Source of the DNA: Rugamonas sp.
GTDB taxonomy: Bacteria; Pseudomonadota; Gammaproteobacteria; Burkholderiales; Burkholderiaceae_D
Assembly: GCF_025354735.1 (NCBI RefSeq)
Contig: NZ_JANXMI010000230.1
Span: 1-64,000 of the forward strand
DNA: 64,000 bases
Direction of reading: 5' to 3'
The position numbers and the translations under genes were made by a program. Below the pieces are notes generated by a model. It did not search any database, was not told where the DNA came from, and was given only the letters and a program-made list of their open reading frames with translations. This document shows positions 1-64,000 of the stretch, in pieces (the first letter of the stretch is position 1; each line of letters starts with the position of its first letter).

Positions 1-1125
1 ACCGACCAGATCTCGCGCGGCATCGACGCCTGGTCGATGCGCCAGGCGCTCGGCGTGGTGGCCGGCATCACGCCGTTCAACTTCCCGGTGATGGTGCCGA
101 TGTGGATGTTCCCGGTCGCCATCGCCTGCGGCAACACCTTCGTGCTGAAGCCGTCCGAGCGCGACCCCTCGGCCTCGCTGCTGCACGCCCGGCTGCTCAA
201 GGAGGCCGGCCTGCCGGACGGCGTCTTCAACGTCGTCCAGGGCGACAAGGTGACGGTCGACGCGCTGCTCGACCATCCGCTGGTGCAGGCGATCAGCTTC
301 GTCGGCTCGACGCCGATCGCCGAATACATCTACGCCCGCGGCAGCGCCGCCGGCAAGCGCGTGCAGGCCCTGGGCGGGGCGAAGAACCACATGGTGGTGA
401 TGCCCGACGCGGACATGGAGATGACCGTGGACGCGCTGATCGGCGCCGCCTACGGTTCGGCCGGCGAGCGCTGCATGGCCATCTCCGTGGTGGTGGCGGT
501 GGGCGACGCCGGCGACAAGCTGATCGACGCACTGGCGCGGCGCACGGCCGCACTGAAAATAGGCGACGGCATGGCGGCCGGCGCCGAAATGGGGCCGGTG
601 GTGTCGGCCGCCGCCAAGCAGCGCATCGAGCGCCTGATCGGCGAGGGCGTCGAGCAGGGCGCGACCCTGCTGGTGGACGGCCGCGGGCACCAGGTGGCGG
701 GGCGCGAGAACGGCTTCTTCGTCGGCGGCACCCTGTTCGACCATGTGACGCCGCAGATGTCGATCTACAAGGAGGAGATTTTCGGGCCGGTGCTGTGCGT
801 GCTGCGTTCGCCGGACGTGGCCAGCGCCGTGGCCCTGATCAACGACAACGAGTACGGCAACGGCGTCGCCATCTACACCCGCGACGGCGGCGTGGCGCGC
901 GAGTTCGTGCGGCAGATCCAGGTCGGCATGGTGGGCGTCAACGTGCCGCTGCCGGTGCCGATGGCCTTCAACAGTTTCGGCGGCTGGAAGCGCAGCATGT
1001 TCGGCGACCACCACGCCTACGGTCCGGAAGGCGTGCGTTTCTACACGCGCCACAAGGCCGTGATGCAGCGCTGGCCGAACACCGCCAGCGCGGGCGTGGA
1101 ATTTGCTTTCCCTCAGATGAAGTAA
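1..1125 (+). CDS. mmsA: CoA-acylating methylmalonate-semialdehyde dehydrogenase (5'-truncated by window edge)
   Basis: The enzyme oxidises (methyl)malonate semialdehyde with NAD+ and CoA to propionyl-CoA or acetyl-CoA. The reading frame is open from base 1, so only about 374 C-terminal residues are here; the family is about 500 residues, so roughly 125 are missing upstream. Family-typical blocks are visible: [12 protein letters not shown] of the cofactor domain, the GSAGERCM block with the catalytic cysteine codon at 472-474, and EEIFGPVL. It lies 100 bp before preT on the same strand. In reductive pyrimidine catabolism it would finish off malonate semialdehyde (from beta-alanine) or methylmalonate semialdehyde (from 3-aminoisobutyrate), which fits the cluster. 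Assignment to MMSDH rather than another aldehyde dehydrogenase rests on the sequence around the active site. Confidence 0.93.
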
Positions 1126-1151
1126 GGAAGTAAGGAAGTAAGGCAGGAAGG

Positions 1152-1182
1152 GCCGCCGCACTCGTTCAACGAGGGCGGCGGC
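1152..1182 (+). other. intercistronic stem-loop between mmsA and preT
   Basis: GCCGCCGC (1152-1159) and CTCGT (1161-1165) pair with ACGAG (1169-1173) and GCGGCGGC (1175-1182), leaving a three-base loop and one mismatch. No T-tract follows, so it is more likely an mRNA-stabilising or processing hairpin inside the operon than a Rho-independent terminator. Just upstream (1123-1149) is a short tandem repeat of AAGGAAGT. Confidence 0.45.
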
Positions 1183-1227
1183 AGCAGGCATTGCGTATTT
1201 CCCGACCCACGTCACGCAGGAGCCGCT

Positions 1228-2583
1228 ATGATGATCGAATCCCTCCAACACCTGCCGCGCCCGGCCGAGCCGGCCGCCGCGCTGGCCGGGCGCTTCACCG
1301 ATCTGGCGCCGCCGCTGAGCGCGCGCCAGGCGGCCATCGAAAGCGCGCGCTGCCTGTACTGCTACGACGCGCCGTGCACGCGCATCTGCCCGTCGGAGAT
1401 CGACGTCGCCAGTTTCATCCGCAACATCCACGAGAAGAACATCAACGGCGCGGCGGCCGGCATCCTGAAGCAGAATATTTTGGGCGGCAGTTGCGCGCGC
1501 GTCTGTCCGACCGAGATCCTGTGCGAGGACGCCTGCGTGCGCAACCACGACGCCGAGGGCGCGCCGGTGAAGATCGGCGCCCTGCAGCGCTACGCCGTCG
1601 ACCACATGCGCTTTTCCAGCCATCCCTTCGCGCGCGCGCCGGCCAGCGGCAAGCGCGTCGCCGTGGTCGGCGCCGGTCCGGCCGGCTTGTCCTGCGCGCA
1701 CCGCCTGGCGCTGCTGGGCCACGAGGTGGTCGTCTACGAGGCGCGCGTCAAGGCCGGCGGCCTGAACGAATACGGCATCGCCAAATACAAGTTGTGCGAC
1801 GACTACGCGCAGAAGGAAATCGCCTTCCTGCTCGGCGTCGGCGGCATCGAAATCCGTTATGGACAGACCCTGGGCGGCAATCTGCAACTGCATGACCTTC
1901 AGGCGCGCTACGACGCCGTCTTCCTCGGCCTGGGGTTGGGCGCCAGCCGGCGCCTCGGCCTGACGGGCGAGGACGCGCCCGGCCTGCTGGCGGCGGTGGA
2001 CTACATCGCCGCGCTGCGCCAGTGCGACGATTTGTCCACCCTGCCGGTGCCGGCGCGCGCCATCGTCATCGGCGCCGGCAACACAGCCATCGACATGGCG
2101 GTGCAGATCGCCCGCCTGGGCGCGCGCGAGGTGACGCTGGTGTATCGGCGCGGCTTCGAGGCGATGACGGCCACCGGCCACGAGCAGGACATCGCCAAGG
2201 CCAACCAGGTGCGCCTGATCGCCTGGGCCCAGCCGCAGGAGGTGATGCTCAACAGCGCCGGGCGGGTGGCCGGCATGCGCTTCGAGCGCACGGCGATGGT
2301 GGACGGGTGCCTGGCCGGCAACGGCCTCACCTTCGACATCGGCGCCGACGCCATCTTCAAGGCCATCGGCCAGTGCCTGGACGATCCGCTGGCGCCGGCG
2401 CTCGAGCACGCGGGCGAGAAGATCGCCGTCGACGCGCAGTTCCGCACCCGCCTGGCGGGCGTCTACGCCGGCGGCGACTGCGTCGCGCCGGGGCAGGATT
2501 TGACGGTGCAGGCGGTGCAGCACGGCAAGCTGGCCGCGCTGGCCATTGATCGCGATATCCAATCGATTGCGGAGGCTGCGTAA
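1228..2583 (+). CDS. preT: NAD-dependent dihydropyrimidine dehydrogenase subunit PreT
   Basis: This 451-residue flavoprotein is the electron-input subunit of bacterial dihydropyrimidine dehydrogenase, taking electrons from NADH and passing them to PreA. The N-terminal iron-sulfur domain shows cysteines at 42, 45, 50, 54 and 89, 93, 99, 103. The FAD-binding GAGPAG is at about 148-153 and the second dinucleotide-binding GAGNTA at about 282-287. Length and domain order match E. coli PreT (about 410 residues) and the GltD/PreT family. The start is the ATG at 1228, with a CAGGAG site just upstream; a second ATG follows directly. The stop overlaps the preA start (TAATG), so the two subunits are translationally coupled. 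Confidence 0.93.
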   Translation: MMIESLQHLPRPAEPAAALAGRFTDLAPPLSARQAAIESARCLYCYDAPCTRICPSEIDVASFIRNIHEKNINGAAAGILKQNILGGSCARVCPTEILCEDACVRNHDAEGAPVKIGALQRYAVDHMRFSSHPFARAPASGKRVAVVGAGPAGLSCAHRLALLGHEVVVYEARVKAGGLNEYGIAKYKLCDDYAQKEIAFLLGVGGIEIRYGQTLGGNLQLHDLQARYDAVFLGLGLGASRRLGLTGEDAPGLLAAVDYIAALRQCDDLSTLPVPARAIVIGAGNTAIDMAVQIARLGAREVTLVYRRGFEAMTATGHEQDIAKANQVRLIAWAQPQEVMLNSAGRVAGMRFERTAMVDGCLAGNGLTFDIGADAIFKAIGQCLDDPLAPALEHAGEKIAVDAQFRTRLAGVYAGGDCVAPGQDLTVQAVQHGKLAALAIDRDIQSIAEAA

Positions 2584-3857
2584 TGGCTGATCTGAGCATA
2601 GAATTCTGCGGCATCAAGTCGCCCAATCCCTTCTGGCTGGCCTCCGCGCCGCCCACCGACAAGGCCTACAACGTGGTGCGCGCCTTCCAGGCCGGCTGGG
2701 GCGGCGTGGTGTGGAAAACGCTGGGCGAGGACCCGGCCGCCGTCAACGTCTCCTCGCGCTACTCCGCGCTGTACGGCAAGAACCGCGAGGTGATCGGCTT
2801 CAACAACATCGAACTCATCACCGACCGCAGCCTGGACATCAATCTGCGCGAAATCACCCAGGTGAAGAAGGACTGGCCGGACCGCGCCATCATCGTCTCG
2901 CTGATGCTGCCCTGCGAGGAGCGGCTCTGGGCCGACATCCTGCCGCTGGTCGAGGCGACCGGCGCGGACGGCATCGAACTCAATTTCGGCTGCCCGCACG
3001 GCATGCCGGAGCGCGGCATGGGCGCGGCCGTCGGCCAGGTGCCGGAGTACGTGCAGATGGTCACCGCCTGGTGCAAGAAGCATTCGCGCCTGCCGGTGAT
3101 CGTCAAGCTGACGCCGAACATCACCGACGTGCGCCTGCCGGCGCGCGCCGCGCTGGCCGGCGGCGCCGACGCCGTCTCGCTGATCAACACCATCAACTCG
3201 ATCACCTCGCTGGACCTGGACCGCATGGTGGCGTTGCCGACGGTGGGTTCGAGCAGCACGCACGGCGGCTACTGCGGCGCGGCCGTGAAGCCGATCGCGC
3301 TGAACATGGTGGCCGAAATCGCCCGCGACCCGCAGACCCGCGGCCTGCCCATTTCCGGCATCGGCGGCATCGGCAACTGGCGCGACGCGGCCGAATTCAT
3401 CGCCCTGGGCGCCGGCTCGGTGCAGGTCTGCACGGCCGCCATGCTGCACGGCTTCCGCATCGTCGAGGAGATGAAGGACGGCCTGTCGCGCTGGATGGAC
3501 GAGAAGGGCTACCAGTCGATCAGCGAGTTCTCCGGCAAGGCCGTCGCCAACACCACCGACTGGAAATACCTGGACATGAACTACCGGGTGGTGGCGCGCA
3601 TCAATCAGGCCGACTGCATCGGCTGCGGCAAATGCTACGTGGCCTGCGAGGACACCTCGCACCAGTCGATCGCGCAACTGATCGACGCGGCCGGCGCGCG
3701 CAGTTACGAGATCATCGAGGCGGAGTGCGTCGGCTGCAATCTGTGCGAGATCACCTGCCCGGTGCAGGGCTGCATCACGATGCTGGCGCAGGATACCGGC
3801 CAGCCGTATATGAACTGGACGCAGGACCCGAGGAATCCGCGCGCCGGGCCGCGATGA
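2583..3857 (+). CDS. preA: NAD-dependent dihydropyrimidine dehydrogenase subunit PreA
   Basis: PreA is the catalytic subunit that reduces uracil or thymine to the 5,6-dihydro form. At 424 residues it has the FMN-binding dihydroorotate-dehydrogenase-like barrel first, with the catalytic-loop cysteine at 137 in NFGCPHGMPERGMG. A C-terminal ferredoxin-type domain follows, with two 4Fe-4S motifs: cysteines 345, 348, 351, 355 and 382, 385, 388, 392. The gene starts in the TAATG overlap with preT. PreTA together replace the single-chain mammalian DPD. Known PreTA enzymes are reversible in vitro; here the surrounding hydA, carbamoylase and mmsA genes argue for the catabolic direction. Confidence 0.94.
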   Translation: MADLSIEFCGIKSPNPFWLASAPPTDKAYNVVRAFQAGWGGVVWKTLGEDPAAVNVSSRYSALYGKNREVIGFNNIELITDRSLDINLREITQVKKDWPDRAIIVSLMLPCEERLWADILPLVEATGADGIELNFGCPHGMPERGMGAAVGQVPEYVQMVTAWCKKHSRLPVIVKLTPNITDVRLPARAALAGGADAVSLINTINSITSLDLDRMVALPTVGSSSTHGGYCGAAVKPIALNMVAEIARDPQTRGLPISGIGGIGNWRDAAEFIALGAGSVQVCTAAMLHGFRIVEEMKDGLSRWMDEKGYQSISEFSGKAVANTTDWKYLDMNYRVVARINQADCIGCGKCYVACEDTSHQSIAQLIDAAGARSYEIIEAECVGCNLCEITCPVQGCITMLAQDTGQPYMNWTQDPRNPRAGPR

Positions 3858-3882
3858 GGGGGCTATTTGTTATAAACTGAAT

Positions 3883-3906
3883 GCGCCCGGGCCGCGTTCC
3901 GGGCGC
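3883..3906 (+). other. GC-rich stem-loop between preA and the NCS1 permease gene
   Basis: GCGCCCGG (3883-3890) is a perfect inverted match to CCGGGCGC (3899-3906) with an eight-base loop. It sits 26 bp after the preA stop. No T-tract follows directly, although a T-rich run occurs about 15 bp on. It could be a weak terminator or an mRNA end; an AT-richer segment after it (about 3915-3960) is a possible promoter for the permease. Confidence 0.4.
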
Positions 3907-3975
3907 GGCGCGGCGCCTTTGGTTTTACAATACCGCCCCGGCCCCCTGGCTGAATAAAAAAATGGAGAAAAACCT

Positions 3976-5454
3976 GTGAATAACGATCTGTCAGCCAACA
4001 CCCAGTTGTGGAACGAAGACCTGGCGCCGACCAGCGCCGCGCAGCGCACCTGGCGCTGGTACCACTTCGCCGCCCTGTGGGTCGGCATGGTGATGTGCAT
4101 CCCCGCCTACACGCTCTCGGCCAGCCTGATCGACAGCGGCATGTCGGGTTACCAGGCGGTGCTGACGGTGTTCCTCGCCAACGCCATCGTGCTGCTGCCG
4201 ATGCTGCTGATCGGCCACGCCGGCACCAAGTACGGCATCCCCTACGCGGTGCTGGCGCGCGCCTCCTTCGGCACCTCCGGGGCGCGCCTGCCGGCGCTGA
4301 TGCGCGCCATCGTCGCCTGCGGCTGGTACGGCATCCAGACCTGGTTCGGCGGGCAGATGATCTACACCCTGGTGGGCGTGCTGCTGGGCCATGAGCTGGG
4401 CGGCGAAAAAATCGCCGGCCTGGGCATCAACGCCAGCCAGTTGCTGTGCTTCCTGGCCTTCTGGGGCATCCAGTTCTACTACATCCTGCACGGCATGGAA
4501 GCGATCCGCAAGCTGGAAACCTACACGGCGCCGCTGAAGATCGCCATCTGCTTCGTGCTGCTGGCCTGGGTCAACGAGAAGGCCGGCGGCTTCGGCCCGC
4601 TGTTCGAGCAGCCTTCGCAGTTCGTCGCCGGCGGCAAGAAGGCCGGCCAGTTCTGGAGCGTCTTCTGGCCCTCGCTGACGGCGATGGTCGGCTTCTGGGC
4701 CACCCTGGCGCTGAACATCCCCGACTTCACCCGCTTCGCCAGGACGCAGCGCGACCAGATCATCGGCCAGTCGGTCGGCCTGCCGGTGCCGATGGGCCTG
4801 CTGGCGATGCTGGCGGTGATCGTCACCTCGGCCACCGTCGTCCTGTACGGCAAGGCGATCTGGGACCCGGTCGACCTGGCCAGCCGCATGACCGGCGCGG
4901 CCGTGCTGATCGCCCTGATCGTGCTGCTGGTCGACACCGTCAGCGTCAACCTGGCGGCCAATCTGGTCGGCCCGGCCTATGATTTTTCCTCGCTGGCGCC
5001 GAAGCAGATCTCCTACAAGACGGGCGGCTATATCACCGCCTCGATCGCCATCCTGATGATGCCGTGGAAAATACTCGAATCCACGCAGGGTTATATCTTC
5101 ACGTGGCTGATCGGTTATTCGGCGCTGCTCGGCCCCATCGCCGGCATCCTCATCATCGATTACTACTTCGTGCGCAAGACCGAATTGAACGTCGCGCAGC
5201 TGTACCGCGAAGGCGGCCAGTATTCCTATGGCGGCGGCTGGAACATGGCGGCGCTGGTGGCCTTCGTGATCGGCGTGCTGCCCAACGTCCCCGGCTTTTT
5301 GAACGCCGCTTTTCCGGCCTCCGTCCCCGACGTGGCCGATATTTTCAAAACGATTTACACGTATGCCTGGTTTGTCGGAATCGTTATTTCGGCGCTGGTG
5401 TATGCGGTTATGATGAAGGGCAAAGCGCTACCCGCGTTACAGCCAGCGGCTTAG
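3976..5454 (+). CDS. NCS1-family nucleobase permease (uracil/hydantoin/allantoin type)
   Basis: This is a 492-residue polytopic inner-membrane protein of the nucleobase:cation symporter-1 family, with about 12 hydrophobic segments and the family's N-terminal block with LWNEDLAPT and a W-rich stretch. Family members import uracil, cytosine, allantoin or hydantoins. Sitting between preA and dihydropyrimidinase, it most likely imports uracil/thymine or a dihydropyrimidine; the exact substrate cannot be read from sequence. The start is a GTG at 3976 preceded by GGAG (3964-3967); no ATG in the frame fits better. It ends 34 bp before hydA. Confidence 0.88.
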   Translation: MNNDLSANTQLWNEDLAPTSAAQRTWRWYHFAALWVGMVMCIPAYTLSASLIDSGMSGYQAVLTVFLANAIVLLPMLLIGHAGTKYGIPYAVLARASFGTSGARLPALMRAIVACGWYGIQTWFGGQMIYTLVGVLLGHELGGEKIAGLGINASQLLCFLAFWGIQFYYILHGMEAIRKLETYTAPLKIAICFVLLAWVNEKAGGFGPLFEQPSQFVAGGKKAGQFWSVFWPSLTAMVGFWATLALNIPDFTRFARTQRDQIIGQSVGLPVPMGLLAMLAVIVTSATVVLYGKAIWDPVDLASRMTGAAVLIALIVLLVDTVSVNLAANLVGPAYDFSSLAPKQISYKTGGYITASIAILMMPWKILESTQGYIFTWLIGYSALLGPIAGILIIDYYFVRKTELNVAQLYREGGQYSYGGGWNMAALVAFVIGVLPNVPGFLNAAFPASVPDVADIFKTIYTYAWFVGIVISALVYAVMMKGKALPALQPAA

Positions 5455-5464
5455 TCCTCGATAG

Positions 5465-6883
<1,419 letters not shown>

Positions 6884-6904
6884 CAAATTTCAAGGAGTGG
6901 GACG

Positions 6905-8140
6905 ATGAGCGATATGCGTATCAATGGCGAACGTCTGTGGTCGGCGCTGATGGAACTGGCGCAGATAGGCGCGACGCCGAAAGGCGGCGTCAAGCGCCTG
7001 GCGCTGACGGACCTGGACAAGCAGGGCCGCGACCTCGTCGTCGGCTGGGGCCGGGAGGCCGGCATGAGCATCACGGTCGACCAGATCGGCAATGTCTTCA
7101 TGCGCCGCGACGGCGCCAACAACGCGCTGCCGCCGGTGATGACGGGCAGCCATATCGACACCCAGCCGACCGGCGGCAAATTCGACGGCAACTACGGCGT
7201 GCTGGCCGGGCTGGAAGTGGTGCGCACGCTGAACGATTTGAAGATCAAGACCGAGGCGCCGATCGAAGTGGCCTTCTGGACCAACGAGGAAGGCTCGCGC
7301 TTCGTGCCGGTGATGATGGGCTCCGGCGTGTTCTGCGGCGCCTTCAGTCTGGAGACCGCCTATGCCGCCAGGGACACCGAAGGCAAAACCGTCGGCGAAG
7401 AACTGGCGCGCATCGGCTACAAGGGCGAGCAGGTGCCGGGCCAGCATCCGATCGGCGCCTACTTCGAAACCCATATAGAACAAGGCCCGGTTCTGGAAGA
7501 CGCCGACAAGGTGATCGGCGTGGTGCCGGCCGTGATGGGCCTGTCGTGGTACGACTGCGTCGTCACCGGCATGGAGGCGCACGCCGGCCCGACGCCGATG
7601 GGGTTGCGCAAGGATGCCTTGCAGGTGTCGACCAAAATCATGCAGGAAGTGGTCGCCATCGCCAACCGCTATCCGCCCTATGGCCGCGGCACGGTCGGCA
7701 TGGTGCAGCTGTTCCCGAACAGCCGCAACGTGATTCCGGGCGAAGTCAAATTCAGCATCGACCTGCGCAACGTGAACGATGAGCTGCTCAACACCATGCA
7801 CGGCGAGATGCTGGCCTTTATCGACCGGACCCGCAGCGAAACGGGACTCGGCATCACCGTCGAACGCGTGTCCTATTATCCGCCATGCCCCTTCCATCCC
7901 GAATGCGTGGACGCGGTGCGCAACGCCACCGCCAAGCTGGGCTACTCGACGATGGACGTGGTGTCCGGCGCCGGCCACGATGCGATCTACGCGGCGCGGC
8001 TGGCGCCGGCCGGCATGATATTCGTGCCCTGCAAGGATGGCATCAGCCACAACGAAATCGAGGACGCCAAGTCCGAGCACCTCGAAGCCGGCTGCAACGT
8101 GCTGCTGCACGCGATGCTGGAGCGCGCCGGGATCGTGTAG
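6905..8140 (+). CDS. Zn-dependent N-carbamoyl-beta-amino-acid hydrolase (hydantoinase/carbamoylase family)
   Basis: At 411 residues this belongs to the M20-fold hydantoinase/carbamoylase family (AmaB/HyuC, beta-ureidopropionase type). Expected metal residues are seen: H83 in GSHIDT, D94 in GGKFDG, E128/E129 in WTNEEG and H190 in ETHIEQG. In context it releases beta-alanine or 3-aminoisobutyrate plus ammonia and CO2 from the product of dihydropyrimidinase, the third step of the reductive pathway. An AAGGAG site lies upstream of the ATG at 6905. Allantoate amidohydrolase is the nearest alternative in this family, but a separate allantoate enzyme is encoded at 13029-14792. A transaminase for the next step is not in the window. 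Confidence 0.92.
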   Translation: MSDMRINGERLWSALMELAQIGATPKGGVKRLALTDLDKQGRDLVVGWGREAGMSITVDQIGNVFMRRDGANNALPPVMTGSHIDTQPTGGKFDGNYGVLAGLEVVRTLNDLKIKTEAPIEVAFWTNEEGSRFVPVMMGSGVFCGAFSLETAYAARDTEGKTVGEELARIGYKGEQVPGQHPIGAYFETHIEQGPVLEDADKVIGVVPAVMGLSWYDCVVTGMEAHAGPTPMGLRKDALQVSTKIMQEVVAIANRYPPYGRGTVGMVQLFPNSRNVIPGEVKFSIDLRNVNDELLNTMHGEMLAFIDRTRSETGLGITVERVSYYPPCPFHPECVDAVRNATAKLGYSTMDVVSGAGHDAIYAARLAPAGMIFVPCKDGISHNEIEDAKSEHLEAGCNVLLHAMLERAGIV

Positions 8141-8332
8141 GAGGCGGCATGTAAAACGGCGGCGCGCAGGTCCGGCCGCCGCCCGCCATCCCTCGTCCCG
8201 CTGTTGTTTTCCTGCGCGGCGCGCAGTTTTCGGTCGCATGACGATGCGTTAATGTTTATTATCGGATCAGTCATTGCGCGCATCGTATCGGCGATCCCGT
8301 GGCGCGTGGATGCTCTGACCGGGCCTTTAAAG

Positions 8333-10447
8333 ATGCAAGCGACGCCTTCCGCCTCCGCCACTTACAGCATCTCCCAGCGCCGCCTGCTGCAAAGCGCCGC
8401 GCTGTTGCAGACCGCCGGCCGCATCGCGCGCCTGGGCGGCTGGATGATCGACGTCGCCACCGACCGCGTGCTGTGGTCCGACGAAGTGTGCGACATACAC
8501 GAAGTCCCGCACGGCACCGTCCTCACGCTGGAACAGGCGATGCGCTACTATCCGCCCGGCTGGCACGCCAAGGCCGAGCAGCTGTATGCGCGCTGCCTGC
8601 GCGAGGGCGCGCCGTTCGACGAGGAGATGCAGATCCTCACCAGCGGCGGCCGCGTGGTCTGGGTGCGCGCCATCGGCGAGGCCGTGCGCGACGCCGACGG
8701 CGCGCTGTTGCAGGTGCAGGGCGCCTGCCAGGACATCAGCGACAAGAAGGCGCTCGAGTTCAGCGCCTCGCAACTGAGCGAGCGCCTGACGACTACACTC
8801 GAAAGCATCACCGACGCCTTTTTGATGGTGGACCGCGACTGGACCCTGACGTACCTGAACAGCGAAGCGGAACGGCTGCTGCAATGCACGCGCGAGAACG
8901 TCGTCGGCGTCAATGTCTGGACCAGTTTTCCGGAGGCCGTCGGCGGCCCGTATTACCGCGCCTATCACAAGGCGATGGAAACCAATACCTCGGTCTCGTT
9001 CGAGGAGTATTACGAGCCACTCGATCTGTGGACTGAAATCCGCGCCTATCCGTCGCAGGAAGGGCTGGCGATCTATTTCCTCGACATCAGCCAGCGCAAG
9101 GCCAGCGAGGCCGAAATCCACGCGCTGGCCTTTTACGACAAGCTCACCGGCCTGCCGAACCGGCAGTTGCTGCTCAACCGCGTCGAGCACGCGCTGGAAC
9201 TGTGCCGCCGCGTCGCGCGTCCCGGCGCGCTGCTGGTTATCGATCTCGATAACTTCAAGGCCATCAACGACACGCGCGGTCACGACAAGGGCGACATCCT
9301 GCTGCAACTGGTGGCCGGGCGCCTGCGCGGCGTGGTGCGCGACAGCGACACGGTGGCGCGTTTCGGCGGCGACGAATTCGTGATCCTGCTCGAAGACCTC
9401 GGCGTCACCGACGTCGAGGCGGCGGCCGGCGCGCAGGCCATCGGCGGCAAGGTGCTGGCGGCGTTCGGCGCGCCGTTCGATATCGCCGGCGTCGCGGAAT
9501 ACAGCACACCCAGCGTCGGCATCACCATTTTCGACGGCGGCTCCGGCAGCGTCGACGACGTGCTCAAACGCGCCGACATGGCGATGTACCAGTCCAAGGC
9601 CGGCGGCCGCAACGGCATCTCCTTCTTCGATCCCGACATGCAGGCCAGGGTGTCGGCGCGGGTGGCGCTGGAGGCCGACCTGCGGCAGGCGTTGGCGCAT
9701 CAGGAATTCGTGCTGCACTACCAGCCGCAGGCCGCCGTCGACGGCCGGCTGTGCGGCGCCGAGGCGCTGGTGCGCTGGCAGCATCCCCGGCGCGGGCTGG
9801 TGCCGCCGTCCGAATTCATCGCCATCGCCGAGGAGACCGGCCTGATTATCCCGCTCGGGCGCTGGGTGATGGAGACCGCGTGCCGCCAGCTGGCGCGCTG
9901 GGGCGCCAGCCGCGCCACCGACATGCTGGAGATGGCGGTCAACGTCAGCGCCTACCAGTTCCACCGCGCCGACTTTGTCGAGACGGTGCTGGCGGTGCTG
10001 CGGGAAAGCGGGGCGCGGCCGAGCCGATTAAAACTGGAGCTGACGGAAAGCCTGCTGCTCAAGGATGTCGATGGCACGATCGAAAAAATGAAGCGCCTCA
10101 AACAGATCGGCGTCGGCTTCGCGCTCGACGATTTCGGCACCGGCTATTCGTCGCTGTCCTATCTGCACCGGCTGCCGCTGGACCAGCTCAAGATCGACCA
10201 CACCTTTATCTGGGACGCCTTCCGCGAAGGCCACGGCGCGGCCATCGTGCGCATCATCGTCGCACTGGGCAAGGCGCTGAAGATGACGGTGCTGGCCGAG
10301 GGCGTCGAAACGGACAGCCAGTTTTCCTTCATCGTCGCCGAGGGCTGCCAGGCCTACCAGGGCTATTTGCTCAGCAAGCCCTTGCCGGAAGCGGCGCTGG
10401 CCGAATTCATCGCCCGGCCGCGCGCCCCGGCGCGGCCCCGCATGTAA
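8333..10447 (+). CDS. PAS-GGDEF-EAL cyclic-di-GMP signalling protein
   Basis: The frame encodes two N-terminal PAS/PAC sensor domains, a GGDEF diguanylate cyclase domain and a C-terminal EAL phosphodiesterase domain. The GGDEF signature is intact (RFGGDEF, about 9358-9378), and RDSD lies five residues upstream, the layout of a product-inhibition I-site. The EAL signature (EALVRW) and DDFGTGYSSL of the second metal site are also intact, so both activities are possible. No transmembrane segment is seen, so it should be cytosolic. The start is uncertain: ATG 8333 gives 704 residues starting near the first PAS domain, but in-frame ATGs at 8252 and 8204 would add 27-43 residues with no obvious domain. 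It is transcribed with the pyrimidine genes but separated by 192 bp. Confidence 0.9.
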   Translation: MQATPSASATYSISQRRLLQSAALLQTAGRIARLGGWMIDVATDRVLWSDEVCDIHEVPHGTVLTLEQAMRYYPPGWHAKAEQLYARCLREGAPFDEEMQILTSGGRVVWVRAIGEAVRDADGALLQVQGACQDISDKKALEFSASQLSERLTTTLESITDAFLMVDRDWTLTYLNSEAERLLQCTRENVVGVNVWTSFPEAVGGPYYRAYHKAMETNTSVSFEEYYEPLDLWTEIRAYPSQEGLAIYFLDISQRKASEAEIHALAFYDKLTGLPNRQLLLNRVEHALELCRRVARPGALLVIDLDNFKAINDTRGHDKGDILLQLVAGRLRGVVRDSDTVARFGGDEFVILLEDLGVTDVEAAAGAQAIGGKVLAAFGAPFDIAGVAEYSTPSVGITIFDGGSGSVDDVLKRADMAMYQSKAGGRNGISFFDPDMQARVSARVALEADLRQALAHQEFVLHYQPQAAVDGRLCGAEALVRWQHPRRGLVPPSEFIAIAEETGLIIPLGRWVMETACRQLARWGASRATDMLEMAVNVSAYQFHRADFVETVLAVLRESGARPSRLKLELTESLLLKDVDGTIEKMKRLKQIGVGFALDDFGTGYSSLSYLHRLPLDQLKIDHTFIWDAFREGHGAAIVRIIVALGKALKMTVLAEGVETDSQFSFIVAEGCQAYQGYLLSKPLPEAALAEFIARPRAPARPRM

Positions 10448-10524
10448 TTTCATTCGCCGGTTTTATTTTGACGGCCATCCGTGATACGGTAGCCATCTTT
10501 TTCAAACAGGACAGGACGTCAGCG

Positions 10525-11556
10525 ATGCCCGGCATGTCATTGAGCGCCAAAATGAGCGCCAGATTATTTTCCTTCCCCTTGGCGATGGTGTTGACGGTAC
10601 TGGCGGCGGCCGCGCCGCATGCCGCGCCGGTCGCCGCCGCGTCGACCCCGGACGCGCTTCAGTCTACATTGAACACGCTGGCGCGCCGGGCCAAGCCTGC
10701 GCAGCTGGGCATCGCGGTGCTCGATCTGGCCGGCGCCAAAAGCTGGGGCGTCGATGCCGACGCGTCGTTCGTGCTGATGAGCGTATTCAAGGCGCCCGTC
10801 AGCGCCGCCGTGCTGGCGCAGATCGACGCCGGCCGCCTGACGTTCGACCGCAGCGTCACGCTGACGCAGGCCGACCTGGTCGAAGGCTCGGCGGTGCCGT
10901 CCATCGGCGACCAGCTGGCGGCGGGACGCACCGTCTTTACCGTGCGCGAACTGCTGGTGGGCGCCGTCAGCCAGAGCGACAGCACGGCCGTCGATGCGCT
11001 GATCAAAGTGCTGGGCGGTCCGCAAGCGGTGGGCGCCTATTTGCGTGGTCACGGCATCACCGGTCTGCATGTGGAAACGGGCGAGGGCGAAATCGGACGC
11101 GTCGCCGACCATCTGCGACCGGGCGAGACGATCCCCGCGCACGAAACGGCGGCGCAAACGCTGCGTCGGAAAAAGCTCGGCTACGCCGACCTGCTGGCCG
11201 ATCCGCGCAACCACGGCACGCCGGCGGCCGCCGCCGATTTCCTGCGCAAGCTGGCCGCCGGCGAGCTGCTGTCGCCGCCATCGACGCGGCTGCTGATCGA
11301 CTTGATGCGCAGGCAGACCATCCCCTTCCGTCTGCGCGGCGGCATTCCGGCCGGCGCCGATTTCGCCGATAAATCCGGCACCTCCGGCACGGTCGCCGGC
11401 AAGAACGCGGCCTGGAACGATATCGCCATCATGACGCTGGCCGACGGCCGCCGCTACGCCATGGCCGTCTTCCTGAAAGATACGGCGATGCCCAAGCCGC
11501 AGCGCGACGTGCTGTTCGCCGACATCGCGCGCGCCGTCGCGGCCAGCGCCCGTTGA
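10525..11556 (+). CDS. bla: class A beta-lactamase-like serine hydrolase
   Basis: A 343-residue exported protein: residues 1 to about 36 form a signal peptide. The active-site S-V-F-K is at 86-89, S-D-S at 151-153 stands where SDN is usual, and K-S-G at 283-285 stands for KTG. The omega-loop glutamate is probably one of E184, E187 or E189, judged by similarity to the subgroup that has DPR..GTP following this region; I cannot fix which. The overall length and LLSPPSTRLLIDLM block are class A-like. Substrate range is unknown. The open frame extends far upstream inside the GGDEF-EAL gene, but the ATG at 10525 gives a normal signal peptide and has purine-rich AGGACAGGA before it. Confidence 0.82.
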   Translation: MPGMSLSAKMSARLFSFPLAMVLTVLAAAAPHAAPVAAASTPDALQSTLNTLARRAKPAQLGIAVLDLAGAKSWGVDADASFVLMSVFKAPVSAAVLAQIDAGRLTFDRSVTLTQADLVEGSAVPSIGDQLAAGRTVFTVRELLVGAVSQSDSTAVDALIKVLGGPQAVGAYLRGHGITGLHVETGEGEIGRVADHLRPGETIPAHETAAQTLRRKKLGYADLLADPRNHGTPAAAADFLRKLAAGELLSPPSTRLLIDLMRRQTIPFRLRGGIPAGADFADKSGTSGTVAGKNAAWNDIAIMTLADGRRYAMAVFLKDTAMPKPQRDVLFADIARAVAASAR

Positions 11557-11622
11557 CGCGGTGCTGCCGCCGGCCGGGCGGTGCTATGCTGTCAGCGTTT
11601 TTACTTTCGTGTCCGCGATCCC

Positions 11623-13017
11623 ATGTCCCTGCCCGTCGACGAAGCTGAAGTCCTGTTCAAGCAAGGCAATCAGCGCCTGGCCTCCGGCGACCTGGCCGGC
11701 GCCGAAGACTGCTACGCGCGCGTGCTGGCGCTGGCGCCGGAGCAGGGCGCGGCGCTGGCCAATCTGGCGTGGCTGAAGGAGCAGGGCGGCGCGCTGGAAG
11801 CGGCGGAAGCGCTGTATCGCCGCGCCGTCGCCGCGCTGCCGGAGCACGCGCAACTGCATCGCAACTTCGGCGTGCTGCTGTGGACACGCAAGCGTTTCGG
11901 CGAGGCGGAGCTGGTCGGCCGCCGCGCCATCGAACTGGCGCCGCGGTCGGCCGCAGGATGGTCCAACCTGGGCGTGCTGCTGGCCTGCGTGCGGCGCGAA
12001 GCGGAGGCCGAGCAATGCCACCGGCGCGCCATCGCGCTCGACGCCGACTACGCCAAGGCGCGCTACAACCTCGCTTACCTGCTGCTGCGCCAGGGCCGCT
12101 GGTCCGAAGGCTGGCCGCTGCTGGACCTGCGCTGGCAGTTCGACGCGACCATCCATCGCTTCGACTGCCCGCGCTGGAACGGCGAGCCGCTGGCCGGCAA
12201 GGCCATCGTGATCGGCTTCGAGGCCGGGCATGGTGACATGATCCACTTCTGCCGCTACGCCGCCTGCGTCAAGGCGCTGGGCGCGGCGCGCGTCGCCGTC
12301 GTCTGCCAGCCGGGATTGACGACTTTATTCCAGACGCTGGCCGGCGTCGACCAGGTCTACGGCGCCGATGACGACGTGCCGGCCGATGGCTGGGATTTCT
12401 GGACCCTGCCTATGGGCTTGCCGAAGTTTTTCGACACCCGCATCGATCATGTCCATGCGCCGATACCGTATCTGTCGGCCGATTCGGCGCTGACACGGAC
12501 ATGGTCGGCGGCGCTGCCGCGGCACGGCTTGCGCGTGGGGCTGGCGTGGAAGGGCAACCCCAACTTCGAGAATGACGGCGACCGTTCGCTGCCCTCCTTG
12601 CAGACGTTGGCGCCGTTGGGTGCGGTGGCCGGCGTGCGTTTCGTCAGTCTGCAAAAGGGGCCAGGCGAAGCGGAGGCCGAGCAGCCGCCGCGCGGCATGG
12701 ACCTGTATCCGGCCGCCGCCGGCTTGACGGATTTTGCGGCGACGGCGGCGCTGATCGCCAGCCTCGATCTCGTCATCAGCGTCGACACGGCGGTGGCGCA
12801 TCTGGCCGGCGCGCTCGGCAAGCCGTGCTGGCTGCTGCTGCCCGACTATCGCACCGACTGGCGCTGGCTGAGCGGGCGCGCCGACACGCCGTGGTATCCG
12901 CAAATGCGCTTGTTCCGCCAGCGCGCCGGCGCCATCGACAGCGGCGGGTGGGACGCGGTCATCGCCGATGTCGCGGCGGCGCTGGCGCTGACGGCGCGCG
13001 CCGCGCCTGCCGCCTGA
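11623..13017 (+). CDS. TPR-repeat protein with glycosyltransferase-9-like C-terminal domain
   Basis: About 464 residues. Residues 1 to about 160 form four to five tetratricopeptide repeats with the usual A/G/Y spacing (ALANLAWLKEQGG, GWSNLGVLLA, ARYNLAYLLL). The C-terminal half resembles the heptosyltransferase (GT9) fold: a VGLAWKGNP strand and a late VDTAVAHLAGALGKP motif followed by a W-rich DYRTDWRWL segment. Proteins with this architecture are common in proteobacteria near glycan or flagellar loci; no acceptor can be inferred. No signal peptide is seen. The start at 11623 lacks a clear Shine-Dalgarno; a GTG at 11611 is an alternative. The gene converges on uraD-allC, 11 bp apart. Confidence 0.72.
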   Translation: MSLPVDEAEVLFKQGNQRLASGDLAGAEDCYARVLALAPEQGAALANLAWLKEQGGALEAAEALYRRAVAALPEHAQLHRNFGVLLWTRKRFGEAELVGRRAIELAPRSAAGWSNLGVLLACVRREAEAEQCHRRAIALDADYAKARYNLAYLLLRQGRWSEGWPLLDLRWQFDATIHRFDCPRWNGEPLAGKAIVIGFEAGHGDMIHFCRYAACVKALGAARVAVVCQPGLTTLFQTLAGVDQVYGADDDVPADGWDFWTLPMGLPKFFDTRIDHVHAPIPYLSADSALTRTWSAALPRHGLRVGLAWKGNPNFENDGDRSLPSLQTLAPLGAVAGVRFVSLQKGPGEAEAEQPPRGMDLYPAAAGLTDFAATAALIASLDLVISVDTAVAHLAGALGKPCWLLLPDYRTDWRWLSGRADTPWYPQMRLFRQRAGAIDSGGWDAVIADVAAALALTARAAPAA

Positions 13018-13028
13018 TCGGCCCTTGT

Positions 13029-14792
13029 TTATGCTGGCTTGAATTCCGGCTTGAATGCGCGTAAAAAATCGAGCAGCACCCGGGCCGCGATGTCGGCGTC
13101 GTCGGCCGTCATCGTCTCCAGCGGATTGTGGCTGATGCCGCCGTTGCCGCAGCGCGTGAACAGCATGGCGACGTCGGTGATGGCGGCCATCGCCATCGCA
13201 TCGTGGCCGGCGCCGGACAGCAGCTCGTGGCGCGGCAGGCCGGCGCGCTGCACGGCGTCGCCCAACTGCCGCATCAGCCACGGCGCGCACGGCGCGGCCG
13301 CCGCGTCGACCACCTGCTGCATCGCCACCTCGACCTGGCGCCGCGCGCAGATCGCCGCGATGCCGTCCATGATGTCGCGCACCGCCGCCAGCCGCTCCGC
13401 GTCGTCGGCGGCGCGTATATCGAGCGACAATTTGCAGGTGCCGGCGATCACGTTGACCGAGCCGTCCGGCACCTGCAACTGGCCGACGGTGCCGACCAGC
13501 GAGCCGCCCTGGCCGCAGCGGCGCTCGACCAGCAGCACGATTTCCGCCGCCGCCGCCGCCGCGTCTTTGCGCATCGTCATCGGCGTGGTGCCGGCGTGGC
13601 TGGCCAGGCCGGTCAGCTCGACCAGATAGCGCGAGCTGCCGGCGATGGCCGTCACCACGCCGAGCGCCAGGCCGCGCTCCAGCAATACCGGGCCTTGTTC
13701 GATATGGACTTCGACGAAGGCCAGCAGCTCGGTGGGATCGCGCGCGATGGCCGGTATCGCCGCCGCGTCATGGCCGGCGGCGGCCAGCGCGTCGCGCATG
13801 GTGACGCCGTCGGCGTCGGTCTGATCGAGCAGCGCCGGGTCGAAGCGGCCGGTGACGGCGTTGCTGCCCAAGAAAGTGCTCTTGAAACGCACGCCTTCCT
13901 CCTCCGCGAAGCCGACGATCTCGAAGTGGAAGGGCAGTTTTTCGCCGCGACCGTGCAGGTGGGCCGCGATGGCGATCGGCAGCAGGATGCCGAGGCGGCC
14001 GTCGTACTTGCCGCCGTTGCGCACCGTGTCGTAGTGCGATCCGGTCATCAGCGTTTTGGCGCCGGCGACGTCGGACAGATAGCGGCCGCTGACGTTGCCG
14101 ACGGCGTCGATCCGCACCTGCATGCCGGCGTCGCGCATCCACTCGGCCAGTTGCGCCGCCGTTTGGCGGTGGGCTTGCGTCATGTAGGCGCAGGTGAGAT
14201 GGTCGGCGCTGTCGCTCCATGCCGCGAGCAGGTCCGATTGAGCCATGATGGTGGGGCCGAATGCCAGCACGGTGCCCAGCAGCTCATTCAGGCGCAGTTC
14301 GGCGATGCGGTGGATCTGGCGCAGGCACTCGGCGATTTCGTCGGCGCGTTGATGCCTCAGGCGGCGCTGGAAGGTGGCGATGATGTGCTGGCGCGTGTAG
14401 CCCTTGCCGTCGGGGCCCTTGACGGCGAGGATGAAGGGGAAGCCGAATTTGGCCTTGTAGTCGGCGTTGAGCTGATGCAGCGCGGCGAATTCGGCGGCGC
14501 TGCACAGGTGCAGGCCGGAGGCCGATTGCTCCTGCGTCGATTCGGCCGTCAGCTGGCCGGCGATGGCGGCCTTGCCGGCCAGCTCGGGGTGGGCGCGGAT
14601 CAGGCCCAGTTGTTCGTCGACCGTGGCGTTGGCGACGGCCGCTTGCAGCGCCAGTTTCAGCGCGGTGGCGCTGGCGTAGGGGCGCTGCTCTGCGGCGCGT
14701 TCCGGTATCCACGGCGAGTGCTCGTAGATGCCGCGCAGGCGCTCGGTGAACGCGGCGGCGTCGCAGTGGTTCAACTCAGTCAGTGTGGTCAT
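13029..14792 (-). CDS. fused OHCU decarboxylase (UraD) - allantoate amidohydrolase (AllC)
   Basis: One 587-residue chain carries two purine-catabolic enzymes. Residues 1 to about 165 are 2-oxo-4-hydroxy-4-carboxy-5-ureidoimidazoline decarboxylase, with H68 in AHPELAG and E88 in STQEQ, the positions of the catalytic pair in studied UraD enzymes; this step yields S-allantoin. Residues of about 175-587 are an M20-type allantoate amidohydrolase with metal residues H253 and D264 (GSHYDTVRNGGKYDG) and E298/E299 (FAEEEG), plus VHIEQGP. The start ATG (complement of 14790-14792) begins the decarboxylase domain cleanly; the open frame further upstream has no domain. The fusion skips the intervening allantoinase step, whose gene is not in the window. 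Such fusions are known in Betaproteobacteria. Confidence 0.92.
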   Translation of the reverse strand: MTTLTELNHCDAAAFTERLRGIYEHSPWIPERAAEQRPYASATALKLALQAAVANATVDEQLGLIRAHPELAGKAAIAGQLTAESTQEQSASGLHLCSAAEFAALHQLNADYKAKFGFPFILAVKGPDGKGYTRQHIIATFQRRLRHQRADEIAECLRQIHRIAELRLNELLGTVLAFGPTIMAQSDLLAAWSDSADHLTCAYMTQAHRQTAAQLAEWMRDAGMQVRIDAVGNVSGRYLSDVAGAKTLMTGSHYDTVRNGGKYDGRLGILLPIAIAAHLHGRGEKLPFHFEIVGFAEEEGVRFKSTFLGSNAVTGRFDPALLDQTDADGVTMRDALAAAGHDAAAIPAIARDPTELLAFVEVHIEQGPVLLERGLALGVVTAIAGSSRYLVELTGLASHAGTTPMTMRKDAAAAAAEIVLLVERRCGQGGSLVGTVGQLQVPDGSVNVIAGTCKLSLDIRAADDAERLAAVRDIMDGIAAICARRQVEVAMQQVVDAAAAPCAPWLMRQLGDAVQRAGLPRHELLSGAGHDAMAMAAITDVAMLFTRCGNGGISHNPLETMTADDADIAARVLLDFLRAFKPEFKPA

Positions 14793-14951
14793 GGCGTGGT
14801 CCGATGCGTGCAGACTTCGATCATATATCGCGGCGCCGCTGGAATGTATATGCGGCCCGTGATGCCGCATATTTTGAAGCGATGCACGCTAGCCGGGCCG
14901 GCTAGCGTGCCCGCTCCGTGACCCCGGTTTCCGCGGCCTTCCGGCTGCGGA

Positions 14952-15890
14952 CTACTTCGTCGCCAGCGCCTTGGCGGCCGCGCTGACCTGGTCGCGCAGC
15001 CATTTGTGTTCCGGCGCCTGGTGCACGCGCTCGTGCCACAGCTGGTAAAAGCGCATCGCCGGGAATTTCACCGGCACCGCGTAGGTCTTCAGCGGCAGTG
15101 TCTTTTCATAGTAGCGCACGAACTGGCGGCCGGTGGTCAGCACCAGGTCCGTCTGCGTCAACATGTACGGAATCAGTCCGAAATAGGCCGATTCCACCAT
15201 CACGTTGCGCTTCAAATCCTGGCGCTCCAAAAACGCGTCGATCACGCCGTAGTAGCCGGGCACCAGCTGCGACGGCGCCACGTGCGGCAGGCTCAGATAA
15301 TCGTCGATGGTCATCGCGTCGCTGGCGGTGCGCATCGCATACGCGCTGTCGTTGCGCATGATGCAGACGATGGGATCCTCGAAGAGCTTGGACGTGTGCA
15401 GGTGCTGCGGCGGCTCGTCCCAGTTGGCGATGACGAGGTCCATGTCGCCGTCCGACAGCATGCGGATATAGTCGACGCCCGGTCCCAGGCTGTGGATGAC
15501 GACGCGGCTTTTCGGCGAGCCGCGGCGCAGCAGCGCCACCACGTTGGGCAGGAACTGGCTGTCCAGATAATCGGGGGCGGCGATGTGGAAGGTGCGCGCC
15601 TCCTCGTGCGGCACGAAGGGCGACTTCTTGACGAACAGGTTCTCGGTCTCGTCGAGGATGCGCTTGGCCGGCGCCAGCAGGCTTTCGCCGTGCTGGGTCG
15701 GCACCATGCCGCGCGCGCCGCGCACCAGCAGCGGATCGCCGGTCAGCTCGCGCAGCTTGCGCAGCGAGGCCGAGATCGAGGGCTGCGGCTGATTGAGCTT
15801 GAGCGCGACGCGCGAGACGTTCTTCTCGACCAGCAGCATGTAGAGGATGCGGATCAGGTGCAGATCCAGATGTTGCGGCAGGGCGGACAT
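14952..15890 (-). CDS. LysR-family regulator, probable controller of urate catabolism
   Basis: A 312-residue LysR-type transcription factor: an N-terminal winged helix-turn-helix (LNQPQPSISASLRKLRELTGDPLL) followed by an effector-binding domain. The start is the ATG at 15890 (MSALPQHLDLHLIRI), which puts the helix-turn-helix at the usual distance; an in-frame ATG at 16001 would overlap the puuD start and add a non-typical tail. It is divergent from puuD with a 109-bp AT-rich gap that contains an inverted repeat, and tandem with the UraD-AllC gene. By context it probably responds to urate or another purine breakdown product and controls puuD; this is inference. Confidence 0.88.
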   Translation of the reverse strand: MSALPQHLDLHLIRILYMLLVEKNVSRVALKLNQPQPSISASLRKLRELTGDPLLVRGARGMVPTQHGESLLAPAKRILDETENLFVKKSPFVPHEEARTFHIAAPDYLDSQFLPNVVALLRRGSPKSRVVIHSLGPGVDYIRMLSDGDMDLVIANWDEPPQHLHTSKLFEDPIVCIMRNDSAYAMRTASDAMTIDDYLSLPHVAPSQLVPGYYGVIDAFLERQDLKRNVMVESAYFGLIPYMLTQTDLVLTTGRQFVRYYEKTLPLKTYAVPVKFPAMRFYQLWHERVHQAPEHKWLRDQVSAAAKALATK

Positions 15891-15906
15891 GATGAAATAT
15901 ATGTGC

Positions 15907-15942
15907 TTGAATATGTTGAATATACGATATTTTTCATGTTCA
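15907..15942. promoter_or_regulatory. inverted repeat in the lysR-puuD divergent promoter
   Basis: TTGAATATG (15907-15915) mirrors CATGTTCAA (15934-15942) with one mismatch, and inside it AATAT-ACG-ATATT (15919-15931) is a perfect inverted repeat sharing the same centre near 15925. This nested symmetry in an AT-rich gap between a LysR gene and its divergent neighbour is typical of a LysR operator. Binding is inferred. Confidence 0.6.
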
Positions 15943-15999
15943 ATGGGGTAAAAACCTTTATCTTCTGTAAATTCGACCGTCCTATTTTTCAAGGAATCC

Positions 16000-17217
16000 A
16001 TGAGCGTCTTTGCCTATCTGATCCCGTACGGCCTTGAGTGGCTCAACCTGATCGTGCGCTGGCTGCATGTCATCACCGGTATCGCCTGGATCGGCGCCTC
16101 GTTTTATTTCGTCTGGCTCGATAATTCGATCCGGCCGCCGGCGCCCGGGTCCGACCTGGCGAAGAAGGGCGTGTCGGGCGAGTTGTGGGCGGTGCACGGC
16201 GGTGGTTTCTACAACCCGCAAAAATACCTGGTGGCGCCGGCCGAACTGCCGAAGCAGCTGCACTGGTTCAAATGGGAGGCTTATTCCACCTGGCTGTCCG
16301 GCTTCGCGCTGCTGACCATCGCCTACTACTTCAACGCGCAGGCGATGATGGTCGATAAGTCGGTGGCCGACATCGGCAGCTGGCAGGCGATCGGCATCGG
16401 CATCGGCACCCTGGTGGTCGGCTGGACCGTGTATGACCTGTTGTGCCGCTCGCCGCTGGCCAGGCGCGAGCTGTGGTTCGGCGTCGTCGTGTTCGCGCTG
16501 ATCGTCGCCGTGGCCTACGGCTTGACGCATGTACTGAGCGGCCGCGCCGCCTACATCCACGTCGGCGCGATGATAGGTACCATCATGGTCGCCAATGTGC
16601 TGATGCTGATTATTCCCGGCCAGCGCAAGATGGTCGAGGCGATGCAGGCCGGCCGCCTGCCCGATCCCGTCCACGGCCAGAAGGCCAAACAGCGCAGCGT
16701 CCACAATAACTATTTCACGTTGCCGGTGTTGTTCATCATGATCTCCAACCACTACGCGATGACGTACCGGAACGACCGCGCGTGGCTGGTGCTGGCCTTT
16801 ATCATGGCGGCCGGCGTCTTCATCCGCCATTTCTTCAACCTGCGCCACAAGGGCCGCATCGAGTGGCGCTATCCGGCCATCGGCGTGGCGCTGCTGCTGG
16901 CGGTGGCGGTGGCCATTGCGCCGGCGCGGCCGGCCGCCGGTGTGGCGGTGGCCGATCCCGCCGCTCAATTCGCGCAGGTGCAAGGCGTGATCGCGCAGCG
17001 CTGCGCGTCCTGCCATTCCGCCCACCCGACCCAGGCCGGCTTTGCCGCCGCGCCGCTCGGCGTCACCTTCGACAGCGCTGACCAGATCCGCCGCAACGCG
17101 GAAAAAATCTACAAACAGGCGGTCCAGCTGAAGGCGATGCCGCTGGCGAACCTGACCAACATGACCGACGCCGAACGGGCGCAGATCGGCGCCTGGTTCG
17201 AAGCCGGCGCAAAATAA
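16000..17217 (+). CDS. puuD: urate hydroxylase PuuD (membrane protein with cytochrome c domain)
   Basis: PuuD is a membrane-bound urate oxidase unrelated to soluble uricase; it converts urate to 5-hydroxyisourate and passes electrons to the respiratory chain. The 405-residue protein has about eight hydrophobic segments in its first 310 residues and then a C-terminal mono-heme cytochrome c domain, with CASCH at 335-339 and a possible methionine ligand near 380. Length and layout match the family. The ATG at 16000 follows AAGGAA. It is unrelated to the E. coli polyamine gene of the same name. It begins the divergent arm of the purine locus and is followed after 9 bp by the M20-fold gene. Confidence 0.92.
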   Translation: MSVFAYLIPYGLEWLNLIVRWLHVITGIAWIGASFYFVWLDNSIRPPAPGSDLAKKGVSGELWAVHGGGFYNPQKYLVAPAELPKQLHWFKWEAYSTWLSGFALLTIAYYFNAQAMMVDKSVADIGSWQAIGIGIGTLVVGWTVYDLLCRSPLARRELWFGVVVFALIVAVAYGLTHVLSGRAAYIHVGAMIGTIMVANVLMLIIPGQRKMVEAMQAGRLPDPVHGQKAKQRSVHNNYFTLPVLFIMISNHYAMTYRNDRAWLVLAFIMAAGVFIRHFFNLRHKGRIEWRYPAIGVALLLAVAVAIAPARPAAGVAVADPAAQFAQVQGVIAQRCASCHSAHPTQAGFAAAPLGVTFDSADQIRRNAEKIYKQAVQLKAMPLANLTNMTDAERAQIGAWFEAGAK

Positions 17218-17226
17218 GGACACAGC

Positions 17227-18465
17227 ATGGACATCAGAGCGAACAAGGAAAAGCTGGTCAACTGGATCGACGCCCACTTCGGCGAGGAGGTCGGCTTTTT
17301 GCAGCAGGTGCTGCGCGTGCCGACCGATACGCCGCCCGGTAACAATGCGCCGCACGCGGAGCTGGTGGCGGGGCTGGTCGAGGACTTCGGCTGGCACGCC
17401 GAGAAGCACGCGGTGCCGGCGCAGCAGGTGCGCGACTACGGCATGCAGAGCATCACCAACCTGATCGTGCGCCGTCCGTACGCGGCGGACGGCCCGACGC
17501 TGGCGCTGAACGCGCACGGCGACGTGGTGCCGCCCGGCGACGGCTGGAGTTATCCGCCCTACGGCGGCGTGATCGAGGACGGCTATATCTACGGCCGCGC
17601 GGCCGCCGTGTCCAAGTGCGACTTCGCCACTTATATTTTCGCCGTGCGCGCGCTCGAAGCCTTGGGCGTGCCGCTGAAAGGCGGCGTGGAACTGCACTTC
17701 ACTTACGACGAGGAATTCGGCGGCTTGCTGGGACCGGGCTGGCTGCTGGAGCAAAAGTTGAGCAAGCCCGATTTCGTCATCGCGGCCGGCTTCAGCTACA
17801 ACATCGTCACCGCGCACAACGCCTGCCTGCAACTGGAGATCACGGTGCACGGCAAGTCCGGCCACGGCGCCATGCCGGAAACCGGGCACGATGCCTTGCA
17901 GGCCGCCGCCAAAATCCTCAACGCGATCTACGGGCAGCTGCCGGAGCTGAAAAAAATCCATTCCAGCGTGCCGGGTATAGACTCGCCGACGATGCTGGTC
18001 GGCCGCATCGACGGCGGCACCAACACCAATGTGGTGCCGGGAAAAGTGGTGATGAAGATGGACCGCCGCATGATTCCGGAAGAAGATCCGGTCGCGGTGG
18101 AGGCGCAGGTGCGGGCGCTGATAATGGATGCGGCGCGCGGCATGGCCGGCATCCGGGTCGAGATCCGGCGCTTGCTGCTGTCGCGGGCGCTGCGGCCGCA
18201 GCCGGGCGGCGCGCAGCTGGTGGAGGCCTTGCAGCACAATGCGCAAAGCGTGATCGGCGAGCTGATACCGGCGCAGGGCACGCCGCTGTACGCCGATGCG
18301 CGCCTGTACGGCGAACATGGCATACCGGCCGTGCTGTATGGCGCCGGTCCGCGCACGGTGCCGGAGTCGAACGCCAAGAAGGCCGACGAGCGCCTGCTGC
18401 TGGAAGACTTGCGCAAGGCGACCAAGGTGGTGGCGCTGACGCTGTTCGATTTTCTCGCCGCCTGA
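17227..18465 (+). CDS. M20-fold (ArgE/DapE-like) protein with incomplete metal site
   Basis: A 412-residue protein of the M20 metallohydrolase fold, with the NAHGD motif (H97, D99), YGR (122-124), the DEE motif (E162, E163) and the dimerisation-domain HGKSGHG block. Several usual metal positions look altered by eye: where the family has GRGxxDMK with a bridging aspartate the sequence reads GRAAAVSK (V128); the acidic residue after the fifth strand (about 184-190) is not evident; and the final histidine near 375-388 is not present (GPRTVPESNAKK). It follows puuD by 9 bp with an AAGGA site, so it is probably co-transcribed and tied to purine catabolism. Whether it is an active amidohydrolase, a variant-metal enzyme or a non-catalytic subunit is open. 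Confidence 0.8.
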   Translation: MDIRANKEKLVNWIDAHFGEEVGFLQQVLRVPTDTPPGNNAPHAELVAGLVEDFGWHAEKHAVPAQQVRDYGMQSITNLIVRRPYAADGPTLALNAHGDVVPPGDGWSYPPYGGVIEDGYIYGRAAAVSKCDFATYIFAVRALEALGVPLKGGVELHFTYDEEFGGLLGPGWLLEQKLSKPDFVIAAGFSYNIVTAHNACLQLEITVHGKSGHGAMPETGHDALQAAAKILNAIYGQLPELKKIHSSVPGIDSPTMLVGRIDGGTNTNVVPGKVVMKMDRRMIPEEDPVAVEAQVRALIMDAARGMAGIRVEIRRLLLSRALRPQPGGAQLVEALQHNAQSVIGELIPAQGTPLYADARLYGEHGIPAVLYGAGPRTVPESNAKKADERLLLEDLRKATKVVALTLFDFLAA

Positions 18466-18538
18466 ACGCGGCGCTTCCTGCAGGCGCGCCGGCTATGCCC
18501 TATCATGGCGGGCATTGAAAATAAGTGAGGAGGGCGCG

Positions 18539-18982
18539 ATGTTTGAGAAGACGATGATGGCCGGTTGGAGCGACATGGATTTCAACAGCCATATGCGCAA
18601 TACGGCCTTCCTGGACAAGGCCGGCGACGTGCGCATGCTGTTTTTGGCGGAGCACGGTTTTCCGATGAGCGAATTCAAACGCCTGCAAATCGGCCCGGTG
18701 GCGATGAAGGACGAGATCTCGTATTTCAAGGAAGTGATGCTGCTCGATGAAATCAAGGTCACGCTGGGCGTGGCCGGCATGTCGGACGACGGCAGCCGCT
18801 GGATGCTGCGCACGGACGTGATCCGTTCCGACGGCAAGCTGGCCGCGCGCGTCAACAGCGCCGGCGGCTGGCTCGATCTGGCCGCGCGCAAGCTGGTGGC
18901 GCCGCCGCCGGCGCTGCTGGCGGCGTGGCGCTCGCTGCACAAGACCGACGATTTCGTGACGCTCGACAGCAGCATCAAATAA
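18539..18982 (+). CDS. hot-dog-fold acyl-CoA thioesterase-like protein
   Basis: A 147-residue protein of the 4HBT thioesterase type. The N-terminal SDMDFNSHMRNTAFLD resembles the D-x(n)-H-M-N-N active-site block of 4-hydroxybenzoyl-CoA thioesterase relatives, here with MRN in place of MNN, and the first aspartate is present. Proteins of this group hydrolyse acyl- or aryl-CoA thioesters; no specific substrate is suggested. The ATG at 18539 is chosen over the upstream ATG at 18515 because GAGGAGG (18527-18533) is ideally spaced from it. It stands between the purine locus and pqiABC with no clear link to either. Confidence 0.78.
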   Translation: MFEKTMMAGWSDMDFNSHMRNTAFLDKAGDVRMLFLAEHGFPMSEFKRLQIGPVAMKDEISYFKEVMLLDEIKVTLGVAGMSDDGSRWMLRTDVIRSDGKLAARVNSAGGWLDLAARKLVAPPPALLAAWRSLHKTDDFVTLDSSIK

Positions 18983-19083
18983 GCGCATCAAAGAAAGCAG
19001 GGGCGGCGGCGTCCCTGCGCACGCGCTCTATTGCGGCGCTTTATCGTATGATGCTGGCTTGACTACCAGCCTACCCTGACCCT

Positions 19084-20382
19084 GTGCGCCGATATGATCT
19101 AATCAGCTGTGACGAATGTGGCCTGCTGCATCGCAGGATGCCGCTTCGTCCGCGCGAAAGAGCGCGCTGCGTGCGCTGCACGTCCATCCTCTATCGCGGC
19201 GTCGGCGCCGATCTCAATCGCATGGCCGCCATCATCATGGCCACCTTGCTGACCTTCCTCATCGCGCAGCTCTGTCCCATCGTCGGCGTCGACTTCAACG
19301 GCCAGCACACCAGCTCCACTTTGTTCGGCGCCATCGGGGTGCTGTGGTCGGAGCAGATGGAGGCGGTGGCCGCCGTCGTCTTCCTGTTCACCATCGTCTA
19401 TCCGGCGCTGGAGCTGACCGCGCTTTTATATGTGACGCTGGCGCTGCGCGGCGGCTGGCGTCCGCCCGGCCTGAACACGCTGCTGCGCATGGTGGCGGCG
19501 GCGCGGCGCTGGAGCATGACCGAGGTGCTGATGCTCGGCATCCTCGTCACGCTGATTAAACTGCACGGCCAGGCCAAGATCACGCCGCAACCGGGCCTGT
19601 TCGCGTTCGCCGCGCTGACGGTGATGCTGGCCGTGGTGGTGGCCTATGATCCGCGCCGGCTGTGGAACGCCGGCGACGACGTCGCCGTGCCGCCGCCGCC
19701 GCCGCTGCACTACCGGCCGGTGGCCGGCGGCCCGGCGCCGCTGGTGTGCCACGCCTGCGGCATCGTCGCGGCGGACGCCGGCATCCGCCGCCAGAGCTGC
19801 CGCCGCTGCGGCAAGGCGCTGCACCGGCGCCGTCCCGACAGCATCGGCCGCACCTGGGCCCTGTTGCTGGCGGCGGCCATCCTGTATATTCCGGCCAACC
19901 TGATGCCGGTGCTGTACACGCACGCGCTGCTGGGCGGCCAGGTCGACACCATCATCAGCGGCGTGGTCTACTTCTGGCGCACCGGCGCGGTGGCGCTGGC
20001 GGTCATCATCTTCACGGCCAGCATCCTGGTGCCCCTGTTGAAGCTCGCCGTGCTGTCGCTGCTGGCCTGGACTTCGCAGCGCCGCTCGTCATGGCAGCCG
20101 CACCAGCGCACGATGTTGTACCGGATCGTCGAATTCGTCGGCCGCTGGTCGATGCTCGACATCTTCGTCATCACGCTGACGGTGGCGCTGGTGCGCTTCA
20201 AATCGCTGGCGACGATCACGCCCGGACCCGGCGCGATGGCGTTTTGCGCGGTCGTGGTGCTGACCATGCTGGCCTCGCGCGCCTTCGACCCGCGCCTGAT
20301 CTGGGACCACGCCGAACCGGCCCCGCCGCATCCACCGCATCCTTCGAATCAACCGCAACAATCTGGAGAACCACATGTCTGA
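19084..20382 (+). CDS. pqiA: paraquat-inducible protein A (PqiA)
   Basis: A 432-residue inner-membrane protein made of two similar halves, each starting with a zinc-ribbon-like pair of CxxC motifs (C9, C12, C29, C32; then C222, C225, C239, C242) followed by about four transmembrane segments. This is the standard PqiA layout. PqiA anchors the PqiABC system, which spans the envelope and is linked to lipid transport and membrane integrity. The start is the GTG at 19084; the next in-frame residues (C9, C12) rule out a much later start. The end overlaps pqiB by 8 bp, showing tight coupling. Confidence 0.93.
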   Translation: MRRYDLISCDECGLLHRRMPLRPRERARCVRCTSILYRGVGADLNRMAAIIMATLLTFLIAQLCPIVGVDFNGQHTSSTLFGAIGVLWSEQMEAVAAVVFLFTIVYPALELTALLYVTLALRGGWRPPGLNTLLRMVAAARRWSMTEVLMLGILVTLIKLHGQAKITPQPGLFAFAALTVMLAVVVAYDPRRLWNAGDDVAVPPPPPLHYRPVAGGPAPLVCHACGIVAADAGIRRQSCRRCGKALHRRRPDSIGRTWALLLAAAILYIPANLMPVLYTHALLGGQVDTIISGVVYFWRTGAVALAVIIFTASILVPLLKLAVLSLLAWTSQRRSSWQPHQRTMLYRIVEFVGRWSMLDIFVITLTVALVRFKSLATITPGPGAMAFCAVVVLTMLASRAFDPRLIWDHAEPAPPHPPHPSNQPQQSGEPHV

Positions 20383-22015
20383 ACAAGAAGGCGAACAGCC
20401 CGCGCTGATGCTGCCCACGCCGGCCGTCGACCGGGGCAGCCGCTGGCTGCCGTCGCTGGTCTGGCTGATCCCGCTGCTGGCGGCGCTGATCGGCATCGGC
20501 CTGGTGGCGCGCTCGGTGCTCGACAAGGGGCCGACGGTGACGGTCAGCTTCCGCACCGGCGACGGCCTGGAGCCGGGCAAGACCAAGGTCAAATTCAAGG
20601 ACGTCGACATCGGCCTGGTGCGTTCGGTGAAGATCGATCCCGACCTGTCGAAGGTGATCGTGACGATCGACATGACCAAGGAGGCGCGCCGCTTCACCAC
20701 CGCCGACACGCGCTTCTGGGTGGTGCGCCCGCGCGTCGGCGCGTCCGGCGTGTCGGGCCTGGGCACGCTGCTGTCGGGCGCCTACATCGGCGTCGACGCC
20801 GGCAAGTCCGGCGACGAGGCCAGCGAATTCGTCGGCCTGGAACAGGTGCCGCAGATTATCGGCGACCAGAAGGGCACGCAGTACACGCTGCACGGCCAGA
20901 GCCTGGGCTCCATCGACACCGGCACGCCGCTGTTCTACCGCCGCATTCCGGTCGGCCAGGTGGTCAACTACGCGCTCGACCCGTCCGGCGCCGGCGTGAC
21001 GATGACGGTGTTCGTCAACGCGCCCTACGACCAGTACGTCGGCAAGGACACGCGCTGGTGGCACGCCAGCGGCGTCGACGTGCGGCTCGATTCGAGCGGC
21101 TTCAAACTCAATACGCAATCGCTGGCCGCGCTGCTGGTGGGCGGCGTCGCCTTCGAGTCCATCGACGGCCAGCGCCCGCCGGCGATGGCGCCGCAGGGCA
21201 CCAACTTCGTGCTGGCGGCCGACCAGGCCAGCGCGCTGCGCGAACCGGACGGCCGGCCCATCACCACCGTGTTCTATTTCGACCAGTCGCTGCGCGGCCT
21301 GTCGCCGGGCGCGCCGGTCGACTTCCGCGGCATCGTGCTCGGCGAGGTGCGCTCGGTCGGCGTCGAATTCGATCCGGTCAAGAAAAGCTTCCGCATGCCG
21401 GTCACGGTGGACCTTTATCCGCGCCGCCTGGGCAAGAGCTTCGAGCAGACGCTGATCGACGAGAACGACCGCCACGCCGGCTCGATGGTCTTGCAGCGCA
21501 TGGTCGGCCAGGGCCTGCGCGCGCAGCTGCGCACCGGTAATCTGCTGACCAGCCAGTTGTACATCGCGCTCGACTTCTTCCCGAAAGCGCCGCCGGTCAC
21601 GGTCGACGTGAACCAGATGCCGGTCCAGGTGCCGACGGTGCCGAACACGCTCGACGAATTGCAGACGCAGGTCGCCAGCATCGCCCGCAAGCTCGATCAG
21701 ATTCCGTTCGGCGACATCGGCAACAACCTCAATGTGTCGCTGAAAAGCCTGGACGCGACGCTCAAGAGCGCCAACGCCCTGTTCAAGCAGATCGACGGCC
21801 AGGTGGTGCCGGAAATGAAGGACACGCTGCACGCGGCCCAGCACACCTTCGGCGCGGCCGAGCAGGTGCTGCAAAAGGATTCGCCGGTGCAGTCCGACCT
21901 GCGCGAAGCCTTGCAGCAGCTGACGCAAACGCTGCAATCGCTGAACACCTTGTCCGATTATCTGGAGCGTCATCCGGAGTCGCTGATACGCGGTAAAAAG
22001 GGAGATCAAAAATGA
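20375..22015 (+). CDS. pqiB: intermembrane transport protein PqiB (MCE/MlaD repeats)
   Basis: A 546-residue protein with one N-terminal transmembrane helix (about residues 25-45) and three MCE/MlaD domains, each recognisable by a G-L-x-x-G-x-x-V block (for example GDGLEPGKTKVKFKDVDIG and RGLSPGAPVDFRGIVLGEV). A C-terminal helical segment follows, as in E. coli PqiB, where stacked MCE rings and a helical needle form a channel across the periplasm. Start ATG 20375 has CTGGAG upstream and lies inside the end of pqiA; the stop overlaps pqiC by 4 bp. Confidence 0.94.
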   Translation: MSEQEGEQPALMLPTPAVDRGSRWLPSLVWLIPLLAALIGIGLVARSVLDKGPTVTVSFRTGDGLEPGKTKVKFKDVDIGLVRSVKIDPDLSKVIVTIDMTKEARRFTTADTRFWVVRPRVGASGVSGLGTLLSGAYIGVDAGKSGDEASEFVGLEQVPQIIGDQKGTQYTLHGQSLGSIDTGTPLFYRRIPVGQVVNYALDPSGAGVTMTVFVNAPYDQYVGKDTRWWHASGVDVRLDSSGFKLNTQSLAALLVGGVAFESIDGQRPPAMAPQGTNFVLAADQASALREPDGRPITTVFYFDQSLRGLSPGAPVDFRGIVLGEVRSVGVEFDPVKKSFRMPVTVDLYPRRLGKSFEQTLIDENDRHAGSMVLQRMVGQGLRAQLRTGNLLTSQLYIALDFFPKAPPVTVDVNQMPVQVPTVPNTLDELQTQVASIARKLDQIPFGDIGNNLNVSLKSLDATLKSANALFKQIDGQVVPEMKDTLHAAQHTFGAAEQVLQKDSPVQSDLREALQQLTQTLQSLNTLSDYLERHPESLIRGKKGDQK

Positions 22016-22752
22016 CCATGCTGCGCCCAACTTCGCGCGTATCTTCGAAATCGCAATCGCAATCGCAATCGCGTTCGCATTCGTGCGCGCCATCGGACGC
22101 TCCGATGTTGAATGCGCGTCCGTATTGCGCGGGGCGTCCGTCGTCGGCGGCACGTGGTGTGCTGGCGGTCGCGGCGGCCGTGCTGGCGCTGGCCGGTTGC
22201 GCCAGCGCGCCGACCGACCACTTCTACAGCCTCAGTAATGGTATCGGCGGCGGCGCCGGCGCCGCGCCGGCGCAGGTCGATCCCGGCTACTACATCGAAC
22301 TGCCCGCGGTGACGGCGCCGCAGCAGCTGGCCCGCGTGCAGATGCTGGTCAGCTCCGGCGCCGGCCAGGTCGACGTCAAGGAACAGGAGCGCTGGTCGGC
22401 GCCGCCGGCCGCCGAAATCGGCCAGGCCCTGTCGCTGGCGATCACCGGCGAGCTGGGAACGATAGACGTGTTCCGCACGCCGACGCCGAAGGACGCGCCG
22501 GTCTACCGCATCAGCACCAGCGTGCAGCGCTTCGAATCGGCGCCGGGCCAGTACGCGCTGATCGACGCCGTGTGGAGCGTGCACAAAGTCGGCACCGAGC
22601 AGGTGCTGACCTGCCGCAGTGTGGCCGAGGAAAAAGTCGGCGCCGGCTACGACGCGCTGGTGGCCGGCCACCGCCGCGCCGTCAACCGCGTCGGCGCCGC
22701 GATCTCGAAAGCCGTGCGGCAGATGGCGGGCGGCGGCAAGGGCGGTTGCTGA
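22012..22752 (+). CDS. pqiC: PqiC-type outer-membrane lipoprotein (ABC-type transport auxiliary)
   Basis: A lipoprotein of the PqiC/YmbA family that would anchor the PqiB needle in the outer membrane. From the ATG at 22012 (ATGA overlap with pqiB, GGAG upstream) it has 246 residues and the lipobox LAGC with cysteine 63, an unusually late position. The extra N-terminus is Ser/Gln-rich and is encoded by a hexanucleotide repeat near 22048-22080. An internal ATG at 22105 would give a normal 31-residue lipoprotein signal with cysteine 32. The 3' end (22691-22752) recurs in degraded form at 23579-23639. Confidence 0.88.
   Translation: MTMLRPTSRVSSKSQSQSQSRSHSCAPSDAPMLNARPYCAGRPSSAARGVLAVAAAVLALAGCASAPTDHFYSLSNGIGGGAGAAPAQVDPGYYIELPAVTAPQQLARVQMLVSSGAGQVDVKEQERWSAPPAAEIGQALSLAITGELGTIDVFRTPTPKDAPVYRISTSVQRFESAPGQYALIDAVWSVHKVGTEQVLTCRSVAEEKVGAGYDALVAGHRRAVNRVGAAISKAVRQMAGGGKGGC
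22691..22752 (+). repeat. pqiC 3'-end repeat, copy 1 (intact)
   Basis: The last 62 bp of pqiC recur at 23579-23639 in the same orientation. The first 19 bases are identical and most of the rest matches with a few substitutions and indels (by eye about 50 or more of 62). The two copies bracket the three-ORF islet. Confidence 0.75.
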
Positions 22753-22763
22753 TCGGGCGGTGA

Positions 22764-23030
22764 GTGAAACCAAACGAGCTGTTTGACCGCAACAACTTGA
22801 CGCAGGCAGAAGAGTTGCTGATGGCGCAGGATGTCGCGCTCTCTTATTTTCAGGGCGAGCTATACGACCGCCAGGGATTACGCCTTGAGGGCATTATCAT
22901 CGACCTGCCTGGCGGCGAGACGCTAGACCTTGACAAAGCCAAGACCGGCAGGTTGTTCATGATCCCGGACGGATCATGCTCTTTGCAGCTGGAAATGGGC
23001 CGATTGATCCGGACGATCCGGATGGCTTAG
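22764..23030 (+). CDS. small hypothetical protein (islet ORF 1)
   Basis: An 88-residue acidic ORF starting with a GTG at 22764, 11 bp after pqiC, with GGGCGGTGA just before it. I do not recognise a family. Composition and codon use are less GC-biased than in pqiABC, which suggests later acquisition. It overlaps the next ORF by 55 bp in another frame, an unusually long overlap; one possibility is that ORFs 1 and 2 are halves of a gene broken by a frameshift. Small size and position in a tight three-ORF group are compatible with antitoxin or immunity roles, but nothing in the sequence shows this. Confidence 0.45.
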   Translation: MKPNELFDRNNLTQAEELLMAQDVALSYFQGELYDRQGLRLEGIIIDLPGGETLDLDKAKTGRLFMIPDGSCSLQLEMGRLIRTIRMA

Positions 23031-23281
23031 TCGGATTCACTGTCTGGCCGAAGTTCGGTTTTGATGCCACCATCAACCCTGCAGAACTCAACGCGGCGCC
23101 GTCCGATGCCTTGCGCGCGTGTGGAACAGTCCAGGAAGTGATCGCAACCGATCCGGATTGGTGGGCTGCTCATGGCCGTGGCCGGGATATGCGCTTCGAC
23201 TTGGCCGCTGCCAGCCACAGTTGGAGGATTCTGCTAAACTATTTGTACGATGTACTTCATCGGCCGGAGATCGAACCATGA
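22976..23281 (+). CDS. small hypothetical protein (islet ORF 2)
   Basis: A 101-residue ORF from an ATG at 22976, inside the end of islet ORF 1. The N-terminus is rich in D/P/G and the C-terminus is helical with a W-R-x-L-L-N-Y-L-Y pattern. No family is recognised. The stop overlaps the start of islet ORF 3 (ATGA), a sign that at least ORFs 2 and 3 are co-translated. The start is uncertain because no clear ribosome binding site precedes 22976; if the gene is the continuation of ORF 1 after a frameshift, translation would begin at 22764. Confidence 0.45.
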   Translation: MLFAAGNGPIDPDDPDGLVGFTVWPKFGFDATINPAELNAAPSDALRACGTVQEVIATDPDWWAAHGRGRDMRFDLAAASHSWRILLNYLYDVLHRPEIEP

Positions 23282-23514
23282 CAGCCCTTAAAAAGACGTC
23301 GCTCATCGACAATAACCCCTACAAGTTAGCTGCTGCGGTCCGGCGCGCCAAAATGGCCTCAATGGACACTTCAATTGCCGGTGAAGTGACGCCGTCTCAG
23401 GGGCGCATTCGCGTGACTCTCGGTGGTAAAGCTTTAGGCCGTGACCGTCAGACCGCCTTGTTCGGGCCGTCATCGATCGACATTCCCGAGTTTTCAATCG
23501 CCCGCAAGCGATAG
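23278..23514 (+). CDS. small hypothetical protein (islet ORF 3)
   Basis: A 78-residue basic ORF whose ATG overlaps the stop of islet ORF 2 by 4 bp. It begins with a short helical, lysine/arginine-rich part (residues about 14-27) and ends with FSIARKR. CCGGAGA at about 23263-23270 could serve as its ribosome binding site. No family is recognised. Its base composition resembles ORFs 1 and 2 rather than the surrounding core genes. Confidence 0.45.
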   Translation: MTALKKTSLIDNNPYKLAAAVRRAKMASMDTSIAGEVTPSQGRIRVTLGGKALGRDRQTALFGPSSIDIPEFSIARKR

Positions 23515-23527
23515 CCAGCCGGCAGAC

Positions 23528-23578
23528 GTAGACGCGACCACATGCATCACCTGCTCGCGCAGCCAGCGGTCGGCGGCA
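23528..23578 (-). pseudogene. remnant of a LysR gene 3' end
   Basis: Read on the minus strand this segment encodes a LysR C-terminal tail (RWLREQVMHVVAST), close to the tail of the intact LysR at 24683-25594 (RWLREQVMQVVASTP). A 28-base run at 23543-23570 is identical to 24708-24735. No promoter, start or helix-turn-helix coding part is present, so it is a fragment. It abuts the second copy of the pqiC 3' end, so two gene ends that were not obviously adjacent are joined here. Confidence 0.65.
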
Positions 23579-23639
23579 TCGGCGCCGCGATCTCGAACGC
23601 CGGCGGCAGATGGCGGCGGGCGGGCAGGGCGGCTGCTGA
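23579..23639 (+). repeat. pqiC 3'-end repeat, copy 2 (degenerate)
   Basis: A partial, slightly mutated copy of 22691-22752. Indels destroy the reading frame of pqiC here. It lies directly before a strong hairpin that may originally have been the pqiC terminator. Confidence 0.7.
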
Positions 23640-23671
23640 AAGCAAAACCGCCGATCTTTTCAGATCGGCGG
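23638..23671 (-). terminator. Rho-independent terminator with GAAA tetraloop
   Basis: On the minus strand CCGCCGATCT, GAAA and AGATCGGCGG form a perfect 10-bp stem closed by a GAAA loop (23648-23671), followed by TTTTGCTTT. It is placed 74 bp after the stop of the minus-strand PEP-CTERM gene and should terminate it. On the plus strand the stem has no T-tract. Confidence 0.75.
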
Positions 23672-23744
23672 CGTCGGGCAAATGCGCTTGACAGCGGATG
23701 TCGGCTTGCGGTGACCCGGCATCGCCCTGCGGATTCAGCTTGGC

Positions 23745-24500
23745 TTAAACACGTCGACGACGCGCTGCGACGCCGATCAGACCCAGGCCGGCCATCAGCA
23801 TGGCGTAGGTTTCAGGCTCCGGTACCGCCGTCGCGGTAAATGAATAACTGGCCGCAGTCAGCGCGGCTGTAGACGTGCCTGTATTGATGCCGGACTGAGT
23901 GACATAAACCGACAGAAGGCTGTCGATTCCAAGTATGGAATATCCGCCGGATGGCCCCGGGAAATTTTCCTCTGATGTCGCCTTGCCATCGTTAAGATGG
24001 ACATTGACTGTCTGCGCCGCACCATTGGAGTAGGAGTAAGCGTAGGAGCCAACATATCCTATTTGAGGACCGCTGTTGTATGAGCCGCCTGTGAAACTGC
24101 CTTGGGAAATATAACTATCACTTGCAATTTCGGCACGTCCGCCCACTGCGGGGGTGCTGTAAGTGCCCGCCAAGCTCGTATGAATCTTGGCGTCCAGTGT
24201 AAAATTCGCGTGGGCTATCGCAACTACTCCAGCAAATCCAGCGGGAGCATCGTAAAAGCCGGCGTCAGCTGTTCCACTTCCACGTGTGGGCGCGTTGACC
24301 GACGCGCTGAAGTCAGGAATGCCATTAAATGCGATGCTGTCGCCAGTCACTGATACCGTAGTTCCTGCCCAGAAGTCAGTATCGTAAAAGAAATCTTCAT
24401 GAGCTCCATGGATTTCGGTGAAACTCGTGGCTTGGGCGGAGGAGATGGTGCAGATGGCGAACGCGGCCAACAATATGGTTACGATTGATTTGGTTTTCAC
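23745..24500 (-). CDS. PEP-CTERM sorted exported protein
   Basis: A 251-residue secreted protein. From a GTG start at 24500 (GGGGA upstream) it has a signal peptide ending near ISSAQA, a Gly/Ser/Thr/Asn-rich beta-type body, and a C-terminal VPEPETYAMLMAGLGLIGVAARRRR tail: the PEP motif, a hydrophobic helix and a basic end that define PEP-CTERM proteins processed by exosortase. The body matches no family I know. Such proteins are usually surface or biofilm-associated. GC content is clearly lower than in core genes. An ATG at 24593 extends the frame but would bury the signal peptide. Confidence 0.85.
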   Translation of the reverse strand: MKTKSIVTILLAAFAICTISSAQATSFTEIHGAHEDFFYDTDFWAGTTVSVTGDSIAFNGIPDFSASVNAPTRGSGTADAGFYDAPAGFAGVVAIAHANFTLDAKIHTSLAGTYSTPAVGGRAEIASDSYISQGSFTGGSYNSGPQIGYVGSYAYSYSNGAAQTVNVHLNDGKATSEENFPGPSGGYSILGIDSLLSVYVTQSGINTGTSTAALTAASYSFTATAVPEPETYAMLMAGLGLIGVAARRRRV

Positions 24501-24682
24501 TATTCTTTTCCCCGAGTTTTTTGCTCGCACCGATATGGCGAAAGCGCAGAATTTATAGCGGATCGCTGGTGAATCGTTCATTTCTACAAACAACTTCCAT
24601 CAATTGTTTGTTCATAATATCGTATTTGCAACTAAATACAAATATACCAATAAATTCAGTTGATGTGGTCAGACCAAGCGCA

Positions 24683-25594
24683 TTAAACAGGCGTGGATGC
24701 AACAACCTGCATCACCTGCTCGCGCAGCCAGCGGTTGGCGGGGTCGGTGTCGACGTTGGCGTGCCAGTACAGGTGGATGTCGAGGGCCGGCATCGGCAGG
24801 GGGAAGGGCAGCATCTGGTTGCCGAACCGTTCGTTGACCACGCGCGCCAGGCGCTCGGGCATCGTCAGCGCGAGGTCGGTCTGGCTGACGACGCGGCTGG
24901 CGGCGTAGTAGTGCTGGCAGCGCAGCCGGATGCGGCGCTGCAGTCCCAGCCGGCTCAATTCGAAATCCTCCAGCCCCGGCCCGCGCCGGCGCGAACTGGC
25001 CAGCACGTGTTCCTGTTGCAGATACAGCGCCAGGTCGAGCGCGCCCTGTATCTGCGGGTGGTCCTTGCGCACCAGGACCACGGTGTTGTCGCTGATGAGG
25101 CGCGTGTGCAGGATCTGTTCCGACAGCGGCAGCAGCACGTCGATGGCCGCGTCCAGCGTGCCGGCGGCCAGTTCGCTTTCCAGTTCGCGCCGTTCGACCT
25201 GCGGCGCGTTCAGACCGACGCCCGGCGCCGACAGCGCCACGCTGGCCATCAGCGGCGGCAGCACGGTCGCCTCGAGCACGTCGCGCAGGGCCAGCGTGAA
25301 GGTGCGGTCGCTGCTGGGCGGGTCGAAGCGCTCGGCGCCGTTCAGCGTCAGCTCGAAGCCGCGCAGCGCCTGCCGCACCGGCTCGATGATGGAACGCGCC
25401 ATCGGCGTCGGCACCATCACGTGGCCCTGGCGCTCGAACAGCGGATCGCCGAACAGCTGGCGCAGGCGGTTCAGCGCATGGCTGACGGCCGGCTGCGTCA
25501 AGCTCATTTTCAGGCTGGCGCGCGTGATGCTGCCTTCCGTGTAGATCGCTTCAAAGACGATGAACAGATTCAGGTCGACGCGCGATATATGCAT
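24683..25594 (-). CDS. LysR-family transcriptional regulator
   Basis: A 303-residue LysR regulator of the NodD/NahR-like group (DLNLFIVFEAIYTEGSITRAS at the N-terminus, then LTQPAVSHALNRLRQLFGDPLF as helix-turn-helix, then an effector domain). The start is the ATG at 25594. It is divergent from a histidine phosphatase and an acyl-CoA dehydrogenase, with a short 91-bp gap that holds an inverted repeat, so it probably controls those genes as well as itself. Its last 45-50 bp resemble the fragment at 23528-23578. Confidence 0.88.
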   Translation of the reverse strand: MHISRVDLNLFIVFEAIYTEGSITRASLKMSLTQPAVSHALNRLRQLFGDPLFERQGHVMVPTPMARSIIEPVRQALRGFELTLNGAERFDPPSSDRTFTLALRDVLEATVLPPLMASVALSAPGVGLNAPQVERRELESELAAGTLDAAIDVLLPLSEQILHTRLISDNTVVLVRKDHPQIQGALDLALYLQQEHVLASSRRRGPGLEDFELSRLGLQRRIRLRCQHYYAASRVVSQTDLALTMPERLARVVNERFGNQMLPFPLPMPALDIHLYWHANVDTDPANRWLREQVMQVVASTPV

Positions 25595-25620
25595 GAAATT
25601 TATACAGTCTCATTAAAAGT

Positions 25621-25635
25621 ATTCATTTGATGAAT
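25621..25635. promoter_or_regulatory. inverted repeat in the lysR-histidine phosphatase divergent gap
   Basis: ATTCAT-TTG-ATGAAT is a perfect 6-bp inverted repeat in an AT-rich stretch 27 bp upstream of the LysR start and 50 bp upstream of the divergent gene. It is a good candidate LysR operator. Confidence 0.5.
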
Positions 25636-25685
25636 TATAGGCCGGCGGTTAAGCTGCTGCTTATTCTTCTCTCGTCGGCGGGCAC

Positions 25686-26387
25686 ATGGCTCATATATAT
25701 CTGGTGCGGCATGGGCAGGCGTCGTTCGGCAGCGCCAATTACGATCAGCTGTCGGCGCTCGGTTTCGAGCAGGCGCGCCTGCTGGGACAGTGGTTCGCCA
25801 CCTGCCGCCAGGATTTTCAGCGCGTGCTCACCGGCGGCATGCAGCGCCACCGCCAGAGCGCCGACACCTGCCTCGGCCAGCTGCCGCCGGCGCTGCTGCT
25901 CGATGCCGACTTCCACACCGACGCCGACTTCGCCGAATTCGATCACCACCAGGTGCTGTTGCGCCACTGTCCGGAGTTCGGCGACGCCGCCGCCTTCGGG
26001 CGCTTGACCGCGCGCCACCAACAGCCGCAGCGCGCCTTCGAGCAGATTTTCGCCGGCGCCATGACGCGCTGGATGGACGGCGCGCACGACGCCGATTACA
26101 GCGAGCCGTGGCCGGCCTTCCGCGCGCGCTGCGTCGCCGCGCTCGAACGCGCCAGCGCCGCCGATGCGGCATCGACCATCGTCTTCACGTCCGGCGGCGT
26201 GATTGCGGCGCTGGTGCAGCACGTGCTCGGCCTGCAAGACCGCCAGGTGATGGAGATGAGCTGGACCCTGGCCAACTGCTCGGTGACGAAGCTGGTGCGG
26301 CGCTCCGGGCGCCTCGGCCTCGGCTATTTGAACAACTACGCGCACCTGGAGTGGCTGGGTGGGGCCGACGCCATCACGTATAAATAA
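25686..26387 (+). CDS. histidine phosphatase family protein
   Basis: A 233-residue protein with the phosphoglycerate-mutase-like signature LVRHGQASFG at residues 6-15, containing the phospho-accepting histidine, and a second conserved region TSGGVIAALVQHVLG near the C-terminus. Family members remove phosphate from small molecules or proteins; the substrate cannot be told. It precedes the acyl-CoA dehydrogenase gene by 24 bp. This pairing (phosphatase plus acyl-CoA dehydrogenase) suggests a role in carboxylic-acid or aminoglycoside-phosphotransferase-linked acyl metabolism, but that link is only contextual. Confidence 0.85.
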   Translation: MAHIYLVRHGQASFGSANYDQLSALGFEQARLLGQWFATCRQDFQRVLTGGMQRHRQSADTCLGQLPPALLLDADFHTDADFAEFDHHQVLLRHCPEFGDAAAFGRLTARHQQPQRAFEQIFAGAMTRWMDGAHDADYSEPWPAFRARCVAALERASAADAASTIVFTSGGVIAALVQHVLGLQDRQVMEMSWTLANCSVTKLVRRSGRLGLGYLNNYAHLEWLGGADAITYK

Positions 26388-26411
26388 AACAGATAAGGAC
26401 AGGAGACCGAC

Positions 26412-27638
<1,227 letters not shown>

Positions 27639-27665
27639 ACGGACGGCGTCGCGGCGCCGCTTAGG

Positions 27666-27704
27666 ATATGATCCCGCTGTAAAGTAGTTTGGTACAAATC
27701 ATAT
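27666..27704. promoter_or_regulatory. promoter region of the MarR gene with inverted half-sites
   Basis: ATATGAT (27666-27672) is an exact inverted match to ATCATAT (27698-27704) across 25 bp, in the only AT-rich stretch between the acyl-CoA dehydrogenase and the MarR gene. It may hold the promoter and an autoregulatory site. The wide spacing makes the operator call weak. Confidence 0.3.
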
Positions 27705-27756
27705 TGCGGCAAATGTAATGCGCCGCAAAGTATCTTTGCAGGCAGTGGGGTTATTC

Positions 27757-28323
27757 ATGGTTACAAAACGCAAGCCGCCCGTGGGCGAGGGCGAGGGCGA
27801 GGGCGCCGGCGCGCCGCGCGCCGCGCCGGTGTCGGCGCCGCACGCGGCGTCGGTCGTCGGCATGTCGCAGGTGGACGCGTTGCGGCGGCTGCGCATCGTC
27901 ATCCGCGCCGCCCAGCGCCATTCGAGCTGGGTCGAGAAGCAGTGCGGCGTCAGCGGCGCGCAGTTGTGGGTGATGCAGGAATTGCTGGAGCAGCCCGGCC
28001 TGCGCGTCGGCGAGCTGGCCGCCAAGCTGGCCATCCACCAGACCACCACCAGTAATCTGATCGATACCCTGGTCAAGAAGGCTTATGTGGTCAAGGCGCG
28101 CGACCAGCAGGACCAGCGCGTCGTCACGCTGATGCTGTCGGCGCAGGGCGAGGCGATGATACAGCGCGCGCCCAAGCCGGCGCGCGGCCTGCTGCCGGAG
28201 GCGCTGGGCAAGCTCGATGCGCGCGGGCTGGGCCATTTGAACCAGGGCTTGCAGGCGCTGCTCGATGTGATCGAGCAGGTCGATGAAGGCTATGGTTTGC
28301 AGCCCTTGCCGTTTACGATGTGA
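27757..28323 (+). CDS. MarR-family transcriptional regulator
   Basis: A 188-residue winged-helix protein. After a low-complexity N-terminus rich in G/E/A/P (encoded by a GGGCGA repeat at about 27783-27803) the MarR domain follows, with LAAKLAIHQTTTSNLIDTLVKKAYV as recognition helix region and RDQQDQRVVTLMLSAQG as the wing. ATG 27757 with GTGGGG upstream is preferred to ATG 27718, which has no ribosome binding site. It overlaps the convergent ClC gene by 11 bp. No adjacent target is obvious. Confidence 0.83.
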   Translation: MVTKRKPPVGEGEGEGAGAPRAAPVSAPHAASVVGMSQVDALRRLRIVIRAAQRHSSWVEKQCGVSGAQLWVMQELLEQPGLRVGELAAKLAIHQTTTSNLIDTLVKKAYVVKARDQQDQRVVTLMLSAQGEAMIQRAPKPARGLLPEALGKLDARGLGHLNQGLQALLDVIEQVDEGYGLQPLPFTM

Positions 28324-29638
28324 GCGGCGCCGGCAGCCGCTTGAGCTGCAACTGCGACAGCGTGTGGTACAGCGGCGGACCGAGCACCTTCGACACCGTG
28401 CCGGCGATGACGGCGCAGGCCATCAGGCTCAATACCATTTCGTGGCCGTCGACCATTTCCATCACGATGATGAAGGCCGTCAGCGGCGCCTGCGTGGCCG
28501 CCGCCAAAAATCCGACCATGCCCAGCGCGATCAGCGCCGGCGCCTGCGGATAGTGGGTCAGCATCGCCAGGTCGTTGCCCAGCGCCGCGCCGATGGCCAG
28601 CGACGGCGCGAAGATCCCGGCCGGCACGCCCGACCACACGGTCAGCCAGGTGGCCAGATATTTGAACAGCACATACACGGCCGGCGCGTTGTCCGAGCCT
28701 TCGAGCATGGCGCGCGTGTGGCCGTAGCCGCTGCCGTAGGTGTCGCCGCCGGTGGCGACGCCGATGGCGGCCACCAGCAGCGCGCAGCAGCCGGCGAAGA
28801 CCACGGGACGGTTGCGGCGCAATCGGCTGTAGCGGTCCTGGGCGGCGCCGCTCAGCGAGGCGATCAGCAGCCGCGAAAACAGGCCGCCGGCGACTCCGCT
28901 GACCAGGGCCACCAGCAAGCCCGGCAGCAGCAGCGACCAGCCGATATTGGCGGCGTGGATCACGCCGAAATAGGTGGCGTTGCCGGTCAGGGAGACGGCG
29001 ATCATCCCGGCCAGCACGATGGCGGCCACCAGCAGGCCGCTGCTGCGCTGCTCCGGCGCGCGCGACAATTCCTCGATGGCGAACATGACGCCGGCCAGCG
29101 GCGCGTTGAAGGCGGCGGCGATGCCGGCGGCGCCGCCGGCCACCAGCAGGCCGTGCGCGGTGACGGCGGAGCGCCGCGGCAGCGCCCGCCGCGCCGCCAG
29201 CATGACGCCGGCCGCGATCTGCACCGACGGCCCCTCGCGGCCCAGCGACAGGCCGGCCAGCAATCCCGCCGCCGTCAGCACCATCTTGGCCACGCTCAGT
29301 TTCAGCGACACGAACAGGCCGCGCTGCGGCGGCGCCACGCTGGTGTCGAGCGGCGCCATCACCTGCGGGATGCCGGAACCGGCGGCGCCGGGCGCGTAGC
29401 GGCGCGTCAGCCACACGATGGCGACGGTGCACAGCGGCGTCCATGCCAGCGGCAGCCAGGGCCGCCGCGCCGCCTGCTCCAGGAACAGCGCCGTGGCGTG
29501 CTCGCACAGCCAGGTGAAGCCGACCACGGTCAGGCCGGCCAGCGCGGCGGCGGCCACCACCGCGGCGCGGCTCCACCAGACGTCGGGATCGGTGAATTCC
29601 TTCTTGAAGGCGGTCGGGATGTGGTGGCTGGTTTTCAT
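28313..29638 (-). CDS. clcA: ClC-family chloride channel / Cl-/H+ antiporter
   Basis: A 441-residue polytopic membrane protein with the selectivity-filter motifs of ClC proteins in order: GSGIPQV, GREGPSVQ with the gating glutamate, and AGIFAPSLAIG. About ten or more hydrophobic helices are present and no CBS domain is attached, as in E. coli ClcA (473 residues). The start is taken at the ATG at 29638 (MKTSHHIP); an upstream ATG at 29695 would add 19 residues. It could help acid resistance or chloride homeostasis. The tail overlaps the convergent MarR gene. Confidence 0.9.
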   Translation of the reverse strand: MKTSHHIPTAFKKEFTDPDVWWSRAAVVAAAALAGLTVVGFTWLCEHATALFLEQAARRPWLPLAWTPLCTVAIVWLTRRYAPGAAGSGIPQVMAPLDTSVAPPQRGLFVSLKLSVAKMVLTAAGLLAGLSLGREGPSVQIAAGVMLAARRALPRRSAVTAHGLLVAGGAAGIAAAFNAPLAGVMFAIEELSRAPEQRSSGLLVAAIVLAGMIAVSLTGNATYFGVIHAANIGWSLLLPGLLVALVSGVAGGLFSRLLIASLSGAAQDRYSRLRRNRPVVFAGCCALLVAAIGVATGGDTYGSGYGHTRAMLEGSDNAPAVYVLFKYLATWLTVWSGVPAGIFAPSLAIGAALGNDLAMLTHYPQAPALIALGMVGFLAAATQAPLTAFIIVMEMVDGHEMVLSLMACAVIAGTVSKVLGPPLYHTLSQLQLKRLPAPLTS

Positions 29639-29794
29639 CGGATGGCAGGCGGAGTGGGAAAGCTGGCCGCGTATTATAGAATTATATTTGGACAAATGCT
29701 TTTTTCGATTTCATCGCCCGATTTTTATGGTAAATATGATAATGGCTCACGGGGGCTGCGGTATACTGCCCGGGGTGGTAACAGGAGTCATACG

Positions 29795-30559
29795 ATGGTC
29801 TACGCGGTGCCGCGCTTTTTGCCGCGCTATTTGATGGTCATGTTGCTGGCGGCCGCGCTGCCATCCCAGCCCGCCCGCGGCGCAGGGCTGCCGGCCGTGG
29901 TGGAGCTGGCCCAGCCGGAAAACGAAGCGCTGACGGCGGCCTCGTTCGAGATTTTGAAGGAGGCGTATCGGCGCCTCGGCATCGCCGCCGAACAGATCAA
30001 GCTGCCCGGCGAGCGGGCCATCCAGATGGTCAACAGCGGCCAGTATTTCGGCGACGTGATGCACGCCGAGGGGCTGGAACTGACGTATCCGAATCTGGTG
30101 CGGGTGCCGGTGCCGCTGCTCGACATCGAGGCCGTAGTCTTCACCTATGGCCGCGAGCTGGCGGTGGCCGACTGGGCCGGCCTGAAGCCGTACCGGGTCT
30201 GCATCCGCCGCGGCATCAAGACGGTGGAAAGGGCGACCGTCGGCATGGACAATGTGCTGGGCGTGAACCAGTATGCATTCATTTTCAATATGCTCAAGCT
30301 GGGCCGCTGCGACGTGGCCGTGCTGCCGCGCTCGGCGTGGCTGGAAGCGCAGCGCCTGCAATTCAAAGGCTTGCGCTCGCAGGAGACGCCGTTGCAAACG
30401 TGGCCCTCCTACCATTATCTGCACAAATCGCACGCCGAACTGGTGCCGGCGCTGGCCGAGCAGCTGCAAAAAATGCACCAGAGCGGCTACCTGGCCCGCA
30501 GCGCCGCCGATTTCACGCAGCGGCTCGACGCCGCCAGCCGCGAGGGTCAGGTGCCGTAG
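29795..30559 (+). CDS. periplasmic solute-binding-like protein (SBP family 3 type)
   Basis: A 254-residue exported protein with a signal peptide (about residues 1-29) and a body resembling amino-acid-type periplasmic binding proteins (ASFEILKEAYRRLGI, then YRVCIRRGIKTVERA and a CDVAVLPRSAW block). No ABC permease or ATPase is adjacent, so it is likely one of the stand-alone binding-protein-like proteins frequent in this group, perhaps a sensory partner. CAGGAG precedes the ATG at 29795. The reading frame is open far upstream, but that part is antisense to the ClC gene and not used. Confidence 0.75.
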   Translation: MVYAVPRFLPRYLMVMLLAAALPSQPARGAGLPAVVELAQPENEALTAASFEILKEAYRRLGIAAEQIKLPGERAIQMVNSGQYFGDVMHAEGLELTYPNLVRVPVPLLDIEAVVFTYGRELAVADWAGLKPYRVCIRRGIKTVERATVGMDNVLGVNQYAFIFNMLKLGRCDVAVLPRSAWLEAQRLQFKGLRSQETPLQTWPSYHYLHKSHAELVPALAEQLQKMHQSGYLARSAADFTQRLDAASREGQVP

Positions 30560-30682
30560 TCGTACCAAGTATTAAATGTTTTAATTTTTACAATTATAAT
30601 TTCCTGTGTGTAATTATGACGTCACAATGCGGCGCTAGAATGGGCTCCTCGATAGACCCGTCAGCCCCAGCCCCGCTCACCC

Positions 30683-32320
30683 ATGAAATTGCTCAATCTA
30701 AAAACCGGACCGCGCGTCCTGCTGTCCTTCGGCCTCATCCTGTGCGTGATGGCCTGCCTCACCGGCACCTCGCTGTGGCGCTTGCACGACGCCAACGACA
30801 ACACGGAATATCTGGTCAAGGACAAATTCGCCAAGCAGCAGCTGACGTCCGACCTGCTCGGCACCGTCAAGCTCAACGGCGCCAACGCGCTGGCCATCGC
30901 CAAGAGCGACAGCCTGGAGGCGGGCGAATATTTCCAGGCCCAGCTGAACGGCGGCGACCAGCTGGCCGCGACGCTGGAGGCCAGGCTGCGCCAGTTGCGC
31001 CAGGGCGCGGACGAGCTGGCGTTGCTGGGCGCCGTCGCCGACGGCCGCAAAGCCTATCTGGCCGTGCGCCAGCAAGTGTTCGGCTTCAAGGAGGGCGGCC
31101 GCACGCAGGAAGTCGAGCAACTGGCCGACACCACGCTCAAAACCAGCTTCGCCGCCTACGCGGCGGCGCTGAAACAATTGCTGGACTTCCAGACCGGCGC
31201 CGCGCAAGCCATGGCCGCCGAGTCGGCGCGCCACTACGGCGCCAGCGTCGCCACGCTGCTCGGCCTGGGCTTGCTGGCGCTGGGCGCCGGCGCGGCGCTG
31301 GCGCTGAGCCTCACGCGCAGCATCGTGCTGCCGCTGCGCCACGCGGTCGATATCGCCACCCGCGTTTCGGTCGGCGACCTGCGCCGCTTCGACCAGCCCC
31401 GCCGCAGCGATGAAATCGGCCAGCTGCTCGACGCGCTGCACAATATGACGACGCGCCTGGCCGGCACCGTGGCCCGGGTGCGCGACGGCGCCGCCACCAT
31501 CGACGCGGCGTCGCGCGAACTGTCGAAGGGCAATAGCGACCTGTCGCGCCGCACCGAGCACCAGGCCGGCGCGCTGGAGGAGACCGCCTCGTCGATGGAG
31601 GAACTGACCTCGGCCGTCCGGCAAAACACCGGCCACGCGCGCCAGGCCAACGAGCTGGCGCTGTCGGCGTCGGACGTGGCCGGCAAGGGCGGGCACATGG
31701 TCGGCGCGGTGGTCGAGACGATGGATGCGATCAGCGCGTCGGCGCGCAAGATCGTCGACATCATCAGCGTCATCGACGCCATCGCCTTCCAGACCAATAT
31801 TTTGGCGCTGAACGCGGCGGTCGAGGCGGCCCGCGCCAGCGAGCAGGGCCGCGGCTTCGCCGTCGTCGCCAGCGAGGTGCGCAACCTGGCCCAGCGTTCG
31901 GCGACGGCGGCGCGCGAAATCAAGTCGCTCATCAACGAGTCGGCCGACAAGATCGCCGCCGGCAGCGCGCTGGCCCACACGGCCGGCGACACGATGGACG
32001 AAATCGTCGCCAGCGTGCACCGCGTGACGGCCATCATGGGCGACATCAGCCTGGCCAGCGCCGAGCAGGAGTCCGGCATCGGCCACGTCAACAGCGCCAT
32101 CGCCGACATGGACGGTGTCACCCAGCAGAACGCGGCGCTGGTCGAGGAGGCCGCCGCGACGGCCGAGGCGATGCACGCGCAGGCCGGCAATCTGATGCAG
32201 CTGGTCAGCTTCTTCACCATCGACGCGGCGGGCCCGCGCGCCGGCGCGGCGCTGGCGGTGGTGGCCGGCGGGCCGCAGCGCCGCCCGGCCTCGCCGGTGC
32301 AGGTCCGGCAAGCGGCCTGA
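30683..32320 (+). CDS. methyl-accepting chemotaxis protein
   Basis: A 545-residue Tar/Tsr-type chemoreceptor. It has an N-terminal transmembrane helix (about 12-32), a periplasmic four-helix-bundle-like sensor (about 33-188), a second transmembrane helix (about 190-212), a HAMP domain starting at [14 protein letters not shown], and a cytoplasmic signalling domain with the hairpin tip [20 protein letters not shown] and [16 protein letters not shown]. No C-terminal NWETF-like methylation-enzyme tether is present. No ligand can be inferred. A terminator follows at 32389. Confidence 0.92.
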
Positions 32321-32388
32321 GCGGGCCGCCGGCATCGGCTGGCTAGCTGCCGGCCGGGATCGGTGGATAGCGGCCGATAGCGATTACG

Positions 32389-32412
32389 ACGGCGCCTGCG
32401 GGCGCCGTTTTC
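32389..32412 (+). terminator. Rho-independent terminator after the chemoreceptor gene
   Basis: ACGGCGCC (32389-32396), loop TGCG, GGCGCCGT (32401-32408) and a short T-run to 32411. It lies 69 bp after the chemoreceptor stop. The 302-bp gap 32321-32622 otherwise holds this terminator, a promoter with operator, a low-complexity GCAACAA repeat (about 32483-32550) and a second operator. Confidence 0.7.
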
Positions 32413-32442
32413 ATTGCGCTCGAAATTATTTTCAGAAAGTGC

Positions 32443-32471
32443 TTGATTTACTAGACGACCGGTCGTATAGT
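32443..32471 (+). promoter_or_regulatory. sigma-70-like promoter with TetR-type operator in its spacer
   Basis: TTGATT (32443-32448) and TATAGT (32466-32471) are 17 bp apart, a near-consensus promoter. The spacer carries ACGACCGGTCGT (32455-32466), a perfect 12-bp palindrome inside a 20-bp near-palindrome (32451-32470). The GACCGGTC core recurs at 32589 and 35430, the latter beside the TetR gene, so a TetR repressor would block this promoter. Confidence 0.65.
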
Positions 32472-32582
32472 TCACACATGGCCAGCGCAACAAGGTCTGC
32501 AACAAAGCCAGCAACAAGGTCCGCAAAATAGTCAGCAACAAAGAATCAGGGTGCACCGTCACCTTTTATTTTTAGCCATTTT

Positions 32583-32602
32583 ATAGACGACCGGTCTATT
32601 AT
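32583..32602 (+). promoter_or_regulatory. second GACCGGTC operator, directly upstream of the alpha/beta hydrolase gene
   Basis: ATAGAC-GACCGGTC-TAT surrounds the core at 32589-32596 and overlaps a possible -10 element TATTAT (32597-32602). It is 21 bp before the start codon. Same core as the operator at 32455 and the one before the TetR gene. Confidence 0.6.
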
Positions 32603-32622
32603 TTTTAACTGAGGATAACGCC

Positions 32623-33384
32623 ATGAACACCACCATCAAAAACCTGCTGATCGCTTCCGCTGTGATTTCCGGCGCCGCCGCGCTGCCTGCCCAGGCCGCC
32701 GCCAGCGATACCACCGTCGTGCTGGTCCATGGTGCCTTCGCCGACGGTTCGGGCTGGAACAAGGTGATTCCGCTGTTGCAAGCCCAGGGCGTCAAGGTTG
32801 TGGCCGTGCAAAATCCGCTGACGTCGCTGACCGACGACGCCGCCGCCGTCCAGCGCGTGGTCGATGCGCAGAGCGGCAAAGTGGTGCTGGTCGGCCACTC
32901 GTGGGGCGGCGCCGTGATCACCCAGGCCGGCAGCAGCGACAAGATCAAGGCGCTGGTGTATGTGGCCGCCTTCGCACCGTCGAAAGGCGAGGCCGTCGGC
33001 GCGCTGGGCGCCGGCTACCCGGTCGCCCCCGGCCCGACCACCTTCCGTCCCGACGCCAACGGTTTCATCTACATGACGCCGGAATCGCTGGCCGCCAACT
33101 TCGCCCAGGACTTGCCGGCCGCTGAAACCCGGTTGATGGCCGCCACCCAGGGCCCGCTGAGCGTCAAGGGCGTGGGCCAGCCTCTGACTTATGCCGCATG
33201 GGAAACCAAGACCAATTACTACATAGTGGCCAAGCAGGACCGCATGATCGCGCCGGAAATGGAACGCGACTTCGCGAAAAAAATGCACGCCATCACCACC
33301 GAAATCGACAGCAGCCACGTGCCGTTCATGTCGCAACCGGCCAAGGTCGTCGAAGTCATCATGACCGCCGTGAATCAAAAGTAA
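32623..33384 (+). CDS. exported alpha/beta hydrolase
   Basis: A 253-residue protein with a signal peptide cleaved near LPAQA (residue 25) and an alpha/beta-hydrolase fold: oxyanion loop VHGAFADGS, nucleophile S93 in GHSWGG and catalytic H232 in SSHVPF. It resembles small periplasmic esterase/lactonase-like hydrolases of unknown substrate. GAGGA precedes the ATG. It is the first gene of a group with an old yellow enzyme and an SDR behind two GACCGGTC operators, which suggests a role in handling reactive electrophiles or ester compounds. Confidence 0.85.
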   Translation: MNTTIKNLLIASAVISGAAALPAQAAASDTTVVLVHGAFADGSGWNKVIPLLQAQGVKVVAVQNPLTSLTDDAAAVQRVVDAQSGKVVLVGHSWGGAVITQAGSSDKIKALVYVAAFAPSKGEAVGALGAGYPVAPGPTTFRPDANGFIYMTPESLAANFAQDLPAAETRLMAATQGPLSVKGVGQPLTYAAWETKTNYYIVAKQDRMIAPEMERDFAKKMHAITTEIDSSHVPFMSQPAKVVEVIMTAVNQK

Positions 33385-33446
33385 TTCGCAAACCCAGACC
33401 CAAAACGCATCGCAAACCTCATTCCCTGAACTCACTGGAGCACATC

Positions 33447-34556
33447 ATGTCTAAACTGAACTCTGCCATCAAAGTCGGCCCTTACGAATTTTCGCACCGC
33501 GTCGTGCTGGCCCCGCTGACCCGCATGCGCGCCGAAGCCGGCGCCATCCCCGGCCCGCTGATGGCGCAATATTATGCGCAGCGCGCTTCGCAGGGCGGCT
33601 TCCTCATCTCCGAAGCCACCATCGCCGCCGAAAACGGTAACGGCTACCTGGGCGCGCCCGGCATGTACGACGACAATCAAATCGCCGGCTGGAAAGAAGT
33701 GGTCAAGGGCGTGCACGCCAAGGGCGGCACCATCTTCCTCCAGCTGTACCACGCCGGCCGGCAGTCGCATGTCGACGTGCAGCCGAACGGCGCGCAGCCG
33801 GTCGGACCGTCCGAAGTGCCGCACGGCGGCGTCGCCTACACCAGCTCCGGCTGGGTCGCCAACACGCCGAACCGGGCGCTGACGGTGGACGACATCGCCG
33901 GCCTCGTCGCCAGCTTCCGCAGCGCCGCCATCCGTGGCAAGGAAGCCGGCTTCGACGGCATCGAACTGCACGCCGCCAACGGCTATCTGTTCGACCAGTT
34001 CTTGCAGGACAACAGCAACCTGCGCACCGACCTCTACGGAGGCTCGCATGAAAACCGCGCCCGCTTCCTGCTCGAAGCGACGCAGGCGGTCATCGACGTC
34101 TGGGGCAGCGACAAGGTGGCCGTGCGCATCGGCCCCAGCGGCACCTTCGGCGACATGGGCGACAGCAATCCGGAAGCCCTGTTCACCTACGTGGCGCAGC
34201 AATTGTCGAAACTGAACCTGGCCTATCTGCACCTGATCGAGCCGCGCATGATGGGCAATATCGTCGACGACGCCAAGAACCCGCAGCCGGTCGCGGCCCA
34301 GCTGATACGCAAGCACTACAACGGCGTCATCATCGCCGCCGGCGGATTCGAGCCCGACAGCGCCGAAGCCATCGTGCAGGCTGGCGACGCCAACCTGGTC
34401 GCCTTCGGCCGCCACTTCATCGGCAATCCCGACTTGCCGGCGCGCATAGCCAACAACTGGCCGTTGAGCGGCCACGACCGTGACAGCTTCTACGGCGGCA
34501 CGGCCAAGGGCTACACCGATTACCCGGTCTACCAGGCCGACAGCGCAGGCGTTTAA
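33447..34556 (+). CDS. nemA: alkene reductase / N-ethylmaleimide reductase-like old yellow enzyme
   Basis: A 369-residue FMN oxidoreductase of the classical old yellow enzyme class. The substrate-binding H175/N178 pair (ELHAANGYLFDQFL) and the family end YGGxxENRxRF are present. These enzymes reduce activated C=C bonds of quinones, maleimides, enals and nitro compounds with NAD(P)H. CTGGAG precedes the ATG at 33447. Its place between the hydrolase and SDR, with a NemR-like regulator downstream, mirrors the nemRA logic of E. coli, where the reductase is induced by electrophiles. Confidence 0.9.
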   Translation: MSKLNSAIKVGPYEFSHRVVLAPLTRMRAEAGAIPGPLMAQYYAQRASQGGFLISEATIAAENGNGYLGAPGMYDDNQIAGWKEVVKGVHAKGGTIFLQLYHAGRQSHVDVQPNGAQPVGPSEVPHGGVAYTSSGWVANTPNRALTVDDIAGLVASFRSAAIRGKEAGFDGIELHAANGYLFDQFLQDNSNLRTDLYGGSHENRARFLLEATQAVIDVWGSDKVAVRIGPSGTFGDMGDSNPEALFTYVAQQLSKLNLAYLHLIEPRMMGNIVDDAKNPQPVAAQLIRKHYNGVIIAAGGFEPDSAEAIVQAGDANLVAFGRHFIGNPDLPARIANNWPLSGHDRDSFYGGTAKGYTDYPVYQADSAGV

Positions 34557-34589
34557 CGTTTTTTCTACTTAATCCATAAAGGAAATATC

Positions 34590-35339
34590 ATGAAACTCAG
34601 CGGAAATACCATCCTCATCACCGGCGGCACCTCGGGCATCGGCCGCGCCCTGGCCGAAGAACTGCACCGTCTCGATAACCAGGTCATCATCTCCGGCCGC
34701 CGCAAGGCCCTGCTCGATGAAGTGACGGCCGCCAATCCGGGCATGAAATCGGTCGAGCTCGACATCAGCAGCGTCGCCAGCATCAACGCCGTCAGCGCCA
34801 GGCTGATCGCCGACTTCCCGCAACTGAATGTGTTGGTCAACAACGCGGGCGTCATGCAGATCGACAACGCCGCCGCCGCCATCGACGAAGACCTGCTGCA
34901 AACCACCATCACGACCAATCTGATGGGACCGATCCGCCTGACCGGCGCGCTGATCGAGCACTTGAAACAGCAACCGTCGGCGACGCTGATTAATGTGTCG
35001 TCGGTGCTGGCCTTCGTGCCGATGGCGATGAGCGCGGTCTATTCGTCGACCAAGGCGGCCTTGCACTCCTACACCATGTCGCTGCGCTGGAACCTGAAAA
35101 ACACCTCGGTGAAAGTGTTGGAACTGTCGCCGCCGTGGGTGCAGACCGATCTGCTCGACAGCAAGGACGAGCCGCGCGCCATGCCGTTGCAGGAATTCAT
35201 CGCCGAAACCATCGCCGTGCTCAGCACCGACGCGACCGAAATCCTGGTCGAACGCGCCCAGCCCATGCGCGCCAACGCCGGCGTCAACGAGCACGCCTTC
35301 GTCGACCAGTTCAACGACATCATGGCCCAGCCTGCGTAA
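34590..35339 (+). CDS. short-chain dehydrogenase/reductase (DltE-like)
   Basis: A 249-residue classical SDR: the cofactor motif TGGTSGIG at 11-18, NNAG at 84-87, and the catalytic S137, Y151 and K155. The SPPWVQTDLL segment and overall pattern match the DltE-like SDR group found beside old yellow enzymes. Substrate unknown; reduction of carbonyl groups in reactive aldehydes would fit the neighbours. It follows nemA by 33 bp and precedes the TetR gene. Confidence 0.87.
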   Translation: MKLSGNTILITGGTSGIGRALAEELHRLDNQVIISGRRKALLDEVTAANPGMKSVELDISSVASINAVSARLIADFPQLNVLVNNAGVMQIDNAAAAIDEDLLQTTITTNLMGPIRLTGALIEHLKQQPSATLINVSSVLAFVPMAMSAVYSSTKAALHSYTMSLRWNLKNTSVKVLELSPPWVQTDLLDSKDEPRAMPLQEFIAETIAVLSTDATEILVERAQPMRANAGVNEHAFVDQFNDIMAQPA

Positions 35340-35423
35340 GCGCAGCGGGGCGGCGCCGGATCATCGCGGATCGTAATGAGTCCGTGCCGGGTCGCCCCGC
35401 ATCCGCATCAAAAACTCCCAACA

Positions 35424-35440
35424 ATAGTAGACCGGTCAAT
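35424..35440 (+). promoter_or_regulatory. GACCGGTC operator upstream of the TetR gene
   Basis: TAGACCGGTCAA with the core GACCGGTC at 35430-35437, 23 bp before the TetR start codon and overlapping AT-rich promoter-like sequence (TTAATAAT). The shared core with the two sites before the hydrolase gene suggests autoregulation. Confidence 0.6.
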
Positions 35441-35459
35441 TAATAATGGTGCAACCATC

Positions 35460-36056
35460 ATGGCAAAACTCGATATCAGGACCGCCATTCTGGATGCCGG
35501 TCTGAAATTATTTCACCAGAACGGCTACCACGCCACCGGCGTGCAGGACATCGCCCGCGCGGCCGGCGTGCCCAAGGGCTCGTTTTACCACTACTTCGAC
35601 AGCAAGGAAGCGCTGGGCGCCGAAGCGGTGGAGCGCTACGGCGCCAGCGGCACGCGCCGGCTGGTGCTGGCCGACCGGGCGATCGCGCCGCAACAGCGTC
35701 TGCGCGACTACTTCTGCGGTTTGAGCGACAACTTCAGCGGCAACGATTTCATCCACGGCTGCCTGCTGGGCAACCTGAGCGCGGAACTGGGCGACAGCAG
35801 CCCGCTGATCCGCGAGCGCCTGGCCGCCGTCTACCGCATCTGGACCGACGCCATCGCCGGCGCCATACGCGACGGCAAGGCCGACGGCAGCATCGCCTCG
35901 GCCCACGCGCCGGACGACCTGGCCGTCCTCCTCCTCGACGCCTGGGCCGGCGCCGTGCTGCGCGCCCGCGTCGCCAAGGACCGCCAGGCGCTCGACGTGT
36001 TTTTGGAATTGGGACTGGAAATGGCGCTGGCTGGGCCGACAGCGGCGTCGATTTAA
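35460..36056 (+). CDS. TetR-family regulator, NemR-like
   Basis: A 198-residue TetR repressor: helix-turn-helix VQDIARAAGVPKGSFYHYFDSKEAL (about 28-52) and a ligand domain with HGCLLGNLSAELGD, whose C101 is at about the place of the redox-sensing cysteine 106 of E. coli NemR (judged by eye). That would allow derepression by electrophiles, matching the alkene reductase. ATG 35460 is chosen because it begins at the DNA-binding domain; an open frame to 35376 has no ribosome binding site either. Likely targets are the three GACCGGTC sites at 32455, 32589 and 35430. Confidence 0.85.
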   Translation: MAKLDIRTAILDAGLKLFHQNGYHATGVQDIARAAGVPKGSFYHYFDSKEALGAEAVERYGASGTRRLVLADRAIAPQQRLRDYFCGLSDNFSGNDFIHGCLLGNLSAELGDSSPLIRERLAAVYRIWTDAIAGAIRDGKADGSIASAHAPDDLAVLLLDAWAGAVLRARVAKDRQALDVFLELGLEMALAGPTAASI

Positions 36057-36151
36057 GTTGTTTTTGTCCGAAGTGTATGGAAGTGCGGGCTGTTTTTCTT
36101 TAATAAAACCTAGCCTATGATGTTTCCATGTAGAACTTTCAAAGGAATGCC

Positions 36152-37366
36152 ATGTCCAACGTACAAGCAGCCGCCTCATCCCCGGCACGCGATACGGCCA
36201 GCTCGCCGGTCGCCGCACCCCAGGCCAATGCCTGGGTCGCCGTCTTCACCATCGCGCTGACGGCGGCGGTGTTTTGCACCACCGAATTCCTGCCGGTCGG
36301 CATCCTGCGCTACATCAGCGCCGGCCTCGGCGTGAGCGAAGGCACGGCCGGCTACATGGTCACGGCGCCGGGCTTGCTGGCCGCCATCGCCGCGCCCTTT
36401 TTGACGGTGGCGATCAAGAATCTGGACCGGCGCTTCGTGCTGTGGGTGCTCAGCGCCTTGCTGATGGTTTCCAATCTGGTGGACATGCTGGCGCCCAACT
36501 TCGCCGTCCTGATCGCCGGCCGCGTGCTGTTCGGCATCGGCCTGGGCGGCTTCTGGGCCATCGGCGCCGGTCTGGGCGGCCGCCTGGTCGAGGCAAAATT
36601 CGCGGCGCGGGCCACCTCCATCATCTTCGCCGGCGTCTCCATCGGCATGTTGATCGGCGGCCCGGCCGGCGCGCTGCTGGGCGACCTGGTCGGCTGGCGT
36701 CCCGCCTTCGGCGTGTCGCTGCTGCTGTCGGCCTTCGCGCTGGTGCTGCAATTTATCTTCCTGCCGCCGCTGCACGTCAAGCAAAGCGTCGCCGCGCGCG
36801 ACCTGCTCGGCATCTGGCGCACCGCCAACGGCAAGGTGGGCCTGATCGCCATGTTCCTGATACTGAGCGGACAATTCGCCACCTACACCTATGTGACGCC
36901 GTTCCTGGCGCAAGTGTCCGGCTTCGACGGCAAGGCGATTTCCTCGATCTTGCTGGGCTACACGGCCATCGGCCTGCTGGGCAACTTCGCCGGCGGCGCC
37001 GGCGCCGGCCGCAACGTCAAGACCACCTTCCTGCTGACGATATTGTTCGTGCTGCTGCCGCTGTTGCTACTGCCGACGCTGGGCCACTCCAAGGTGTGGG
37101 CCGTCGCCCTGCTGGCGGTGTGGGGACTCGCTTACGGCGCCATGCCGGTCGCGCTGCAAGTGTGGATGGCGAAGGCGGCGACCGACGTGCCGGAGGGCGG
37201 CATGGCTTTGTTTGTCGCCAACTTCCAGATTTCGATCGCGCTCGGCTCGCTGGCCGGCGGCTTGATTATCGATATGAGCGGCATCGCCGGCGCCATGTAT
37301 TTCGGCGCGGGCATCGCGGCACTGTCGGCGCTGCTGTTGGTGGCGCTGGGCAAAAAACCGGCCTGA
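36152..37366 (+). CDS. MFS transporter, DHA1 drug/sugar exporter type
   Basis: A 404-residue major-facilitator protein with 12 hydrophobic segments and the motif C-like stretch GPAGALLGDLVGWRPAF typical of antiporters. It resembles the AraJ/NepI (purine ribonucleoside exporter) group by FCTTEFLPVGIL at the first helix. Substrate uncertain. It starts 95 bp after the TetR gene with AAAGGAA upstream and could be part of the same stress response, though no GACCGGTC site precedes it. Confidence 0.84.
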   Translation: MSNVQAAASSPARDTASSPVAAPQANAWVAVFTIALTAAVFCTTEFLPVGILRYISAGLGVSEGTAGYMVTAPGLLAAIAAPFLTVAIKNLDRRFVLWVLSALLMVSNLVDMLAPNFAVLIAGRVLFGIGLGGFWAIGAGLGGRLVEAKFAARATSIIFAGVSIGMLIGGPAGALLGDLVGWRPAFGVSLLLSAFALVLQFIFLPPLHVKQSVAARDLLGIWRTANGKVGLIAMFLILSGQFATYTYVTPFLAQVSGFDGKAISSILLGYTAIGLLGNFAGGAGAGRNVKTTFLLTILFVLLPLLLLPTLGHSKVWAVALLAVWGLAYGAMPVALQVWMAKAATDVPEGGMALFVANFQISIALGSLAGGLIIDMSGIAGAMYFGAGIAALSALLLVALGKKPA

Positions 37367-37378
37367 TCCAAGGTCGGG

Positions 37379-37403
37379 GCGCGGCGGCCGAACGCCGCCG
37401 CGC
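37379..37403. terminator. bidirectional hairpin between convergent MFS and LysR genes
   Basis: GCGCGGCGGC (37379-37388) and GCCGCCGCGC (37394-37403) form a perfect 10-bp stem with loop CGAAC, filling the gap between two convergent stop codons. There is no T-tract, so termination strength is uncertain. Confidence 0.5.
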
Positions 37404-38324
37404 TCAGTCGAAACGCTCAAACCGCTGGGCCAGGAATTCGACAAACGTCCGTATCCTGGCCGACAGCTGATGCCGCTGCGGATAGATCGCATAAATATCC
37501 GCGTCCGGCGTCCGATATCCCGACAAGACCTGCACCAGCCGTCCGCTTTTCAGATAGCGCTCCAGGTCCCACTCCGCCCGCAGCAAGATGCCGTGGCCGT
37601 CCAGCGCCCAGTTGACGGCGATTTCGCCATCGTTCGTGGCCAGGTTGCCGCGCACCTTGACCGCCTCCGCGTCCCGCTCCGATTCCCGCCCGGCAAACAA
37701 ACGCCACAGGCCGTAGGCTTCGTCGCCCTGGCGGATGCTGATGCAGTTGTGCCGCCGCAGGTCGGCCGGCGACTTCGGTTCACCGTGCCGGGCCAGATAT
37801 TTCGGCGACGCGCACAGCAGCCGCCGGTTCGACGCCAGCCGCCTGGCGATGACGCGCGCGTCGGTCGGCGCGCCGAAACGGATGCAGACATCGAAGCGGT
37901 CGTCCGTCAGCGCCGGCGGATCGACCGACAGCTGCAGCTGCACCTCCACCTCCGGATAGCGCAGCACATAGTGCGAAATCACCGGCGCGATATGCAGGCG
38001 GCCGAATCCCAGCGTCGCGTTGACCCTCAGCTGTCCCTTCGGCACGCCCTTGGACGTGCTCAGCAGCTGGTCCAGATCGGCGATCTCGCCGAGGATGCGG
38101 CGCGCGTGCTCCAGCAGCACCTCGCCCTCGGGCGTCAGGCTCATGCGCCGCGTGGTCCGGTTCACCAGCGCGATGCCGATCCGCGCCTCGATCAGCGACA
38201 GCCGCTTGCTGACGGCCGAGGTCGTGATGCCGAGCTCGCGCGCCGCGCCGCTCAGGCTGCCCGCGTTCGACAGCGCGACAATAAAACCCAGTTCGGCGGG
38301 TTGAAATCCCGTGGGCGTGCTCAT
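37404..38324 (-). CDS. LysR-family regulator of the tartrate cluster
   Basis: A 306-residue LysR regulator of the CrgA/DmlR-like group: LGITTSAVSKRLSLIEARIGIALVNRTTR as DNA-binding part, then an effector domain with CASPKYLARHG and a C-terminal FVEFLAQRF. ATG 38324 is preferred over 38351. It is divergent from ttuC with a 110-bp gap holding an inverted repeat, the arrangement of LysR activators of tartrate or D-malate genes (TtuA, DmlR). The effector is probably tartrate or malate. Confidence 0.87.
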   Translation of the reverse strand: MSTPTGFQPAELGFIVALSNAGSLSGAARELGITTSAVSKRLSLIEARIGIALVNRTTRRMSLTPEGEVLLEHARRILGEIADLDQLLSTSKGVPKGQLRVNATLGFGRLHIAPVISHYVLRYPEVEVQLQLSVDPPALTDDRFDVCIRFGAPTDARVIARRLASNRRLLCASPKYLARHGEPKSPADLRRHNCISIRQGDEAYGLWRLFAGRESERDAEAVKVRGNLATNDGEIAVNWALDGHGILLRAEWDLERYLKSGRLVQVLSGYRTPDADIYAIYPQRHQLSARIRTFVEFLAQRFERFD

Positions 38325-38328
38325 GTTG

Positions 38329-38352
38329 ATTGTTGAGTCGTGGGTTAACAAT
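38329..38352. promoter_or_regulatory. inverted repeat in the lysR-ttuC divergent promoter
   Basis: ATTGTT (38329-38334) and AACAAT (38347-38352) are perfect mirror arms 12 bp apart, 5 bp upstream of the LysR start and about 83 bp upstream of ttuC, the usual position of a LysR recognition site. Confidence 0.5.
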
Positions 38353-38434
38353 GGATTGAGTTTAGGCCGCTTACTTTGCTTCGTCCACCGTTTACAGTGG
38401 CTGCACCCTCAGACATCCACCCAGGAGACAGCAA

Positions 38435-39523
38435 ATGAAAACCTACCAAATCGCCACCATTCCAGGCGACGGCATCGGCAAGGAAGTGGTCCCGGCGGGC
38501 CGCCAGGTGCTGGCCGCGCTGGCCGCCGGCAGCAGCACCTTCCAGTTCGCCTTCGAGGACTTCGACTGGGGCGGCGACTACTACCGCCGGCACGGGGCGA
38601 TGATGCCGGCCGACGGCCTCAACGCGCTGCGCGGCAAGGACGCCATCCTGTTCGGCTCGGCCGGCGACCCCGACATCCCCGACCACATCACGCTGTGGGG
38701 CCTGCGCCTGAAGATCTGCCAGGGCTTCGACCAGTACGCCAACGTGCGCCCGACCCGCATCCTGCCCGGCATCGACGGCCCGCTCAAGCGCTGCAAGCCG
38801 GAGGACCTGAACTGGGTCATCGTCCGCGAAAACTCGGAGGGCGAATATTCCGGCGTCGGCGGCCGCGTGCACCAGGGCCATCCGATCGAAGTGGCGACCG
38901 ACGTCTCGATGATGACGCGCGTCGGCGTCGAGCGCATCCTGCGCTACGCCTTCACGCTGGCGCGGTCGCGGCCGCGCAAGCTGCTGACCGTCGTCACCAA
39001 GAGCAACGCCCAGCGCCACGCGATGGTGATGTGGGACGAGATCGCGCTGGCCGTGTCGCGCGACTTCCCCGACGTCACATGGGACAAGGAACTGGTCGAC
39101 GCCGCCACGGCGCGCATGGTCAACCGTCCGGCCACGCTGGACACCATCGTCGCCACCAATTTGCACGCCGACATCCTCAGCGACCTGGCCGCCGCGCTGG
39201 CCGGCAGCCTGGGCATCGCGCCGACCGGCAACATCGATCCCGAGCGCCGCTATCCGTCGATGTTCGAGCCCATCCACGGTTCCGCCTTCGACATCATGGG
39301 CCAGGGCCTGGCCAATCCGGTCGGCACCTTCTGGTCCGTCGTCATGCTGCTCGAACACCTGGGCGAGCACGACGCCGCGCAGCGTGTGATGCAGGCCATC
39401 GAAAGCGTCACCGCCAACCCGGCGCTGCACACGCGCGACCTGGGCGGCAATGCCACCACCGCCGAGGTGACGCGCGCCGTCTGCGATCGCCTGACCGCGG
39501 GCCGGGAGCGGCAGGCGGCATAA
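38435..39523 (+). CDS. ttuC: tartrate dehydrogenase / decarboxylase (TtuC; D-malate dehydrogenase family)
   Basis: A 362-residue NAD-dependent beta-decarboxylating dehydrogenase related to isopropylmalate dehydrogenase. Visible are the start TIPGDGIGKEV, substrate-binding arginines in NVRPTRILPG, RENSEGEYSGVGGR, the metal-site NLHADILSDLAA and FEPIHGSAFDIMGQGLANPVG. These enzymes act on L-tartrate, meso-tartrate or D-malate. Followed by a dicarboxylate carrier and a glycerate 2-kinase, tartrate is the best-supported substrate: meso-tartrate is converted to glycerate, which the kinase phosphorylates. CAGGAGA precedes the ATG. Confidence 0.9.
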   Translation: MKTYQIATIPGDGIGKEVVPAGRQVLAALAAGSSTFQFAFEDFDWGGDYYRRHGAMMPADGLNALRGKDAILFGSAGDPDIPDHITLWGLRLKICQGFDQYANVRPTRILPGIDGPLKRCKPEDLNWVIVRENSEGEYSGVGGRVHQGHPIEVATDVSMMTRVGVERILRYAFTLARSRPRKLLTVVTKSNAQRHAMVMWDEIALAVSRDFPDVTWDKELVDAATARMVNRPATLDTIVATNLHADILSDLAAALAGSLGIAPTGNIDPERRYPSMFEPIHGSAFDIMGQGLANPVGTFWSVVMLLEHLGEHDAAQRVMQAIESVTANPALHTRDLGGNATTAEVTRAVCDRLTAGRERQAA

Positions 39524-39565
39524 ACCGCGCGGCGGCAAACAATATACGCGCCGATGGCGCAGGTC

Positions 39566-39597
39566 CGCCCCAAGCCGCCGTAAGAGCGGCTGGGGCG
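39566..39597 (+). other. stem-loop between ttuC and dctA
   Basis: CGCCCC-A-AGCCGC (39566-39578) pairs with GCGGCT-GGGGCG (39586-39597), leaving one bulged A and a seven-base loop. It has no T-tract. Three copies of about GGCAAGCCGAG (39608-39640) follow before the dctA ribosome binding site. It may adjust relative expression of enzyme and carrier. Confidence 0.4.
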
Positions 39598-39667
39598 CGA
39601 TCCAGGCGGCAAGCCGAGTGGCAAGCCGAGCGGCGAGCCGGGTAGCAAGACATAACAGGAGACCACC

Positions 39668-41047
39668 ATGTCTAAGCGATTTTTTGGAAGGCTGTAGGTC
39701 CAGGTGCTGATCGGCGTCATCGCCGGCGGCCTGCTGGGCTTTTTCTACCCCAAGCTCGGCGCCGACCTGAAGCCGCTGGGCGACGTCTTCATCCGCCTCA
39801 TCAAGATGGTGTTCGCGCCCGTCATCTTCGCGATGGTCGTGCTCGGCATCGCCAAGATGGAGAGCATGAAGGAGCTGGGCCGCGTCGGCCTGCGCGCGCT
39901 GATTTATTTCGAGGTGATGTCGACTTTCGCGCTGCTGCTGGGCCTCATCGTCGTCAACCTCGGCAAGCCCGGCGTCGGCATGAACGTCGACGCCCACACG
40001 CTCGACACCACCAGCATCGCCAACTACACGGCGGCCGCCGCCAAGTCGACCGGCGTGACGGACTTCCTGCTCAACATGATCCCCTCCAGCGCCGTCGACG
40101 CGCTGGCCAAGAACGACATCCTGCAGATCCTCGTGTTCGCCACGGTGTTCGGCATCGCGCTGTCGCACATGGGACGGCGCGCCAAGCCCGTGGTCGATTT
40201 CCTCGACGCCTTCTGCAACAGCATGTTCATCGTCGTCGGCATGATCATGCGCATCGCGCCGATCGCCGCCTTCGGCGCCATCGCCTTCACGGTCGGCAAG
40301 TACGGCCTCGGTTCGCTGGTCTCGCTGGCGCAGCTGATGGGCTGCATGTACCTGACCTGCGTGCTGTTCGTGTTCGTCGTGCTGGGCCTGGTCGCGCGGG
40401 TGTCCGGCTTCAGCCTGCTCAAGTTCCTGCGCTACATCCAGGATGAAATCTTCACCGTGCTCGGCACCAGCTCGTCGGAATCGGTGGTGCCGCAGCTGAT
40501 GCGCAAGCTGGAGCACGCGGGCGTGGCCAAGCCGGTGGTCGGCCTCGTCGTGCCGGCCGGCGTCACCTTCAATCCGGACGGCCAGTGCATCTACTACACC
40601 ATGGCGGCCATCTTCATCGCCCAGGCCACCAACACGCCGCTGACGCTGACCGACCAGCTGGTCGTGCTGGGCGTGCTGATGCTGACGTCGAAGGGCTCGG
40701 CCGGCGTCACCGGCTCCGGCTTCATCACGCTGGCCGCGACGCTGGCGTCGATGGGCAAGATCCCGGTGGCGGGCATGGTGCTGCTGCTGGGCGTCGACCG
40801 CTTCATGTCCGAGGCGCGCGCCATCACCAACACCATCGGCAACGCGGTCGGCACGATGGCCATCGCGCAGTGGGTCGGCGCGCTGGACCGCGACCGCATG
40901 CAGCGCGTGCTCAACGGCGATTCGACCGCCGAGGAAATGCGCGGGCTATACTCGCCGGATGAGAGCGCCGATTATGGAACGGCCGATCATGGAACGGCCG
41001 ATCATGGGACGGCCGAACTGGCGGTGGCGCGTAAGGCAAGCGCCTGA
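39668..41047 (+). CDS. dctA: DctA-type C4-dicarboxylate symporter, with in-frame amber at codon 10
   Basis: A cation:dicarboxylate symporter that would import tartrate or C4-dicarboxylates. The natural start is the ATG at 39668 with ACAGGAGA upstream, giving MSKRFFGRL, then TAG (39695-39697), then [11 protein letters not shown]. DctA homologues have tyrosine at this place (L-Y-x-Q-V-L), so TAC or TAT has become TAG by one substitution. Downstream the frame is intact for 447 codons from a GTG at 39704, with eight or so hydrophobic segments, the hairpin [12 protein letters not shown] and the sodium-site-like [10 protein letters not shown]. Restart at 39704 would lose only about 12 residues, so function may be kept; a sequencing error is also possible. 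The C-terminus carries a repeated D-H/Y-G-T-A unit. Confidence 0.88.
40969..41016 (+). repeat. 15-bp tandem repeat in the dctA 3' end
   Basis: Three near-identical units of about ATGGAACGGCCGATC encode the repeated tail unit (D)-H/Y-G-T-A. Such in-frame repeats in the cytoplasmic tail can change copy number without breaking the frame. Confidence 0.65.
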
Positions 41048-41068
41048 CGCCGCCGCGTGGAGAATAAG

Positions 41069-42358
41069 ATGAGTGTTCACCCAAGCGAGAAAGCCGGCGA
41101 CGGCGAGCGCGCGCTGCTGCGCCGCATGTTCGACGCGGCCATCGCGGCGGCGCAGCCGGACCTGTGCGTTCCGGCCGCCTTGCCGGAGGCGCCCAAGGGA
41201 CGCCTGATCGTGATCGGCGCCGGCAAGGCCTCGGCCGCCATGGCGCGCGCCGTCGAGCGCAACTGGCCGGGGCCGCTGTCCGGCCTGGTGGTCACGCGCT
41301 ACGGCTACGCCGTGCCGTGCGAGCGCATCGAGATAGTCGAAGCCGCCCATCCGGTGCCGGACGCCGCCGGCCTGGCCGCCGCCCGCCGCATCCTCGGCCT
41401 GGTGCAGGGCCTGAGCGCCGAGGACACCGTGCTCTGCCTCATTTCCGGCGGCGGCTCGGCGCTGCTGCCGCTGCCGGCAGACGGCATCAGCCTGGAAGAC
41501 AAGCAAATGGTCAACCGGGCGCTGCTCGGCTGCGGCGCCAGCATCGGCGAAATGAACTGCGTGCGCCGCCACCTGTCGGCCATCAAGGGCGGCCGCCTGG
41601 CCGCCGCCTGCCATCCGGCCAGGGTCGTCACGCTGCTCATTTCCGACGTGCCCGGCGACGACCCGCGCGACATCGCGTCCGGCCCCACGGTGGGCGACGC
41701 CAGCACCTGCGCCGACGCCCTGGCCATCATCGGCCGCTACGCCATCGCGCTGCCGGACCACATATTGGAGGTGCTGCGCAGCGGCCGCGGCGAATCCATC
41801 AAGCCCGACGATCCGCGCCTGGCCGGTGCCGAAGTGAGGATGATCGCCACGCCGCAAATGGCGCTGGAGGCGGCGGCCCGGGTCGCGGCGCAGGCCGGCG
41901 TCACGCCGCACATACTGGGCGACGGCATCGAGGGCGAGGCGCGCGACGTCGGCAAGGTCATGGCCGCCATCGCGCTGCAAACGGCGCGCCGCGGCCAGCC
42001 GTTCGCCGCGCCGTGCGTGCTGCTGTCCGGCGGCGAAACCACCGTCACCGTGCGCGGCGGCGGGCGCGGCGGCAGGAACGTCGAATTCCTGCTGGCCTGC
42101 GCCATCGCGCTGCAAGGCGAGCAGGGCGTCCACGGCCTGGCCGGCGACACGGATGGCGTCGACGGCCTGGAGGACATCGCCGGCGCCCACATCGGGCCGG
42201 ACACGCTGCGCCGCGCCTGGGCCGGCGGCCTGCGCCCGACCGACAGCCTGGACAACAACGATGGCCACGGCTTCTTCCAGGCGCTCGGCGACAGCATCGT
42301 CACCGGTCCCACGCTCACCAACGTCAACGATTTCCGCGCCCTGCTGATCCTGCGCTGA
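41069..42358 (+). CDS. ttuD: glycerate 2-kinase (MOFRL/TtuD family)
   Basis: A 429-residue type II glycerate kinase, formerly annotated as hydroxypyruvate reductase. It has the DUF4147 domain with VIGAGKASAAMARAVE and CLISGGGSALLPLPA, and a C-terminal MOFRL domain with SGGETTVTVRGGGRGGRNVEFLLA. It makes 2-phosphoglycerate from glycerate and ATP and so links tartrate breakdown to glycolysis. GGAG at 41059-41062 is well spaced from the ATG at 41069; a GTG at 41057 is in frame but overlaps that site. Third gene of the ttuC-dctA-ttuD operon. Confidence 0.9.
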   Translation: MSVHPSEKAGDGERALLRRMFDAAIAAAQPDLCVPAALPEAPKGRLIVIGAGKASAAMARAVERNWPGPLSGLVVTRYGYAVPCERIEIVEAAHPVPDAAGLAAARRILGLVQGLSAEDTVLCLISGGGSALLPLPADGISLEDKQMVNRALLGCGASIGEMNCVRRHLSAIKGGRLAAACHPARVVTLLISDVPGDDPRDIASGPTVGDASTCADALAIIGRYAIALPDHILEVLRSGRGESIKPDDPRLAGAEVRMIATPQMALEAAARVAAQAGVTPHILGDGIEGEARDVGKVMAAIALQTARRGQPFAAPCVLLSGGETTVTVRGGGRGGRNVEFLLACAIALQGEQGVHGLAGDTDGVDGLEDIAGAHIGPDTLRRAWAGGLRPTDSLDNNDGHGFFQALGDSIVTGPTLTNVNDFRALLILR

Positions 42359-42517
42359 GGCCGGCCGGCGCGCTGCTTTTTCCGCTGGAAGCGGGCCCGC
42401 CATGCGGACCCCGGGTACGCAATGTGCGGACCGGCGCGCGTCAATCGGCCGCGTGTTCGATGCTACGATTCTTCGCATCGGAATGCCTCCGACGTGCTCA
42501 CTTACTTCAGGATTACC

Positions 42518-43621
42518 ATGCCCTCCCTTTTTGATACCTACCAATTAAAAGACGTCCAATTCCGCAACCGCATCGTGGTCTCTCCGATGTGCAATTACTC
42601 GGCCGTCGACGGCGTCGTCACCGACTGGCACCGGGCCCACTACGCCAGCCTGGCGCGCGGCGGCGCCGGCCTCGTCATCGTCGAAGCCACGGCCGTGTCG
42701 CCGGAAGGCCGCATCACGCCGGGCGACACCGGCATCTGGAACGAGGCCCAGGCCGGACAGCTGGCCGGCGTCGCCGCATCCATCAAGGCCATGGGCGCCG
42801 TGCCCGGCATCCAGCTGGCGCACGCGGGCCGCAAGGCCAGCGCCAACCGCCCGTGGGAAGGCGACGACAGCATCGCCGCCGACGACCCGCGCGGCTGGGA
42901 CACCATCGCGCCCTCGGCCATCGCCCTGGGCGGCTTGCTGCCCAAGGTGCCGCGTGAAATCACGCTGGCCGAAATCGAACGCGTCAAGGCCGACTACGTC
43001 GCCGCGACCAAGCGCGCGCTGGCCGCCGGTTTCGAATTCCTGCAACTGCATTTCGCCCACGGCTACCTGGCCGCCAGCTTCCTCAATGCCCACGCCAACA
43101 CGCGCACCGACGCCTACGGCGGCACGCTGGAAAACCGCCGCCGCTTCTTGCTCGAGACCTTCAACGCCGTGCGCGCCGTGTGGCCGGCACATCTGCCGCT
43201 GAGCGTGCGCCTGGGCGTGATCGAGTTCGACGGCAAGGACGAGCAGACCGTGGCCGACGCCATCGTCGTCGCCAGGGAAATGAAACGCGGTGGCCTCGAT
43301 TTGCTCGACGTGAGCATGGGCTTCACCACGCTGGACGTGAACATTCCATGGGGCACGCCGGCCTTCATGAAGCCGATCGCCGCGCGCTTCCGCAAGGAGG
43401 TCGACATGCCGATCACCTCGTCGTGGGGCTTCGACACGCCGGAAATCGCGCAGAGCGCGATTGAAGACGGACCGCTCGACGTGGTGTTGATCGGCAAAGC
43501 CCACCTGGCCAATCCGCACTGGCCGTATCACGCGGCGCGCAAGCTGGGCGTGGACCGCGCCTCGTGGACGCTGCCGGCGCCGTACGCGCATTGGCTCGAA
43601 CGCTATCAAGTCGGATCGTAA
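42518..43621 (+). CDS. namA: NADPH dehydrogenase NamA / YqjM-like old yellow enzyme
   Basis: A 367-residue FMN ene-reductase of the YqjM (thermophilic-like) class, distinct from the classical enzyme at 33447. The class marker cysteine C25 in SPMCNYSA is present, as are the substrate-binding pair H178/H181 (LHFAHGYLAASFLNAHAN) and the C-terminal WPYHAARKLG. It reduces activated alkenes and nitro compounds. ATG 42518 has a CAGGA site; an open frame extends to 42422 but is not needed. It is separated from ttuD by 159 bp and looks monocistronic. Confidence 0.9.
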   Translation: MPSLFDTYQLKDVQFRNRIVVSPMCNYSAVDGVVTDWHRAHYASLARGGAGLVIVEATAVSPEGRITPGDTGIWNEAQAGQLAGVAASIKAMGAVPGIQLAHAGRKASANRPWEGDDSIAADDPRGWDTIAPSAIALGGLLPKVPREITLAEIERVKADYVAATKRALAAGFEFLQLHFAHGYLAASFLNAHANTRTDAYGGTLENRRRFLLETFNAVRAVWPAHLPLSVRLGVIEFDGKDEQTVADAIVVAREMKRGGLDLLDVSMGFTTLDVNIPWGTPAFMKPIAARFRKEVDMPITSSWGFDTPEIAQSAIEDGPLDVVLIGKAHLANPHWPYHAARKLGVDRASWTLPAPYAHWLERYQVGS

Positions 43622-43639
43622 GGGCGTGCGATGATGGTG

Positions 43640-43667
43640 GCCCCCCGTGCGGCGCATGGGGGCTTTG
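43640..43667 (+). terminator. probable terminator after namA
   Basis: GCCCCC (43640-43645) and GGGGGC (43658-43663) form a GC-rich stem, extended inside by weaker pairing of CGTGC with GCATG, followed by TTT. It lies 18 bp after the namA stop. Confidence 0.5.
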
Positions 43668-43714
43668 CATATGAACCCGCATGCGCTTGCATGCAGTATT
43701 GAACAGGAAAAAAA

Positions 43715-44005
43715 ATGAGCAATCTATTGGTAGTGGTGGCCACGCTGGTGGCCAAGCCGGGCCACGAAGCGACCTTGAAATCGGCGCTGGAACGGGTGGT
43801 GCCGCCCAGCCGCGCCGAAGCCGGCTGTTCGCGCTACGAGCTGCACAGCGACAACGAGCTGCCGGGCCGTTTCATCGTGCTGGAAGAGTGGCGCGATGCC
43901 GAGGCCTTGCGCCAGCATGAAGCGACGCCGCACTTTGCCGCGCTGGTGCAAGCCATCGCCGGCCTGGCCGACGTGCAAGTGTCGAAATTGACCAAGATCG
44001 CCTGA
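43715..44005 (+). CDS. antibiotic-biosynthesis-monooxygenase (ABM/YgiN-like) domain protein
   Basis: A 96-residue single-domain protein of the dimeric alpha/beta-barrel ABM family, with the typical pattern AKPGHEATLKSALERVV, GCSRYELH and FIVLEEWRDAEALRQHEATPHF. Relatives include quinol monooxygenase YgiN. Neighbouring old yellow enzyme and SDR genes suggest a role in quinone or electrophile redox chemistry, but this is only contextual. An A-rich ribosome binding region (AGGAAAAAAA) precedes the ATG. Confidence 0.85.
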   Translation: MSNLLVVVATLVAKPGHEATLKSALERVVPPSRAEAGCSRYELHSDNELPGRFIVLEEWRDAEALRQHEATPHFAALVQAIAGLADVQVSKLTKIA

Positions 44006-44031
44006 GCGGGCGAGCGATGAGGCAGGGCCTG

Positions 44032-44067
44032 ACGGCGCCGCGCTTGCAAAAGCCCGGCGCCGTTGTT
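44032..44067. terminator. terminator between convergent ABM and SDR genes
   Basis: ACGGCGCCG (44032-44040) and CGGCGCCGT (44055-44063) form a perfect 9-bp stem with a 14-base loop, followed on the plus strand by TTGTTGTG. It lies between the two convergent stop codons. Confidence 0.6.
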
Positions 44068-44074
44068 GTGTCGC

Positions 44075-44821
44075 TTAGCGCAGGCCGCCCGAGGTGATGA
44101 TCTTCTCGCCCGTGATCCAGCGCGCGTCATCCGAGGCGAGGAAGACGGCGACCGAGGCGATGTCTTCCGGCTGGCCGAGGCGGCCCAGCGGCGTCAGCGA
44201 CACCAGGTAGCGCTCGAAGTCCGAACCGATGTGGCCGCCCGTGACCGTGCCTTCGGTTTCAACCAGGCCGGGATTGATGGAGTTGACGCGGATTTTGCGC
44301 GGTCCCAGTTCCTTGGCCAGCACGCCCGTGATGGCATCGACGGCGCCCTTGGACGCCGTGTAGACGGCGCTGCCCGGCGGGTGGAACGATGTCACGGTCG
44401 AGCTCAGGTTGATGATGCTGGCGCCTTCGCCCATGAACGGCAGGGCCGCCTGGGTGGTCAGCAGCGTGCCGAGCACGTTGACGTTGAAGTGCTTGTGGAA
44501 GTGCTCCTCGGTGACCGCTTCGATGGGCAGGAAGTCGTAGACGCCGGAATTGTTGACCAGCACATCGATCTTGCCGTAGGCGGCGACGGCGGCGGCCATG
44601 ATGGCGGTGGCGTCGGCCGGCTTGGAGACATCGCCGGCGACGGCGATGGCCTTGCCGCCGGCGGCCGTGATGGCGCCGACGACCGCTTCCGCGCCCGCCT
44701 TGCTGCTGGCGTAATTGACGACGACGGCGGCGCCTTCGGCGGCCAGCGCCTTGGCGATGGCGGCGCCCAGGCCTTTGGATGCGCCGGTGACGACGGCGAC
44801 TTTGTTGGTGAGCTTAGACAT
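44075..44821 (-). CDS. SDR family oxidoreductase (FabG / glucose dehydrogenase type)
   Basis: A 248-residue classical SDR with TGASKGLG at 12-19, NNSG at 90-93 and the catalytic S140, Y154 and K158. The end of the chain (ITGEKIITSGGLR) is typical of this large group. Substrate cannot be given. It is followed on the same strand, upstream in transcription, by the SRPBCC gene, 131 bp away, and may be controlled by the LysR gene at 45783. Confidence 0.87.
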   Translation of the reverse strand: MSKLTNKVAVVTGASKGLGAAIAKALAAEGAAVVVNYASSKAGAEAVVGAITAAGGKAIAVAGDVSKPADATAIMAAAVAAYGKIDVLVNNSGVYDFLPIEAVTEEHFHKHFNVNVLGTLLTTQAALPFMGEGASIINLSSTVTSFHPPGSAVYTASKGAVDAITGVLAKELGPRKIRVNSINPGLVETEGTVTGGHIGSDFERYLVSLTPLGRLGQPEDIASVAVFLASDDARWITGEKIITSGGLR

Positions 44822-44952
44822 GTTCGATAACCTTTAAGTGTTGAAATTTAAAATAATGAAGTTCGCCAGTGCGCCTCGTCGGCGCGTGCCGGCGATGGGT
44901 GGCCATGGGTGGCGCTTGGTGACGATGGTGACGATGGTGGATGACGGCGCGC

Positions 44953-45495
44953 TTACAGCGCTTCGGCCTTGGCCTTGAGGCCGCCCAATCCGGCGGTGAT
45001 GACGCCGCCCATGGTGCCTTGCGCGGCGGCGTCGTCGCGGCCGGCGGCGGGCGCGTCGGCGTGGTCGGCGCGGTGGAACTCGGCCTGCCAGGTGACTAGG
45101 CTGCCGCCGTTCTTGCCCGGCGCGATGCTGATGGTGGCCTTCACATCACTCAGGGGCACGACCTTTTGATTGTCCGCCGTGTTCTGGATCGCGTAGGTGT
45201 AGCTGTGTCCCTGCGCGTTGTATTTCACCAGCTCCTCGGTCAGCTTGGGGCCGCCCAAGTCCAGCGTGCGGACCGAGCCGATGGTGTTGCCCTTGGTCGA
45301 GGCCGACGACTTGACCAGCGGCACCCACGTCAGGTCGCTGTAATGCTTGACCAGGTCCCACACCCGGTCCGGGGCGGCGGCGATATCGACCGTCTGCGAG
45401 GCGTGCAGCAATTGCGGCGCGGCCCAGGCGGTCGCCGACAGCAGGGCGCCGGCGGCCAGCGTCAAGCCGGTCAGGCTTTTTTTCAGATTGTTCAT
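44953..45495 (-). CDS. exported SRPBCC (polyketide-cyclase-like) protein
   Basis: A 180-residue protein with a signal peptide (about 1-26, ending ATAWA) and an SRPBCC/START-like domain that begins SQTVDIAAAPDRVWDLVKHYSDLTWVP. This is the common polyketide_cyc2 pattern; the fold has a deep ligand cavity. Export to the periplasm is somewhat unusual for this family. The ligand is unknown. It is divergent from the LysR gene at 45783 across a 287-bp gap with a strong palindrome at 45621. Confidence 0.8.
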   Translation of the reverse strand: MNNLKKSLTGLTLAAGALLSATAWAAPQLLHASQTVDIAAAPDRVWDLVKHYSDLTWVPLVKSSASTKGNTIGSVRTLDLGGPKLTEELVKYNAQGHSYTYAIQNTADNQKVVPLSDVKATISIAPGKNGGSLVTWQAEFHRADHADAPAAGRDDAAAQGTMGGVITAGLGGLKAKAEAL

Positions 45496-45620
45496 GCGGT
45501 GTTGCTCCTATGCGGAAAAGTGAGGTGGACAGCGGCCGGCTTGTCGGCGAGGCGTTTTGCTGTGAGACCAATATAGACCCGCATCGAAGCGATATAAACG
45601 GGAGGCGGCGAGTAACAGTG

Positions 45621-45635
45621 CGGACAATTTGTCCG
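45621..45635. promoter_or_regulatory. 15-bp perfect palindrome between SRPBCC and lysR genes
   Basis: CGGACAA-T-TTGTCCG is perfect over 15 bp. It is 126 bp upstream of the SRPBCC start and 148 bp upstream of the LysR start. The rest of the 287-bp gap shows no open frame that fits its neighbours. Confidence 0.5.
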
Positions 45636-45782
45636 TGGGCGCGGACGGGCCGCCGGCCGGCGCCGCGCCGTGGCGATGCAGGCCGGATGCGGCGCAGCAG
45701 TACGGACCAAAACGGCGCCAATTATTCAGGGACGGCGCGGTACATTACAGGCAGAGATAGCCTGTATGAACGGAGGAACGAT

Positions 45783-46676
45783 ATGGATAACCTGGGTGGC
45801 ATCGGTATTTTTGTGAAGGTGGCCGATACCCGCAACTTCACGCTGGCCGGACGCGCGCTGGGGGTGTCGTCGTCGGCCATCGGCAAGAGTATTTCGCGCA
45901 TGGAGGAGCGCCTGAAAGTGCGACTGTTTCACCGCAGCACGCGCAGCGTCACCTTGACGGCGGAGGGCGCGCTATTCCTGGAACGCTGCAAGCGCATCCT
46001 CGGCGAAATCGACGCCGCCGAAGTCGAACTGTCCGAGTATTCGGGCAGTCCGGCCGGCCGGCTGCGCGTGAGCATGCCCCAGCTGAGCGGCATGCTGATG
46101 CCGGCGCTGAACCGCTTCATGAAACAGTATCCCGAGATCCAGCTCGACATCGACCTGTCGGACCGCGTGGTCGACATCGTCGAGGAGGGCTACGACGCCG
46201 TCATCCGGGCCGGTTTGCCGCGCGATTCGCGGCTGGTGTTCCGGCGCCTGGGCACCTGCGATTATGTGCTGGTGGCGTCGCCCGGCTATCTGAAGCGGCG
46301 CGGCACGCCCAAGCGTCCCGCCGACCTGTCCGGCCACGCCTGCCTGCGCTACAAGTTCAAGACCAGCGGCCGCATCGAACCGTGGCCGATGCGACGTGAG
46401 CCGGGCGAGTCCGAGCCGGCGTTTTACGAAGGCATGATCGCCAATAATGTGGAGACCATCATGAACAGCGCGCTGGCCGGCCTGGGCATCGCCATGCTGC
46501 CGCGCTTTGTGTTGCAGGACCAGCTGGAACGCGGCCTGCTGCTGCCGGTGCTTGAGGGCATGCTCGAAAACGAGCTCACCTTCGTCATGCTGTGGCCGGC
46601 GAACAAGCACAACTCGCCCAAGCTGCGCGTGTTCATCGATTTCCTGGCCAGGCATTTATTCGCGCCGGCGCCGTAA
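45783..46676 (+). CDS. LysR-family transcriptional regulator (CrgA-like)
   Basis: A 297-residue LysR regulator: LGVSSSAIGKSISRMEERLKVRLFHRSTRSV as DNA-binding domain, then an effector domain with DAVIRAGLPRDSRLVFRRLG and a C-terminal FIDFLARHLF. GGAGGA lies just upstream of the ATG at 45783; the open frame to 45510 is ignored. By position it is the likely regulator of the divergent SRPBCC and SDR genes. Confidence 0.87.
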   Translation: MDNLGGIGIFVKVADTRNFTLAGRALGVSSSAIGKSISRMEERLKVRLFHRSTRSVTLTAEGALFLERCKRILGEIDAAEVELSEYSGSPAGRLRVSMPQLSGMLMPALNRFMKQYPEIQLDIDLSDRVVDIVEEGYDAVIRAGLPRDSRLVFRRLGTCDYVLVASPGYLKRRGTPKRPADLSGHACLRYKFKTSGRIEPWPMRREPGESEPAFYEGMIANNVETIMNSALAGLGIAMLPRFVLQDQLERGLLLPVLEGMLENELTFVMLWPANKHNSPKLRVFIDFLARHLFAPAP

Positions 46677-46710
46677 ACCTGAGCACCGCCGGCGTCGCCG
46701 CTATGGTCGC

Positions 46711-47637
46711 CTAGTCGTGGAAGGCGACGACCTGCTTGCGCTTGCCGAGCATGAAGGCGTCGGCCACATGGCGCAGCGGCGCCACGTCGACATCCGAGCG
46801 GCCGGCGGCGACCAGTTCGGCGAAGCGCTGATACAGCGACGGATATTCGGCTTCCTTGGCCAGCGCCTGCTCGACGCCGGCGATCGACAGGCGCGCGCCG
46901 CCTTCGCTGAGCTTGACCTCACCGTCGGCCGTCGTCACGATGATGTCCCAGCTCTGCTTGCCGGTCTGGCGCCAGTCGAACTCGGCGTGCACGGGCACCG
47001 CCTGCGCGTTCCGGAAGTGCAGGTCGGCGGCGATGGGCGCGTCGCGGTTTTCCGGAAATTCCAGCGTCGCGCCGGTCAGGAAGATCAGCGACGGCAGGAT
47101 TTCGGTGACGATGGACAGCGCGTTGATGCCCGGATCGAACACACCCAGTCCGCCCGCCTGCCAGATCCAGTCCTGGTTAGGGTGCCAGTGGCGCACATCT
47201 TCTTTCCAGATCACGTGCATGGACGTCGGCGCATGCTGGGCCAGGTAGGCCTTGGCCGGCTGGACGGCCGGCGCGTAGCGTGAATGCCAGCTGGTGAACA
47301 GGGTCACGCCCTTGGCCGCCGCCAGCGCTTCCAGGTCGGCCACTTCCGACAGGGTGGCGCCGGGCGGCTTTTCCAGGAAGACGTGCTTGCCGGCCGACAG
47401 CGCCGTGTGCGCGGCCGCGTAGCGGTATTGCGGCGGCATGCACAGCGAGACGGCTTCGATCTCGGGCATGGCGGCCAGCATTTCTTCTATGGTCTTGAAG
47501 CTGGGCAGGCCGTCGATGGCGTTGTTGCGGCTGGCCGAAGCGAGCAGCGTGTAGGCGGCGTTGCCCGCGATCGCCGGCAAGTGCTGGTCGTGGACGATTT
47601 TGCCGACGCCGACGATGGCAAGTTTGATAGGTGACAT
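46711..47637 (-). CDS. Gfo/Idh/MocA-type aldose 1-dehydrogenase (D-galactose / L-arabinose type)
   Basis: A 308-residue NAD(P)-dependent dehydrogenase: Rossmann motif VGVGKIVHDQHLPAI at the N-terminus and the family's catalytic EKPPGATLSEV with the conserved lysine. The sequence resembles the D-galactose 1-dehydrogenase / Azospirillum L-arabinose 1-dehydrogenase subgroup, which makes aldonolactones in non-phosphorylating sugar pathways. No other sugar-pathway gene is adjacent, so the physiological substrate is uncertain. Confidence 0.82.
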   Translation of the reverse strand: MSPIKLAIVGVGKIVHDQHLPAIAGNAAYTLLASASRNNAIDGLPSFKTIEEMLAAMPEIEAVSLCMPPQYRYAAAHTALSAGKHVFLEKPPGATLSEVADLEALAAAKGVTLFTSWHSRYAPAVQPAKAYLAQHAPTSMHVIWKEDVRHWHPNQDWIWQAGGLGVFDPGINALSIVTEILPSLIFLTGATLEFPENRDAPIAADLHFRNAQAVPVHAEFDWRQTGKQSWDIIVTTADGEVKLSEGGARLSIAGVEQALAKEAEYPSLYQRFAELVAAGRSDVDVAPLRHVADAFMLGKRKQVVAFHD

Positions 47638-47812
47638 GGGCGATCTTTCATAAGGTGAGAGGTATGCTGCGCGGGAGGATTCTAACCAAACGCGGCCAAG
47701 CTTGCCAGCCGCGCCGCGATTTCGCTGGCTGGCCGATCGCCGCCTGCTGTGTTACGGTGTGGAAATTCCAAGTCCCGACACCGCCGTCAGCGCGCCGCAA
47801 TTTGCCTTCACC

Positions 47813-48385
47813 ATGAATCAACCCACTCCGCAACTGCGCCTGAACCTGTCCCTGATCCTCGCCACGGTCGCCATGCACGGCTTGATGATGCTGGCGAACG
47901 AACTGTTTTTCATCCCTGCCGAATTCCTCAAGGGCATAGGCTGGATTTACCTGCCCGCCGGCACCCGGTTGCTATGCACGCTGCTGTTCGGCGGCCCCGG
48001 CGCCATCGGCCTGCTCATCACCGGCTGGTTTTCCTGCTACTGGTATTACTTTCCGGGCGACGAATTGCGGGCCACGATGGGAGCGATCGCCGGCGCCATC
48101 GGCCCCTATCTGGTCTACCGCATCGCGCAGGAGCGCCTGGGCTTGCGCGCATCGCTGACGAACCTGACGCCCAAACGCCTGCTCATTTGCGCCGTCGGCT
48201 GTTCGGTGGCCAGTCCCTTGTTGCACCATATCTGGTTCGGCCTGCATGGCGATGCAGATTTAATCCGGGGTTTTTGCGTGATGTTCATCGGCGACCTGGC
48301 CGGCACCCTGATTGTGCTCTACACGGGCAAAGGCTTGCTGGCGCTCTTGCCCGGCCCGCCCCGGACGCTGCCCAAGGGCTGGTAG
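47813..48385 (+). CDS. integral membrane protein, MASE1-like hydrophobic domain only
   Basis: A 190-residue polytopic protein with about five hydrophobic segments. The stretch GWIYLPAGTRLLCTLLFGGPGAIGLLITGW recalls the start of MASE1-type sensor domains (x-P-A-G-x-R-L-L), but no signalling output domain follows, so it may be a stand-alone membrane protein. I cannot assign a function. ATG 47813 gives a clean N-terminus though no good ribosome binding site is visible; an upstream in-frame ATG at 47702 is an alternative. Confidence 0.6.
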   Translation: MNQPTPQLRLNLSLILATVAMHGLMMLANELFFIPAEFLKGIGWIYLPAGTRLLCTLLFGGPGAIGLLITGWFSCYWYYFPGDELRATMGAIAGAIGPYLVYRIAQERLGLRASLTNLTPKRLLICAVGCSVASPLLHHIWFGLHGDADLIRGFCVMFIGDLAGTLIVLYTGKGLLALLPGPPRTLPKGW

Positions 48386-48423
48386 CCGAGCGGCACCACG
48401 GGCGCGGCCGCAAGCGGGCGGTA

Positions 48424-48486
48424 TGCTAAAATTTATAGCAATCGCACTGAAACAAAGCTGAAATAGCTGCTGAAACAAAGCTGAAA
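48424..48486. promoter_or_regulatory. promoter region with palindrome and 17-bp direct repeats
   Basis: TGCTAAAATTTATAGCA (48424-48440) is an inverted repeat with 5-bp outer arms. It is followed by two exact copies of a 17-bp sequence, CTGAAACAAAGCTGAAA, at 48447-48463 and 48470-48486, a 23-bp period. They end 24 bp before the winged-helix gene. The pattern suggests a promoter with tandem regulator sites. Confidence 0.5.
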
Positions 48487-48509
48487 CAACTGATATATTG
48501 CGTGCCCCC

Positions 48510-48866
48510 ATGACGATACCCACCCGACCCGCCGATATCTACCTCCGCTTCCTGCAACTGACGGAAGCCTTGCGCGGCTTGCCGTCGTTGCCGGCGCTCG
48601 ACCCGCTGGAGGAGCGCATGTTGACCATCGTCGCCCGCGCGGGCCAGGACCAGCAGCGCCTGTCCGTGCGCGACATGATGGCGAAAAAGGAACTCGGCGC
48701 GCCGGCCACCGTGCACACGCGGCTGACGTCGATGCGCGAAAAAGGCTGGATCATGTTGTCCGATACCGAAGACACGCGCCGCAAGCAGATCGAGCTCACC
48801 CAGGCGGCCCTGCTGCATTTCGACAAGCTGTCGAAGTGCCTGGTCCAGGCCACCGAGCCGCGCTGA
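48510..48866 (+). CDS. small winged-helix (MarR-like) DNA-binding protein
   Basis: A 118-residue protein with a MarR-type winged helix: a helical N-terminus, DPLEERMLTIVARAG, then RDMMAKKELGAPATVHTRLTSMREKGWIML as recognition helix and a wing with DTRRKQIELTQAALLHF. It lacks long dimerisation helices and is short for the family. ATG 48510 is in frame and plausible; no strong ribosome binding site is seen. The direct repeats just upstream are candidates for its own binding sites. Confidence 0.7.
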   Translation: MTIPTRPADIYLRFLQLTEALRGLPSLPALDPLEERMLTIVARAGQDQQRLSVRDMMAKKELGAPATVHTRLTSMREKGWIMLSDTEDTRRKQIELTQAALLHFDKLSKCLVQATEPR

Positions 48867-49019
48867 GCACATGGCCCGCCATTTCCCCGGGAATTGGCAC
48901 CCCTATTTCGGCTGCCGGACTTCTATAATGGCCTGGCCAACAATCGGCCGCAACGCCGCTGGCAAGCCCGATCGCCACGATCGGTAAGCAACCCGCGCAG
49001 TCCCACGAATGCCCCCGTC

Positions 49020-50630
49020 ATGACTACAATATCGTCCGTGAGCAGCCTGCTGCCGACCCTGTCCGGCGCCGCCGCGAGGGCGCTCGCCGCCACGCCGGCG
49101 CCGCCGGCTGACATCACGCCGGCGTCCACCATCGTCGCGCTCAGCCCGTCCGCCGCATCTTTGGCATCGTCCACCGACGGCCTGCCGAGCATGCAGCCGC
49201 CGGTGTTCAACGCGCCGGTGTGGGAGAAAAAGTCGAGCGACGCCATCACCTCGCTGATGACGGTGAACTACGCGGCCCAGCCGCTGTCCGGCCGCTACCA
49301 GGGCCTGGGCGCGGCGCTGCTGACCCGCCTGGCCACGGACGGCGGCGATTACTCGCAGTCGGTGCTGCAATCGGCGACCGCTTCCTCGACCGGCGCCACG
49401 GCGTCCACCCTGGACACGCTGTCGAGCAATGCGCTGCATGGCGCCGCCGCCAACCAGATTTCGCTCGACATCAAGACGGCCGACGGCATCAAGGTGACGG
49501 TGACCTTGGGCAGCCAGGACAAGGGCCTGGCCGTGCAAATCAAGAGCAGCGGCAAACTCAGCGACGCCGACCGCGCCGCCCTGGGCCAGCTGGCCGCGGC
49601 GTTCCAGAGCGCCATCGACGGTATCGGCGCCGTGCCGCCCAAGCCCGACCTCAGCGGCCTGAGCCACTACAACGCGACGCTGCTGTCGTCGCTCGACCTG
49701 CACGCGCAAGTGCAGCTGGGCGGCGGCCAGTCGCAGACCATGGACTTCCACGCCGACAGCACGCAGCGCTCGGTCGCCATGGACGGCCCGGCCGGCGCCA
49801 TCAAGGTCAGCGTCGACCTGAGCCACCTTGCCGGCCTGGGCGACAGCCGCCAGCGCAGCGCGGCGATGGACAGCTATCTGAAGCAATTCGACCAGGCCGC
49901 CAGTCGCGGCAAGGCCGACGCGGCGATGCTGACGACCTTCAAGGACGCCTTCGAGCAAATGAACGCCAGCCTACCGCAGCACGACACGGGGCGGGCGTCC
50001 GCGTCCGCCTTGAGCGCCGGCGACCACGCCATGATGACCGGGCTGGCCGATTTCAGCGCCTCGATGACCGAACGTCCCAGCTATATCAATCCCATGCGGC
50101 CCGGCGAGGCCGATACCTTTTCTTACCAGACCTCGCAGACCACCACCGTCGGCGGCCACGGCCCGGCGGACCGCTCGATTTCCCAGCAACAGCACAGCCA
50201 TCTGGACGCCAGCTTCCACCAGCCGTTGTCGGCCGGCCTGCCGCTCGCCCTGGACGGCAGCAAGCAGTCGCAGAATTATTATTTCGAGCAGATCAGCGAC
50301 GACGCCAGCAGCGACGCCGAGGTCCGCTACGACAAGGGCACGCTGGCGCAGGCGAGCGTGCAGCAAACGGCGCAGCAATCGACACGGATGATGAAATATG
50401 TGATGGGTCAGCTGAGCGAGGACACGACCACGCCGACCGCCGTGCGGCTGACGCGCGACTTGCTCGACCTGCTGCAAGCGGCGCAGAAAAAACCCGCCCG
50501 GACACCGCAGGACGCCGCGCTGTCGCAGCAGGCGCTGGCGGCGCTCCACAACACGGTGTTGCTGCAGCCCGACCCGAGCGGGCTGCACGCGGCCGGCGGC
50601 GTCGCCGTGGAACCGAAGACGGCAATTTGA
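49020..50630 (+). CDS. large hypothetical protein, Ser/Ala/Gln-rich
   Basis: A 536-residue protein without signal peptide or transmembrane helix. The first 60 residues are Ala/Ser/Pro-rich and low complexity. A central part (about 100-260) alternates polar strands (ISLDIKTADGIKVTVTLG, ...VQLGGGQSQTMDFHAD), and the C-terminal third is Gln/Ser/Thr-rich and helical. It recalls hook-length-control or DUF5610-like proteins of flagellar type only in composition; I do not recognise a family. GCCCCCGTC just before the ATG is not a ribosome binding site, so the start may be at an earlier in-frame codon back to 48894. Confidence 0.7.
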   Translation: MTTISSVSSLLPTLSGAAARALAATPAPPADITPASTIVALSPSAASLASSTDGLPSMQPPVFNAPVWEKKSSDAITSLMTVNYAAQPLSGRYQGLGAALLTRLATDGGDYSQSVLQSATASSTGATASTLDTLSSNALHGAAANQISLDIKTADGIKVTVTLGSQDKGLAVQIKSSGKLSDADRAALGQLAAAFQSAIDGIGAVPPKPDLSGLSHYNATLLSSLDLHAQVQLGGGQSQTMDFHADSTQRSVAMDGPAGAIKVSVDLSHLAGLGDSRQRSAAMDSYLKQFDQAASRGKADAAMLTTFKDAFEQMNASLPQHDTGRASASALSAGDHAMMTGLADFSASMTERPSYINPMRPGEADTFSYQTSQTTTVGGHGPADRSISQQQHSHLDASFHQPLSAGLPLALDGSKQSQNYYFEQISDDASSDAEVRYDKGTLAQASVQQTAQQSTRMMKYVMGQLSEDTTTPTAVRLTRDLLDLLQAAQKKPARTPQDAALSQQALAALHNTVLLQPDPSGLHAAGGVAVEPKTAI

Positions 50631-50671
50631 CCGGCAAGGAACGCCGGCCGGCGACATGGCCGTCGGCTGCT

Positions 50672-51277
50672 TCAGTCCGGCCGCAGCGCGATCATTTGCG
50701 CCACTTCATCGCACCAGTCGACATAGGCCTGCTCGGCCAGCACGCCGCGCCGGGTCACCATCAGCGCCCCCAGCTGCGCCTGCGTCAACCCCGCTTGCCG
50801 CGCCAGGAAGAACTCAAGCTGGGCCTGGTGGCCGGCGCGCACTTCGGCGATCTGCCGTAGCGCGACGTCGCGCGGCAGCAGGTCGAAGCACAGCACCCGC
50901 AGTATCTGCTCGTCCTTGATGGCGGGGCGCGGCGACGCGTTCGCCACCCAGGCCGTCAACCTTTCCCTACCCTGATCCGTGATGCTGTAGATGGAACGCT
51001 TGGGTCCGCGCGTGCCGGGCAGGCGTTCGGCTTCGACCCATGCTTCATTCTGCAATTCGCGCAGGGCAGGGTAGACGGAACTGTGTTCCACCGCCCAGCA
51101 ATGCTGGCCCACCATCTGTAGCCACTTGGTCAGCTCGTAACCGGAGCGCGGCTCGTTGTAGATGCCGGCCAGCAGCACATAGTGCAGCGCCTTTTCCTTG
51201 ACCGGCTTGGCGTTCTTGCTGGCACTCTGCGCTTCCATCTTCGTTTCCATCTTCGCTTCTATCTTCGTTGCACTCAT
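50672..51277 (-). CDS. PadR-family transcriptional regulator
   Basis: A 201-residue PadR repressor. After a 28-residue lysine/glutamate-rich tail comes the PadR winged helix (LHYVLLAGIYNEPRSGYELTKWLQMVGQHCW, then SSVYPALRELQNEAWVEAE and GPKRSIYSITDQGRERL) and a C-terminal dimerisation helix pair. It is divergent from the RND pump operon with a short AT-rich gap that holds a classic PadR box, so it most likely represses the pump and itself and is released by a phenolic or drug ligand. Confidence 0.88.
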   Translation of the reverse strand: MSATKIEAKMETKMEAQSASKNAKPVKEKALHYVLLAGIYNEPRSGYELTKWLQMVGQHCWAVEHSSVYPALRELQNEAWVEAERLPGTRGPKRSIYSITDQGRERLTAWVANASPRPAIKDEQILRVLCFDLLPRDVALRQIAEVRAGHQAQLEFFLARQAGLTQAQLGALMVTRRGVLAEQAYVDWCDEVAQMIALRPD

Positions 51278-51313
51278 ACCTTCGACTCCCTGATGGCCTG
51301 CGGCGGGCGCAGC

Positions 51314-51341
51314 TTGACTATGTTTTTTTTGACATAGTCAA
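51314..51341. promoter_or_regulatory. PadR operator, ATGT-N8-ACAT inside a 9-bp inverted repeat
   Basis: TTGACTATG (51314-51322) and CATAGTCAA (51333-51341) are perfect mirror arms, and within them ATGT (51320-51323) and ACAT (51332-51335) are 8 bp apart, the known PadR consensus. It is 37 bp from the PadR start and 92 bp from the pump operon. A third partial half-site (TGTCACTATGTA) lies at about 51349-51360. Confidence 0.75.
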
Positions 51342-51432
51342 AAAACCGTGTCACTATGTATTTTTCCACATACAGAATTTTATCATGAATGACGTTCCGT
51401 CCCTCTTGATAAAACCTACACGCGAGAACCCG

Positions 51433-52539
51433 ATGTCCACCATTTTCAACCGTCCGCCGCAGCGCCGCGCGGCCAGCGCCGCCATCTTGCTGGCCGTCGC
51501 CGCGCTGACCGCCTGCAGCAAACCGGCTCCGCCTCCACCAGCGACGGCCAAAGTGGCCTGGTTCACGGCGGCGCCGGCCGGCGCCGACAGCGCCAGCTTC
51601 ACCGGTGTGGTCCACGCCCGCACCGAAAGCAATCTGGGCTTCCGCGTCGCCGGCAAGATCGTCGAGCGCCTGGCCGATCCCGGCGACACCGTGCGCAAGG
51701 GCCAGCCCCTGATGCGGCTCGATCCGACCGACTATGTGCTGGCCTCCGGCGCCGCCCACGCGGCCGTCGACGCGGCGCTGGCGCGCCAGGCCCAGGCCGT
51801 GTCCGACGAAGCCCGTTTGCGCAAGCTGCTGAGCAGCGGCGCCGTCTCGACCCAGGCCTATGAACAAGCCAAGGCGGCGGCCCAGACCGCCAATGCCCAG
51901 GTCGAAGCCGAGCGCGCCCGCGCGCGCCAGACCGAGCATCAGAACGACTATGCGGTATTGCTGGCCGACGCGGACGGTGTCGTCATGGAAGTGCCGGCCG
52001 AGCCGGGGCAGGTGGTGGCCGCCGGCCAAACCGTGGTCAAGCTGGCGCGCCACGGCGCGCGCGAGGCGCTGGTCTACGTGCCGGAATCGGCGCTGGCGCT
52101 GGCCCGGCGTCCGGCGATGGCGGCTCTGTACGGCCAGCCCGGTCCGACCTTCGCGGCCAACTTGCGCGAACTGGCGTCGGTCGCCGACGCCCAGACCCGC
52201 ACTTACCTGGCGCGCTACACGCTGGGCGGCGCCGCCGGCGCCGCGGCGCTGGGCGCCACCGTCACCGTGCGCCTGCAGGACGGCGCGGCGCCGCAGATCG
52301 GCGTGCCGGTCAGCGCCATCGTCGACCAGGGCCAGGGCCCCGGCGTGTGGGTGATCGACGCCAAAACGTCCACCGTCAGCCTGCGCGCCGTCAAGATCGC
52401 CCGCCTCGGCGAGGAGCAGGCGCGGCTGTCGCAAGGTCTGGAAGCGGGCGAGCGCGCGGTGGCCTTCGGCGGCCACCTGCTCAAGGCCGGCCAAAAGGTC
52501 GAGCTGCTGGCGCCGGTGAAAACGGGGCGCGGTTCATGA
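51433..52539 (+). CDS. RND efflux periplasmic adaptor (membrane fusion lipoprotein)
   Basis: A 368-residue HlyD/AcrA-type adaptor. The lipobox LTAC with cysteine 28 marks it as a lipoprotein. Domain order is: beta-barrel/lipoyl start (SFTGVVHARTESNLGFRVAGKIVERL...GDTVRKGQPL), helical hairpin (about 95-160), second lipoyl half (GVVMEVPAEPGQVVAAGQ) and C-terminal barrel. It joins the inner-membrane pump with the outer-membrane channel. ATG 51433 gives the normal lipoprotein signal; an in-frame ATG at 51385 is possible. Its stop overlaps the pump gene (ATGA). Confidence 0.9.
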   Translation: MSTIFNRPPQRRAASAAILLAVAALTACSKPAPPPPATAKVAWFTAAPAGADSASFTGVVHARTESNLGFRVAGKIVERLADPGDTVRKGQPLMRLDPTDYVLASGAAHAAVDAALARQAQAVSDEARLRKLLSSGAVSTQAYEQAKAAAQTANAQVEAERARARQTEHQNDYAVLLADADGVVMEVPAEPGQVVAAGQTVVKLARHGAREALVYVPESALALARRPAMAALYGQPGPTFAANLRELASVADAQTRTYLARYTLGGAAGAAALGATVTVRLQDGAAPQIGVPVSAIVDQGQGPGVWVIDAKTSTVSLRAVKIARLGEEQARLSQGLEAGERAVAFGGHLLKAGQKVELLAPVKTGRGS

Positions 52540-55500
52540 GCGGCTTTAACTTATCGGCCTTCGGGGTACGCGAACGCGCCGTCACGCTGTTCCTGATCGT
52601 CGCCATCGCCGTGGCCGGCGTGTTTTCCCTGCTGCGCCTGGGGCGCGCCGAAGACCCCAGCTTCGTGGTCAAGATCATGACGATTTCGGCGGTCTGGCCC
52701 GGCGCCACCGCCGAGGAAATGCAGCAGCAAGTGGCCGACCGCCTGGAAAAGCGTTTGCAGGAGCTGGAATTCTACGACCGCGTGGAGACGGCGGCGCGGC
52801 CCGGCCTGGTCACGATGAAGCTGTACCTGAAGGATTACGCGCTGCCGGACCAGGTGCCGGAACAGTTTTACCAGGCCCGCAAAAAGCTCGGCGACGAGGC
52901 GCTGAACCTGCCGCGCGGCGTGGTCGGCCCCCTCATCAACGATGAATATTCCGCCGTGTATTTCTCGCTGTTCTCGCTGGTCGGCAAGTCCGTGCCGCAC
53001 CGCCAGCTGGTGTTGCAGGCCGAAGACGTGCGCCAGCGCCTGTTGCGCGTGCCCGGCGTGCAGAAGATCAACATCCTCGGCGAGCAGCAGCAAAAGATTT
53101 TCGTCGAGATTTCCTACCAGCGCCTGGCCACCCTGGGCATCAAGGCCCAGGCCGTGATCGATGCGCTGGCCAGGCAAAACAACGTCACCTCCGCCGGTTT
53201 CGTGGAAACCAGCGGCCCGCGCGTGCAACTGCGGCTCGACGGCGCCATCGACAGCGTCGAGACCGTCAAGGCCATACCCATCGCCGCCGGCGAGCGCACG
53301 CTCAAGCTGGGCGACGTGGCCGACGTCAAACGCGGCTATGAAGACCCGGCCAGCTATGCGATCCGCACCCAGGGCGAAGCGGCGCTGATGCTGGCCATCG
53401 TCATGAAAAAAGGGCAAAACGGCCTGGAGCTGGGCAAGGCGCTGGCGGCCGAGGAAAACGATTTGCGCGCCACGCTGCCGACCGGCATCGTGTTGAGCAA
53501 GGTGTCCGACCAGTCGCAGGCCATCGACGCCTCGGTCGACGAGTTCATGATTAAATTCGTCGTCGCGCTGGCGGTGGTGATCGTGGTCAGCCTGGTCACG
53601 CTGGGCTTCCGCGTCGGGCTGGTGGTGGCCGCCGCCGTGCCGCTGACGCTGTCGGCCGTCTTCGTCATCATGCTGGCCACCGGGCGCGACTTCGACCGCA
53701 TCACGCTGGGCGCGCTGATCCTCTCGCTCGGCCTGCTGGTCGACGACGCCATCATCGCCATCGAAATGATGGTGGTGAAAATGGAAGAGGGCATGGACCG
53801 CGTGGCCGCCGCCACCTACGCCTGGGGCGCCACGGCCGCGCCCATGTTGTCGGGCACGCTGCTCACCATCATCGGCTTCCTGCCGGTCGGCTTCGCCCGC
53901 TCCACGGCCGGCGAATACGCCGGCAACATCTTCTGGGTGGTGGCGTTCTCGCTGATCGCCTCGTGGTTCGTGGCGGTGCTGTTCATTCCCTACATGGGCG
54001 TGCAGCTGCTGCCGCAAATACCGGTCAAGCAAGGCGGCCATGAGGCCATCTACGCCACCAAGAACTACCAGCGCCTGCGCGCCATGGTGCGCGGCTGCGT
54101 CGACCACAAATGGCTGGCCGCCGGCGTCACGCTGGCCTTGCTGGTGCTGGCCATCGTCGGCATGGGCCGGGTGCAGAAACAGTTCTTCCCCAATTCCGAG
54201 CGGCCCGAGCTGACCATCGAGGTCAACCTGCCGCCCGGCAGCGCCTTCGCCGCCACCGACGCCGTGCTGCGCCGGCTCGAAGCGGCCATCGGCGCCGAGT
54301 CGGAAGCGAAAATCGTCTCCGGCTACGTCGGCGCCGGCGCGCCGCGCTTCTTCCTGTCGGCCAATCCGGAACTGCCCAACCCGGCGTTCGGCCAGGTCAT
54401 CGTGCTGACCGACGGCCCGGCCGCGCGCGACGCGCTCAAGCTGAAGATCCGCAAGATGGTGGCCGACGGCCGCTTCACCGAGGCGCGCGTGCGCGTCAGC
54501 CAATTCCTGTTCGGCCCGCCCGTGCCCTATCCGGTGCTGTTCCGCGTCGTCGGCCCCGACCTCGACCAGGTGCGCGGCATCGCCGTCAAGGTGCGCGCGG
54601 TCATGGAGCGCAACGCCGACATGCTCGACGTCCACCTCGACTGGGGCAACCGCACGCCGACGCTGCATCTGGCGCTGGACCAGGAACGCCTGCGCCAGGT
54701 CGGCCTCAATCCGCGCGACGCCGCCACCCAGTTGCAGGCGCTGCTCAACGGCGCGCCCGCCACCCAGCTGCGCGAAGGCCTGCGCTCGGTCGACGTGCTG
54801 CTGCGCAGTCCGCGCCGCGAAGGGCAGAGCCTGGACGGCATCGGCAACCTGACGCTGACCACCGACAACGGCGGCACGGTGCCGCTGTCGCAGGTGGCAA
54901 GGCTGGAGCCGGCCATGGAGGACGCCGTGCTCAAACGCTACAACCGCGAATCCTACATCGCCGTGCAGGGCGACGTGCGCGACGGCGTGCAGCCGCCCGA
55001 CGTCACCAAGGCGCTGCTGCCGCAGCTCGAAGCGCTGAAGGCCGCGTTGCCGACGGGATACCGCATCGACACCGGCGGCGCCGTCGAGGAAAGCGCCAAG
55101 GCCAATCTGGCGCTGGCCAAGCTGTTCCCGCTGATGATAATCCTGATGCTGGTGGTCATCATGTTCCAGGTGCGCTCCTTCGCCACGATGTGGATGGTGT
55201 TCGCCACCGCGCCGCTGGGCTTGGTCGGCGCGGTGCCGGCGCTGCTGGCGTTCGGCAAGCCCTTCGGCTTCACCGCCATCCTGGGCTTGATCGGCCTGGC
55301 CGGCATCCTGATGCGCAACACGCTGATCCTGGTCGACCAGATCCGCCACGACCGCGACGCCGGCCTGTCGGCCTACGAAGCGGTGGTGGAGTCGACGGTG
55401 CGCCGGGCCCGCCCGGTGATCCTGACGGCGGCGGCGGCCATGCTGGCCTTCATCCCGCTGACCCATTCCAGCTTCTGGGGGCCGCTGGCCTACGTGCTGA

Positions 55501-55646
55501 TCGGCGGCGTCGGCGTCGGCACCTTGCTGACGCTGCTGTTCCTGCCGGCCTTGTATTCGCTGTGGTTCAAGGTGAGCCGCACCGCCGCGCCGGCCGCCCA
55601 GCCCGACCCGCTCGATTCCCGTTCCGCCACCCAGGAGGCCGCATGA
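52536..55646 (+). CDS. RND-family efflux transporter permease
   Basis: A 1036-residue AcrB-like proton-driven exporter with the usual 12 hydrophobic segments, two large periplasmic loops, and the transmembrane-4 stretch LGLLVDDAIIAIEMMV with the aspartates of the proton relay. Sequence style places it with the MdtB/CusA-unlike, general HAE-1-type pumps often next to PadR or TetR regulators. The substrate is unknown. It overlaps both neighbours by 4 bp, showing a coupled three-gene operon. Confidence 0.92.
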   Translation: MSGFNLSAFGVRERAVTLFLIVAIAVAGVFSLLRLGRAEDPSFVVKIMTISAVWPGATAEEMQQQVADRLEKRLQELEFYDRVETAARPGLVTMKLYLKDYALPDQVPEQFYQARKKLGDEALNLPRGVVGPLINDEYSAVYFSLFSLVGKSVPHRQLVLQAEDVRQRLLRVPGVQKINILGEQQQKIFVEISYQRLATLGIKAQAVIDALARQNNVTSAGFVETSGPRVQLRLDGAIDSVETVKAIPIAAGERTLKLGDVADVKRGYEDPASYAIRTQGEAALMLAIVMKKGQNGLELGKALAAEENDLRATLPTGIVLSKVSDQSQAIDASVDEFMIKFVVALAVVIVVSLVTLGFRVGLVVAAAVPLTLSAVFVIMLATGRDFDRITLGALILSLGLLVDDAIIAIEMMVVKMEEGMDRVAAATYAWGATAAPMLSGTLLTIIGFLPVGFARSTAGEYAGNIFWVVAFSLIASWFVAVLFIPYMGVQLLPQIPVKQGGHEAIYATKNYQRLRAMVRGCVDHKWLAAGVTLALLVLAIVGMGRVQKQFFPNSERPELTIEVNLPPGSAFAATDAVLRRLEAAIGAESEAKIVSGYVGAGAPRFFLSANPELPNPAFGQVIVLTDGPAARDALKLKIRKMVADGRFTEARVRVSQFLFGPPVPYPVLFRVVGPDLDQVRGIAVKVRAVMERNADMLDVHLDWGNRTPTLHLALDQERLRQVGLNPRDAATQLQALLNGAPATQLREGLRSVDVLLRSPRREGQSLDGIGNLTLTTDNGGTVPLSQVARLEPAMEDAVLKRYNRESYIAVQGDVRDGVQPPDVTKALLPQLEALKAALPTGYRIDTGGAVEESAKANLALAKLFPLMIILMLVVIMFQVRSFATMWMVFATAPLGLVGAVPALLAFGKPFGFTAILGLIGLAGILMRNTLILVDQIRHDRDAGLSAYEAVVESTVRRARPVILTAAAAMLAFIPLTHSSFWGPLAYVLIGGVGVGTLLTLLFLPALYSLWFKVSRTAAPAAQPDPLDSRSATQEAA

Positions 55647-57144
55647 CGCGCCGTAATCGATACACACTGCCGCTGGCGCTGACGGCGCTGCTGCTGGCCG
55701 GCTGCTCGCTGGCGCCGACCTATGAAAGGCCGGCTCTGCCGGTCGCCGCGGCCTGGCCCGAGGCCGGCGCCGGCGCGGCCGACGGCGCGGCCGCCGCGCA
55801 CGACATCGCCTGGCAGGATTTCTTCCGCGACCCGGAGCTCAAGCGCATCATCGCGCTGGCGCTGGAACACAACCGCGACCTGCGCGTGGCCGTGCTGAAC
55901 GTCGAACGCGCCCGCGCCCTGTATCAGGTCCAGTCGGCGGACCGCCTGCCCTCGCTCAACGCCGGCCTGTCCGCCGCCAGCCAGCGCGTGCCCGACCGGG
56001 TCACGCCGGGCGGGTTCGGCGGCCTCGGGCGCGACTACAGCGCCGGCGTCGGCCTGCCCTCGTTCGAGGTCGACCTGTTCGGCCGCGTGCGCAACCTGAG
56101 CCAGGCCGCGCTGGAACGCTACGCCGCCACCGGCGAAGCGCGGCGCAGCGTCCAGATCAGCCTGATCGGCGAAGTGGCGACGGTCTACGAAGCGGTGCTG
56201 GCCGACCAGCGCCTGCTGGAGCTGAGCCGTCAAACCCAGGCCAGCCGCGGCGAATCGCATCAGCGCCAACGCCAGCTGTTCGAGCAGGGCGCCAGTTCCG
56301 AATACGATCTGCGCCAGTCCGAATCGCTGCTCGAAGCGGTCAACGTGGCGCTGGCGCAAAACACGCGCCAGCGGGCCCGCGACGACAACGCGCTGACGGT
56401 GCTGATCGGCCAGTCGCTGACGGCCGGCCAGTCGCCCACGCCGGCCGCCCGGCAAGCCGGCCCGCAAGCCGTGCAGCTATCCGACCACGTCATGGCGGAC
56501 TTGCCTGCCGGCCTGCCGTCGGACCTGCTGGCGGCGCGGCCCGACATACGCCAGCAGGAAGCCGTGCTGCGCGCGGCGAACGCCAACATCGGCGTGGCGC
56601 GCGCCGCTTTCTTCCCGCGCATCACGCTGACCGGCTCGTTCGGCTCGGCCAGCAACGAGCTGTCCGGCCTGTTCGATGCCGGCAGCCGCCCTGGAGTTTC
56701 CTGCCGCAGCTGACGCTGCCCCTCTTCGACGGCGGCCGCAACCGCGCCAACCTGGGCGTGGCCCGGGCCGAGCGCGACATCGCCGTGGCGCAGTACGAGA
56801 AGACCATCGAACTGGCCTTCCGCGACGTCGCCGACGCGCTGGCCGGCCGCGCCACGCTGACCGAAGAATTACGCGCCGTGCGCGCCCAGGAACAGGCCGA
56901 GCAGGTCCGCTTCGACCTGGCCAGGCTGCGCTACGACGGCGGGCAATCGAGCTATCTCGACTATCTCGATGCGCAGCGCTCGCTGTTCGCCGTGCAGCAG
57001 CAAGCCATCCGTACCGCCCTGGCCGAAGTGCAGAACCGCATCAGCCTGTACAAGGCGCTGGGCGGCGGCTGGCGGACCGACCCCGCGAACGCCGCCGGCA
57101 CGCCCACCACGGCGGTGGCGGCCGGCGCAGCGGGCAATTCCTGA
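55643..57144 (+). pseudogene. outer membrane factor of the RND pump, frameshifted
   Basis: A NodT/OprM-type outer-membrane lipoprotein (lipobox LLLAGC, cysteine 21) with the double-repeat TolC-like architecture. The first frame runs 55643-56713 and stops after a 24-base garbled tail; the missing part continues in another frame to 57144 (SFLPQLTLPLFDGGRNRANLGVA...). Homologues read DAGSRAWSFLPQL here; adding one G between 56689 and 56690 restores exactly that. So a single-base deletion, or a sequencing error, has split the gene. If real, the pump would need another outer-membrane partner. Confidence 0.88.
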
Positions 57145-57170
57145 CCCTCACCCTCTCATAAGGAAACATC

Positions 57171-58079
57171 ATGACCACGGAAACCATCCTCATCACCGGC
57201 GCCGCCGGCAGCGTCGGCTCCACCTCGCGCGTGGCGATCGGCCTGTTGCTGGAACAGGGCCACCGCGTACGCGCCATGGTGCGCACGCTCGACGACCGCG
57301 CCGAATCGCTGCGCGCCATGGGCGCCGAAGTGGTGGTCGCCGACATGCTCGACATCATCGCCGTGCGCGCCGCGATGGCGGGCTGCTCCGTCGTCTATTT
57401 CACGATGTCGATTTCGCCCACCTATCTGGAAGCGGCCACCAACGTCGCCGCCGTGGCGAAAAGCCTGGGCGTGCAAGCCTTCGTCAACCTGTCGCAGATG
57501 ACGGTGTCGCAGATGAGCGATACCGCCACCACCACCAGCCCGCAGCAAAAGCAGCACTGGCTGGCCGAGCAGATGTTGCGCTGGTCCGGCCTGCCGGTGG
57601 TCTATTTGCGTCCGACCGCCTTCTTCGACGGCATGTTCCTGGTGCAGGGCGCCAAGGGCATCCGGGACGACAACGTCATCCGCCTGCCTTTCGCCGACGG
57701 CAAGACCTCGCCCATCGCCGGCAGCGACGTCGGCGCCGCTGCGGCCGTCGTGCTGGCCGATCCGGCGCCGCACATCGGCAAGGTCTACGAGCTGACCGGT
57801 CCGGCGTCGCTGACGCTGGCCGAGATCGCGCAGCAATTCAGCATCGCCCTGGGCCGCACTATCGACTACGTCAACGTGCCGCCGGCGATGTGGGAAGCCA
57901 AGCTGCGCGAGATGCAACTGCCGCCGCATTTGCTGGCCCATCTGGCCACGATGGCCCAGCTCCATCGCGACAATCAATATGACCGCCTGACCCACACCTT
58001 CGAGCAACTGGTCGGGCGCGCCCCGATCTCGGCCGCCGAATTCGCGCGCCGGCACGCCGTCGATTTCACGCCCGCCTGA
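57171..58079 (+). CDS. NmrA/atypical SDR NAD(P)H-binding protein
   Basis: A 302-residue atypical short-chain dehydrogenase of the NmrA/HSCARG/QOR2-like group: N-terminal LITGAAGSVGSTS dinucleotide motif, FVNLSQMTVSQMS, and a substrate part typical of NAD(P)H:quinone oxidoreductase 2 relatives. The catalytic tyrosine-x3-lysine of classical SDRs is not obvious, so it may act as a redox sensor. It begins 26 bp after the pump operon with AAGGAAA and precedes the YCII gene by 26 bp, so it may be read through from the PadR-controlled promoter. Confidence 0.82.
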   Translation: MTTETILITGAAGSVGSTSRVAIGLLLEQGHRVRAMVRTLDDRAESLRAMGAEVVVADMLDIIAVRAAMAGCSVVYFTMSISPTYLEAATNVAAVAKSLGVQAFVNLSQMTVSQMSDTATTTSPQQKQHWLAEQMLRWSGLPVVYLRPTAFFDGMFLVQGAKGIRDDNVIRLPFADGKTSPIAGSDVGAAAAVVLADPAPHIGKVYELTGPASLTLAEIAQQFSIALGRTIDYVNVPPAMWEAKLREMQLPPHLLAHLATMAQLHRDNQYDRLTHTFEQLVGRAPISAAEFARRHAVDFTPA

Positions 58080-58105
58080 TAAACGCCCCTTCTACGAAGA
58101 CCATC

Positions 58106-58447
58106 ATGGAATTTGTTCTGACTTTTCAACAACCGGCCGACATCGGTCTGGCGTACGCCGACCCGGTCCAGGGACCGGAAATCTCGCGTGCATGGGGGGA
58201 GTACATGGGCGCCATGGCGACCGCCGGCGTCCTGCGCAGCGGCAAGCAGTTCGACGCCGGCAACGCCAGCGCCGTCAGCGTCCGCGAAGGGCGGCGCGTG
58301 GTGCGCCACGCCGTCGCCCCGGATGCCGCGCATATTCCCGGCGGCTATGTCGTCATCGACGTCGGCACGCTGGAAGAGGCGCTGATGTGGGCCGAGCGCA
58401 GCCCCAGTTCGGTGCGGGGATGCACGGAAGTATGGCCGGGCAAGTGA
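58106..58447 (+). CDS. YCII-related (DGPF) domain protein
   Basis: A 113-residue single-domain YCII/DGPF-type protein (YMGAMATAGVLRSGKQF and GGYVVIDVGTLEEALMWAERSPS are typical). These small dimeric proteins are often encoded beside sigma factors or redox enzymes; the function is unclear. The stop is 2 bp before the ATG used for the next gene, so the two are coupled. Confidence 0.83.
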   Translation: MEFVLTFQQPADIGLAYADPVQGPEISRAWGEYMGAMATAGVLRSGKQFDAGNASAVSVREGRRVVRHAVAPDAAHIPGGYVVIDVGTLEEALMWAERSPSSVRGCTEVWPGK

Positions 58448-58449
58448 GC

Positions 58450-59952
58450 ATGCGACCGTTCATCGGCCTGGCCGCGCTGTCGCTGGCCGCCATGGTGCAG
58501 GCGCTCCCGGCGAACGCCGCCGCGCCGGCCGAGTACGCGCTGACCGTCAAGCCGCTGCTCGGCGCCGACGGCAAGGTCGGCGCCCTCGACGTGCGGGAAG
58601 CGTTGCAGCCTGCCGCGCTGCCGCGCGACGGACTACCTTTGCGCCTGCGCGCCGCGCTCTCGACGTTCGGCGTGAAAGCCATCGCCGCCAGGGTGGAGCG
58701 GCTGGAAGTGAGCGACGCGGCCGGCGCCGTGGCCATGCTGGCCAGCGACGACGCGCCATCGGGCCGGCCGGACGGCGCTTATCGGCACTGGCAGGCCGCG
58801 CGGCAAGTGTCCGGCCCGGTCCTGATCCGCTACCGCATCGCCACCCAGGCGGTCGATGAGCAGGGCGGGCCGCCCTTCGGCATGAAGGCGGCCGGCGGCG
58901 GCGTGGCGGGCAGCGGTCGCGGCTTTCTCGTGCTGCCCGAGAATGCGGCGAGCACGTCGACGCTGATGCGCTGGGACTTGTCGGACCTGGCGGCCGGATC
59001 GGTCGGCGTCATCACCGCCGGCGAAGGCGAGACCGTCGTCGCCGGGCCGCCGCAGGAAATGCTGGAACTGTGGATGCTGGCCGGACCGGCCGCGCCATAC
59101 CGCTCCGTCCGCTCGCCGTCCTTCAACGCCTATGTGCTGGGCCAGCCGCCCTTCGACGCGGCCGCCATGCTGGACTGGGCCAACCGCTCCTACGCCTATC
59201 TGGCCGAGTCCTTGCAATATCTGGGGGCGCCGCCGTACCGGCTGTTCATGCGCACGCTCGACGGACCGTCCTTCGCCACCGGGACGGCGCGGCACGACGG
59301 CGGGGGCAGCCTGATTACGCTCGGCGAGCGCTATTCCAAAAATCAAGACCTCGACTATCTGCACACCGTGATCTTTCACGAGATGACGCATCAGTGGGTG
59401 GGGCAATTCGACAGCGCCGCGCCATGGTTTTCCGAAGGGCTGACGACTTATCTGTCGGCGGTCCTGCCGTGTCGCGCGGGCATAGAGGAGCCAGCTTATT
59501 GCGCGGCCAGCATCAACAGCTCGACGCACACTTATTACGAAAGCGATGGCCGCAACTGGCCGCTGTCGCGCATCAGCGCGTCGGGCAGCGAAAACGTGCG
59601 GCGCGCGCCTTACGGTCGCGGCATGTTGTATTTCGCCATGCTGGACGCCCAGGTCCGCGACAAGTCGCAAGGCGCCAGGGGCCTGGAAGCGCTGCTGTTG
59701 CCGCTGTTCCAGGCCCGGCAAAAGGGCTTGCAGCTGAACGACGCGGCCTGGGAAAGCATGCTGGCGCGCGAACTCGGCGCGCAGGCGGTCGCCGAGTTCC
59801 GCGCCTCGGTGGTCGAGGGCGACGTCACGCTGATTCCGCCGTCCGACGCTTTCGGACCCTGCCTGGCCCGTTACCGCGCGCACTGGCTTGCCGAGGGAAG
59901 CGCCAAGCCGGTCGACGGCTACGAGTGGCGTCCGGTGGCCTGCCAGCGCTAG
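58450..59952 (+). CDS. exported gluzincin metallopeptidase (M1/M61-like, HEMTH)
   Basis: A 500-residue protein with a signal peptide (about 1-26) and a C-terminal peptidase domain: H310-E-M-T-H314 as zinc site and E329 in FSEGLTTYLS as third ligand. The gap from H314 to the glutamate is 14 residues rather than the 18 usual for M1 aminopeptidases, so it is a divergent relative. The N-terminal half has beta-rich segments as in the M1/M61 group. Substrate unknown. ATG 58450 is chosen; in-frame ATGs at 58432 and 58420 and a GTG at 58444 are alternatives. Confidence 0.8.
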   Translation: MRPFIGLAALSLAAMVQALPANAAAPAEYALTVKPLLGADGKVGALDVREALQPAALPRDGLPLRLRAALSTFGVKAIAARVERLEVSDAAGAVAMLASDDAPSGRPDGAYRHWQAARQVSGPVLIRYRIATQAVDEQGGPPFGMKAAGGGVAGSGRGFLVLPENAASTSTLMRWDLSDLAAGSVGVITAGEGETVVAGPPQEMLELWMLAGPAAPYRSVRSPSFNAYVLGQPPFDAAAMLDWANRSYAYLAESLQYLGAPPYRLFMRTLDGPSFATGTARHDGGGSLITLGERYSKNQDLDYLHTVIFHEMTHQWVGQFDSAAPWFSEGLTTYLSAVLPCRAGIEEPAYCAASINSSTHTYYESDGRNWPLSRISASGSENVRRAPYGRGMLYFAMLDAQVRDKSQGARGLEALLLPLFQARQKGLQLNDAAWESMLARELGAQAVAEFRASVVEGDVTLIPPSDAFGPCLARYRAHWLAEGSAKPVDGYEWRPVACQR

Positions 59953-60058
59953 TCGGGCGGCAGTCAGGCGCTAGTTATGACGTGGTTAGGCCGTGCTCTA
60001 GCCAGCTCCTCCGGCCGGGTGGCCAGCCATCCCCGGTCCGAATCCAGATAGCCCATTC

Positions 60059-60084
60059 GGGCGGCCAGCGCCGCCCCTTTTTTT
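60059..60084 (+). terminator. strong terminator 24 bp before the MATE start codon
   Basis: GGGCGGC (60059-60065), loop CAGC, GCCGCCC (60070-60076) and a T-run at 60078-60084. It lies 107 bp after the peptidase stop and only 24 bp before the MATE ATG. It either ends the peptidase transcript or acts as a leader attenuator for the MATE gene. Confidence 0.8.
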
Positions 60085-60107
60085 CACTTTCACCATCACA
60101 AAAAATC

Positions 60108-61490
60108 ATGCCAAAAATCGTATCCATCCAAGGCCGGGAAACTTCCCGGGACGAGGACGCCGTACCCTTTAACCACCTTTTGCACGGACCAGTGCTATCG
60201 ACGCTGATCCGCCTCGCGCTGCCGACGGTCATCGTCCTTTTCATGACCACGGTGCTCAGCGTGGCCGAAACCTATTTCGTGAGCGGCCTCGGCATGGAAG
60301 CCATCGCCGGCGCCTCGCTGGTGGTCCCCGTCATGATGCTGATGTCGATGGTGTCCAACGGCGGCATCGGCGGCGGCGTATCGTCGGCCATCGCGCGGGC
60401 GCGCGGTGCCGGCCGGCAGCAAGAGGCGGAAAGTCTGGCCTGGCACACGGTCGTCATCGGCGTCGTCGCCGGCGGCTTGTTCACCGTGGCGATGCTGCTC
60501 GGCGGCCCGGCCCTGTATCGCGGCCTCGGCGGCAGCGGCCGCTCGCTGGACCAGGCCGTGCTGTACTCGACCATCCTGTTTGCCGGCGCGATTCCGTTCT
60601 GGACCCTGATGCTGCTGCAAGCGGCCTTGCGCGGCGCCGGCAACGTGAAAATACCGGCCCTGGTCATGCTCGGCGGCGTGGCCGCCGGCCTGGTGCTGTC
60701 GCCGGTGCTCATCATGGGCTGGCTGGGCGCGCCGCGCATGGGGATCGCGGGCGCCGGCTTGGCCCAGGTCCTGTGCAATATCGGCGCTTTGGCCATCGTG
60801 GTGCGCTACATGCGCTCGGGCGCGTCGACCTTGCGGCTGCGCCTGTATCCGCTGCGGCGCGCGCACTTCAGCGCCATCCTCGGCATCGGCCTCATGTCGG
60901 CGATCAACGCCATCATGGCCGCCTTGTCGATCACCGCCTTGACGGCGGCGGCCGGCGCCGTTGGCGTCGCCGCGATCGCCGGCTACGGCATCGCCTCGCG
61001 GCTCGACATGCTGCTGGTGCCGGTGATGTTCGGCTTCGGCACCGCCGCCATCACGCTGGTGGGAACCAGTCTCGGCGCGGGCGATGTGGCCCGGGCGCGC
61101 CGCATCGCGATCGTCAACGTCGTGTTTGTCGCCGCCGTGGTCGGGGTCATCGGCCTGGTCGTATCGATGTTCCCCCAGCTGTGGCTGGGCTTGTTCACCA
61201 GCGACGCCACGGTACTGGCCGTCGGTGCGCAATACCTGCATATCGTGGCGCCGTTCTACGCCGTCACCGCGGTGATTTTCGAACTCTATTTTGCCGGGCA
61301 GGGCGCCCAACGCATAGCCTGGCCCATGACGGCCAGCGTGGTGCGCTTTGCGTTCGCCCTGCTCGCGATGGTGTTGGTGATCCAGGGCTACGCCAGCCTG
61401 ACGACGGCCTTCGTCCTGGTCGCCGCCAGCATCGTGGTCGCGGCGACGATCAGCTTGACGGGATTTTTCCGGACCCGCTGGGGGCAATAA
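60108..61490 (+). CDS. MATE-family multidrug exporter
   Basis: A 460-residue inner-membrane antiporter with 12 hydrophobic segments and the MatE domain twice. The beginning (LLHGPVLSTLIRLALPTVIVL...VAETYFVSGLG) is typical of the DinF/NorM-like group. It exports cationic compounds with Na+ or H+; substrate unknown. The start at 60108 has no Shine-Dalgarno: the preceding 24 bp are T-rich then A-rich after a terminator. No later ATG would keep the first helix. Confidence 0.88.
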   Translation: MPKIVSIQGRETSRDEDAVPFNHLLHGPVLSTLIRLALPTVIVLFMTTVLSVAETYFVSGLGMEAIAGASLVVPVMMLMSMVSNGGIGGGVSSAIARARGAGRQQEAESLAWHTVVIGVVAGGLFTVAMLLGGPALYRGLGGSGRSLDQAVLYSTILFAGAIPFWTLMLLQAALRGAGNVKIPALVMLGGVAAGLVLSPVLIMGWLGAPRMGIAGAGLAQVLCNIGALAIVVRYMRSGASTLRLRLYPLRRAHFSAILGIGLMSAINAIMAALSITALTAAAGAVGVAAIAGYGIASRLDMLLVPVMFGFGTAAITLVGTSLGAGDVARARRIAIVNVVFVAAVVGVIGLVVSMFPQLWLGLFTSDATVLAVGAQYLHIVAPFYAVTAVIFELYFAGQGAQRIAWPMTASVVRFAFALLAMVLVIQGYASLTTAFVLVAASIVVAATISLTGFFRTRWGQ

Positions 61491-61542
61491 AGAGCGATGG
61501 TCGCGGCGGCGCGCAGGTACCGGGTTAAAAAGCTTGCGGTAG

Positions 61543-61588
61543 TTAGAGTTTATGTGTAATCTAATTATAGTTAAATGTCGAACTCTAA
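61543..61588. promoter_or_regulatory. AT-rich gap with 8-bp inverted repeat
   Basis: TTAGAGTT (61543-61550) mirrors AACTCTAA (61581-61588) across 30 bp in an AT-rich gap between the MATE gene and the small membrane protein at 61677. It could form a hairpin or be a regulator site; the region also seems to hold the promoter for 61677. Confidence 0.35.
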
Positions 61589-61676
61589 AAGCTGGCGCTG
61601 ATGGCCTCCCTGGAGTTCAATAATTCCGAAAATTAATATTACATCATCAATTGATTACAAGTTACTGGAGCCTCAC

Positions 61677-62177
61677 ATGCAAACCGAACGAGACCTTGCC
61701 ACCCTGATTCCCTTCGCAGCGAGCGTGACCTTCGGCTTGCTCGCTTGGGGCGCCGTCATCATGAATTATGTCTGGCCGCGCATGCGCACCCTCGCGCTCG
61801 AAGCGGCAGTGCGTCCGCTGCTGCATCTGCACCTGTTCCGCTTCATGGGCCTGGCATTCATCATCCCCGGCGTGGCTGGCCTCCATCTCACACCCGAGTT
61901 CGCCATGCCGGCCGCCTACGGCGACCTGATTTCCATGGGCCTGGCATGGCTCGCCCTGTTCGCCACCGGCAGCCGCTACGCGCGTCCCGCCCTGTGGGTG
62001 TTCAACGTGTGGGGATTCGGCGACCTGTTGTTCGCCTTCTATCAGGGCACGATAGGCGTGGGCATCGAGCCGGCCGCACTGGGCGCCACGTGGTTCATCC
62101 CGACCGTGTTCGTGCCCCTGCTCATGTTGTCCCATGTGCTGATGATCGTGAAGTTGGTCCGCGCTCCGCAGGCCTGA
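61677..62177 (+). CDS. small integral membrane protein, function unknown
   Basis: A 166-residue protein with about five hydrophobic segments and no recognised domain. Conserved-looking polar residues are few: RLxLF..MG at the second helix and WGFGDLLFAFYQG at the fourth. CTGGAG precedes the ATG. It is separated from its neighbours by long AT-rich gaps on both sides and seems monocistronic. Confidence 0.75.
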   Translation: MQTERDLATLIPFAASVTFGLLAWGAVIMNYVWPRMRTLALEAAVRPLLHLHLFRFMGLAFIIPGVAGLHLTPEFAMPAAYGDLISMGLAWLALFATGSRYARPALWVFNVWGFGDLLFAFYQGTIGVGIEPAALGATWFIPTVFVPLLMLSHVLMIVKLVRAPQA

Positions 62178-62249
62178 ACAGGAACGTCGAGTTACCTTGG
62201 CGCTAGGCTGAGAGCCGCCCCCGTGCCACCGCCCCGCACAGCAACCGCA

Positions 62250-62286
62250 CAAATTTTCAATTTGGGCTTGCAGTAAAATTTTACTG
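62250..62286. promoter_or_regulatory. two adjacent palindromes upstream of the glycine-rich ORF
   Basis: CAAATT-TTC-AATTTG (62250-62264) and CAGTAAAATTTTACTG (62271-62286) are both perfect inverted repeats, 6 bp apart, in the gap before the gene at 62368. They look like operator sites for one or two regulators, and are close to the promoter position for that gene. Confidence 0.55.
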
Positions 62287-62367
62287 TGCGACAATCCATA
62301 AAGTTTCCCAAGGGAATTTTATACGGCGCACTTTGGCTGTTGCCGCTTCACTACAAGGAGGTGTGAT

Positions 62368-62781
62368 ATGGGCTGGTACGAATCTCTTGTCGATAGCATC
62401 GAGTCCGTAGGTCGTGGCATCGATAGAGCGGTGACGGGGACCATTGACGTGGTCGGTGGCGGACTGGACTCTGCCATTGATACCGTCAAGGAAAACCCGG
62501 GAAAGTCCGCCTTCTTTGCAGCCGCCGCAGTCGCTACCGGAGGCGTTGCTTTAGCGGCGGCACCGGCGATCGGCGCAGCTGCGAGTGCCGCAGGTCTCGG
62601 CGTGGCGGGCGGCACCTTGAGTGGCGCAGCTGCAAGTTCAGCTGGCTTGGCGGCGATAGGCGGCGGAAGTCTGGCCAGCGGCGGCGGCGGAATGCTGTTA
62701 GGGACGCAAATTATTACAGCGACAGGCGCGGCAGGGGGAGCGGCGGTGTCTGGTAGCTTTCTGAAAATGCAATCAAAATAA
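62368..62781 (+). CDS. small Gly/Ala-rich protein (possible membrane-active or bacteriocin-like)
   Basis: A 137-residue protein: an N-terminal amphipathic part (residues 1-45) and then a long Gly/Ala/Ser-rich hydrophobic stretch with glycine-zipper character (about 48-127) and a short basic tail. No signal peptide. AAGGAGGTG, the full Shine-Dalgarno consensus, is spaced ideally before the ATG, implying strong translation. This composition is seen in pore-forming bacteriocins, glycine-zipper toxins and some phage proteins, but no family is recognised. Two palindromes precede it. Confidence 0.65.
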   Translation: MGWYESLVDSIESVGRGIDRAVTGTIDVVGGGLDSAIDTVKENPGKSAFFAAAAVATGGVALAAAPAIGAAASAAGLGVAGGTLSGAAASSAGLAAIGGGSLASGGGGMLLGTQIITATGAAGGAAVSGSFLKMQSK

Positions 62782-62892
62782 AAAGCCGGGGCAACCTTTT
62801 CGGCCGCGATCTGGCGGTTTTCATCGGCCTTGATTTTTAAGATCGCCGGAGCTTCTTATGCTTTTATGACGCTGGCGAAAGAAATCATATAA

Positions 62893-62915
62893 ACGATATA
62901 AATAATATGTATCGT
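62893..62915. promoter_or_regulatory. ACGATA-N11-TATCGT inverted repeat upstream of lysR
   Basis: ACGATA (62893-62898) and TATCGT (62910-62915) are perfect mirror arms with an 11-bp AT-rich spacer, 63 bp upstream of the LysR start codon. This is the T-N11-A type of LysR site. Confidence 0.5.
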
Positions 62916-62977
62916 ATTGCTTGGCGGGCTGTTGTCTCTCTAGCCATGTATTATTCAAAAAAAGCTAAGGAGTTATT

Positions 62978-63907
62978 TTGGATAGTCTGCATGCAATACG
63001 TATCTTCGCCCGCGTTGTCGAGACCGGGAGCTTTACGAAAGCGGCCGATACGCTCGATATACCCTTGGCGACGGCCAGTAAATTGGTGCATGGCCTGGAA
63101 GCGCAACTGGGCATTAAATTACTTCAGCGTACGACCCGCAACGTGACCGTTACTGTCGACGGCGAGGCTTACTACGACAGCACGGTGCACCTGGTTCGGC
63201 AGCTCGACGAGGTCAACAGTTCCTTCGGCACCAATCACGCCCGCCCGATGGGTAAGATCCGGGTCGACACCAGTGCCTCGCTGGCGAGCAGTTTGCTGAT
63301 ACCGGCCTTGCCGGGTTTCCACGAACGTTATCCCGATATCGAGATAGACCTGAGCGTGGGCGACCGTACGACGTCGATGATGATAGAAAACGTCGACTGC
63401 GCCATCCGCGGCGGCCCGCTGTACGATGACACGCTCGTCGCCAAACCGGTGGGCGGCGCGGCGTTCATGACTTGCGCCTCACCCGGGTATCTGGAACGGT
63501 ACGGTACACCGCAGAGTCCCCTCGATATCGCGTCGCACCATCGTTTGGTCGGTTTCGTTTCCGCCCGAACGGGACGCCTGGTGCCGGCTACTTTCGGCGA
63601 AGGGGCGGCGCTCGTCGAGGTCGTACCGAACGCATTCCTGACCGTCAACGAAGGCAATGCCCATCTGGCCGCCGGCCTGGCGGGCGTGGGTATTATTCAC
63701 AGTTTTGAATTCAAGGTACGCCCCTATCTGGCGTCCGGGCAGCTGCTGCCTATTCTGGAGTCCTGGCGGCCGGCGGCCTATCCTTATCACGTGGTGTTCC
63801 CGCAGAATCGTCACCTTAGTCAGCGTTTGCGCTTGTTCATCGATTGGCTGATCGAAACGTTCGGCGATCTGGACCGCAAGCCGAATAGGCCCGTTCCCCG
63901 TCTCTGA
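62978..63907 (+). CDS. LysR-family transcriptional regulator, TTG start
   Basis: A 309-residue LysR regulator of the CrgA/PtxR-like type (SLHAIRIFARVVETGSFTKAAD, then LPLATASKLVHGLEAQLGIKLLQRTTR as DNA-binding part). The start is a TTG at 62978, with AAGGAG (62967-62972) spaced correctly and no ATG nearby that would keep the first helix. The effector is unknown. No partner gene lies downstream within the window, and upstream is the glycine-rich ORF on the same strand. The last 93 bases of the window after its stop show no gene. Confidence 0.86.
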   Translation: MDSLHAIRIFARVVETGSFTKAADTLDIPLATASKLVHGLEAQLGIKLLQRTTRNVTVTVDGEAYYDSTVHLVRQLDEVNSSFGTNHARPMGKIRVDTSASLASSLLIPALPGFHERYPDIEIDLSVGDRTTSMMIENVDCAIRGGPLYDDTLVAKPVGGAAFMTCASPGYLERYGTPQSPLDIASHHRLVGFVSARTGRLVPATFGEGAALVEVVPNAFLTVNEGNAHLAAGLAGVGIIHSFEFKVRPYLASGQLLPILESWRPAAYPYHVVFPQNRHLSQRLRLFIDWLIETFGDLDRKPNRPVPRL

Positions 63908-64000
63908 CCGCAACGTTGCACTGCGCCCCATCGCTCATCCGGCCGCGAGCCGCCGGGAGCGCCAGGAGCGCGCTACGGCTCCCCGCCCACACCTCCGCGT

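What the first reader, a model, noticed from the sequence alone, without database searches (positions are those of the whole stretch)
22691..23640. Three-ORF islet flanked by direct repeats of the pqiC 3' end
22691-22752 (the end of pqiC) recurs, degraded, at 23579-23639. Between the copies are three small, lower-GC ORFs without known family. Integration into the 3' end of a gene with re-creation of that end is how many islands insert, so this may be a mini-island that has lost its integrase. An older tandem duplication is the alternative.
Basis: partly seen in the sequence, partly recalled or inferred. Interest (0 to 1): 0.6.

Follow-up and report, generated by a model that had tools for sequence, protein, structure and literature searches.

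The report
Broken gene pair in duplicated slot
The small islet after pqiC is a broken copy of a mobile, so far unnamed two-gene module, sitting where the tail ends of two neighbouring genes were doubled, rather than an island that a lost integrase put there.

Summary
The repeat is real: pqiC 22688-22752 recurs at 23576-23639 (57 of 65 columns). A lysR-tail/pqiC-tail fusion is the join left by a tandem duplication, or additive merger, of the pqiC-lysR tail-to-tail slot. It is not a simple integrase attachment site.

In 32 of 55 congeneric regions read, the same lysR follows pqiC, with gaps from -4 to 4839 nt and varied cargo (in three, a PIN-domain gene). None of the 55 has the window's cargo.

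The 'three ORFs' are two genes. ORF1+ORF2 are one gene (A, about 258 aa when intact) broken by a 256-nt frameshifting deletion; ORF3 is its partner B (78 aa, intact). Intact A-B pairs are scattered, mainly in Burkholderiales, plasmids included; in Massilia frigida the pair is a discrete insertion with empty sites in relatives. A matches no Pfam, NCBIfam, PHROGs or PADLOC family, is predicted GNAT-like, and its domain is fused to phage MuF head proteins in two viral contigs. A toxin/antitoxin- or immunity-like role is plausible but untested; A's acetyl-CoA loop is degenerate.

The parts
22012..22752 (+). pqiC (ABC_trans_aux lipoprotein), intact; its last 65 nt (22688-22752) are the parent of the right-hand repeat
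   Evidence: Pfam PF03886 E 3.5e-36; alignment
22764..23281 (+). gene A pseudogene: ORF1 (22764-23030) and ORF2 (22976-23281) are the two ends of one gene, about 258 aa when intact; 256 nt are missing at about 22973 and the frame is shifted; GTG start 11 nt after the pqiC stop
   Evidence: alignment to the intact homologue in L037/L173; dN 0.13, dS 1.2 for the C part
23278..23514 (+). gene B, 78 aa, intact, basic (pI 11.0), ATGA overlap with A; followed directly by lysR', without the terminator hairpin seen after B in many homologues
23523..23582 (-). lysR': degraded copy of the lysR 3' end (parent 24688-24747), without the lysR stop codon
23576..23639 (+). pqiC': degraded copy of the pqiC 3' end with its stop codon (parent 22688-22752)
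23576..23582 (.). fusion point of lysR' and pqiC' (alignments overlap here); the two parents share GTCGG
23647..23672 (-). terminator-like hairpin on the minus strand, downstream of the PEP-CTERM gene
23745..24593 (-). PEP-CTERM protein gene, cargo of the second half of the slot
   Evidence: Pfam PF07589 E 1.9e-9; closest genus relatives 36-40% identical and elsewhere in their genomes
24683..25594 (-). lysR-family regulator, intact, convergent with pqiC; its 3' end is the parent of lysR'
   Evidence: Pfam PF00126, PF03466; conserved order pqiC - lysR - ORF 25686-26387 in relatives

Best explanation
The islet is a decayed copy of a small mobile two-gene module (A-B) in a doubled pqiC/lysR tail-to-tail slot. 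Shown: pqiC (+) and lysR (-) face each other tail to tail in relatives and the gap takes varied cargo; in the window the order is pqiC | A-B | lysR' tail fused to pqiC' tail | PEP-CTERM gene | lysR, which is the order produced when the unit [pqiC tail - gap - lysR tail] is present twice; A is broken by a 256-nt deletion and B is intact. Inferred: the two units came from two related alleles (one with A-B, one with the PEP-CTERM gene) that were merged additively, with homology in pqiC on one side and a 5-nt microhomology (GTCGG) at the lysR'/pqiC' join. Inferred and weaker: intact A-B acts as a GNAT-fold toxin or effector (A) with its small basic neutraliser (B), so that a broken A with a surviving B is harmless scrap.
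For: Both repeats are far above shuffles. In 32 of 55 congeneric regions read the same lysR follows pqiC, with stop-to-stop gaps of -4 to 4839 nt, 13 of 32 at most 152 nt and 19 of 32 above 600 nt; three of 32 cargo ORFs scanned are PIN-domain proteins, in L113 preceded by a small ORF and ending 2 nt from the lysR end. A-B is a unit: of 20 family-survey matches covering at least 240 residues of A, 17 had a locus and all 17 have a small ORF right after A; in 14 of these 17 it matches B by sequence at E 1e-3. Other neighbours share little: the commonest Pfam family is in 3 of 79 neighbouring ORFs. In M. frigida and G264 A-B lies between two convergent genes that are adjacent, 43-117 nt apart, in 7 relatives. 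For the merger: both tails are closer to the window's own genes (57/65 and 51/60) than to any relative, and 9 of 14 substitutions fall at third codon positions (binomial P 0.017). The A pieces and B hold no stop; in a simulation of neutral change that has P 0.08 at 11% and 0.05 at 14% divergence.
Against: No relative with A-B in the pqiC-lysR slot was found (0 of 55), so the proposed donor allele is unseen. The third-position excess can also arise after a local duplication, because the retained copy stays under selection; the P values are weak and the tails short. The A-B ends in the window (11 nt from pqiC, 8 nt from lysR') lack the flanks of other copies, so how A-B entered cannot be read from them. 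Toxin/partner reading: no toxicity data; the canonical acetyl-CoA loop motif is missing near residue 134 in all 18 stand-alone A proteins checked; PDB fold matches are weak; the B model is poor (pLDDT 68.7, pTM 0.28). The genome is fragmented (334 contigs), so misassembly is not fully excluded.
Confidence: 0.7

Rival explanations
1. Local tandem duplication of the short pqiC-tail/lysR-tail junction through the GTCGG microhomology, then two independent insertions: A-B into the first copy, the PEP-CTERM gene into the second, with decay of the inner tails.
For: Gaps of -4 to 0 nt occur in 5 of 32 relatives, so the ancestral unit could be only about 130-140 nt. The slot takes cargo often (19 of 32 above 600 nt). 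Native and remnant tails are each other's closest matches among the sequences compared. 5-nt microhomology.
Against: Needs two insertions, each exactly at a gene end. The tails differ by 14 substitutions in about 111 compared positions, but A and B show no stop codons (P 0.08 at 11%). 9 of 14 substitutions at third positions.
Confidence: 0.35
2. One reading: a mini-island integrated site-specifically into the pqiC 3' end, re-created that end, and lost its integrase.
For: Direct repeat of the gene end flanking foreign genes; A-B is mobile.
Against: A lysR tail is fused to the inner side of the right repeat. No tyrosine-recombinase match in the window. The M. frigida copy shows no repeat of its left neighbour's end in a self-comparison at E 1e-3.
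Confidence: 0.06
3. Misassembly or strain mixture in a fragmented genome joined two alleles artificially.
For: 334 contigs, 3.97% contamination estimate.
Against: The tail copies differ from their parents at 12-15% of positions and carry an indel, and the fusion is internal to a 70.4-kb contig; assemblers rarely join such diverged ends (inference).
Confidence: 0.06

Closest known systems
MuF polymorphic toxins of temperate phages (PMC5576092)
   Same: The A-like domain is the C-terminal part of two IMG/VR proteins with a Phage_Mu_F domain (L197, L198; PF04233 E 1.4e-18 and 2.1e-18). Stand-alone A, like MuF toxin genes, is followed by a small ORF; that paper reports 89.4% of 191 MuF toxin genes followed by one (section 8 read).
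   Different: Stand-alone A has no MuF part; the paper's main text holds no mention of GNAT or acetyltransferase (find).
GNAT toxins of type II toxin-antitoxin systems (AtaT, TacT, KacT, GmvT)
   Same: Predicted GNAT-like fold; these toxins appear among the PDB fold matches, though not above other GNATs; two overlapping genes.
   Different: B follows A (recalled: in these systems the antitoxin gene comes first) and matches no DUF1778 profile; the acetyl-CoA loop motif is degenerate; A, 258 aa, is longer than the listed toxin chains of about 150-180 aa.
GNAT domains of phage polyvalent proteins (PMC5512222)
   Same: GNAT domains carried by phages and conjugative elements as predicted effectors (passages read); long multi-domain phage proteins with A-like domains were seen here.
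   Different: Sequence relation to those two families was not tested.
PIN-domain (VapC-like) gene pairs in the same slot of relatives
   Same: A PIN gene with a small ORF before it, between the pqiC and lysR tails, ending 2 nt from the lysR end in L113.
   Different: Unrelated proteins; that the partner ORF is a VapB is my reading of its sequence, not a family match.

Membership tests
Integrase-type genomic island in a gene 3' end | Direct repeats of the gene end flank the element | tested here: met
   22688-22752 and 23576-23639, but with a lysR tail fused to the inner side of the right copy
Integrase-type genomic island in a gene 3' end | Site-specific recombinase gene in the element | tested here: not met
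   No PF00589 match in the window; no family for any islet ORF. Serine recombinases were not searched in the genome
Integrase-type genomic island in a gene 3' end | Empty site in close relatives restores one gene end | tested here: inconclusive
   No relative closer than 76% PqiC identity was found; distant relatives have one pqiC end before lysR or other cargo
GNAT acetyltransferase superfamily (protein A) | GNAT fold | tested here: inconclusive
   AF2 model pLDDT 85.8, pTM 0.87; most top PDB matches are GNATs but best E 1.8e-3 and none at 1e-3; best Z 7.0 with 131 aligned residues, rmsd 4.7, a level that the tool warns can be a common arrangement
GNAT acetyltransferase superfamily (protein A) | Match to a curated acetyltransferase profile | tested here: not met
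   No Pfam or NCBIfam acetyltransferase match for M. frigida A nor in Pfam for the 11 members of A1 at E 1
GNAT acetyltransferase superfamily (protein A) | Acetyl-CoA loop motif [RQ]xxGx[GA] (motif recalled) | tested here: not met
   None of the 18 proteins of A2 has it near residue 134; two have it elsewhere (residues 80 and 48). Three longer fused proteins (L073-L075) have related forms such as RGLGLR
Type II GNAT toxin-antitoxin | Ribbon-helix-helix antitoxin (DUF1778 type) | tested here: inconclusive
   No DUF1778 or RHH profile match among 22 B proteins at E 1; one weak TraY-domain match, E 0.087 (TraY is a ribbon-helix-helix domain, recalled)
Type II GNAT toxin-antitoxin | Toxicity of one gene, rescue by the other | not testable with these tools
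   needs expression
MuF polymorphic toxin | N-terminal MuF domain on the toxin protein | tested here: not met
   Stand-alone A has none; present in related phage proteins L197 and L198, not matched in L073-L075
MuF polymorphic toxin | Small ORF directly downstream | tested here: met
   17 of 17 loci examined, 14 of them with a B match by sequence; a small ORF alone is weak evidence in GC-rich DNA

The most novel reading that the evidence does not exclude
Probability: 0.3. Interest if true: 0.65.

Novelty: new variant of a known kind. Interest (0 to 1): 0.4.

Why it matters
It shows how a repeat-flanked 'mini-island' can be the scar of a doubled or merged gene-tail slot with no integrase, a caution for island callers. 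It also uncovers a paired-gene family (A-B), seen mainly in Burkholderiales, whose A protein has no profile in Pfam, NCBIfam, PHROGs or PADLOC, with purifying selection (dN/dS about 0.07 for B and 0.10 for the C part of A, window against M. frigida, dS near saturation) and a link to phage head proteins. That is a testable candidate conflict system.

Tried and rejected
Attachment-site mini-island: disfavoured by the lysR' tail and the absence of a tyrosine-recombinase match. Rfam (22000-25600) and tRNA (whole window) scans for an RNA attachment target: nothing. Promoter scan 22650-24720: none found, shuffles give 1.3. A preference of A-B for convergent gaps: 8 of 20 loci by crude ORF calls, no clear excess. 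Defence-island context: 79 of 166 neighbouring ORFs of at least 120 aa were scanned; PADLOC gave 7 families, one member each; Pfam gave 51 families of which 25 were shown. Sequence relatives of A in the PDB: only chance-level matches, best E 1.3 and 0.12. Phage records with A: none; plasmids: 10 records. Papers on a pqiC/lysR hotspot: nothing relevant in the 6 of 9 papers listed; tandem duplication with convergent genes: none. That A-B is not in print is not claimed beyond the listings and the four profile libraries. PMC3482391 was searched for GNAT and acetyltransferase: no occurrence in the part held.

Broken A with intact B: window, G038:C38, and G010 (B only, no A match in that genome); both damaged, or B damaged and A absent or reduced, in G288, G224:C2, G124; none of the 17 examined full-length A loci lacks a small downstream ORF. 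Too few for a claim.

The best other match is 56.3 bits (own 264); a few weak matches of at most 47.3 bits and 74-80% identity span the join by position, which I take as chance in GC-rich DNA and did not inspect.

Rows dropped: of 57 other genus genomes with a PqiC hit, two with weak hits (G022, G062) were left out of the 55. Three of the 20 long A matches had no locus and were not examined (one of them is L182). Of the 24 genome-contig loci, one search used 18 and one search used 21 plus the window. For slot cargo, 32 of 47 ORFs were scanned. The loci overlap (for example L047 and L173 are the same place). The genome-contig scan used a single peptide pattern and so sees only part of the family.
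Full report
Observation. The window is contig C173 of a 5.76-Mb, 334-contig genome. The pqiC 3' end 22688-22752 recurs at 23576-23639, 57 of 65 columns identical with one single-base deletion; alignment score 88 against at most 37 in 500 shuffles. The two alignments overlap by 7 nt and the two parents share GTCGG there.

What the order means. From left to right the window reads pqiC, A, B, lysR tail copy, pqiC tail copy, PEP-CTERM gene on the minus strand, lysR. The lysR copy runs from the gene's end inwards and then meets the pqiC copy running outwards to its stop. This is the join made when a unit [pqiC tail - gap - lysR tail] follows itself. A site-specific insertion into pqiC would repeat the pqiC end but would not put the tail of the neighbouring gene next to it. 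No tyrosine-recombinase match lies in the window.

Relatives. PqiC was found in 58 of 74 genus genomes, own included. I read about 6 kb downstream in 55 others (two weak hits dropped). In 32 of 55 the orthologous lysR follows (over 60% identity), with stop-to-stop gaps of -4 to 4839 nt: 13 of 32 at most 152 nt, 19 above 600 nt. None of the 55 has A or B there by tblastn at E 1e-3; the PEP-CTERM protein gave only a short sorting-motif match in L163, about 5.4 kb downstream of pqiC, and one in the shorter locus of G051. Cargo includes a PIN-domain gene (3 of 32 ORFs scanned, of 47), other LysR regulators, TauE, MFS, GST and esterase proteins. In L113 the PIN gene is preceded by a 109-aa ORF and stops 2 nt before the lysR end. 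The slot is therefore a recurrent landing place. The fused tails were not found in the other 391 family genomes sampled: the best match elsewhere is 56.3 bits against 264 for the window, and covers the pqiC side; some weak matches span the join by position at 74-80% identity and were not inspected.

The insert. The best homologues, in Massilia frigida (G254, L037/L173) and in G264, show one 258-aa gene where the window has ORF1 and ORF2, followed by a 79-aa gene matching ORF3, starting in an ATGA overlap (the G264 copy matches from residue 15 on). The window gene A lacks 256 nt, which shifts the frame. B is intact. Against M. frigida, NG86 gives dN 0.19, dS 2.7 for B, dN 0.13, dS 1.2 for the C part of A and dN 0.27, dS 0.84 for the N part (dS near saturation). 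So the pair was under protein-level selection for most of its history and A probably broke recently. In 11 of 21 other loci a hairpin followed by TTTT lies within 70 nt after the B stop, including the closest ones; the window copy goes straight into the lysR tail.

A-B family. Protein A matches in 35 of 392 family genomes, 10 plasmid records (Cupriavidus 4, Janthinobacterium 2, Variovorax 2, Burkholderia 1, Paraburkholderia 1), no phage record, 24 loci in the named genome collection (20 in genera that I place in Burkholderiales, four others; single-pattern scan), and 14 viral contigs. Of 20 family matches covering at least 240 residues, the 17 with a locus all have a small ORF after A; 14 of those match B by sequence at E 1e-3, and in G180, G149 and G370 I call it B by position and motif only. 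Of the 24 genome-contig loci 23 have such an ORF (sets overlap). B is usually basic and A usually acidic (exceptions L176 for A, L179 near neutral for B). Most B proteins keep a C-terminal PE motif (the L179/L180 type does not), but overall B similarity is low. No profile in Pfam, NCBIfam or PHROGs describes M. frigida A, and the A1 set has none in PADLOC and only weak single matches in Pfam; one distant member has a sub-threshold DUF7713 match.

Mobility without an integrase. In M. frigida and G264 the pair sits between two convergent genes (the left one of unassigned family, the right one a long GGDEF-type protein by my reading). Of 17 genomes of that genus, 16 have the left gene; in 7 the two genes lie 43-117 nt apart with no A-B, 2 have A-B between, one is fragmentary, and in 6 the right gene was not in the fetched stretch. 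Among 79 neighbouring ORFs of A-B elsewhere no Pfam family occurs more than three times. An orphan B in G010 lies near a tyrosine recombinase gene.

What A may be. An AlphaFold2 model of M. frigida A is confident (pLDDT 85.8, pTM 0.87). PDB matches are dominated by GNAT acetyltransferases, including toxins AtaT, TacT, KacT and GmvT, but are weak: best Foldseek E 1.8e-3, none at 1e-3, best Z 7.0 with 131 aligned residues, rmsd 4.7. Stronger matches are uncultured-phage proteins, best E 7.7e-12; one, E 1.8e-7, is named 'Phage head morphogenesis domain'. In IMG/VR loci L197 and L198 the A-like domain is the C-terminal part of a Phage_Mu_F protein; three bacterial proteins of about 570 aa with the domain (L073-L075) gave no MuF match. 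MuF toxins are known to carry C-terminal toxic domains and, in 89.4% of 191 genes, a small following ORF (PMC5576092, passages and section 8 read); passages on predicted phage GNAT effectors are in PMC5512222. This supports, without proving, that solo A-B is a toxin/effector and neutraliser pair. Against it, the acetyl-CoA loop motif (recalled) is absent from the equivalent place in all 18 A proteins tested, so A may not be an active acetyltransferase.

How the slot was doubled. Two routes fit. Merger: a related allele pqiC - A-B - lysR was added beside the resident pqiC - PEP-CTERM - lysR, with homology on the pqiC side and microhomology at the other. Homology-facilitated illegitimate recombination typically shows 3-10 bp microhomology at the join, but generally with a deletion of recipient DNA (PMC3240628, passages read); none is evident here. 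Local duplication: the bare junction doubled, then took two cargoes. For the merger speak 9 of 14 substitutions at third codon positions (P 0.017) and the absence of stops in A and B (P 0.08 at 11% neutral divergence). Both are weak, so I hold the merger at about 0.5 and local duplication at 0.35. The shared part, a doubled pqiC/lysR tail slot holding a broken A-B module, is much firmer.

Verdict. The locus itself is a relic of modest interest; the A-B pair it exposes deserves a test.

Noticed in passing
window 23523-23582: Degraded copy of the lysR 3' end fused to the pqiC tail copy; the key to the locus and not in the finding.
   Followed up: yes
L113 619-1349 (also L121, L139): The same pqiC-lysR slot in relatives holds a PIN-domain gene; in L113 with a small ORF before it.
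   Followed up: partly
L182 6708-7238: Two B-like sequences fused in one 176-aa ORF after A in a second A locus of Massilia frigida.
   Followed up: no
L200, L207, L208, L210 (IMG/VR): Very long phage proteins contain several A-like stretches separated by short cysteine/glycine-rich segments (read by eye).
   Followed up: no
L197 and L198 (IMG/VR): Phage Mu F-like head proteins end in an A-like domain.
   Followed up: partly
window 22045-22083: Six-base tandem repeat (TCGCAA, 6.5 copies) in the 5' end of pqiC, giving an SQ-rich stretch.
   Followed up: no
L220 (G010:C321): Orphan intact B with no A match in that genome, near a tyrosine recombinase gene.
   Followed up: partly
G000:C246:7903-8124: A second, distant A-like protein in the window's own genome (E 2.9e-4).
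   Followed up: no
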